Positions 1 through 34,762 of a DNA stretch of 34,762 nt are shown here, in pieces. Origin of the DNA: Candidatus Poribacteria bacterium (GTDB lineage: Bacteria > Poribacteria > WGA-4E > WGA-3G). Within the stretch, counting starts at the first letter, position 1. Every line of letters begins with the position of its first letter. A model generated the notes under the pieces. That model did no database searches. It was given only the letters and a program-made list of their open reading frames with translations, and was not told where the DNA came from. The translations under genes and the position numbers were made by a program. The stretch covers positions 1 through 34,762 of the forward strand of contig JAJEAG010000093.1 in NCBI GenBank assembly GCA_022824265.1, read 5' to 3'.

Positions 1-22
1 AACTTGTGCTATTATGGACATT

Positions 23-78
23 GAAACACCTCTTTGTAAAATAAATTAGTATATTTTACATGATGCAAAAGGTGTTTC
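23..78. repeat. Imperfect long hairpin in gene-free left end
   Basis: Two nested inverted repeats are visible. The outer arms are gaaacacct (23-31) and aggtgtttc (70-78); the inner arms are tgtaaaat (35-42) and attttaca (53-60). The internal loop is asymmetric. It may be a terminator for a gene left of the window or a decayed mobile-element end; no T-run supports a classical terminator. Confidence 0.5.
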
Positions 79-151
79 ATTTTTGCAACACTTTTAATCG
101 CGAAAAACAACTTTAATCTTTCTAAAGTTGACACCTATGGGCTGAGGAACG

Positions 152-223
152 AAACCCGACAGGACACTATAAAAAGTCGGGTTTTGCTACCGCTTCTACC
201 CGACCTACGAAATATTGTCCTGT
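152..223. repeat. Overlapping alternative inverted repeats (repeat element)
   Basis: Arms aaacccgac (152-160) and gtcgggttt (176-184) form one perfect 9-bp hairpin. The same gtcggg (176-181) can instead pair with cccgac (199-204), nested inside an outer 8-bp stem acaggaca (159-166)/tgtcctgt (216-223). The two folds exclude each other. Nothing in 1-318 looks coding. This is probably one copy of a dispersed intergenic palindromic element. Confidence 0.5.
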
Positions 224-318
224 TATCATATAGAAATGGTATAAGATGCTAAATCCCTGATTCTTAGTTTACGTTACAATGGAACACTCAGACGTGGATA
301 TTTCTAAGAACAACCCTT

Positions 319-1032
319 CTACGCCCTACCATATACAGGTATGGCAGCACCATTGATAATCGCAGAATCATCTGAAGTAAGGAAGCATATAACTTTTGCC
401 ACATCCTCTGTTTTTACCCAACGGCTATGGTCTTCGTCTGGCATTGCTTCTCGATTCATCGGAGTATCCATAATACTTGGCATAATGCAATTAACGTTTA
501 TACCAGAATCCATGACCTCAGCAGCTAATGCTTCTGTTAAGGTACGCACGCCACCTTTAGACACACAGTAGGCACTCAATCCAGACTCGCCTTTTAATCC
601 AGCGCGTGCTGAGATATTGACAATCTTGCCAAAACCGCGCTCTGTCATGTGTGGAATGACAGTCTTGCAACAAAGGAATACAGATTTTAGGTTTAGGTTC
701 ATCATAAAATCCCACCTGTCCTCATCAAGTTCTACAGCAGGAATTCCACCAACAAAACCACCAACTATATTCACCACTATGTCCAAGTGGTCAAATTGAC
801 CTAAGAAAGTCTGTACGGTTTTTTGAACATCGGATTCTTTGGTAACATTTGCATATATGAAGGTGACTTTCTCACTGAGATCGGGATTGTATTGCTTGAA
901 ACGTTCTACCTCATTGTCAAAAAGATACGTTACAGCAACGGTGTCACCTTGTGCAAGGAAGGCTTTGGTGACAGTACTTCCTAAAAAGCCTGTTCCACCC
1001 GTAATAAGGACATTTCGCTTCTGTTTTGCCAT
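319..1032 (-). CDS. Short-chain dehydrogenase/reductase (SDR)
   Basis: A 237-residue classical SDR, the usual family length; it should catalyse NAD(P)-dependent oxidation or reduction of an alcohol/carbonyl in the cytoplasm. The Rossmann glycine motif TGGTGFLG is at residues 11-18, the NIVGG strand near 88, and the catalytic set is N114, S141, Y155 and K159 (YCVSK). The C-terminus ends in the common GAAIPVYGRA form. AGGAG lies 7 nt before the ATG. It follows the Rpn-like nuclease gene by only 8 nt, so the two may be co-transcribed, although no functional link is obvious. Substrate cannot be read from the sequence; the FabG-like pattern alone does not prove a role in fatty-acid synthesis. Confidence 0.9.
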   Translation of the reverse strand: MAKQKRNVLITGGTGFLGSTVTKAFLAQGDTVAVTYLFDNEVERFKQYNPDLSEKVTFIYANVTKESDVQKTVQTFLGQFDHLDIVVNIVGGFVGGIPAVELDEDRWDFMMNLNLKSVFLCCKTVIPHMTERGFGKIVNISARAGLKGESGLSAYCVSKGGVRTLTEALAAEVMDSGINVNCIMPSIMDTPMNREAMPDEDHSRWVKTEDVAKVICFLTSDDSAIINGAAIPVYGRA

Positions 1033-1040
1033 GCCAACTC

Positions 1041-1961
1041 CTATTCAGGTAACGTTTGTTTGAATTCCTCAAGACTGTTTGCTCGCGCTGCCTCACGAAG
1101 TAATTGTTTTAGATATTGCAATTCTTCAATATTTTCAAGGACAGGTTTTAAGGTCTGAATATCTTCGGATTGAAATTGTTCCTCAAGGACATCAAGTATA
1201 GAATCAATAGTTCCCTCTCGTACCCCTTGTTGTATTCCTTGTTGTGTATAGTGTTGTATAACAGATGATTCTTGCATAATTTCCTCCATTATAATATCAC
1301 GAATGATTTCGTAGTCTAATATTATACCACTTAAAATACCCAAGTTAGTAAGATAATCCGCTTGATGCGGTGCATTTTGAGTCACAGATTTAGCAACCTG
1401 AACACATTGACGTAACCACTCCTCAGAACTCGCGCCTTCTTTAGGTTTCATGAGTGGTGCGAATGGAATTAATCCTTTAAGCTTAGCATTCAGAATGTTT
1501 TGACCTTCTAATTCACATAGTCTGATCACCTTGTATTGGATCAATATATGATAACCTTCCATCTCTTGAACGTATTGTCCTGGATCGTTGCGACCTGCGT
1601 CAGGATGTAAATAGACGACATGTGAGTAGACTGGCAATCCAAAACTTTCAATACACCTTCCTGCGTAACCTGCTATACGACGTGGCATAGGAGCTTCCGT
1701 ACTATCCCGCGTTTGTATCTCAAAATGGACAATTGATTCCCTACCGTTGACTTCTGCCTGAATAAAACTATCAGCACGATTTGATCTAACAGTGGGTTGT
1801 TCGGTATCAATAACCTGAATAACCCTTACCTCAGGTATGCCGAGACCAAACTTTATCCAATCCTCTGGATTTTGATGAATTAAGTCTTTTGAAACGGTGT
1901 CATATTGACCACTCTGTACTGATGTTTGGTTAGATGTAGTTTTTTCTATATTTTGTGCCAT
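1041..1961 (-). CDS. Rpn-like PD-(D/E)XK nuclease family protein (DUF4351-type)
   Basis: 306 residues. The nuclease-like core has an acidic residue at D64 (RADSFIQ), a strand ending in FEIQ (E81-x-Q83, a variant of the D/E-x-K motif), and the RRIAGYAGRCIES helix typical of the recombination-promoting nuclease / transposase_31 / DUF4351 group. The C-terminus carries the QQGIQQGVREG segment followed by a charged helical tail, also characteristic. Known members cut DNA and promote RecA-independent recombination, and many are annotated loosely as transposases without being mobile. Here no terminal repeats surround it. There is no clear Shine-Dalgarno, and a TATAAT sits only 9 nt upstream of the ATG, so the mRNA may be nearly leaderless. 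Activity is not certain because the catalytic lysine position is glutamine. Confidence 0.75.
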   Translation of the reverse strand: MAQNIEKTTSNQTSVQSGQYDTVSKDLIHQNPEDWIKFGLGIPEVRVIQVIDTEQPTVRSNRADSFIQAEVNGRESIVHFEIQTRDSTEAPMPRRIAGYAGRCIESFGLPVYSHVVYLHPDAGRNDPGQYVQEMEGYHILIQYKVIRLCELEGQNILNAKLKGLIPFAPLMKPKEGASSEEWLRQCVQVAKSVTQNAPHQADYLTNLGILSGIILDYEIIRDIIMEEIMQESSVIQHYTQQGIQQGVREGTIDSILDVLEEQFQSEDIQTLKPVLENIEELQYLKQLLREAARANSLEEFKQTLPE

Positions 1962-1970
1962 TTTATATTT

Positions 1971-1976
1971 ATTATA
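1971..1976 (-). promoter_or_regulatory. Extended -10 (TGT-TATAAT) for the Rpn-like gene
   Basis: On the minus strand TATAAT is preceded by TGT, an extended -10. A -35 is weak (GTCAAA at 17-bp spacing). Transcription would start within a few nt of the ATG at 1961. Confidence 0.35.
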
Positions 1977-2004
1977 ACATAAACAGTGATATTTTGACGA
2001 ATTA

Positions 2005-3015
2005 TTACACCTCTCTATTTCTTAAAACCCCAATACCAGGTAAATTTGGTAAAACCAATTTGCCATTATCAAGTTTAACGCCAGAGTAAGGATCATTTGA
2101 AATTAATAGATTGCCATCTAAATCAGCATAGTCTACAAGTGGTGTTAAGTGTGCTGCTGCAGTGATACCGAGAGAACTTTCTATCATACAACCGATCATG
2201 ATGAGTAAACCGTGGGCTCGTGCCACATACATCATCCGTAATGCTTCCAACAAACCACCACATTTGACCAATTTGATGTTGATCCCATCTACAGATCCAA
2301 CCAATGCAGGAATATCACATGCTCGTTTAACACTCTCGTCTGCAATAATCGGTATTTCTGAATTCTCACGAACAAATTTCAGTCCATCTAAATCATCAGG
2401 TTTAGTGGGTTGTTCTATCAATTCCACGCCATACTGCGTAAACTGGTGGATTTTGTTAACTGCCTCTCTTGGATTCCATGCTGTGTTAGCATCTACATAG
2501 ATAGGTTTATCTGTGGTATCTCGCAGTGTCTGCAGTATTTCAATATCACGAGGTGTGCCAAGTTTAACTTTGAGAATCGGATATTGTTCAGCTTGTAGTG
2601 CTTTCTTAGCCATCACTGAAGGTTCGTCAAGACCTATTGTGAATGAGGTGCGCGGTGTTTTTTTCGGGTTTAGTCCCCAGAGTTTGTAAAGTGGTACACC
2701 AAACTTTTTACCCAGTCTGTCGTGCAGAGCCATGTCAATTGCGGATTTTGCGGCGTAATTACCTTCAAGGGTTTGTTCAATCTCAGTCATGACATCTTGG
2801 ATTTGATCAAGGTCACAATCAAGTACTGATGCGAGTTTATCTATTGCTGTTGCTACAGTCTGAACGGTTTCACCGTAAAACTTTGCTGGTGCAGCTTCTC
2901 CGATGCCACCATCAATTTCGACAGATATTACTTCTCGGTATGTATCTTTTTCTCGACGGGAAATCTTAAACGGGTGATTGAGTTGCAATTTGGTTATTTT
3001 TGTAACAATCTTCAC
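2005..3015 (-). CDS. Dipeptide epimerase (L-Ala-D/L-Glu epimerase type, enolase superfamily)
   Basis: 336 residues, normal for the mandelate racemase/muconate-lactonizing family. It epimerises dipeptides released from murein, such as L-Ala-D-Glu. Visible residues: the KxK motif K149-V-K151, metal ligands D175 (YVDAN), E201 (LIEQP) and D226 (IIADES), the second catalytic lysine K248 in INIKLVKCGG, and the C-terminal DLDGNLL stretch characteristic of dipeptide epimerases. The start is GTG at 3015, with GAGGTG about 8 nt upstream inside the end of the amidase gene. That amidase ends 2 nt before, so translation is probably coupled. Pairing with a peptidoglycan amidase supports a murein-peptide role. 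Exact dipeptide specificity is not readable. Confidence 0.88.
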   Translation of the reverse strand: MKIVTKITKLQLNHPFKISRREKDTYREVISVEIDGGIGEAAPAKFYGETVQTVATAIDKLASVLDCDLDQIQDVMTEIEQTLEGNYAAKSAIDMALHDRLGKKFGVPLYKLWGLNPKKTPRTSFTIGLDEPSVMAKKALQAEQYPILKVKLGTPRDIEILQTLRDTTDKPIYVDANTAWNPREAVNKIHQFTQYGVELIEQPTKPDDLDGLKFVRENSEIPIIADESVKRACDIPALVGSVDGINIKLVKCGGLLEALRMMYVARAHGLLIMIGCMIESSLGITAAAHLTPLVDYADLDGNLLISNDPYSGVKLDNGKLVLPNLPGIGVLRNREV

Positions 3016-3017
3016 CC

Positions 3018-5165
3018 TTATTCACCTCGTTTCTGGTTAAAGTATTGCACGAACCGTTTTAGTTTTTCTTCATCAATCTCCGTTTCATCTTTTAAATAAA
3101 GCCATGCCCCGACGAATATTGCAGTTGCTTCTTTCATAACAGTGGCATCAGGAATGTCTAAGGATCGAATTTCAAGTGTCATAGCAAGTTTGTTCGTCTG
3201 TTGTATAATAGGTGTTTCTCTGTCTTGGACAGTTTCTAATAGTGTTTCAAAAAGATTAGCGTTGAATTGCTCAAGAATCCGCTTTTGGAAAGTCTCAGTC
3301 CCTTGGTTGCCACGGTTATGTTTTGCGACAACCGGTGATTCACCTTTACGCTTAGAGGTATGGTTAATTTGGAGGTAGTATCCTTCATCTTTGATTTTAT
3401 TCACTGTCTGAATCCGTGTTTTTGTATTTATTTTCTCTCCTGCTGTATGAATGTTATATACCTTTGTCCCAGCAAGTTCAAACATCTCTTTCAACATTAT
3501 GATGAGCTTGTGTGTTTTAGAGGTATCTGTTTCAGTGTCAAGCACCAGTACGGTTTCTGAGAACGCACCATCAGCAATTGCCTGCAGTTCGGCATTGACT
3601 ATTGTTGCTTTATTTGGTTCAACTACAACTCTATGTCTATCTGGATAATATCCCGATTTTGAGATGGATAGTGTTGTTTCATCCTGATTTTTCAATACGG
3701 GATCGAATTGGATGAAGTAGTGTCCCTCAACATCAGTCATTGCAGTTAACTCTGGATCAGCAAGCAAGACAACATCTGTAATTGGGGTTTGGGTGTCAGT
3801 GTCGGTTACTTGTCCCTGTATAATAGCTTTCGCAATGTCTGTGAAACGGATTTTGATTGAATTGCTTGTCTCTCCGTAAGATACTACTACCGTTGCAGAT
3901 CCCTGTTTTCCAGGTGCGTTCAGATAAAATTGTGTTATACCATTTTTAGATAGATTCTCTGCATTTTTGAGGATACCGTTGGATGTTTTTGCTGTAATTA
4001 GTTCATTATCTGCAATCGGAAGTCCATCAGCATCAAGTGCTGTTGCAGAAATACCAACGTAACTATTTCCATCATAAGGAAGGGTTTCTGTCCATGCGTT
4101 TAGTTGTAACTCAGTCGCAGGTGGTGCCACTTTAATCTGCTGTGGTTTAGGTAGACTATGATTACCGTAATAATTAACAAGGTCTGTTTGAATATAATGG
4201 ATACCGTTTGATAGTGGCTTTAGATTGTCTACAGTAATCACATCGGTATCTCGGTCATATTGAAATGGGACAATTACATTATCAATTTTTACCTGTATAG
4301 TGTTGGTAAACACCTGTTGTCGTTTGAGCATCCACGCGCCACGTTCATGTATTCCATCCATTACCTGAATTTTGATAGTTGGTGTTTTCGTTTGTATAAC
4401 AGCTTCATGCTTTGGTGTTATAAGAACTCCTCTTGGTAACCCCGCTTCAACATAACGGGCAATTCCACGAAAATATCCGTAAGCCTCTCTCTTGAGATAG
4501 TTATCATCTCTTAGCCTTGTCTCTTCTTCTGGATTTGTATAGAAAGATGCTTCACATACGATTGCGGGACATTCTGTCAGTCGTAGAACACCGAAACCGG
4601 ATGCAACAACAAGTTTGTCAGAATAGAGTCCTGTTGCTGTAGAATTAGGTAATTGAAGGGCATCTGTAACCCCCTGATGAACGTAACGGGCAAGGTCTAA
4701 ACTTGCGCGCGATTCATCAGCATCACCGTGATACCACGTTGAGGAGTAGTTTGTCTCTGGATTGTCATCAAGACCATTATGGTGTATTGATATGAAGAAA
4801 TCCACTTGGTTTTCATTGGCTATTTGACTTCGTTTGGAAAGACTGACATAGGAATCGTCTACGCGTGTCATGACTACGGTGACATCTGCTTGTTCCAATA
4901 ACTCTTTTAGATAAAAGGCAACCTTTAGGTTAATTTCTGCTTCACGGAGACCGGTTGGACCGCGTTTATAGCCTGGAATATGTCCCTGACCACCGTGTCC
5001 AGAATCAAGACATATCTTAAGTCCTTTGAGGAAGCGTGCATAGGATGGTATCTCTTTCTCAATAGTATCTGGTTGCGTTGATTTCTCTGGATGGGGTTGG
5101 GCACAGTTGGATAAAATTAGAAACAGGAAAGTTATTATAGAAAACTGAAAAATGAGTCGGGACAT
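3018..5165 (-). CDS. Lipoprotein N-acetylmuramoyl-L-alanine amidase with Ig-like, carboxypeptidase-regulatory-like and degenerate C-terminal amidase domains
   Basis: 715 residues from the ATG at 5165; a TTG nine nt further upstream is possible but has no better ribosome site. A hydrophobic signal ends in lipobox LSNC (C21), so the protein should be envelope-anchored. The Amidase_3 domain spans about 47-235 with zinc ligands H57 (DSGHGG), E75 (REAEINL) and H128 (ISIHHN) and catalytic E205 (VCEASF); it cleaves the MurNAc-L-Ala bond. Two beta-sandwich regions (about 237-350 and 355-445) and a carboxypeptidase-regulatory-like repeat (about 448-530, beginning IQGQVTD) follow. Residues 531-690 resemble a second Amidase_3 fold that has lost its metal ligands. 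It precedes the dipeptide epimerase by 2 nt, consistent with cell-wall remodelling or recycling. Confidence 0.88.
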   Translation of the reverse strand: MSRLIFQFSIITFLFLILSNCAQPHPEKSTQPDTIEKEIPSYARFLKGLKICLDSGHGGQGHIPGYKRGPTGLREAEINLKVAFYLKELLEQADVTVVMTRVDDSYVSLSKRSQIANENQVDFFISIHHNGLDDNPETNYSSTWYHGDADESRASLDLARYVHQGVTDALQLPNSTATGLYSDKLVVASGFGVLRLTECPAIVCEASFYTNPEEETRLRDDNYLKREAYGYFRGIARYVEAGLPRGVLITPKHEAVIQTKTPTIKIQVMDGIHERGAWMLKRQQVFTNTIQVKIDNVIVPFQYDRDTDVITVDNLKPLSNGIHYIQTDLVNYYGNHSLPKPQQIKVAPPATELQLNAWTETLPYDGNSYVGISATALDADGLPIADNELITAKTSNGILKNAENLSKNGITQFYLNAPGKQGSATVVVSYGETSNSIKIRFTDIAKAIIQGQVTDTDTQTPITDVVLLADPELTAMTDVEGHYFIQFDPVLKNQDETTLSISKSGYYPDRHRVVVEPNKATIVNAELQAIADGAFSETVLVLDTETDTSKTHKLIIMLKEMFELAGTKVYNIHTAGEKINTKTRIQTVNKIKDEGYYLQINHTSKRKGESPVVAKHNRGNQGTETFQKRILEQFNANLFETLLETVQDRETPIIQQTNKLAMTLEIRSLDIPDATVMKEATAIFVGAWLYLKDETEIDEEKLKRFVQYFNQKRGE

Positions 5166-5283
5166 ATTGCTCAATGTAACTTGATTCTGCTAACATACGA
5201 TTTAGCTTTGCAATACTACTTCCCATAGAAGATAATCAATGATGAGATCAGAATATAAACTATTTACTGACGCAATCAGTTGA

Positions 5284-5757
5284 TTACCTTCTACGTGATC
5301 TGAGTGTTTTAGGTTTACCCAATATTTCCGAAAGAATGATCCCTTGCCGAAATGTATTCGGTGAGAGATCAATCAGGGAAGTCACTGGAAATGGTCTCGT
5401 TGGTAGCGGAGTAGTGGAATCCGGTGGAATAGGTGGCGGTACTTCCGGTTTTCTCTCAGGTTCAGGTTCTTGAACCGGTTCAGGCTCAGGTTCAGATTGT
5501 TCCGTTACCATCGGAGCATTTTCTACCTCACTGTTTACAACTTCCTCTGCTAATTCTGTTTCTTCAGGAAAATCCTCAAAATCCTGCATAAAGGGCGGCA
5601 ACACTACTTCGCTATCGGGTTGTACTTCAACATCGGGATTACTCTGAGGTGGAGGCGATGTATTCTGTTGAGGTTTACGACGACGTGCTCCTCCGAAGAT
5701 TAGAAATAGAATTCCAACAACAATTGCAATTATCGTTTGTATATCAAAATCCATCAT
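5284..5757 (-). CDS. Single-pass membrane protein, acidic/proline-rich linker, conserved SEILGKP tail
   Basis: 157 residues (156 if the second ATG is used). One N-terminal membrane helix (about residues 7-23) is followed by the basic run ARRRK, implying the rest is cytoplasmic. The middle, about 30-125, is low-complexity, rich in Pro and Glu (EPEPEP-type repeats). The C-terminal 25 residues (TFRQGIILSEILGKPKTLR) look folded and resemble a short motif ending small membrane proteins next to other genes in diverse bacteria; I know no function for it. AGGAG lies 3 nt before the first ATG and 6 nt before the second, which favours the second. It sits 18 nt after the flotillin genes, so it is a candidate microdomain-associated adaptor. 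Confidence 0.7.
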   Translation of the reverse strand: MMDFDIQTIIAIVVGILFLIFGGARRRKPQQNTSPPPQSNPDVEVQPDSEVVLPPFMQDFEDFPEETELAEEVVNSEVENAPMVTEQSEPEPEPVQEPEPERKPEVPPPIPPDSTTPLPTRPFPVTSLIDLSPNTFRQGIILSEILGKPKTLRSRRR

Positions 5758-5775
5758 TTTCTCCTTTAGACCTAT

Positions 5776-6807
5776 CTATGAAAGTCCGAGAGAATGTGAG
5801 GAACGGGTTGTGTCTGTTTCTTCAGTTCCACCGGGAGAGGCGATAGATTGACGCATTTCTGTATCTGCAAGTATATTGCGGAGTGTGTAATAATCCATCA
5901 CGCTCATTCTTTCAGAATTGAAGGAGTCTGAAATAGAAAGTGGAATTTCTGCTTCTTCCTCAATCAATTTGACGGTCATCTCTTCTACAAGAGCCTTGTT
6001 TTCTTCCTCTTCTGCCTCTGCGCGTGCCCGTTGTTCTTCGGCTTTTGCGCGTGCAATTTTTAGTTCAGCTTCTGCTTGATCAGTCTGTAATTTTGCGCCG
6101 ACGTTCTCACCGACATTGATATCAGCGATATCAATAGACAATATCTCAAATGCAGTTCCTGCCTCAAGCCCTTTTTCAAGGACTGTTTCAGAGATCCTCA
6201 CGGGGTTTTCCAAAACCTGTTTGTGGTTTCCTGAAGAACCGATTGTTGTAATTATCCCTTCCCCGACTCTGGCACGGATTGTGTCTTCTGTTGCACCACC
6301 GACGAGGCGGTCAATGTTTGCTCTGACAGTGACGCGTGCCTTAACGATGAGTTGGATTCCATCACGTGCAACGGCAGTAATACCAGTGCTTGGATCTTCT
6401 TGCGCGGGAATATCAATAATTTCAGGTGTAACACTGACTTGTACGGCTTGTAGGACATCTCTACCGGCTAAATCAATCGCAGCAGCTTGTGCGAAATCAA
6501 GCACGATATTTGCTTTATCAGCTGCGATGAGTGCTGCAACAACGCTTGCTACGCGCCCACCTGCAAGAAAATGTGCTTCAAGGTCGTCAAGTGAGAGGGT
6601 TAACCCTGCTTTCGTAGCATTAATTTGCGGTTCAACAATAGCGGTTGGTGGAACACGGCGCAAACGCATGGCAACGAGATCGAAAATACCAACCTTCACA
6701 CCAGCAGCAATTGCTGTAATCCACAAACCAAGTGGGACTAACCAAGCAATAACAATTAAGAACAGTAAAGTACAAACAGCAATGATCGCAAGTATAACTG
6801 GTTCCAT
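5776..6807 (-). CDS. floA: FloA-like flotillin (SPFH/UPF0365), copy 2
   Basis: 343 residues. An N-terminal membrane hairpin (about 5-37) is followed by the FloA signature beginning RLRRVPP and a SPFH-like core containing [39 protein letters not shown] and [19 protein letters not shown]. The Ala/Glu-rich coiled coil (about 235-285) is typical of flotillin oligomerisation. Bacterial FloA forms membrane microdomains that recruit signalling and secretion proteins. It is a close paralog of the next upstream gene, 2 nt away, with AAGGAG before the ATG. Unlike copy 1 it has a short insertion (PAQEDPSTG region) in the core and an extra Ser/Thr-rich C-terminal tail of about 40 residues, suggesting the pair form a hetero-oligomer or have split roles. 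Confidence 0.92.
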
Positions 6808-6809
6808 CC

Positions 6810-7724
6810 TTATTCTCCTTCAGTCAGAGGTGAAATATTTAAATTACCTTCACGAAAGGCAGTTGCAAGTGCACGCGGGACAGTAGCCTCAGCTTCAACA
6901 ACTTTAGCACGCATCTCCTGTACATTTGCAGTCATCTGTTGTTTCCGTGCAACCGCGAGTGCACGGCGTTCTTCTGCCTTTGCTTGTGCGACAACAAGGT
7001 CCGCTTCTGCTTGTTCAGCTTGAAGTTCCGCACCAATATTTTTACCTACATTTACATCGGCAATATCAATAGATAGAATTTCAAAAGCGGTACCCGCATC
7101 AAGACCGCGATCTAACACTGTTTTGGAAATAATATCCGGGTTTTCAAGGACATCCTCATAGGTTTCAGAAGCACCAATTGCACTGATGATTCCCTCCCCA
7201 ACTCGTGCAATAATCGTTTCTTCACCAGCACCACCAACAAGGCGGTTGATATTTGTCCGGACAGTAATCCTGACAGTTGCTATGAGTTCTACACCATCAA
7301 GGGCAAGTGCACTAATTCTTGGTGTAGTAATAACGCGAGGGTTAACGCTAACTTGTACGGCTTCAAACACATCTCTACCTGCCAGATCAATAGCAGATGA
7401 CCTTTGAAAAGTCAGATCAATTTTAGCTTTATCTGCCGCGATGAGCGCACTCACAACATTCAAGATATTACCACCAGCGAGGTAGTGTGCCTCCAATTCG
7501 GTTGTTGCGACTGTTAATCCAGCTTTATGTCCACTAATTAATGCTTTGACGATAATGTTCGGATTAACTCGTCTCAGACGCATTCCAATAAGTTCAGAAA
7601 TGCGAAGCGGGGCACCCGCTGCTACAGCAGCAATCCAAAGCCCAACTGGGACGAACCAAAAGAACATAAAGATTACAATGAGTACTACGACAGCAACTAT
7701 CGGAACTACAGTTAGTTCTCCCAT
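6810..7724 (-). CDS. floA: FloA-like flotillin (SPFH/UPF0365), copy 1
   Basis: 304 residues. A membrane segment (about 8-38) is followed by [15 protein letters not shown], the [20 protein letters not shown] block, [17 protein letters not shown] and [20 protein letters not shown], all diagnostic of FloA. The coiled coil near 220-275 ([20 protein letters not shown]) should mediate oligomerisation. GGAG lies 7 nt before the ATG. It is downstream of two NfeD genes; NfeD proteins and SPFH proteins are well known to be encoded together, NfeD supplying a soluble beta-barrel or a protease that acts with the flotillin scaffold. A 183-nt gap holding a MITE-like repeat separates it from nfeD1b. Confidence 0.92.
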
Positions 7725-7784
7725 ATCAAATCTCCTATTGTTTTGTGTTCGTTATTAAAACATAACTCTCAATTTCATCATTTT

Positions 7785-7903
7785 AGGACTTACGCATTTT
7801 TCACATTTTTCCCAATAATTACGACTAAAATGGTGTATTTTCAGCAGGATTATGAGCCTCCAGCGCACTTACAAAACGCGCCTATCACTTGTGCGTAAGC
7901 CCT
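7785..7903. mobile_element. 119-bp MITE-like element with 12-bp terminal inverted repeats
   Basis: Left end aggacttacgca (7785-7796) is the reverse complement of the right end tgcgtaagccct (7892-7903) except for one base. The interior has no coding potential. It lies between nfeD1b and the first floA and ends 5 nt before the nfeD1b stop codon. Ends of this type (aggacttacgca) are familiar from small non-autonomous elements and IS ends in several phyla. No convincing target duplication was found. Confidence 0.6.
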
Positions 7904-7907
7904 GATT

Positions 7908-8387
7908 TCATAAACTTCGGACGACTACACGACTCCCTTCAACTAATATTACTTCAACTTCTGTTTCCGGTGCGACAAACTCTCCTTGTGTAACAATATC
8001 AACGCGTTGACCGTTGATTAGGGCAACACCTGCGGGACGAAGCGGTGTAACCGTTTTTCCAGATTTTCCGACAAGTGCTGTTAATTCTGGCGGTGCTGCT
8101 TGAAAACCGTCCTCAGTCTTCTCAGAAGCACTTAGAATAAAACTTTTACCAATAGAGGATTCACGGAGTAACGACAGACCAATAATAGATATCGGTATAA
8201 CGAAAATCAAAGCAACACTGGTATAAATTAGTGCGGTAGTAGCACCAGCTCTCACCCAAATCATTCCGATTCCGACACAGAATATTATTACTCCCGGAAT
8301 ACCTGCTGCACCGAATCCTGGAAGAAGTAAAATTTCAACAAACACTAACAGTATTCCGAGTGCAATGAGAATAGTTGGTACCCACAT
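7908..8387 (-). CDS. nfeD: NfeD1b-type membrane protein
   Basis: 159 residues, the length of the short NfeD form. Three to four hydrophobic helices occupy residues 2-75, with the conserved turn LLPGFGAAGIPG after the first. The C-terminal OB-fold (about 95-159) has the typical sequence ALVGKSGKTVTPLRPAG and GQRVDIVTQGEFV. Such proteins sit in the inner membrane with the barrel exposed and partner with SPFH-family proteins. GGAGG lies 11 nt before the ATG. It is 35 nt downstream of the protease-containing NfeD1a gene, whose C-terminal half it resembles, and upstream of two floA genes, so it fits an NfeD-flotillin operon. Confidence 0.9.
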   Translation of the reverse strand: MWVPTILIALGILLVFVEILLLPGFGAAGIPGVIIFCVGIGMIWVRAGATTALIYTSVALIFVIPISIIGLSLLRESSIGKSFILSASEKTEDGFQAAPPELTALVGKSGKTVTPLRPAGVALINGQRVDIVTQGEFVAPETEVEVILVEGSRVVVRSL

Positions 8388-8422
8388 TATTGATATAACC
8401 TCCGAAAGTTTAATATAAATTC

Positions 8423-9961
8423 CTATTCTTCAAGAGTTTCAACCGATATTTTCGATCCTTCAACTTCTGCGACCTTAACAGGTGTATTTTGTGCGATGAA
8501 GTCCCCGACCGTGACAACATCCAATCGCTTATTATCTATTTTTGCGGTACCAGCGGGACGTAACGGTGTTAATGCAACACCGGTTTTACCGAGGAAACTC
8601 TCAAAATCCTCAAGACCGGCAGAATGGTAACCAAGATCAGTGCTCATCACTGTGGAAAGCGAAAATCGTTGAAATGGAGCTGATTTAGGCAGAAATATTG
8701 TGGCAAGAATGGCTAACACAGAGGTTAGTATTACAGAAACAGAAAGCCAGAGTAGAGCCATATTTATATCATCTGTGTTTTCGAAAAACACGTAAAAAAT
8801 ACTGCCAAACATCATTATTAGTCCGAGGATTCCAGCAATTCCAAAACCGGGAATAACAAATACCTCTAAAACAATTAATGCTAATCCTACTACAAAGATG
8901 AGTGGCATCCATGCTGAAGAAATTTGGTTTAACATGTGTCCACCAAAGAATAAACCGATGAACATTATACCGAGAAATCCTGGAATACCGAAACCTGGTG
9001 TGCGGATTTCAACAAAAAGCCCGAGTCCGCCTAACGATAGTAGAAATGCACTGATGTATGGACTTGTTATAAAGAAGACGATTCGGTCAGCAATAGTGAC
9101 AGCAAACCGATTGATCTGTGCATTTTTCAAAGATTTTATAGGTGTGACCTGATTAACACTAAGTTCTTCCTGTTTATTGATGATACCTTCTCTGGTAAGT
9201 GCCATAAATATAGCATCATTCTTATCCTCTCTATACCTTAAATCTACTTCCACGATCTGATATTGTTCAAGCAATTCGGATATAGTTTCAGCCTGTGTAT
9301 CAGCAAATCCGTAATCAAGTGCCTGTCGTGTCGTCATGTTAAGGAGTTCACCCTTTGCACAAAGGATCTCCATCTGTGTTCCTGCATCCTGCTCATTAAG
9401 GTATTCCTCGGGTCGTAATTTAATTATATCGCCATTTGCTAAGCGAACAAGAAAAAGTCTTTTGTCTACCATCGCTTCTGCAATGTCCGGATTTCTATCT
9501 TGACGTTCTGCAGTGGAACGAATAGTTCCTCGAATATAAGAGACGATTTTCTCACTTACCTCATTTCCTCTTGAGTCCACAGGTTCTGAATCACCAATAG
9601 TCGCCCCCGAAGTCATAACAATCTGTGTGCATGCAGCAGAAATCATAGCCCCTGCGGAGATAGCTTGTCGGTTGACAAAAGCAATAGTAGGTATTTCCGT
9701 CTTTTGAATCAATCTAATAATTTTGACTGCAGAATCAACTCTTCCGCCAGGTGTATCCACATCAAAGATAATAGCGTCTGCATTTGCCGCCTCTGCTCTT
9801 TGGATACCTTTCATGATATATGAACCAACACCACCACCGATTTCAGTTCTAATATCCAGTATGTAAACTAAAGCATCACCCTGAGCGAATATACTAACTA
9901 ACGAGGATAAGCAGAAAATTATGAGGAGCGTATAAAATAGTAGATTTCTCTTATGTTTCAT
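8423..9961 (-). CDS. nfeD: NfeD1a-type membrane-bound ClpP-class serine protease
   Basis: 512 residues. The signal peptide ends near FAQ (27), and the ClpP/SppA-like protease domain follows (about 28-215). The catalytic serine is probably S102 in the AISAGAMIS motif, with GG of TPGGRVDS upstream as oxyanion loop and K138 (SEKIVSYI) as the likely general base of a Ser-Lys dyad. Several membrane helices (about 285-430) contain the repeated PGFGI(P/A)G turn, and an OB-fold closes the protein (about 440-512, TPLRPAGTAKID). Characterised archaeal homologues cleave the C-terminus of their stomatin partner; here the flotillins downstream are natural candidates for partners. GGAG precedes the ATG by 7 nt. 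It heads the NfeD-FloA cluster. Confidence 0.9.
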   Translation of the reverse strand: MKHKRNLLFYTLLIIFCLSSLVSIFAQGDALVYILDIRTEIGGGVGSYIMKGIQRAEAANADAIIFDVDTPGGRVDSAVKIIRLIQKTEIPTIAFVNRQAISAGAMISAACTQIVMTSGATIGDSEPVDSRGNEVSEKIVSYIRGTIRSTAERQDRNPDIAEAMVDKRLFLVRLANGDIIKLRPEEYLNEQDAGTQMEILCAKGELLNMTTRQALDYGFADTQAETISELLEQYQIVEVDLRYREDKNDAIFMALTREGIINKQEELSVNQVTPIKSLKNAQINRFAVTIADRIVFFITSPYISAFLLSLGGLGLFVEIRTPGFGIPGFLGIMFIGLFFGGHMLNQISSAWMPLIFVVGLALIVLEVFVIPGFGIAGILGLIMMFGSIFYVFFENTDDINMALLWLSVSVILTSVLAILATIFLPKSAPFQRFSLSTVMSTDLGYHSAGLEDFESFLGKTGVALTPLRPAGTAKIDNKRLDVVTVGDFIAQNTPVKVAEVEGSKISVETLEE

Positions 9962-10029
9962 TTTTTCACTCCAGATTGATTGCTATAGCACTTCATTTTG
10001 TATATTATTGTTATATATCTTGTGCTATT

Positions 10030-10059
10030 AGTATATCTTAAGAACTGTTGTGGTGTCAA
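10030..10059 (-). promoter_or_regulatory. Sigma-70 promoter for the NfeD-flotillin cluster
   Basis: On the minus strand TTGACA (10059-10054), an 18-nt spacer and TATACT (10035-10030). The -35 box overlaps the last codons of the gmhA-like gene just upstream, so the cluster could be read both from here and by read-through. Confidence 0.6.
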
Positions 10060-10637
10060 GGAACTTCATTACTATTTTCAGATGTAAATTCTTCTTTAAT
10101 CCAAGCATGAACGACATGGTTTAATATAAGATGTACATCCTCAACAGGTCCATACTGATTGCTGTCAACAATAACATTTACATCGCAGATCTTTGCTAAC
10201 TTTCCACCACCAAAGCCACTCCATCCTATTGTCGGACACCCTATTTCTGATGCGTAATGCATTGCTCGGATTACATTCTCTGAATTACCACTTGCACTGA
10301 TTCCGATTACGACATCTCCTGAATTTACAAGATTTTTCAGTTGTTCCACAAATACATCTTCGTAGGATACATCATTAGACCAAGCAGTCATTGTTGCTAC
10401 GTTATCAGTTAAACTGATAACTCTAAAACGCGGTTTACCTTCAATGCTTGTTCCTTTACCTAAATCACATGCGATGTGTGACGCTGTAGATGCACTTCCC
10501 CCATTGCCTATAACAAATATTTGTTTATCTGCATGATATGCATCCATAATAACATCTATGGACTGACGCACATCTTCGAGTTTTAGACGATCCAGAACAC
10601 CCTGTAGGTGCGAAATATAATTTTGAATTCTCTCCAT
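10056..10637 (-). CDS. gmhA: GmhA-like SIS-domain phosphosugar isomerase
   Basis: 193 residues, the length of sedoheptulose-7-phosphate isomerase. A helical start leads into the SIS fold with phosphate loop GNGGSASTASHIA (44-56), the second sugar-phosphate loop SASGNSEN (114-121), and the C-terminal VEDVHLILNH helix. Compared with E. coli GmhA, the metal-site positions read H54, D58 (E in E. coli), E166 (Q in E. coli) and H174, all conservative. The reaction is probably sedoheptulose 7-phosphate to D-glycero-D-manno-heptose 7-phosphate for heptose-containing surface glycans, but related ketose/aldose isomerisation is possible given two sugar kinases upstream. Last gene of the kinase operon; 21 nt follow the ROK gene. 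Confidence 0.85.
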   Translation of the reverse strand: MERIQNYISHLQGVLDRLKLEDVRQSIDVIMDAYHADKQIFVIGNGGSASTASHIACDLGKGTSIEGKPRFRVISLTDNVATMTAWSNDVSYEDVFVEQLKNLVNSGDVVIGISASGNSENVIRAMHYASEIGCPTIGWSGFGGGKLAKICDVNVIVDSNQYGPVEDVHLILNHVVHAWIKEEFTSENSNEVP

Positions 10638-10658
10638 TCCGTTTATACTCCTGTAATC

Positions 10659-11612
10659 TTATACAACTAATGCGATAGCAGCAAGATCACCTAATGTATC
10701 ACCCAACTGTGCTGGCATTATCTTAACGACTTCAGCAGGACGTGCCATAGCAAAAGATGAAACATATTTTCGGATAGGTACAAGGAGCAAGTCTCCTGCA
10801 GCGATTACAATCGTTCCCAATAACACTATGTCCGGGTTCAATATGTTTACAAGATTTGCTATACCCCATCCCATATAATACGCTGTCTCATCAATTAACT
10901 TTAGTGCTAATGGATCATTCTTGAGAGCTGCTTCCAGAACATGTTCAGATTTCACTGATTCTATCTGTCTATCTACAAGTGCAAGGATCATTGTGTTAGA
11001 TTCCTTGTGAATTGCTTCTTTTGCACGGCGTGCAATTGCCGGTCCTGAGCATAGAGATTCAAGACACCCACGTTGTCCACATCCACACAAAGGTCCATCT
11101 GGTAATAGTATTTGGTGACCGACTTCTCCAGCACTGTCATTAGCACCGTGATATACCTGTCCATTTAGGACGATACCACCTCCGATTCCTGTACTCATAG
11201 TCATATAAAGTACAGCATCATAACCTTTTCCTCCGCCGAACCGATATTCTGCAAGTGCACATGCATTCGCATCGTTTTCAATCGTAACAGGAATGTTATA
11301 CTCCGATTCAAGTCTTGCTTTGAGTGGAAATGAATTCCAACCGGGTAGATTAGGTGGAGAATAGACGATCCCAGTTTTTGTATCTAACGGACCCCCACAA
11401 CTGACACCGATTGCTGAAATAGCATTCTGTTCCAGACCTGCTTGTGCGATAGTTTCATTTATCATCTCAAACAGGAGATCGATAATATATTCAGGACCTT
11501 TTTCTGCTTGAGTAGGTCTTCTAACTTTGCTGAGTATTTTCCCTGAATCATCGGCAACGACGGTAGCGAGTTTCGTTCCTCCGATGTCTATTCCTACAAC
11601 AGTTTTCTTCAT
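10659..11612 (-). CDS. ROK-family sugar kinase (glucokinase-like)
   Basis: 317 residues from the ATG at 11612, which follows the FGGY gene's stop by one nt; an ATG at 11627 overlapping that stop is also possible, and neither has a clear ribosome site, so translation is probably coupled. Motifs: ATP loop GIDIGGTK near the start, the ENDANA sugar/catalytic site with D114, GHQ with zinc ligand H156, and CGCGQRGCLE with C166, C168 and C173, the ROK zinc site. There is no N-terminal DNA-binding domain, so this is a kinase rather than a repressor. Likely substrate glucose or a related hexose/N-acetylhexosamine; specificity is not decidable from sequence. It sits between the FGGY kinase and the GmhA-like isomerase. 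Confidence 0.87.
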   Translation of the reverse strand: MKKTVVGIDIGGTKLATVVADDSGKILSKVRRPTQAEKGPEYIIDLLFEMINETIAQAGLEQNAISAIGVSCGGPLDTKTGIVYSPPNLPGWNSFPLKARLESEYNIPVTIENDANACALAEYRFGGGKGYDAVLYMTMSTGIGGGIVLNGQVYHGANDSAGEVGHQILLPDGPLCGCGQRGCLESLCSGPAIARRAKEAIHKESNTMILALVDRQIESVKSEHVLEAALKNDPLALKLIDETAYYMGWGIANLVNILNPDIVLLGTIVIAAGDLLLVPIRKYVSSFAMARPAEVVKIMPAQLGDTLGDLAAIALVV

Positions 11613-11613
11613 A

Positions 11614-13119
11614 TTACAATTGATCATTTAGATCGCGGAGTGCTGGATAGATCTGTTGATATACTTTCAGTTTATCATTGTATTCTTGTGCAATCTCTTC
11701 TCGTGGATAGTATTCCTTCTGTGGTTTGACTAACAGGTCGACTGCTTCCTCTATAGAGTTATATTTGCCAATCGCAGTTCCAGCGAGAATCGCTGTTCCA
11801 AGACAAACTCCTTCTGAAATATCAAGCGCGATGACTTTTTTGCCAAACATATCTGCCTTCAGTTGCAGCCATTTTTCGGATTTTGCGCCACCACCGATTG
11901 CGCGTACTTCATTGATCTCCACACCAGCATCTTCCAACATTGTTAGATTCTGTTTGATTTCGTAACTGATTCCTTCAAGAATAGCCTTCACAAGTTCACC
12001 TTTGGATGTTGAAAGAGATAATCCAACAATCGCACCTTTTGATTCTAAGTCAAGATGTGGCGTGCCTGAACCTGTAAAGTGCGGAAGCAACATAGCCGTT
12101 CCAGGAACATCTGGGATATCTTCAAGCAGAATATCATAGACATCTCTATTCTCTGCGGATGCTCGTGCAACATCTGCTTGTGCTAATGTGTCACGAAACC
12201 ATCTTAGCACAACGCCACCGCTCGAAACAAAACCAAGTGTTACATAGAGTCCTTCAACGACATGAGGATAGCAAGAAAAATTGCCATCTATCATTTGTTG
12301 GTTAACAACAGGTTCTCCGAAGGCAGGTGCGATGCACTCAACTGTACCTGTGGCATCCATGACTTCTCCTCCGCGAATAATACCTGCTCCTAATGCCCCA
12401 CAGGGCTGATCGTGCCCTCCTGCAACAACCACTACTCCTGACGGAAGACCGAGTTCACCTGATACCTTCTTGCCAATTTCACCGATGATTGTTCCTGAAG
12501 GAACTGTGTCAGGTAATATAGATACATCCACATTTCCTAATTCAAGCATTCTTTCAGACCAGCATTTGTTGATAATATCAAACGCCATTGTGCGTGCTGC
12601 CAGAGAATAATCCACAGCAGGCTGCACACCAAGTCTGAAATTAATAAAGTCCTCAAAACCGAAGAATTTCCATACTTCTTTATATATGTCAGGTTGATTG
12701 CGTTGTATCCATACCAGTTTTGCAAGCGTGTGTATGTCACTCGGTGGCATACCGGTGATTTGCATGACTTCCAAAGGGGCAATATCTTGTAGAATTTCAT
12801 CACAGATTCCTAAAGTGCGGGAATCAAAGGTTGTAATAGCATTTGCGAGGACATCACAGTTACCCCATACAGGTGTGACTGCTTCACCTTGAGATGCCAC
12901 ACTTATTGCTTCAATCGGATTGTCTTTTGTTTTTGCTGCGACCTTGCGAATTCCGTTAGATACATTTTCCCAAACTACATTTCCGTCCAGTTCGGACCAA
13001 CCGGGTTGTGGGTGTATCAACGGATATTCACCATAAGCATGTGCAAGGATTTCCCCATCCTCTTGGAACGCAATAACTTTACATCCTGTTGTGCCAACAT
13101 CAATACCCAATAAACTCAT
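11614..13119 (-). CDS. FGGY-family carbohydrate kinase (xylulokinase-like)
   Basis: 501 residues, full length for FGGY kinases. The N-terminal phosphate loop LGIDVGTTGCK, SQGEA near 77, FDSR at 98-101, the catalytic-base motif GGHDQPCGALGAG with D237, the DATGT loop, and the C-terminal AIGGGAKSEKWLQLKADMFGKKV adenosine site are all present. It phosphorylates a sugar or polyol with ATP. Best resemblance is to xylulokinase-like proteins, but the partner GmhA-like isomerase makes a ketoheptose such as sedoheptulose an alternative substrate. The ATG has AAGGAG 6 nt upstream and a strong promoter. First gene of the kinase-kinase-isomerase operon, divergent from a dioxygenase gene. Confidence 0.85.
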   Translation of the reverse strand: MSLLGIDVGTTGCKVIAFQEDGEILAHAYGEYPLIHPQPGWSELDGNVVWENVSNGIRKVAAKTKDNPIEAISVASQGEAVTPVWGNCDVLANAITTFDSRTLGICDEILQDIAPLEVMQITGMPPSDIHTLAKLVWIQRNQPDIYKEVWKFFGFEDFINFRLGVQPAVDYSLAARTMAFDIINKCWSERMLELGNVDVSILPDTVPSGTIIGEIGKKVSGELGLPSGVVVVAGGHDQPCGALGAGIIRGGEVMDATGTVECIAPAFGEPVVNQQMIDGNFSCYPHVVEGLYVTLGFVSSGGVVLRWFRDTLAQADVARASAENRDVYDILLEDIPDVPGTAMLLPHFTGSGTPHLDLESKGAIVGLSLSTSKGELVKAILEGISYEIKQNLTMLEDAGVEINEVRAIGGGAKSEKWLQLKADMFGKKVIALDISEGVCLGTAILAGTAIGKYNSIEEAVDLLVKPQKEYYPREEIAQEYNDKLKVYQQIYPALRDLNDQL

Positions 13120-13148
13120 TCATTTTCTCCTTGATACGGGATATGCAC

Positions 13149-13177
13149 ATCATAGTATAAATAGGATTTAAATGCAA
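13149..13177 (-). promoter_or_regulatory. Sigma-70 promoter of the FGGY-ROK-GmhA operon
   Basis: Minus strand TTGCAT (13177-13172), 17-nt spacer, TATGAT (13154-13149), about 30 nt before the ATG at 13119. Confidence 0.65.
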
Positions 13178-13207
13178 GGAATCTGTATGATGAATTAAAG
13201 TGCTTAC

Positions 13208-13236
13208 TTGACTTAATTCTTCAATGATGTTAATAT
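13208..13236 (+). promoter_or_regulatory. Sigma-70 promoter of the dioxygenase gene
   Basis: TTGACT (13208-13213), 17-nt spacer, TAATAT (13231-13236); predicted leader about 65 nt. It is divergent from, and within 40 bp of, the FGGY operon promoter, so one regulator could control both. Confidence 0.65.
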
Positions 13237-13307
13237 TTCTGCAGTTGAAAATCAGATAAACGAATATAAGATTACTACCATTAGAAATAAGAAGTTGGAG
13301 ATGAGAA

Positions 13308-14165
13308 ATGAATACAACGTCAACACCACAGGAAAGACGTTATGGTTTAAGTACTGAGGAAATAGAACATTGGAACGATAAGGGTTATCTGGTTCGCTTA
13401 GGTGTTTTTAATGCTGAAGAGAATGATACGCTTCGACAGGTTGCTGAGGACATTGTTGATGGAAAGCGTAAGTTCCCATCTGCACACATAGATCAGAACG
13501 CGCTTGTTAGAGATGGGAAAAAAGAGGAACAAGGCATATATGCGATGCACAAGATACATCATCCGAGTTGTTTCGTCTCAGAATTTCTTGAACGCGTACG
13601 CGATCCACGTCTAACTGACCCACTTGTCGATCTGATGGGACCGGATATTCTCGGTATAAACAACTTGTTTATTTGGAAAGCACCCAAAATCGGTCTCGGT
13701 TTTCCTTGGCATCAGGACATGTTCTATTTTCGGAATAGGTTTAATACCGAAACGACAATTGGCACGTGGACATCAATAGACGCTGCTGATCGTGATAACG
13801 GTTGTCTATATGTTATCCCGGGCAGCCATAAACATGATATTCATGAGCACGATGACCTTGAGGGTTCACAACAGCGGGAATTCAAATTAGCACGCGATGC
13901 ACGCGATGAAGATGGTGTTGCTTTAGAAGTGCCACCTGGTGCAGTCGTTTGGTTTCACAGTCATCTCCTACATAAGAGCACAGACAACCACAGTCTTCGA
14001 TTTCGACGGAGTTATGTGATACATTACTTGAGTGCACAGGCAGAATGGGCAAAAGGTAACGGAACATATAAAGGACAACCTGTGATGTGGGTTCGGGGTG
14101 AGACTTATCCTGACAAGGTGCATGAAGTTGAACGTGATGTGTTGCCTGTTCTGGAAGATGAATGA
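13308..14165 (+). CDS. Phytanoyl-CoA dioxygenase (PhyH) family Fe(II)/2-oxoglutarate oxygenase
   Basis: 285 residues. The double-stranded beta-helix carries the iron-binding HxD pair H135-Q-D137 (FPWHQD) and the distal histidine H222 (LLHKSTDN), followed by R231/R233, the expected 2-oxoglutarate-binding arginine region. DNGCLYVIPGSH is the family signature preceding the distal site. It should hydroxylate a small molecule or lipid using O2 and 2-oxoglutarate; substrate unknown. GGAG sits about 10 nt before the ATG. It is divergent from the sugar-kinase operon. Only weak similarity to the second PhyH protein at 17033-17815 is visible, so they probably have different substrates. Confidence 0.88.
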   Translation: MNTTSTPQERRYGLSTEEIEHWNDKGYLVRLGVFNAEENDTLRQVAEDIVDGKRKFPSAHIDQNALVRDGKKEEQGIYAMHKIHHPSCFVSEFLERVRDPRLTDPLVDLMGPDILGINNLFIWKAPKIGLGFPWHQDMFYFRNRFNTETTIGTWTSIDAADRDNGCLYVIPGSHKHDIHEHDDLEGSQQREFKLARDARDEDGVALEVPPGAVVWFHSHLLHKSTDNHSLRFRRSYVIHYLSAQAEWAKGNGTYKGQPVMWVRGETYPDKVHEVERDVLPVLEDE

Positions 14166-14194
14166 TGTAGACAACTCTCTTAATAATCAGATTG

Positions 14195-14212
14195 ATAATT
14201 GAAACCAATTAT
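14195..14212 (+). terminator. Possible weak terminator hairpin
   Basis: Perfect 7-bp AT-only-plus-one stem ATAATTG/CAATTAT with a 4-nt loop, 30 nt after the dioxygenase stop, followed by TCTTC rather than a T-run. Efficiency doubtful. Confidence 0.3.
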
Positions 14213-14281
14213 TCTTCAAAACGTGTTGTTAATGGTAGGTTTAACTGCTTTTTACATAATACATTTACATATTTTAGGAGT

Positions 14282-14305
14282 GATAAGTGGCACTCAATAC
14301 TTATC
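14282..14305. repeat. Small inverted repeat gataagt/acttatc
   Basis: Perfect 7-bp arms (14282-14288, 14299-14305) separated by 10 nt, inside the decayed gene. It may be accidental or an operator. Confidence 0.25.
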
Positions 14306-14462
14306 TAACGCGAGTTTGATAAACAACCCAGCCTACAGTGGCAATTGGATTTAATTATCGTCTGTCGTTGGAAACAACTTTTCTATCAACTATGAGACAA
14401 ACAACAAAGTACACGCAGATGAGATTTTTACTAAATTAACAGATGGTGGCACAGTTATTTAC

Positions 14463-14491
14463 TTGACAAGTTTGAGAAAAGTTGATAGGAT
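14463..14491 (+). promoter_or_regulatory. Sigma-70 promoter of the aldo/keto reductase gene
   Basis: TTGACA (14463-14468), 17-nt spacer, TAGGAT (14486-14491), then GGAGG about 7 nt before the ATG at 14511. The predicted start leaves a leader of only about 13 nt, so the Shine-Dalgarno would lie at the 5' end. Confidence 0.5.
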
Positions 14492-14510
14492 TTAATTTGG
14501 AGGTAATAAT

Positions 14511-15503
14511 ATGATTGATCGACGTGCATTTCTAAAGTCATTGGCAGGATTAACCACAGGTATCCTCCTTTCTTCAGGAGGTGCAGAAGGTCAGGACACA
14601 GAACCTTCAAGTGACCGTTTAGGAACACTACTCCCGATGCGAAAGTTTGGACGTACAGGTGAAACAGTAACAATGTTAGGAGTCGGGGGTTGGCATATTG
14701 GTGAAATGACCGAGAAAGAGGCACAAAAGACAATAGATACTGCGCTGGCAGGGGGTGTAAGGTTCTTTGATTCTGCTGAATCTTACCAACAAGGTGGAAG
14801 TGAAAAACGTTTAGGGAAACTGCTTATACCCAAATATCGTGATGATATTTTTCTTATGACTAAGACAGTAGCACGCGATGCTGCAACTGCAAGAAAACAC
14901 CTTGAAGGATCACTTAAACGACTTAATACTGAACAAGTTGATCTATGGCAAGTACATGCTGTTCGCAACCCTGAGGATGTAGATGAAAGGATTGAGAACG
15001 GTGTATTTGATGTAATGATAGAAGCAAAAAAATCAGGGAAAGCCCGTTATATTGGATTTACAGGACATACCAGTCCATCTGCACATCAACGTGTATTATC
15101 AAAATCGGACATCTTTGATGCCTGCCAATTGCCAGTAAACATAGCCGATGTTAGTTATGAAAGCTTTATTGAAGGGGTAATACCTACACTCGTTGAAAAG
15201 AACATCGGGGTCATTGGAATGAAGTCATTGGCAAATGGCGGTTTCTTTGGCGGATCAAGACATGGCAAACACGGGACAAACCCAAGAGTAGTTCCTAAGC
15301 GAGTAAGTATTGAAGAAGCAATTAGTTTCGTATGGTCATTTCCAGTGAGTACGCTTGTCACCGGTCCTGACAATGCTGCACAGATGCAGGAGAAAATAGA
15401 CATTGCCAAAACATTTACTGGCATGAAAGAAGCAGAAAGAAATAAGTTAGTTGAGAAAGTAGCAGATATGGCTGGTACGACAGTTGAATTCTACAAAGCT
15501 TAA
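14511..15503 (+). CDS. Tat-exported aldo/keto reductase
   Basis: 330 residues. The N-terminus has a twin-arginine signal, RRAFLKS at 4-10 followed by a hydrophobic stretch (LAGLTTGILLSSGG), so export in folded form with bound cofactor is expected. The AKR barrel starts near 43 (MRKFGRTG) and has the catalytic tetrad D87 and Y92 (FFDSAESY), K118 (FLMTKT) and H149 (WQVHAV). It should reduce carbonyls with NADPH; how NADPH would be supplied outside the cytoplasm is unclear, a known puzzle for Tat-type AKRs. GGAGG precedes the ATG by 7 nt. Convergent with the cohesin/dockerin gene. Confidence 0.9.
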   Translation: MIDRRAFLKSLAGLTTGILLSSGGAEGQDTEPSSDRLGTLLPMRKFGRTGETVTMLGVGGWHIGEMTEKEAQKTIDTALAGGVRFFDSAESYQQGGSEKRLGKLLIPKYRDDIFLMTKTVARDAATARKHLEGSLKRLNTEQVDLWQVHAVRNPEDVDERIENGVFDVMIEAKKSGKARYIGFTGHTSPSAHQRVLSKSDIFDACQLPVNIADVSYESFIEGVIPTLVEKNIGVIGMKSLANGGFFGGSRHGKHGTNPRVVPKRVSIEEAISFVWSFPVSTLVTGPDNAAQMQEKIDIAKTFTGMKEAERNKLVEKVADMAGTTVEFYKA

Positions 15504-15527
15504 TAAATTTTGTTGTTTAGTTCAAAC

Positions 15528-15573
15528 GCCGAATCCATGCGAAATACCACAAACGTATTTTGTATGATTCGGC
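15528..15573. terminator. Hairpin between convergent genes, possible bidirectional terminator
   Basis: Outer perfect stem GCCGAATC (15528-15535)/GATTCGGC (15566-15573) and inner perfect stem AAATAC (15542-15547)/GTATTT (15555-15560), followed by TTT. It lies 25 nt after the aldo/keto reductase stop and 22 nt from the stop of the convergent gene. Confidence 0.5.
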
Positions 15574-15595
15574 TTTGATTCTTGCAATTCAAATA

Positions 15596-16939
15596 TCAAG
15601 CTTCCTCACCGAAATGTGAAGCCACTAACGTTAAATCTAATATATTCACTTTCCCATCACCATTGACATCTGCCTCTGGTGGTGCATTATCTGACCCGAA
15701 GTGTGAGGCGACAAAAGTTAAATCTAAGATGTTTACTCTTCCATCACCATTAACATCCCACGGTTTTCTGGGTGGTTCAAGTATTTCCGAATTTTCCACA
15801 GTAACAGGAAACGAGACTCCACCCAACGCACCAATTATCACTTCAGACAATGTAAGTTTAGATGCTTTAGCACTTACGACTTCAAAAATGATGGTTACGA
15901 GAGTACCACTTGATGCAGTTGCTACAGTGTCAACAGAGATCTGAGCAAAAGAAATCTGATTGTTTTCAACTATTGTTTCCACAGGGACTAATTGACCAGA
16001 TAAATATGTTCCATGTGTCAATGAGACGAACTTTAATGCTGTCGGGTCAAACTCTAATACAGCCTGATACCCACTAACATCTTTAGCATCTGCAATGTCA
16101 ATAGTGATAACAAGTTGTTCACCGACCCGAGGAGACTCCACTGACGAAGGCATAATTCTGACAATCACATGGATAGGTTGTTCAACAGCGAGTAATGCTG
16201 CCAGTTCATCAATTGCAGCGGAGTCTTGTAACAGAAGGTGCACATCAGGATCATTGATAAATGCTTTAACCTCGGCATCTTCCTTTAGCAGTGTGATAAA
16301 TGTATCAGGTATATCAGGTAAGAATACCTTAAGTATGTCAGGATCATCAACTACAACTTGTATATTTTCTGGTGACAGCAGTGGTTGAATCTTGGGATCT
16401 TTTGCTGCTGTGAGCACTTCCTGAAGATTATTTTTTATATCTTCTCGTTGAAAAAAATCTTTATACCTTTCAAAAATACGTTCGGCAAGTGATCGTTGGT
16501 TTTGTTCAAGTATCGTGGCAAGTTCATTGATTGCATCTATATCTTGAAGCAGTGCTTGAAAATCGTCATCTCTGAGCATCGTTCGAACATCTTCATCCTC
16601 TTTTAACAATGTAATGAATTTATCGTCAATATTAGGAATCTGATCTTTTAATATATCTGGCTCATCCAATACAAGCAAAACGGTTTCAGGTGTTAAGAGT
16701 TGCTGATTTTCTGGTTTCTTGATTTCCTCAAGAACTACGGGAAGTATTTCTAAGATATCTTCTCTCAGAAGAAGTGTCTGATACTTTTCAAACACCTTTT
16801 CGGCAAGGGTTGGATCCTGTGCATCTGCGTTGACACAAAAGAAAATACTCATACCTATGATAGAAAATACAAATATGTATGTTAAGGAGAGATGTTGATG
16901 TTTTCTGAAAAAAGATTGTGTCTTAAGTGAATGAAACAT
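15596..16939 (-). CDS. Secreted protein: tandem helical repeats, cohesin-like domain and dockerin-like repeats
   Basis: 447 residues from the ATG at 16939, which has AGGGG 6 nt upstream; a TTG 18 nt earlier would only lengthen the signal. The signal peptide ends near NADAQ (about 41). Two about-105-residue repeats (42-146, 147-252) share LAE(K/R)(V/I)FE(K/R)Y, (P/S)PE(T/N), DEP/DDPDILK and KFITLLKED/TFITLLKED, and look alpha-helical. A cohesin-like beta-sandwich follows (about 255-384: VGEQLVITIDIADAKDVSGYQ, VLEFDP). The C-terminus has two dockerin-like calcium motifs DVNGDG(R/K)VNILDL with VASHFG. Cohesin and dockerin in one chain suggests self-assembly or surface anchoring rather than a cellulosome. 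Function unknown. Confidence 0.82.
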   Translation of the reverse strand: MFHSLKTQSFFRKHQHLSLTYIFVFSIIGMSIFFCVNADAQDPTLAEKVFEKYQTLLLREDILEILPVVLEEIKKPENQQLLTPETVLLVLDEPDILKDQIPNIDDKFITLLKEDEDVRTMLRDDDFQALLQDIDAINELATILEQNQRSLAERIFERYKDFFQREDIKNNLQEVLTAAKDPKIQPLLSPENIQVVVDDPDILKVFLPDIPDTFITLLKEDAEVKAFINDPDVHLLLQDSAAIDELAALLAVEQPIHVIVRIMPSSVESPRVGEQLVITIDIADAKDVSGYQAVLEFDPTALKFVSLTHGTYLSGQLVPVETIVENNQISFAQISVDTVATASSGTLVTIIFEVVSAKASKLTLSEVIIGALGGVSFPVTVENSEILEPPRKPWDVNGDGRVNILDLTFVASHFGSDNAPPEADVNGDGKVNILDLTLVASHFGEEA

Positions 16940-16984
16940 AAATTCCCCTGTGATCAAGCATAGATTTTTCCATGTTGAATTTCA

Positions 16985-17013
16985 GTTTTATTTTTATGAA
17001 TAATGGAATGCAA
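16985..17013 (-). promoter_or_regulatory. Possible promoter for the cohesin/dockerin gene
   Basis: Minus strand TTGCAT (17013-17008), 17-nt spacer, TAAAAC (16990-16985), about 45 nt before the ATG. The -10 is imperfect. Confidence 0.35.
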
Positions 17014-17032
17014 TTGTAATTTAGATTAACTG

Positions 17033-17815
17033 CTAAGCCATTACCTCTTCTGCCGTAGGATTGACTTTGAAACCACCAGCAACAATATTGTTGTAAGGTT
17101 CATTCGGTTCTCGTCCTACAGGTCGCATCTCTGTAGTATGATATCCGAACCGCACTGCCTTCCGCCACTGATCTGTGCGATTGACTTCTGACCAATGAAT
17201 AAGACAATAACTGAAGAAGATTACATCCCCAGCCTTTGCTGGAATAGGTATAGAATCTATAAAATCTGGATGAAATTTGTCTGTTGGCAGATGTGGTGCG
17301 GTGCCTTGTCCAGTGATGTGTTCTCTCGGTCCCTCTTTATGACTACCTGGTACAACCCTGAGAGCACCACTTTCAAAAGGAGCATCATCCAAATGGACGA
17401 GACAATCAACAAAATCCAGTCCATCATGTGGGTAAAACGGATAATCTTGGTGCATTGGGAATGGTGTGCCTTTTTCTGGTGGTTTTGCATGTAGCACCGT
17501 GTGATGCCATTGAATCGTATCACCGATAAGGGATTGAACTGCACCAGTTAAACGTTCATGGAAAATTACTCTACCCCATGTAGCAGAATAGAAATGGGGA
17601 TTGTGCATAAAGACTGCTTTTGTGGTTTGCTGGTCTTCCTCATTGAGGTATTTTGTTCGCCACGGACCGGGCCATCCAATCGTCTCTTGTCCCCAATTGT
17701 TTATGATTTGCACCATTTCAGATGCAAGTTCTTCAGTTTCCTCTGTCGTGAAAAGTTGGTCTACTTTGATATAACCGTTCTCATTATAAAAATCTACTTG
17801 GTCTTGCGTTAGCAT
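17033..17815 (-). CDS. Phytanoyl-CoA dioxygenase (PhyH) family Fe(II)/2-oxoglutarate oxygenase
   Basis: 260 residues from the ATG at 17815, chosen because GGAGGAG lies just upstream and the protein then opens with MLTQDQVDFYNENGYIKV, the usual PhyH start; a longer frame begins 45 nt earlier without support. Iron ligands H122-x-D124 (MHQDYPFYPH) and distal H207 (CLIHWSEVN), with R218/R222 downstream for 2-oxoglutarate. SGALRVVPGSHKEG is the family signature. Length and motif spacing match ectoine-hydroxylase-like or small-molecule PhyH enzymes, but the substrate cannot be assigned. It has its own promoter and is flanked by unrelated secreted-protein genes. Confidence 0.88.
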   Translation of the reverse strand: MLTQDQVDFYNENGYIKVDQLFTTEETEELASEMVQIINNWGQETIGWPGPWRTKYLNEEDQQTTKAVFMHNPHFYSATWGRVIFHERLTGAVQSLIGDTIQWHHTVLHAKPPEKGTPFPMHQDYPFYPHDGLDFVDCLVHLDDAPFESGALRVVPGSHKEGPREHITGQGTAPHLPTDKFHPDFIDSIPIPAKAGDVIFFSYCLIHWSEVNRTDQWRKAVRFGYHTTEMRPVGREPNEPYNNIVAGGFKVNPTAEEVMA

Positions 17816-17859
17816 CTTTCTCTCCTCCGTTTTAATGCATACAGGAATTTGATTATGCA

Positions 17860-17889
17860 ATTTTACGCAATAATAATACTCTTTGTCAA
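17860..17889 (-). promoter_or_regulatory. Sigma-70 promoter of the second dioxygenase gene
   Basis: Minus strand TTGACA (17889-17884), 18-nt spacer, TAAAAT (17865-17860), about 45 nt before the ATG. Confidence 0.6.
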
Positions 17890-18016
17890 CGTTTTAAACC
17901 TGTTCACACATATTTACATAATATGGAAGATTGAATATTCTCGTTAACTGTTTGATTATCTTTGCCCAGCTGACCGATCTATATCTCTTAGTTAATTTGA
18001 TGCTATATAGAACAAT

Positions 18017-18553
18017 TCAATCAAAATACTCGTCTTCGCTGAAACGAGTCCACGATGTGAATACTGGGAAAGGAGATGGTAGACTGTCATCAGGGTCATT
18101 GACTCTAAACTCAATCTTATCGCTATCAAATAGATTACGGATGGATATTGAAATACCCTCTGTTTCAATGCAATTGTCGCATTTGTTGGGTAGATTCTGA
18201 TGTGAATTGGGTGAGTCAAAATAGAGTCTGTATTCCGAACCCCCCTTTCCAACTCTATAATCCGTGGCGAATACCTCCCATTCTTGTATTGCGGTATCCC
18301 CTTCAGCATATTGTGCCCATAGGCTAATAGTACGCTCTTCGCTGTCAAAGAAATCAAGGATAACACCTTTTCGTTTTACAGCACCTTTAGATGGAGCGAA
18401 TTGCCTAAAAGAACGGTCATTGAGTTCAGATTTTACTTTTTCTTTCTCTTCACTATCTACAAGTTCTAACGGATTACTACAAGATACAAGAAAAATACTA
18501 ACGATAATCAGAAATACTGACAATGTATTCACTGTTACTTTTATTTTTGACAT
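18017..18553 (-). CDS. Small lipoprotein of unknown function
   Basis: 178 residues. A hydrophobic signal (about 8-22) ends in lipobox LVSC with C25 as the lipidated residue. The mature part is charged, with probable beta-rich structure and a KCDNC pair near 129 that could bind metal or form a disulfide. I recognise no family. AAAAGG lies 8 nt upstream of the ATG. It is followed by the second dioxygenase gene after about 200 nt, with a separate promoter there, so it is probably monocistronic. Confidence 0.7.
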   Translation of the reverse strand: MSKIKVTVNTLSVFLIIVSIFLVSCSNPLELVDSEEKEKVKSELNDRSFRQFAPSKGAVKRKGVILDFFDSEERTISLWAQYAEGDTAIQEWEVFATDYRVGKGGSEYRLYFDSPNSHQNLPNKCDNCIETEGISISIRNLFDSDKIEFRVNDPDDSLPSPFPVFTSWTRFSEDEYFD

Positions 18554-18662
18554 TTTTTTACCTTTTGCGATATAGTTTTGTTATACTTTTTTGTCTGAAC
18601 CAAGATTTTCAGGATTGTGTTTCTTATAGTGAAATTCAAAAATATGTCTACACTCCGTGGTA

Positions 18663-18684
18663 GGTTCGGTTTCCTAACCGCACC
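18663..18684. repeat. Palindromic intergenic repeat, degenerate copy
   Basis: CGGTT (18667-18671)-TCCT-AACCG (18676-18680), flanked by ggtt and cacc. Reverse-complemented it matches the core ...GGTTAGGAAACC... of the element at 29598-29619 including the following CCTACC-like end. Confidence 0.5.
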
Positions 18685-18893
18685 GGACTTTGGTGTAATA
18701 TTACCGAATCTATTTTTTAATCTTCATAAGGCGTTCATACCTTTGATTTTTTGATTTGGCACATGCTGCCCTCTGGGACTTGCTATTAGCAGGATCAACG
18801 TTTACTATACACCTGTCGACTCGCTGAGGTTTTAGTGTCCCTGTCGGAGGTCGCTTTGCTCGCTTCGGTTTACAGGACTGTATGTGAGCATGC

Positions 18894-18912
18894 GGGCGAG
18901 GCGACCTCGCCC
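18894..18912. repeat. Palindromic repeat GGGCGAGG-cga-CCTCGCCC
   Basis: Perfect 8-bp arms with a 3-nt loop, followed by CTACGA. It shares the GGCGAGG...CCTCGCC arm with the element at 29598 but not its loop. Confidence 0.6.
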
Positions 18913-19017
18913 CTACGATAATGGTAAGAAGCGTAATGAATTAAATGGCTACAGACGCTTTTTCCCGCATGGACTAAGTATTCATGTTGTTAGTCGCAAC
19001 GATCTACATGCTATGAA

Positions 19018-22000
19018 TTAAACATAATTTGAACGTGAAGTTCGGTTTCCATTTTTGCTTTTTGGTCTTGTTCGATTGCTTCGTTTGATGCAATTTTCAC
19101 CAAATAGATTTTCCACCTGTTTGAAAACGGTGTCTGTACCCGCGATCATATATTTGGAACTACATCTCGTGATAACTTCACCGAAGCGGGGTGTCATAAG
19201 ACGCAAAATTAAGTGTAGGTCGCCATTGTTGGCAAGTGCAATCTCTTTGAGTGCCTTTAGTTTTTCAAGATTTTCAAGGTCAGTTTCAGGGACTGTAACC
19301 TCAACCGCGCAAGTCTGTTTCTCAGGTACAGTGTCTAAATCTACAATTGTCTCAGCTTGTATCTGCCGTTCTTCCTGTTCAGTTTCATCATCATTATCAG
19401 GGCTTCGGTTCTTGCCGTTCCGATTGATCTTAACATTTCCTTCAATCCAAATTATCCTGTCTTCATGAAGTTCTCCTGCTTTTTTAAATGCTTCTGGGAA
19501 AACGACAACTTCTACTGAACCTTCTAAATCTTCAAAACCAAGTACTGCCATGGAATCACCTTTCTTTGTCTTGATATCTTTTACATCGGTGATCATGCCC
19601 GCAACAGAAACTGTGGACTCAATCTTATGTTCAGCCAGCGTTTGTGTACTTGCAGTTGTATAGTACTTGATAATGTCTGTATATTGTTGGAGTGGGTGTC
19701 CGGAGACGTAAAAGCCGAGTTGTTGTTTTTCAAGTTTTAGCTTTTCAAGTGGTTCATATTCGGTTACCTCTGTGAGTGTTACAGATTTTACCTGTATATC
19801 AGCTGCATCACCGAAGAGATTCATCTGTCCCCGTTCGCGTTCTGCTTGTGCACTCTGTGCGACTTTTAAAATACTTTCTAAGTTCGTATGGAGTTGTGCT
19901 CGGTTTCCTTCAAGCGAATCAAATGCTCCACTTAGAATAAGGCTTTCAATAGCTCGTTTATTGACAACTTTTGTATCAACGCGTTCACAGAAATCTTGCA
20001 GTGAAGTGAATGGACCTTCCTCCTGTCGTGCTTCAACCATTGCGTCAATTGCGTTATCACCAACACCTTTTACAGCGGCAAGACCGAAGCAGATATCGTT
20101 GCCATCGACCGTGAAATTTTTATTGCTGCTGTTAACATCTGGTGGTAGCAGATTTATTTCTACCTCAAGAAAGTCGGCAAGTTTTGCACATTCAGATCGA
20201 TACCGAGTAATTTTGTCTGAGTATTCTGATTCTCCTGTCATCATCGCCGCCATGAATTCTCGTGGGTAGTGAGTTTTCAGATATGCCATGCGGTAAGCGA
20301 GCATAGCATAAGCGACAGAGTGTGATTTGTTGAAGGCGTATCCACTAAAAGGTTCAAGTAGGTCGTATATTTCCTCAGCTTCTTTTTTCGGTATATCATT
20401 TTTGAGTGCACCGTCAACGAATTTTTCTCGCTGTGCTTGTAGGAGTTCTGGATTTTTCTTACCCATAGCGGAACGGAGGACATCAGCTTCCCCAAGTGTG
20501 AAACCTGCCATATCCCGTGCGATCTGCATTACCTGCTCTTGATAAACGCACACCCCGTAAGTGTTTTTGAGTGCGTTTTCAAGCAATGGATTCATATATT
20601 CTACATCTTCCAATCCATTTTTTCGGTCAATAAATTGCTGCATCATTCCGCTTTCTAATGGACCTGGACGGTAGAGTGCTGGTATTGCACAGAAATCCTC
20701 AAAGTTGTCCGCCTTGAGTTGCGTCACAACCCTATACATACCTGAAGAAGTTTCGAGTTGGAACAATCCAGCAATAATTCCTCTACTAATTAATGAAAAG
20801 GTTTTTTCATCGTCAAATGGGATATCTTCTAACGTGATATCCTTGGCATGATTCTCTTTAACCATTTGAAGACAATCGTATATCTCAGTGAGGCTACGCA
20901 CACCGAGGATATCAAGTTTGACGATACCGACATTTTCAACTGTCTTCCCTTCAAACTGTGTTGCTACTTGATCATGTTTATCTTTGAACAGTGGTGCGAA
21001 ATCTGTGAGTGGACCGTTTGAAACAACAATTGCGGAAGCATGGCAAGAGACGTGGCGTTTCATACCTTCAACAGCCAAGCTAAGGTCTATTAGTTCTTTA
21101 TTTTCTGGTTGCTCAGCAAGAGACTGCAATTCTGGGACCTGTTCTAAAGCCTCATCAAGCGTAATGCCAAGTGTGCTTGGGATCAATTGGGTTAATTTAT
21201 TGACATTTTCAAGAGGTACATCAAGTGCGCGTCCAACATCTTTGATTGCCCCTTTTGCACCTAAAGTTGAAAAGGTAGCAACTTTCCCGACAGAATCGTG
21301 TCCGTATTTCTTCACGAGGTACTCAATTACGAAGTCCCGTGCTCGGTCTGCAAAGTCAATATCAATATCTGGTGGACTGACCCGTTCAAGGTTCAAAAAC
21401 CGTTCAAAGATACAGTCATAATCCATAGGATTAAAGGTGATAACATCTAACGCGTAAAGCACAAGACTACCGGCAGCAGATCCGCGTGCAGTGAGCGGAT
21501 ATCCTTGCTCATTTGCATATTTGACGTAATCCCATACAATTAGAAAGTAACCGGGATAACCTGTCTTATTGATAATATCAAGTTCATGTTCTAACCGCTG
21601 TTGGACTTCCGTAGAGGGTTCTCCACTCAATTTTTCTCTTAATCCTTGGTAACAGAGTTCTTTCAGGTAACTCTCATTTGAATGTCCTTCTGGGACTTCA
21701 TATTTCGGCATTACGCTTTCGCCGAAATCCAATTCAAGATTACAACGTTCAGCGATTTCAAGCGTGTTACTGATGGCTTCTGGTGGGAAATCCTTCAGTA
21801 CTTCTCGCATTTCATCAACATTTTTAAAGTAGAAATGGTTGTCAAACCGCATTCGGTCTTGTTCATTGACAGTTTTCTTTGTTTGAATGCAGAGGAGAAC
21901 ATCGTGCATGTGGTGGTCTGATTTGCGTAGGTAGTGGCAATCATTTGTTCCGACAAGTGGCAATTCAAACTCTTTTGCCAAATCGACCATTATTGGGTAT

Positions 22001-22557
22001 GCCTGAAGTTCTTTGTCAATATAGTGATTTTGCACCTCAACGTAAAGGTTGCGGGGTCCCATTGTATCAATCAGTGTTTTGAAGTTTTTTATAGCCTCCT
22101 CTCGTTTGTCTGAACAGAGGAGTTGCGGCACTTGTCCTTGAATACATCCTGTTAGTGCGATAATTCCTTCTCGGTGTTCACGCAAAATTTCCATATCTAT
22201 GCGCGGTTTGCTATAGAAACCTTCTGTGTATCCTCGCGAAACTAATTCAAGGAGATTTCGGTAGCCAGTTGCATTTTCAACAAGAAGTGTTAGATGGTAT
22301 GGGCTGCCTTGGTCTTTACCGCGTTTGTGTCGGTCACCTGGGGCGACATATACCTCACACCCAACAATAGGGTTTACACCTGCCTCTTTTGCTTTGGTAT
22401 AAAACTCCAATGCCCCGAACATATTGCCGTGGTCAGTGAGTGCAACAGCGGGTGTGCTATTCTCTACTGCCCATTGAATCATACCTGAAATTCGGCATGC
22501 CCCATCAAGCAGACTATACTCGCTGTGGTTGTGTAGATGGACAAATTCGGACGACAT
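19018..22557 (-). CDS. dnaE: DNA polymerase III alpha subunit
   Basis: 1179 residues, full length for DnaE1. The PHP domain at the start has the metal-ligand pattern HLHNHSEYS (H7, H9), TDHGNMFG (D42, H43), GCEVY (E68) and NDCHYL, all intact, so metal-dependent proofreading is conceivable. The C-family polymerase palm carries PDIDIDF (D397, D399, D401) and the later KLDILGVRSL with the third aspartate; SAAGSLV and LFQLETSSGMYR are typical finger/palm segments. A helix-hairpin-helix region (GVGDNAIDAM), the OB-fold (VSVAGMITDVKDIKTKKGD) and a C-terminal acidic linker follow. It replicates the chromosome. No exonuclease (PolC) domain is present. Divergent from the cobalamin riboswitch operon. 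Confidence 0.97.
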   Translation of the reverse strand: MSSEFVHLHNHSEYSLLDGACRISGMIQWAVENSTPAVALTDHGNMFGALEFYTKAKEAGVNPIVGCEVYVAPGDRHKRGKDQGSPYHLTLLVENATGYRNLLELVSRGYTEGFYSKPRIDMEILREHREGIIALTGCIQGQVPQLLCSDKREEAIKNFKTLIDTMGPRNLYVEVQNHYIDKELQAYPIMVDLAKEFELPLVGTNDCHYLRKSDHHMHDVLLCIQTKKTVNEQDRMRFDNHFYFKNVDEMREVLKDFPPEAISNTLEIAERCNLELDFGESVMPKYEVPEGHSNESYLKELCYQGLREKLSGEPSTEVQQRLEHELDIINKTGYPGYFLIVWDYVKYANEQGYPLTARGSAAGSLVLYALDVITFNPMDYDCIFERFLNLERVSPPDIDIDFADRARDFVIEYLVKKYGHDSVGKVATFSTLGAKGAIKDVGRALDVPLENVNKLTQLIPSTLGITLDEALEQVPELQSLAEQPENKELIDLSLAVEGMKRHVSCHASAIVVSNGPLTDFAPLFKDKHDQVATQFEGKTVENVGIVKLDILGVRSLTEIYDCLQMVKENHAKDITLEDIPFDDEKTFSLISRGIIAGLFQLETSSGMYRVVTQLKADNFEDFCAIPALYRPGPLESGMMQQFIDRKNGLEDVEYMNPLLENALKNTYGVCVYQEQVMQIARDMAGFTLGEADVLRSAMGKKNPELLQAQREKFVDGALKNDIPKKEAEEIYDLLEPFSGYAFNKSHSVAYAMLAYRMAYLKTHYPREFMAAMMTGESEYSDKITRYRSECAKLADFLEVEINLLPPDVNSSNKNFTVDGNDICFGLAAVKGVGDNAIDAMVEARQEEGPFTSLQDFCERVDTKVVNKRAIESLILSGAFDSLEGNRAQLHTNLESILKVAQSAQAERERGQMNLFGDAADIQVKSVTLTEVTEYEPLEKLKLEKQQLGFYVSGHPLQQYTDIIKYYTTASTQTLAEHKIESTVSVAGMITDVKDIKTKKGDSMAVLGFEDLEGSVEVVVFPEAFKKAGELHEDRIIWIEGNVKINRNGKNRSPDNDDETEQEERQIQAETIVDLDTVPEKQTCAVEVTVPETDLENLEKLKALKEIALANNGDLHLILRLMTPRFGEVITRCSSKYMIAGTDTVFKQVENLFGENCIKRSNRTRPKSKNGNRTSRSNYV

Positions 22558-22693
22558 GGATACTCCTGATTTTTGTGATTTTTATTACATTTTACGATGG
22601 AAAATCGGTTTATATTTCATTTAATTTACTGATAATATTATAACAGAAATACGGTAATAATTCATCATAAATACCGTAGAAAAAGACATAAAT

Positions 22694-22722
22694 TTGCAAT
22701 AAATGGAGTAGTATGCTATAAT
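22694..22722 (+). promoter_or_regulatory. Extended -10 sigma-70 promoter of the cobalamin operon
   Basis: TTGCAA (22694-22699), 17-nt spacer, TATAAT (22717-22722) preceded by TGC, i.e. an extended -10. Start predicted near 22729, about 20-25 nt before the riboswitch. Confidence 0.75.
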
Positions 22723-22749
22723 ACTTTACATACAATTAAATAGATGAAC

Positions 22750-22985
22750 GGTTCAGGTGCCGGTCGCAAGAGTTGCGATAAACCTCGGAGAATAGGGAAG
22801 CGCGGTGAAATTCCGTCACGGCCCCGCCACTGTAAACGATTAATTCCTCAATTAGGAATTTCCGCTGAAAAAACCACTGTCAACGGTTGATGGGAAGGTA
22901 CAGCGGGTTTTAATAGCACAAGTTGTTTTGTATGCTATGTTAAAAGATCGGAAGTCAGGAGACCTGCCTGGATCGAGTTTCACGC
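22750..22985 (+). promoter_or_regulatory. Cobalamin (AdoCbl-type) riboswitch
   Basis: Conserved elements in correct order: ggtgcc near 22756, aatagggaag (22791-22800), the core gccccgccactgtaa (22821-22835), ccactg (22874-22879), gggaagg (22892-22898) and the B12 box gaagtcaggagacctgcc (22951-22968). Binding of adenosylcobalamin normally turns off genes for B12 import or synthesis. It lies 180 nt upstream of the propeller gene on the same strand, with a terminator-like hairpin between. The junction and peripheral stems were not folded computationally, so the edges are approximate. Confidence 0.95.
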
Positions 22986-23115
22986 GTCTGCTTTCGCGGG
23001 AAAGCGGTGGAACAGAACACAGCAATATCCTGTCAAATTCAGAATAAACGGTCAATATAAAGGACTTAGTCTTTTACAGAATTACAGGATCAGATTTTCA
23101 GAGTGTGTTGCCTTT

Positions 23116-23142
23116 CCCCTGTCTTTTCAATGAGAGCAGGGG
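23116..23142 (+). terminator. Terminator-like hairpin of the riboswitch expression platform
   Basis: CCCCTG (23116-23121) pairs with CAGGGG (23137-23142), and the stem can extend by five pairs with a bulge around a caat loop; TTTCTTGTTT follows. It lies between the riboswitch and the GGAGG of the first gene, the usual position for a transcriptional off-switch. Confidence 0.65.
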
Positions 23143-23168
23143 TTTCTTGTTTCATTACGGAGGTATTA

Positions 23169-24467
23169 ATGAACAGAAGTTTTTTCTTTAGGCGACAACT
23201 CCGGTTTGATATAAATCGTAAAGTGCATTCGTTCCTATTTATCGGTGCGATGCTTTTCACACTCCTTTTCAACATTGCCTTTGCACAAACAGAAGTTCAG
23301 AATCTTGCCGTTGTTTTAAACGCGCTGGATAAGGACGACTGGAATATTACTTCATCCCTTTCAATTATAGATTTGGATGAACCGAATCTGAATCAGGCTG
23401 TTGATAGCGAAGTCATTTCTATCGGTGGTGTTCCAAGCGATATTCTTATTCACGGACATCACGCGTATATATCAAATTTTGATTGGCTTTCTCAACCTTC
23501 CCACGACAGTATATTAATCGTTAATTTGGAACGACGTGAGATTATCGGTGTCATTTCTTTGCAGCCTGGGGTTTATCCACAAAGTCTCGCACTTGTTAAC
23601 CAAGACAAAATGTATATTACCTGTGACAATACGCATCAGGTGCATGTTGTCAACATTGGCAGTCGCAGCGTGCCTAAAATCATAACGGATGCATCTTTCA
23701 ACAAAACGACCGGTATTACAGTTCTCAATGGGAAAGCATACGTGACTAATCCTGCGTGGGAGTGGGATGCAGCTGCTGGGAAGTCTGTCTATCATCAGAG
23801 TTCTGTCAGTGTAATAGATACAGAGACAGACTCAGTGGTGAAAACTATTGCAATGCCTATCAATGCGGGTGGTATTCTCAATGATGGTGATTCCACGGTT
23901 ATTGTAAAGACAACAGGGAACTATAACGAAATATCCGGCGAACTTGTCTTTATTGATGCAACAACTGATGAAGTTTTCAATACGGTTGACCTTAAGATGA
24001 CACCAGGATCATTTGCGATCAATTCACAGAAGCAGTTGTTTATCCAGGGTGGATGGCTCAATCGGGGTTTGCTTATTTATGATGTCCCGACACAAGCGTG
24101 GATTCGTGATAAAGATAACACGTTAGAGGCATTTGCTGGCGGTTCAGGAATGACTTTTGGTGATGATGGTAACCTTTACATTACGAAACCTGACTGGACA
24201 GGTGGTGGATTGTCTACCATGCTGGTGATGGGGTCTGACGAGACACTTATCAAAACCTATCAACTGGGGCACGGTACCGATGAGGTAGCACTTGCGCAAA
24301 TTGTGCCACGGAACGAAGATGTGAATGATGATGGATTTATTGATATAAAGGACCTTGTTCTCGTCGCGCAGGATTTCGGTAAAACCGGTCCTGGTTTAAT
24401 TGGTGATGTTAATGGGGATGGCGAGGTTAATATCTTAGACTTAGTCCGCGTTGCTCAGCATTTTTAG
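23169..24467 (+). CDS. Secreted YncE-like beta-propeller with dockerin repeats, cobalamin-regulated; candidate corrinoid-binding protein
   Basis: 432 residues from the ATG at 23169, which follows GGAGG by 5 nt; longer in-frame starts lie inside the terminator. The signal peptide (about 18-39) ends AFAQ. Residues about 45-375 form repeated four-strand blades, e.g. SSLSIIDLDEP, DSILIVNLERREIIGVI, QVHVVNIGSRSVPKI, SVSVIDTETDSVVKTIAM and GELVFIDATTDEVFNTVDL, the YncE/surface-layer propeller pattern. The last 49 residues (384-432) are two dockerin-like calcium motifs, DVNDDGFIDIKDL and DVNGDGEVNILDL. The riboswitch upstream ties it to B12. Bacteroidetes BtuG is a B12-binding surface propeller in B12 loci, so the analogous role is a reasonable inference; no ligand residues can be confirmed. 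Confidence 0.85.
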   Translation: MNRSFFFRRQLRFDINRKVHSFLFIGAMLFTLLFNIAFAQTEVQNLAVVLNALDKDDWNITSSLSIIDLDEPNLNQAVDSEVISIGGVPSDILIHGHHAYISNFDWLSQPSHDSILIVNLERREIIGVISLQPGVYPQSLALVNQDKMYITCDNTHQVHVVNIGSRSVPKIITDASFNKTTGITVLNGKAYVTNPAWEWDAAAGKSVYHQSSVSVIDTETDSVVKTIAMPINAGGILNDGDSTVIVKTTGNYNEISGELVFIDATTDEVFNTVDLKMTPGSFAINSQKQLFIQGGWLNRGLLIYDVPTQAWIRDKDNTLEAFAGGSGMTFGDDGNLYITKPDWTGGGLSTMLVMGSDETLIKTYQLGHGTDEVALAQIVPRNEDVNDDGFIDIKDLVLVAQDFGKTGPGLIGDVNGDGEVNILDLVRVAQHF

Positions 24468-24526
24468 ATGAGGTTAGGAAACACATTTACTGTGTCAACT
24501 TGAGTTAGAATTAAGGGTTTTCTGTC

Positions 24527-26446
24527 ATGGGTAGATGGGGATTTTTGTTTTTTCTTCCGATATTCTGTATCGGTTGTACACAAGAAAAGTCAGAAGAGCC
24601 GCTTTCATGGCAGATTACCTTTTTTTCACTGGGTGCAAAAGTACAGTTTGAAAACACTATACCAATAAATAAAGTTGCTGCCTACAATTCCGATGGAACA
24701 ATGGTCGCTTACCTCGACTTTCCTGTTCAACCGCGTCAGGTTGAGTCGCTTTATTTTGAATGGCAAGCCGGTGAAACCTATAGATTTGAAGCGACTATAC
24801 CCTCAGGAAAGGTATTCGTTGAAACGGTGACTGCCCCGCTTAAGTATGCTCGCGGTAATTTTGAGATTGCTATCCCTTATGGTGCTGCAATGAGATCGGA
24901 AAAACAAAGACATAAGGGTGATAATCAGAGAGCACTGCTTCTGCAAGGAAGTGTGATGACTGCAACTGTCATTGTAACAAACGGAAATGTTCCTGCTACT
25001 TTTGATATAGAACTATGTATACCGTCATCTCTTGACATCAATCTTTTTCCAGAAGGATGGGAGACTGTAACTACGGATGGACAAACTTGTCTTTCAACAA
25101 CTGATGCATTTAGTGTCGCATCGGAAGTGTGGTATCGTGAACTGGAAATAAATATACCTCATTTTCCTGCCAGTCCAACCAATACAACTGATATTCAAAG
25201 TATATCGGGGATTGTCCGCTGGACAACTGCTGATGGGGAAAGATGGGAACAGAAAGCAGAGGTTCAATTACGTGTAGCCTCTGTTCCTGAGATTGTAGAA
25301 CATATTTCTATTGCATCAATTGATATGCCTACGGATGCGGCAGGGATAGCGGATACGAGACAAAGAGAAGATACTATATATCATCCACGTCCACTTTTCA
25401 GTTGGCTTGAAACACAGCAAACGGATGAGTATGCTCCTATCAGTTATCAGACAGTTCGTATTAATAATGCGGGTGAAGATACTATTCACGTGGTAGTTGC
25501 ATCAATAAACCGTGATGTGATAACTGGAGAGGCGGTATCCTTTCTGGCACCACCGGATGCAGTGAATGCTGGTACAGATCGTAGCATTAGTTTTGCAAGT
25601 TTACCGGGTAGACAATTAACGTCTATCTCTTTACCTATCTATTTTCATCCGCAATCAGCCGAAGCAGGTAAATATGAACGTGAGATTGAAGTGAAGATAT
25701 GGGGAAGCGATACAACCGTCCTCAGTGCTATAAGACCGGTACACGTCATTACTCCTAATCGTCAGGCACTTTATGTAAGTGGATTGGCAATTTTCGCGAG
25801 TTGTATCGGTTTGGTAGTGTTGCTTCGTTTTCACCGTCAATTCTTTACCCGATTCTCCACTAAGCAACTCATTGTCATCGCCCTATTTGGAACAACGATA
25901 TTCGTTGCTGTCGTAGTGCCATCAACACTATTTTTGAACCTTATCCGCGTGATACTGGGACCTGTCTCTGTGCTGCTAACTGGATTGATTAATGAGACGC
26001 TCTATTATGCGTTGCTTACTGCATTGTTAATCTATATTTATGGAACACCGAGAGAAAACGCAGAACGAGGACATAATCCTTCACAAACAGGTGACAAGGG
26101 AGGTGTAATCCTGCTGGTATCTGCGGTTCGTTTGCTTCTTGGTGCTGTTACGTTCGGTCTTTTCACTCCGATGACGATTATCTACACAGGTACGAGTATT
26201 CTTTTATTGGAGACAGGATTTCTGCTTGTTCGTAGACGTGGTTTGCTTGCGTGGGCACTTGTTCTCAGTATCTGTGATGCGATTGCTGTTTATGTTGATT
26301 TTCAACTCTCTATTCTCTTTTACCGTCTCTTCTTTGCAGATTGGTATATATGGCTCCGTATATTTGTTGAGGGGTTTGCATATACATTCATCGGTGTGCT
26401 GCTCGGTGCAAGATTAGGACGCGGTTTGTGGCGAGTAGCGGATTAA
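24527..26446 (+). CDS. Lipoprotein with extracytoplasmic sandwich domains fused to a six-to-seven-TM module resembling an ECF S-component
   Basis: 639 residues. A short signal ends CIGC with C17 as probable lipid attachment (C at -3 is atypical). Residues 26-118 form a beta domain shared with the next protein. Residues about 135-250 and 255-405 look like Ig/CARDB-like sandwiches. Hydrophobic segments run near 415-433, 447-470, 472-505, 526-545, 547-568, 572-598 and 608-630. The TM part (PSTLFLNLIRVILGPVSVLL, then small-residue-rich helices) resembles substrate-binding S-components of ECF vitamin transporters, but I cannot name a family. Lying second in a B12-riboswitch operon, it may pass corrinoid across the inner membrane. 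No ECF ATPase or T-component is in the window. The gap from gene one is 59 nt. Confidence 0.75.
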   Translation: MGRWGFLFFLPIFCIGCTQEKSEEPLSWQITFFSLGAKVQFENTIPINKVAAYNSDGTMVAYLDFPVQPRQVESLYFEWQAGETYRFEATIPSGKVFVETVTAPLKYARGNFEIAIPYGAAMRSEKQRHKGDNQRALLLQGSVMTATVIVTNGNVPATFDIELCIPSSLDINLFPEGWETVTTDGQTCLSTTDAFSVASEVWYRELEINIPHFPASPTNTTDIQSISGIVRWTTADGERWEQKAEVQLRVASVPEIVEHISIASIDMPTDAAGIADTRQREDTIYHPRPLFSWLETQQTDEYAPISYQTVRINNAGEDTIHVVVASINRDVITGEAVSFLAPPDAVNAGTDRSISFASLPGRQLTSISLPIYFHPQSAEAGKYEREIEVKIWGSDTTVLSAIRPVHVITPNRQALYVSGLAIFASCIGLVVLLRFHRQFFTRFSTKQLIVIALFGTTIFVAVVVPSTLFLNLIRVILGPVSVLLTGLINETLYYALLTALLIYIYGTPRENAERGHNPSQTGDKGGVILLVSAVRLLLGAVTFGLFTPMTIIYTGTSILLLETGFLLVRRRGLLAWALVLSICDAIAVYVDFQLSILFYRLFFADWYIWLRIFVEGFAYTFIGVLLGARLGRGLWRVAD

Positions 26447-26486
26447 GGTTGTTGTCTATAATCTTTATATTGTGAGGAATATCATA

Positions 26487-28139
26487 ATGAAATTGAATCG
26501 AATTTATTGTTTTCTATTATTGCTGTTTATCTTACCTTGTGCAACAGTTATCGCAGAACTGAACGTTGTCTGGGTTCGGACAGGTGTTGTGCTTGAAGCT
26601 GAAACAAAAGGCGAACTTAACTCAAAAATTGAAGTTGCAACAAAAGAAAATACAACATTATTTAATACTGTGCCAATCCAAAGTATTGATGAGAAACGTG
26701 TTCTACTGCGATATTCGTGGCATCCCAACGAAGATTATCGTTTTCGTATAGGAGAGACCGTATTAGATGTAACTTCACCTTTGAAACCAGTATCTTATCT
26801 CATCAGAACGATTGAATTAGATGGTCTTTTGTCGTTGATGGAGAATCTTCGTCAACCTGCTAAACCGACTTCCATTGCTTTTGGTAACAGCATGGAAGAT
26901 CCAACACTTGTGGTCGCAACGGATAGAGGACATCTGGTTATTATAAATCCGTTAACTGGTAAGACGGTTTGGAAAACACGAATATCGGAAGGCTATATCA
27001 GACATATTGGATTTAGTCCCGATAGTTCGCTGCTGTATGTTGGAGAGCAAGCTGCGGACGGCTTTATTTACTGTTATGACCTGACAGCGAAAACCCCACA
27101 ACTGCGTTGGAAATACCGAACAGCAGATGATATTGAGACCTCTACGCCATCTAATCCAGACAGTGTATATGCGTGGGTTAGCTACCCCGGTCAGTCGTGT
27201 ATGCGGACACTTCCGAATGGTGATCTGTTGGTATCAGGTGTGCATTCGTGGACACAGAACGAAATAGCTGAAAAGCGATCACTGCTTTATCGGTTTGATG
27301 TTAAGACAGGTGCTGTCAAATGGAAATTTCCAAGTACTGGTGCAATGCAGAAGATATTTCGCTGGTTTGATGTGAGTGCTGATGGTAAAACACTTGCGTT
27401 TGTTACAGATGAGAGTGGAAAAGGCAACGGAATGCTTACTGTGCTTGATGTGGAAACGGGAATGGAAAAATGGCACACAGATATTGAACCCCTTACTCCG
27501 TATTTTGAGGGTGTTACTTTCTGGCGTGGTGTCAGCATGTCTGGTGATGGTAAGTTTGTGAACGTTACAACGGATGATGGACGCGCTTTCATATTTGATG
27601 TAAACCAACCAGAACCTATATGGCAACAGAATTTAGCGACACCACTTGAAGTGAGTGGCGTGCCGATAATTGCAACAACTGGCACTATTGGGGCAACGAA
27701 TGATGTGGCACTCTTTGTGACTGGGACTACGTATATCCCATACCACCTTCAGAAAGGTGCGCAACGTCCTTCTACGATGCATCCTAACGGGATGACAGCT
27801 TTTGCCTATTCGTGGCGTGGTGAAAAGGTTTGGCAGTGGAAACTTGAGAATATGCCGCAAGGTTTACGTACTGATTCTGAAGGTCGTTATGCTGCCTTGG
27901 CTGTTTCTAAACGGAGCAATGATCCGAATGAGAGTCTGCATGGTGTTTCGGTGTTTGATTTGACTGCTGAGGGTAGCGGATTGGCGAAATATCTGTATAC
28001 TTATCGTACGGAGGGACAACTTCCTTACGATACGCTTGCTATTAGTGCTGATGGATCGCTTATTGCTATTGTTGAGATGCCGATTGTTATGCCTGATGAG
28101 AGGCTGCGCGGTAAGAATCGTGTGCATGTGTTGTATTGA
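26487..28139 (+). CDS. Secreted PQQ/WD-like beta-propeller protein, third gene of the cobalamin operon
   Basis: 550 residues from the ATG at 26487, chosen because GAGG lies 9 nt upstream; an in-frame GTG at 26472 would put the ribosome site inside the gene. The signal peptide ends near VIAE (about 24). Residues 25-113 match the N-terminal domain of the preceding protein: W..., RYSWHPNEDYRF against YFEWQAGETYRF, and VTSPLKP against VTAPLKY. The remainder is a propeller of PQQ-like blades (TDRGHLVIINPLTGKTVWK, LYRFDVKTGAVKWKF, LTVLDVETGMEKWH, AFAYSWRGEKVWQWK). No dehydrogenase catalytic residues are visible. With gene one it gives two different propellers in a B12-controlled unit, suggesting ligand capture or receptor assembly. 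Gap to gene two is 40 nt. Confidence 0.8.
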   Translation: MKLNRIYCFLLLLFILPCATVIAELNVVWVRTGVVLEAETKGELNSKIEVATKENTTLFNTVPIQSIDEKRVLLRYSWHPNEDYRFRIGETVLDVTSPLKPVSYLIRTIELDGLLSLMENLRQPAKPTSIAFGNSMEDPTLVVATDRGHLVIINPLTGKTVWKTRISEGYIRHIGFSPDSSLLYVGEQAADGFIYCYDLTAKTPQLRWKYRTADDIETSTPSNPDSVYAWVSYPGQSCMRTLPNGDLLVSGVHSWTQNEIAEKRSLLYRFDVKTGAVKWKFPSTGAMQKIFRWFDVSADGKTLAFVTDESGKGNGMLTVLDVETGMEKWHTDIEPLTPYFEGVTFWRGVSMSGDGKFVNVTTDDGRAFIFDVNQPEPIWQQNLATPLEVSGVPIIATTGTIGATNDVALFVTGTTYIPYHLQKGAQRPSTMHPNGMTAFAYSWRGEKVWQWKLENMPQGLRTDSEGRYAALAVSKRSNDPNESLHGVSVFDLTAEGSGLAKYLYTYRTEGQLPYDTLAISADGSLIAIVEMPIVMPDERLRGKNRVHVLY

Positions 28140-28141
28140 TT

Positions 28142-28170
28142 TTGACAAATTAAGACACCTTATATATACT
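28142..28170 (+). promoter_or_regulatory. Near-consensus sigma-70 promoter for the AlbA_2 fragment
   Basis: TTGACA (28142-28147), 17-nt spacer, TATACT (28165-28170), about 37 nt before the ATG at 28207. It begins 3 nt after the preceding operon's stop codon. Confidence 0.65.
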
Positions 28171-28206
28171 TATTGAAATATGTCTTGAATATCATTGGAT
28201 CCGATT

Positions 28207-28431
28207 ATGTCGTATTTCACAGACGAAGAACTCTTACAACTTATTGAAACAGGTGGATCTGAACGTGTTGAGTTCAAAGAATCTTTGTCTGGTAATGCTC
28301 CAGAGAGAATTAGAGAAGCGATATGTTCATTTGCGAACGATCTGTCTGGTAACAACAAATCGGGTGTCGTCTTTGTTGGTCTGACGGCTCCCAAACCTAA
28401 GAGATTGGGCTTTGTGCCGAACGTTAGATAA
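28207..28431 (+). pseudogene. Truncated AlbA_2 (Schlafen-like) domain protein
   Basis: 74 residues from the ATG at 28207. The first 60 or so match the start of AlbA_2 proteins: DEELLQLIETGGSERVEFKESL, then REAICSFANDLSGNNKSGVVFVG, the helix-strand of the DNA/ATP-linked fold. Full-length relatives run to several hundred residues with an ATPase-like half. Here homology stops after FVG and the last about 16 residues (TAPKPKRLGFVP...) look foreign before a stop. It overlaps by 8 nt the stop of a truncated mazF on the other strand. I read it as a gene cut by a deletion, although its strong promoter is still present and a short product is possible. Confidence 0.6.
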
Positions 28432-28606
28432 ATTCTGCTTTCCATTTCGTGATTGGTACGACTATTTTGATAGGTAATCGTCCTATGCTGTCAATGCTTA
28501 CTACTACGGCAGGGCGCGTTTTCTGAATCTCTGTGCCAATGGTTGGATCAAAGTCTACATTCCAAACTTCTCCTCGACTTGGGTTAGGCAGTTTCGTACT
28601 CGACAA
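28424..28606 (-). pseudogene. mazF: C-terminally truncated MazF/PemK-like toxin
   Basis: 60 residues, against about 110 in intact MazF. The N-terminal half is well conserved: SRGEVWNVDFDPTIGTEIQKTRP is the signature strand-loop, then AVVVSIDSIGRLP and IKIVVPITKW. The reading frame stops four codons after TKWK, so the second half of the SH3-like barrel and the terminal helix are missing. It overlaps the antitoxin gene by 23 nt, as in many type II operons. MazF cleaves mRNA; this product is unlikely to be active. The truncation coincides with the end of the AlbA_2 fragment, so one rearrangement probably damaged both. Confidence 0.75.
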
Positions 28607-28751
28607 CGGTTCCTCCTTCCCACTCCCTCCATTCCGTATCGTTTTCGTAGAAATCAGCCATTTCCTTTGCCTGTTGACTCAGGATACGGTGTCTTTCTTT
28701 TTTTGGTAATGCTAAGAATTGGTGTCGTTCACTTAAAGATTTCTCACACAT
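28584..28751 (-). CDS. Antitoxin partner of the MazF-like toxin
   Basis: 55 residues from the ATG at 28751; an upstream in-frame ATG at 28811 would overlap the HTH gene by 50 nt. The sequence LSERHQFLALPKKERHRILSQQAKEMADFYENDTEWREWEGG matches the small antitoxins found next to MazF-like toxins in cyanobacteria and relatives: a helix, a (R/K)RHILxxQAxxM segment and an acidic tail with DTEWREWxGG and VEY. It should bind and inhibit the toxin and perhaps repress the operon. The ribosome site is weak, consistent with coupling to the gene upstream, which ends 10 nt before. With its toxin truncated it may be an orphan. Confidence 0.65.
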   Translation of the reverse strand: MCEKSLSERHQFLALPKKERHRILSQQAKEMADFYENDTEWREWEGGTVVEYETA

Positions 28752-28761
28752 TGATTCTACT

Positions 28762-29310
28762 TCATTTTGTTGCTTTGAGTAGGATGTTGTGGTATTTGAC
28801 GAGTGCGTCAAGTTTTACCTCCTTTGATATTTCCTTGTCTTCAAGGATTTGGGCAACGATTGTCTCGATACGTCTTTGTATATAACGAAGTGTGTCAGTA
28901 CTTTCATTAGGACCTGTGGTAGCGTAACTTCTCCATCTGATGACTAATTGATGGGGTTCAAGTTCTAAAACATTTGCGAGTTTTACTAAGTTGCAATGTT
29001 GTGGGAAGTCGTCTTTGTTGAGCCAACGGATAAGTGTTCGATATGCAACCCCGAGTTTTTCTTGTAAGTCAGTGAGTGCAAGGTTACATTCTTTCATTCT
29101 TACCCGGACAAGGGTTGTATCAAGTTGGAAAGATTTATGGTCAAAGAGTTGCACTTCCTCGGTGATTTCATCATTCATATCATTATTTGTCCCAACATTT
29201 TCTTCGTATTGCTGAAGCATTGCTTCAGCTTCATTGAGTGATTTTTCAAGTGTTTCTAAACCTGGTATTTCATCATCTAATATATCAACATCAGTTTTTT
29301 CTATGTCCAT
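28762..29310 (-). CDS. Helix-turn-helix (XRE-like) regulator of the toxin-antitoxin operon
   Basis: 182 residues. The N-terminal half is acidic and probably coiled (SLNEAEAMLQQYEEN). Residues about 66-125 read VRVRMKECNLALTDLQEKLGVAYRTLIRWLNKDDFPQ...LVKLANVLELEPHQLV, a Cro/C1-type HTH with recognition helix near YRTLIRWL. The C-terminal part (about 138-182) is helical. GAGG lies 8 nt before the ATG. It is first in a three-gene operon with the antitoxin and the truncated mazF, so autorepression is likely; a 9-bp palindrome overlaps the promoter. Why a third, larger DNA-binding protein accompanies a MazEF-like pair is unexplained. Confidence 0.7.
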   Translation of the reverse strand: MDIEKTDVDILDDEIPGLETLEKSLNEAEAMLQQYEENVGTNNDMNDEITEEVQLFDHKSFQLDTTLVRVRMKECNLALTDLQEKLGVAYRTLIRWLNKDDFPQHCNLVKLANVLELEPHQLVIRWRSYATTGPNESTDTLRYIQRRIETIVAQILEDKEISKEVKLDALVKYHNILLKATK

Positions 29311-29339
29311 GATATACCTCTATTTCGTGTGACTTTTTG

Positions 29340-29356
29340 CACGTCACAGTGACGTG
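29340..29356. repeat. Palindrome CACGTCA-cag-TGACGTG in the leader
   Basis: Perfect 7-bp arms (29340-29346, 29350-29356), about 30 nt upstream of the HTH gene's ATG. It could be a hairpin in the mRNA leader or an operator. A related gtgacgcg lies at about 29380. Confidence 0.5.
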
Positions 29357-29477
29357 TCCATGCTAAGCGGTACAAGGAATGTGACGCGTTTTTTCGTTTT
29401 TTTATTTTCTCCTTTTTGGTTGGGTTTTCCACTTTTCATGATGTTAAATACAGGATAACAATTATTATGTGAATCCA

Positions 29478-29506
29478 ATTATAACATTATAATTGTTGTT
29501 TGTCAA
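29478..29506 (-). promoter_or_regulatory. Perfect-consensus sigma-70 promoter with overlapping operator palindrome
   Basis: Minus strand TTGACA (29506-29501), 17-nt spacer, TATAAT (29483-29478), with TGT just before (extended -10). The palindrome CAATTATAA-ca-TTATAATTG (29476-29495, 9-bp perfect arms) covers the -10 and half the spacer. Leader to the ATG is about 160 nt. Confidence 0.75.
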
Positions 29507-29597
29507 GTTAATTTTGAAATATTTTGCTTTTTTTGCGAATTTTCGGTAGATTTTCTCAATTATGGTAAATTTTGGATGTGATTGGACACTCTGGAAT

Positions 29598-29619
29598 GGC
29601 GAGGTTAGGAAACCTCGCC
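29598..29619. repeat. Palindromic intergenic repeat GGCGAGGTT-agga-AACCTCGCC
   Basis: Perfect 9-bp arms (29598-29606, 29611-29619) with a 4-nt loop, followed by TACC. Same group as 18663-18684 (inverted orientation) and related to 18894-18912. Short GC-rich palindromes of this form look like REP-type dispersed repeats. Confidence 0.65.
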
Positions 29620-29713
29620 TACCGATGAATGTAAGAGACGGACAAATGCCATAAGTGCATTTGGCGTTGATTTGGCAATGAATTGTGCGACTATGAACGC
29701 ATCTTTTCCTTCT

Positions 29714-31756
29714 CTATGAACCAATAATTGATTTCATATCCCATAGGAGGATAGCGCCATCATAACTCCCACTTGCCAGATATTTGCCATCAGGTGAGAA
29801 GGCTAAATCTTGTACATCAGAAGCATGTCCCCAAAAAGTATGGACGTTTTCACCGGTCGACATTTCCCACAAATGTATTGGTGCTTTGTCCAATCCCCAT
29901 TTCCACCAAGCACCGGAAACAAGATACTTTCCACATGGAGAAAATGCTAATGCCCAAGGACGAATACATCCATTAGGTTGAAGGAATATCATGCGTGTTT
30001 CTAAGGTTTCTGTGTCCCACAATCGGATTTCGTTGTTTAACCCATCTGCGATCCAAGTACCGAGTCCACCTGCTATCCAGTTTCCACACGGCGAAAAAAT
30101 GATTGACTGCATGTGTTGATATTTCTTCCATTGAAGATTCCCTCCATTGAGAACGCGCTCAATTTCCTCTGGTTCACCTCTATACATAGAGGCATCTTCT
30201 AAGGTGTCTGGTAGCGGAAGTGGTGATATTTGTTCTCCAGTTTCAACATTCCAGAGCAAAGCTGTTCCATCCCTGGAAGAGGTAACGAACCGTTTTCCAT
30301 CAGGATGAAATGCTATTGCTTCAATTGAACTTGTATGTCCTATCAGAGCGTGTTGTTTTTTCCAGTTTGCAACATCCCAAATAAATAACTCATCTCCCCG
30401 TCCTCCACTAACGATGTATTCCCCAGTAGGCGAAAACGTCAACGAATAGCTACCGTGTTCATGTGCTGTTAGTTCTGCGACTAATTCTTCAGATGCAATA
30501 TGCCAGACTTGTATATCATTGTCTCCTGCGTTAATAGCCAAGAGTTGATCATCTGGAGACAGTGCCATACATTGTTTTAGAGATCTACGCTTACCTGAAG
30601 GAGGCAGTATCCGCTGGACATCCCGTTTGTCAATATCCCAAAATATCTTACCAGTACTTCCCCAGTTGCCACCAATCAATGTATTGTTATCCTGCCTAAA
30701 TTCCACCGCATAGGGAATACTTCCATATCCAGAAAAGAACGATTTTGTAGTAGAGGTATCTTCCTGCCATATTTGAATATTACTGTTCCAGCATGCAATT
30801 GCAAATTTTGTTCCATCCTTTGAAAACCTTGCGTTTTTTGCCGTAGTGCCAATAGTGTTGAAGGTATCCATCACTTTATGTTGTGAAGCATCCCATATTA
30901 TCACTTTATCATCATAGATGTCTGCAATTCGTAGTGTTTCATCAGGTTTATAAGCAAGTCTGACTCGTTTCCCTTCATAGGATTTGGGCATCATCATAAG
31001 AGATTCAGTCTGAATATCCCATACTTGAACGGTAGCACCGAGGCTTGCACTTGCCAGGTATTGTCCACAAGGTGAAAACAGGAGGGTATGCAAGGGGTCA
31101 GTGTGTCCTGTGAGGTGTGCTATGTCTTCACCTGTATTTATATTAGAAATCATTACTGTTTCTGGTGAAGACACATACGCAAATAGATGGCTATTTGGTG
31201 AAAAAGCAATTGGAAAATGTCTGTCGTATGCAGCACCTTCCTTCCTATAATCATCAAATTTAGGTTTTTCAAGTTTATAATTTCTGATGGGTTCGAAGTG
31301 TTCTTCGCGCCATGCATAGACTGTACTATGTCCAAAACCTGAAGCAGCGATATATTGATCGTCCGGTGAAAAGTGGACATGAAGGACGACATTACGTCGT
31401 TCAGTGCCTCCCCAGTCAGTTTTTGTAACACACTGTCCGTTTTGTGTATCCCATACCTTAAGAATCCCGTCTTGGTCTCCTGTGGCAATCCAACGTGAAT
31501 CGTGTGAGAAGGTAGCAACATTCATCATGCCGCGTTCTGTACCCCATAGTGCACGTGGGGCAAGTGTCTCTGTATCATACAACCAAAATCCGATCTTTGT
31601 TGCAACGGAAAGATATCTTGCATCATGTGAGAATTGGACATCAAGTCGTAAACCTTGTCCAAATCGTGCTATTGCCCCATCTGGGAGTTCCCAAGTTGTT
31701 ACATCTGTGTCGTCATGTGGTCTAAGTGCGGGGGTTGAAGTGGTTCTATTTTCCAT
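29714..31756 (-). CDS. WD40-repeat protein, paralog 1
   Basis: 680 residues from the ATG at 31756, supported by AGGAG 9 nt upstream and by the identical start MENRTTSTPALRP in the next paralog; a longer frame begins 90 nt earlier without support. After the leader about 14 WD40 blades fill the chain, e.g. FSHDSRWIATGDQDGILKVWDTQ, FSPCGQYLASASLGATVQVWD, FHPDGKRFVTSSRDGTALLWN and FSPDGKYLASGSYDGAILLWD, enough for two propellers. There is no signal peptide or other catalytic domain, so it is a cytoplasmic scaffold of unknown partners. The last blade is the best conserved among the paralogs. Confidence 0.88.
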   Translation of the reverse strand: MENRTTSTPALRPHDDTDVTTWELPDGAIARFGQGLRLDVQFSHDARYLSVATKIGFWLYDTETLAPRALWGTERGMMNVATFSHDSRWIATGDQDGILKVWDTQNGQCVTKTDWGGTERRNVVLHVHFSPDDQYIAASGFGHSTVYAWREEHFEPIRNYKLEKPKFDDYRKEGAAYDRHFPIAFSPNSHLFAYVSSPETVMISNINTGEDIAHLTGHTDPLHTLLFSPCGQYLASASLGATVQVWDIQTESLMMMPKSYEGKRVRLAYKPDETLRIADIYDDKVIIWDASQHKVMDTFNTIGTTAKNARFSKDGTKFAIACWNSNIQIWQEDTSTTKSFFSGYGSIPYAVEFRQDNNTLIGGNWGSTGKIFWDIDKRDVQRILPPSGKRRSLKQCMALSPDDQLLAINAGDNDIQVWHIASEELVAELTAHEHGSYSLTFSPTGEYIVSGGRGDELFIWDVANWKKQHALIGHTSSIEAIAFHPDGKRFVTSSRDGTALLWNVETGEQISPLPLPDTLEDASMYRGEPEEIERVLNGGNLQWKKYQHMQSIIFSPCGNWIAGGLGTWIADGLNNEIRLWDTETLETRMIFLQPNGCIRPWALAFSPCGKYLVSGAWWKWGLDKAPIHLWEMSTGENVHTFWGHASDVQDLAFSPDGKYLASGSYDGAILLWDMKSIIGS

Positions 31757-31889
31757 AAAGTTGTCTCCTTTTTCTTGTGGATATACAATATGCGAAAATT
31801 CTTGCTGTAAGGTAATTAAATTCCCTGAAAGAAGTGTATAACTCACGGGAAGAATGCCGATGCAATTGATACATTAAGGTTTCAGTGCT

Positions 31890-34097
31890 TTAGGGGTTGA
31901 TATAGGGTTTCACATCCCAAAGGAGGATTGTACCATCGTAACTACCACTGGCAAGGAGTTCACCATTCGGTGAAAAATCAAGTGACCAAACATCTGTAGG
32001 ATGTCCCCAGAATGTATGTATGTTTTCACCAGTTTCCACATCCCACAAACGGACAGACATTCTTGTTTGTCCGTCTTGCCATTGTGCGCCAACAGCGATG
32101 TATTTCCCACACGGAGAAAACCTAAAGGTTTGAGGTTTCTGACATCCTGTAGGTGGAATAATTATAATATATGGATCTAAGGTGGTCACATCCCATAGTC
32201 TTATTTCATTTCGCATCCCACTTCGTCGTATTATCCCAGCAAGACGTGTACCGCAAGGTGACAACCTGAGTTTACCCCAGAAACGTTGCGAGATTGTTTC
32301 CTGCTGTTCTTGATACCGTTGAATATTTTGTGGTGTACCTCTATACAATGAAGAATTTAAACAGATCGTTGTATCAAGTGAACCGACTTGTTCTCCGCTT
32401 TTAAGGTCCCATACGAGAATTGGATTTTCGCGTGGCACTGTGAGAAAATGCTTTCCGTTTGGATGACACAATAGTTGCCATCGAGAACTTTGTTCTGGCA
32501 GTGGCACTTGGTGTAGTTTCTCCCACTGTGAAGTATTCCATATTGTAAAACTTTCTCCATAAATGCTAACAAAATATTCACCTGTTGGCGAGAATCTCAT
32601 ACTTTTTATTCTTGATCTGTTTTGTGGGAGTTCTGCAATATGTGTACTGGATGCAAGGTGCCAGATTTTTATGGTGTTTGGTTTACTGACAGTTGCAAGA
32701 TATTCTGCTGTCGGCGAGAACACCATATCGACCTTCATCGATCCACCTTTTAGTTCAGCGACCTGTGTGCCTGATGTAAGGTTCCAGACCCTAACTTGTT
32801 TATCTTCAACTGCAGCGAGTAGTTCTCTACAGGGGGAAGTAGAAACAACACCGACTGAATTGGTAAATGGAGAGTGAAAAGTCTGTTTTATATCTCGATT
32901 ATTGACATTCCATAATCGGTATCCGGCAGGATCATGGCAACTTAGCAATGTCCGATTGTCTTTTGAAAATCGAAGGTCAACTACACCTCTTGTTAAATAT
33001 GTGGGAAGTGATTGAACGGTTGATGCTGTTTCCTTTGTCCATAGCTGCAGTTCTCCACGTCTATTAGTTATTGCGTATTGTGAGCCGTCATTTGAAAAAC
33101 TACTACTTAAAGGCATCCAACATTCAAAGGTATCTACAGTCTCTTGCTTGGTTCCGTTCCATATCACTACCTCTTTACTTGTTAATCCGGCAACCAATAA
33201 AGTGCCATCTGATGTATAGGTAGGGATCCCCCTGCAGATATGCCGTTTTTCCATGTATTCTGTTGGTGATATTTCAAATGTTCCATTATGTACATTCCAA
33301 ACATGATATTTATTTCCACAATCACATGCAGCCAGATATTTACCACACGGAGAAAAAACTAACCTGTAACATCCTTTCCGAACTCTGTCAGTATATTCAT
33401 CCGAGAATTCTGCGATTTGTTCTCCAGTCTCCAGGTGTATCACGGATGTAATATGCGGAACAGGTGTATATGCGACAAGACGTTTATCTGGTGAAAGTGC
33501 ATTTGGAAAAGATGTATGGGGATCAACATCCATTCTAACCAGTTTCAGTGGTACCGTGAAGCTGTCGATGGGTGTGTCAGTATTTTCCTTCCAATTGTAA
33601 ACGGTAAAGTATCTACCTCTACCTGTTCTCTCACGAGAAAAAGGTTTATCATCTAAGTTTACAATTAAATGTGAGAGTGTTAAATGTTGACCATCTTGTG
33701 AAAAGCGTAGATTTCGCACTGCTCCAATTACACCTTCAGGATTTTTGGGTATATCTATTTTGGCAACACATTGCAGGTTTTGTGTATCAAATACCACTAC
33801 ATCCCCATCCCAGTTTCCAGTAGCAAACCACCGGGCATCTTGTGAAAAGGCGATATCTGATAGCATGCCGCGTTCTGTATTCCAAAATGCGCGTAGTTTC
33901 ATAGTATCAAGGTCATACCACCAGCAACCAATAGTTGAAGCAACAACAAGTGCAGTTCCGTCGGGTGAAAATGCCGTACCACCGAAAATACCACCTCTTC
34001 CTAATCGTGCAATTGCCCCATCTGGGAGTTCCCAAGTTGTTACATCTGTGTCGGTAAGTGGTCTAAGTGCTGGGGTTGAAGTGGTTCTATTTTCCAT
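31890..34097 (-). CDS. WD40-repeat protein, paralog 2
   Basis: 735 residues; ATG at 34097 with AAGGAG about 8 nt upstream. The first 25 residues are almost identical to paralog 1 (MENRTTSTPALRP, DTDVTTWELPDGAIAR). Many degenerate WD40 blades follow, clearest in FSQDARWFATGNWDGDVVVFDTQ, FSPCGKYLAACDCGNKYHVWN, FSPTAEYLATVSKPNTIKIWH and the terminal FSPNGELLASGSYDGTILLWDVKPYINP. About 14 blades suggest a double propeller. The YRGTPQNIQRY insert aligns with YRGEPEEIERV in paralog 1. Internal sequence has diverged while the start, including the untranslated leader, is conserved, consistent with duplication followed by partial gene conversion. 133 nt separate it from paralog 1. Function unknown. 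Confidence 0.88.
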   Translation of the reverse strand: MENRTTSTPALRPLTDTDVTTWELPDGAIARLGRGGIFGGTAFSPDGTALVVASTIGCWWYDLDTMKLRAFWNTERGMLSDIAFSQDARWFATGNWDGDVVVFDTQNLQCVAKIDIPKNPEGVIGAVRNLRFSQDGQHLTLSHLIVNLDDKPFSRERTGRGRYFTVYNWKENTDTPIDSFTVPLKLVRMDVDPHTSFPNALSPDKRLVAYTPVPHITSVIHLETGEQIAEFSDEYTDRVRKGCYRLVFSPCGKYLAACDCGNKYHVWNVHNGTFEISPTEYMEKRHICRGIPTYTSDGTLLVAGLTSKEVVIWNGTKQETVDTFECWMPLSSSFSNDGSQYAITNRRGELQLWTKETASTVQSLPTYLTRGVVDLRFSKDNRTLLSCHDPAGYRLWNVNNRDIKQTFHSPFTNSVGVVSTSPCRELLAAVEDKQVRVWNLTSGTQVAELKGGSMKVDMVFSPTAEYLATVSKPNTIKIWHLASSTHIAELPQNRSRIKSMRFSPTGEYFVSIYGESFTIWNTSQWEKLHQVPLPEQSSRWQLLCHPNGKHFLTVPRENPILVWDLKSGEQVGSLDTTICLNSSLYRGTPQNIQRYQEQQETISQRFWGKLRLSPCGTRLAGIIRRSGMRNEIRLWDVTTLDPYIIIIPPTGCQKPQTFRFSPCGKYIAVGAQWQDGQTRMSVRLWDVETGENIHTFWGHPTDVWSLDFSPNGELLASGSYDGTILLWDVKPYINP

Positions 34098-34194
34098 AAT
34101 GAATGTCTCCTTTACCTCAAATGGATATTGAGATTCGTTAATCTTACCTGTTTAGATATACTGCGAATTTGACCAAGAGAATTAACACTACATG

Positions 34195-34470
34195 TTAGGA
34201 GTTGATATAAGGTTTCAAATCCCAGAGGAAAATTAACCCATCATGTCCACCGCTTGCAAGAACGGTGCAGTCCTTTGAGATTGCAAAACACTAAACGTCA
34301 GTTGTGTGTCCAGTAAACGTTGCGATATTCTCACCTGTCTCAACCTTCCATATACGGATAGGTACTTTCTGTAAATCACCTTGCCACCATGAACCAGAAA
34401 AAAGGTACTCTCCACATGGTGAAAAACTTAACGTGATTGGTCTTTGATTACCTTCGGGTTGCGGAATTGT
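34195..34470 (-). pseudogene. WD40 paralog 3, C-terminal remnant with nonsense codon, cut by IS element
   Basis: In the frame ending TAA at 34195-34197 the sequence reads TIPQPEGNQRP, LSFSPCGEYLFSGSWWQG, IRIWKVETGENIATFTGHTTDV, then TAG (34291-34293), then CFAISKDCTVLASGGHDG, LIFLWDLKPYINS. This aligns with the last two blades of paralogs 1 and 2; the TAG stands where both have a Trp/Gln, so TGG to TAG is likely. Homology ends abruptly at 34470, where the insertion element begins. The rest of the gene, if present, lies beyond the element. A separate frame over 34233-34415 is a shadow of this remnant. Confidence 0.85.
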
Positions 34471-34600
34471 CTTGACATACTCCCAAGCCTAAAGGCATGG
34501 GATTCTTCTATCATCAAAGACAGCCTGCCGTAGCAGGTGTTACGTCTTCTCTTGAAAAGGTTGATGCCCCAACCTTATGAATATTTATAGCAGCGTTTAT
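34451..34600 (-). ncRNA. Predicted omega-RNA (TnpB guide RNA) scaffold and guide
   Basis: In IS605-type elements the guide RNA derives from the end of tnpB plus the right end, and its guide is the roughly 16-20 nt flanking the right end. Here the scaffold would include the hairpin 34482-34501, and the guide would be minus-strand 34470-34451, beginning acaattccgcaacc, which is WD40 paralog-3 sequence. The 5' boundary is a guess. No expression evidence can be seen. Confidence 0.45.
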
Positions 34601-34762
34601 ATCTCGGTCATGAGAGATTTTACAGTTATGGCAATACCAATCTCGGATATTCAAATCAAAGAACATCTGTATTTGTCCGCAGGCATGACAGACTTTGCTT
34701 GTCGGTGTCCATCGGTTGATCTGTTCAATAGACTTGCCTCGTTTTTGTGCTTGCCACTTGAT
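34471..34762 (-). mobile_element. IS200/IS605-family (IS1341-type) element, right end, truncated by window edge
   Basis: On the minus strand the TnpB C-terminus is followed by a typical right end: an imperfect hairpin CCCATGCC-TTTA-GGCTTGGG (34501-34482), then GGAGTATGTCAAG up to 34471. These features, without terminal inverted repeats, are diagnostic of the family. The boundary at 34470/34471 is set by where WD40 homology resumes. The left end and any TnpA gene lie outside the window. Confidence 0.85.
34514..34762 (-). CDS. tnpB: TnpB/OrfB RNA-guided nuclease, C-terminal part
   Basis: 82 residues in frame to TGA at 34514-34516, continuing beyond the window. INRWTPTSKVCHACG and DWYCHNC form the four-cysteine zinc ribbon (C25, C28, C44, C47 of the fragment), followed by SHDRDINAAINIHKVG, the RuvC-III motif with the catalytic aspartate. 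The tail FSREDVTPATAGCL resembles the usual TnpB end. TnpB is an omega-RNA-guided DNA endonuclease that helps the element persist at its donor site. This portion looks intact; whether the whole gene is cannot be known. It runs in the same direction as the WD40 genes it interrupted. Confidence 0.92.
   Translation of the reverse strand: MKWQAQKRGKSIEQINRWTPTSKVCHACGQIQMFFDLNIRDWYCHNCKISHDRDINAAINIHKVGASTFSREDVTPATAGCL

Follow-up and report, generated by a model that had tools for sequence, protein, structure and literature searches.

A predicted beta-sandwich domain shared by a membrane lipoprotein and a propeller protein in a cobalamin-riboswitch operon of Candidatus Poribacteria

The window analysed here is the whole of contig C71 (34,762 nt) from the Candidatus Poribacteria genome G000, and positions follow its numbering unless another locus is named. 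It contained one cobalamin riboswitch, the only one detected genome-wide, and 3' of it three genes in the same direction, called here genes 1, 2 and 3 (Table 1).

Table 1. Features of the operon and of the shared N-terminal domain in the window.
Feature	Position	Strand	Evidence
Cobalamin riboswitch (RF00174)	22738..22985	+	86.2 bits against a gathering threshold of 31.5
Gene 1: secreted YncE/BtuG-like beta-propeller with dockerin-like tail	23103..24467	+	phmmer and family matches
Gene 2: lipoprotein with three Ig-like beta-sandwich domains, linking helix and six-helix membrane domain	24527..26446	+	
Shared domain, gene 2 copy	24605..24874	+	residues 27-116; profile alignment and AF2 strands
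Gene 2 membrane domain, about residues 440-639	25844..26443	+	six helices (AF2), N-in/C-in by charge pattern
Gene 3: secreted, shared domain followed by WD40/PQQ-type beta-propeller	26472..28139	+	Pfam PQQ_2, AF2 model
Shared domain, gene 3 copy	26556..26819	+	residues 29-116; profile alignment and AF2 strands

Through phmmer, gene 1 matched the YncE-family structures 8ptf/8ptd and 8blw_B (BtuG1 of BtuB1G1) with E about 5e-6 to 1e-5, and its family matches were DUF5074, NF052280 YncE and Dockerin_1. BtuG is the surface B12-capturing propeller of the B12-riboswitch loci of Bacteroidetes (PMC6143338, PMC10404256). Gene 3 matched Pfam PQQ_2 (E=1.2e-12), and the PDB fold search with its whole model returned WD40 propellers; propeller matches of this kind say little about function. 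Another gene of the window (15596-16957, minus strand) ends in a dockerin-like tail like that of gene 1, and over about 50 residues the two tails are 56% identical. At 29714-34097 on the minus strand lie two related WD40-repeat genes in tandem, with products of 710 and 735 aa that have a common start motif MENRTTSTPALRP.

Gene 2 was present in 70 of the 85 genomes of the phylum, all of them members of one taxonomic order. The gene order 1-2-3 was kept in nearly all loci fetched, and riboswitch and order together spanned four families. Genes 2 and 3 had no gene 1 found adjoining them in L042 and L044, and in L046 other genes intervened between gene 1 and gene 2. The cobalamin riboswitch was found 5' of the operon in 16 of the 18 operon loci scanned, including L042 (genome G016), where it lay directly 5' of gene 2; no match was obtained for L048, which lies close to the end of its contig, or for L044, which has no adjoining gene 1. 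Just 3' of gene 3 there is a short ORF of 74 aa (28207-28431), by eye similar to the start of an AlbA_2/Schlafen-type protein. It looks like the truncated remnant of such a gene, because relatives carry an AlbA_2/Schlafen-type gene 3' of gene 3 (L034, L051, L052 and L054-L056).

The AF2 model of gene 2 had a mean pLDDT of 79.8, and the lipobox Cys17 was invariant across the aligned orthologues. Foldseek matches of the whole model were dominated by the Ig-like ectodomain and were generic Ig-like multi-domain proteins. The membrane domain occurs in gene 2 only. Its six predicted helices, whose positively charged loops fall for the most part on the cytoplasmic side, would place both termini in the cytoplasm, as in the S components of ECF transporters. 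The family PF09819 (YkoE/ABC_cobalt) gave matches below the cut-off with orthologues from two families other than that of the window, covering positions 2-117 of 121 in G025 (E=0.0014-0.0019) and 3-119 of 121 in G013 (E=0.09-0.25); it matched neither the gene 2 of the window nor most members. With all matches below the cut-off, we rejected PF09819 as a firm assignment of the membrane domain. PDB profile searches with the full gene 2 and with the membrane domain found no relatives.

The similar segments of gene 2 and gene 3 were located where an earlier note had placed them, and their limits were refined to those in Table 1. The gene 2 copy begins right after the lipobox cysteine and the gene 3 copy right after the signal peptide. 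That note had described an alignment running end to end. Pairwise comparison of the two window sequences could not show this, as BLASTP aligned 32 residues (E=3e-4) and a shuffle test gave p about 0.001, a raw similarity that by itself may be called suggestive; with family profiles the alignment did cover the whole segments. These profiles were built from orthologues of four families for gene 2 and three for gene 3. Compared by hhalign, the two domain profiles gave P=1.1e-5 with a probability of 82%, so the profile-profile check that the note called for proved significant, and the rest of the two proteins was unrelated as claimed (profile comparison P=0.19).

Several controls were set against this value. 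Reversed profiles gave P=0.12-0.22. Among 150 block-shuffled profiles the mean score was 14.8 (sd 2.5), the maximum 22.1 and the minimum P=0.0015, which places the observed score of 32.7 about 7 sd above them. Forty further windows taken from these proteins, including the other Ig-like domains, reached at best a score of 18.4 and P=0.0098. When the gene 3-domain profile was run against a six-frame translation of the complete genome, it matched only its own copy and the gene 2 domain (E=0.085). HMMER profile-to-sequence scores were low, at most about 11 bits, though for every protein (34/34 and 27/27) the best match was placed in the correct domain. We therefore consider the N-terminal segments of gene 2 and gene 3 homologous, with a probability of roughly 0.93.

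Predicted structures agree with this reading. In two AlphaFold2 models of the full proteins, made from separate alignments, each segment formed eight strands with block pLDDT of 72-94: residues 28-33, 36-41, 49-53, 59-64, 72-76, 84-90, 96-102 and 110-115 in gene 2, and 31-35, 38-42, 53-57, 69-73, 76-80, 88-93, 96-101 and 110-115 in gene 3. The profile alignment, which is blind to the models, paired strands 1-8 of one copy with strands 1-8 of the other, with no cross-pairing. The shared domain is thus predicted to be a beta-sandwich of about 90 residues and eight strands. Residues common to both families are a Gly of the first hairpin, the Trp and Tyr of a tyrosine-corner-like motif, and an Ala/Ser-Pro pair, which likely form the core of the fold.

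Two unrelated Greek-key/Ig-like sandwiches might have converged on a similar tyrosine-corner-like motif (W..GxxYxF) and strand spacing. The strongest stretch of the pair is exactly this motif, the profile-to-sequence scores are low, and C-termini of other poribacterial repeat proteins score weakly through the same pattern. Against this, the profile P value was judged with nulls that included the other Ig-like domains of gene 2, the register agrees over all eight strands, and neither domain profile retrieved Ig or Fn3 structures from 177,635 PDB sequences. Convergence is accordingly very improbable, and we retain homology.

The shared domain matched no Pfam, NCBIfam or PDB family; no Ig/Fn3 model exceeded its cut-off over it, and PDB profile searches with either domain were without match. 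The suggestion that it is an undescribed domain, carried by a transporter-like lipoprotein as well as by a propeller, is borne out in the family libraries searched, and its setting is an operon with a B12 riboswitch. The shared domain itself would constitute a new family.

A joint profile of the two copies matched in 71 of the 85 genomes; 68 had at least two matches, with both copies present, and G024, G025 and G026 had one each. Extra matches came from a tandem copy of gene 3 or were weak pattern matches. The tandem copy belongs to L044 (G020), where gene 3 is duplicated (5484-7361 and 7688-9418 of that locus) and both products carry the domain. The weak matches, in about ten genomes (E 0.006-0.08), fell mostly in C-termini of repeat-rich proteins and followed the hairpin/tyrosine-corner pattern only, and we rejected them as a third domain family. 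We take these proteins to be of FG-GAP/ASPIC-UnbV type; the similarity of their C-termini in L066-L069 and L071 to the shared domain may be due to very distant kinship between sandwich domains or to convergence.

In a maximum-likelihood tree the gene 2 copies and the gene 3 copies formed two groups with 100/100 support. The two separate clades therefore point to one old split: there was one old duplication and no later exchange, and it predates the divergence of the families of this poribacterial order. In G025 and G026 genes 2 and 3 stand in tandem and gene 2 keeps the domain, but the signal peptide of gene 3 runs straight into the propeller, so that gene 3 has lost its copy. In G024 gene 3 carries the domain but stands apart from any gene 1, gene 2 or riboswitch, and gene 2 was not detected in the 80% complete assembly of this genome. 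The genus in which gene 3 lost its copy offers a natural test of the role of the domain.

What this role is may be considered from the same genomes. The earlier note had proposed that the domains perhaps dock the two proteins together; as a docking module, the copies would tether propeller and carrier through a periplasmic contact, made either between themselves or with a shared partner. Both copies are N-terminal and periplasmic and lie in adjacent, co-regulated genes, and the domain is convincingly found in genes 2 and 3 only. Their tree distances keep a small residual correlation (partial r=0.26, judged against a permutation null that ignores the tree), which docking would also predict and which is the one positive sign for it, but the raw distance correlation of 0.91 is no higher than the 0.94 of other domains. 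The copies have no residues in common past the fold core, which does not favour the proposal. Nor does docking appear strictly needed, because both genes persist in G025 and G026 although the gene 3 copy is gone, and in G024 gene 3 carries the domain although no gene 2 was detected. We consider docking doubtful.

We lean, by a little more than even odds, to the view that the shared domain is a structural module which packs on the domain that follows and holds it in position, rather than a private lock of gene 2 with gene 3. Most of the residues invariant in one family only are found where the following domain joins (gene 2, GxxxIxxPY; gene 3, SPLKPxxY). The AF2 model of gene 3 reached an overall pTM of 0.81, and therefore the domain is predicted to have a defined place on the propeller. 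The gene 3 copy was the fastest-evolving segment tested, with a mean distance of 0.55 against 0.31 for the propeller of gene 3.

ECF genes were sought downstream in the operon and none was found. The genome encodes EcfT and an adjoining fused double EcfA on contig C19 (L059, 7555-9984), with no S component beside them. This is the arrangement of group II ECF transporters, in which a common motor serves S components whose genes lie at other loci (PMC5997447). The genome has only one strong FecCD permease, on contig C74, and two weaker FecCD-like matches on contig C94, one of them just over the cut-off. On C74 (L101, 3985-10886) a TonB receptor, two HmuY genes, a periplasmic binding protein, the FecCD permease and an ATPase stand together. 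This is the only clear BtuCDF-like locus in the genome, and because of its TonB/HmuY setting we read it as heme uptake and rejected it as a classical BtuCDF system.

We propose, as somewhat more probable than its opposite, that the operon imports B12 or another corrinoid, with the propellers capturing the ligand and gene 2 acting as an S component-like carrier which uses the unlinked ECF motor. At low B12 the riboswitch would be released; the secreted YncE/BtuG-like propeller and the gene 3 propeller would capture the ligand or hand it on; and gene 2, lipid-anchored and combining an Ig-like stalk with a six-helix domain, would serve as the carrier and borrow the EcfT/EcfAA' motor of the genome. 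B12 or a corrinoid is the most likely substrate because of the riboswitch, the ECF motor and the heme assignment of the FecCD locus; the ligand itself is deduced from two features, the riboswitch and gene 1.

Cobalamin riboswitches also regulate cobalt transporters, and PF09819 is named for cobalt transport. The operon might thus handle cobalt, another metal or a tetrapyrrole, with gene 2 as the S component for the same substrate or as a membrane protein not engaged in transport. But gene 1 resembles the BtuG-type capture propellers, and a metal ion would presumably need neither large ectodomains nor two propellers, so we regard this alternative as unlikely and keep B12 or another corrinoid as the ligand. 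An improbable extension of corrinoid import is that the duplicated domain, on carrier and propeller alike, forms a relay passing B12 across the periplasm, within an undescribed corrinoid importer made of a lipid-anchored ECF-type S component, a three-domain Ig-like stalk and two secreted propellers.

The operon thus appears to be a B12-uptake system of a new layout, and we find it of more interest than the shared domain alone. If this is true, propeller-based B12 capture extends beyond Bacteroidetes, and an S component-like carrier may bear a long lipid-anchored ectodomain. Poribacteria are uncultured sponge symbionts, and since they are uncultured, genome-based evidence on their B12 uptake is useful.

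Compared with the Ig-like/Fn3 superfamily, the shared domain is likewise a predicted beta-sandwich with a tyrosine-corner-like motif and an N-terminal position, but differs in having no significant Pfam, NCBIfam or PDB match. The BtuBG/BtuH loci of Bacteroidetes resemble the operon in their B12-riboswitch control, their YncE-like propeller and the further secreted proteins adjoining it. Unlike them, the poribacterial operon is without btuB, btuF, btuC and btuD. No TonB-receptor gene was found in the operon or adjoining it within the window, and the 15 Plug matches of the genome were all on other contigs. BtuG is a surface lipoprotein seated on BtuB, whereas in gene 1 no lipobox was seen and there is a dockerin-like tail. 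The BtuBG/BtuH systems are not known to contain the shared N-terminal domain, and the membrane step here, judged from sequence, looks ECF-like. A further comparison for that step is the group II ECF transporter with the B12 S component CbrT. Gene 2 differs from CbrT in being a lipoprotein, in its Ig-like ectodomain of about 400 residues and in an additional leading helix, and its own similarity, below the cut-off, is to YkoE/ABC_cobalt (PF09819); the two systems have in common a six-helix membrane domain and an EcfT/EcfA motor whose genes lie at another place in the genome.
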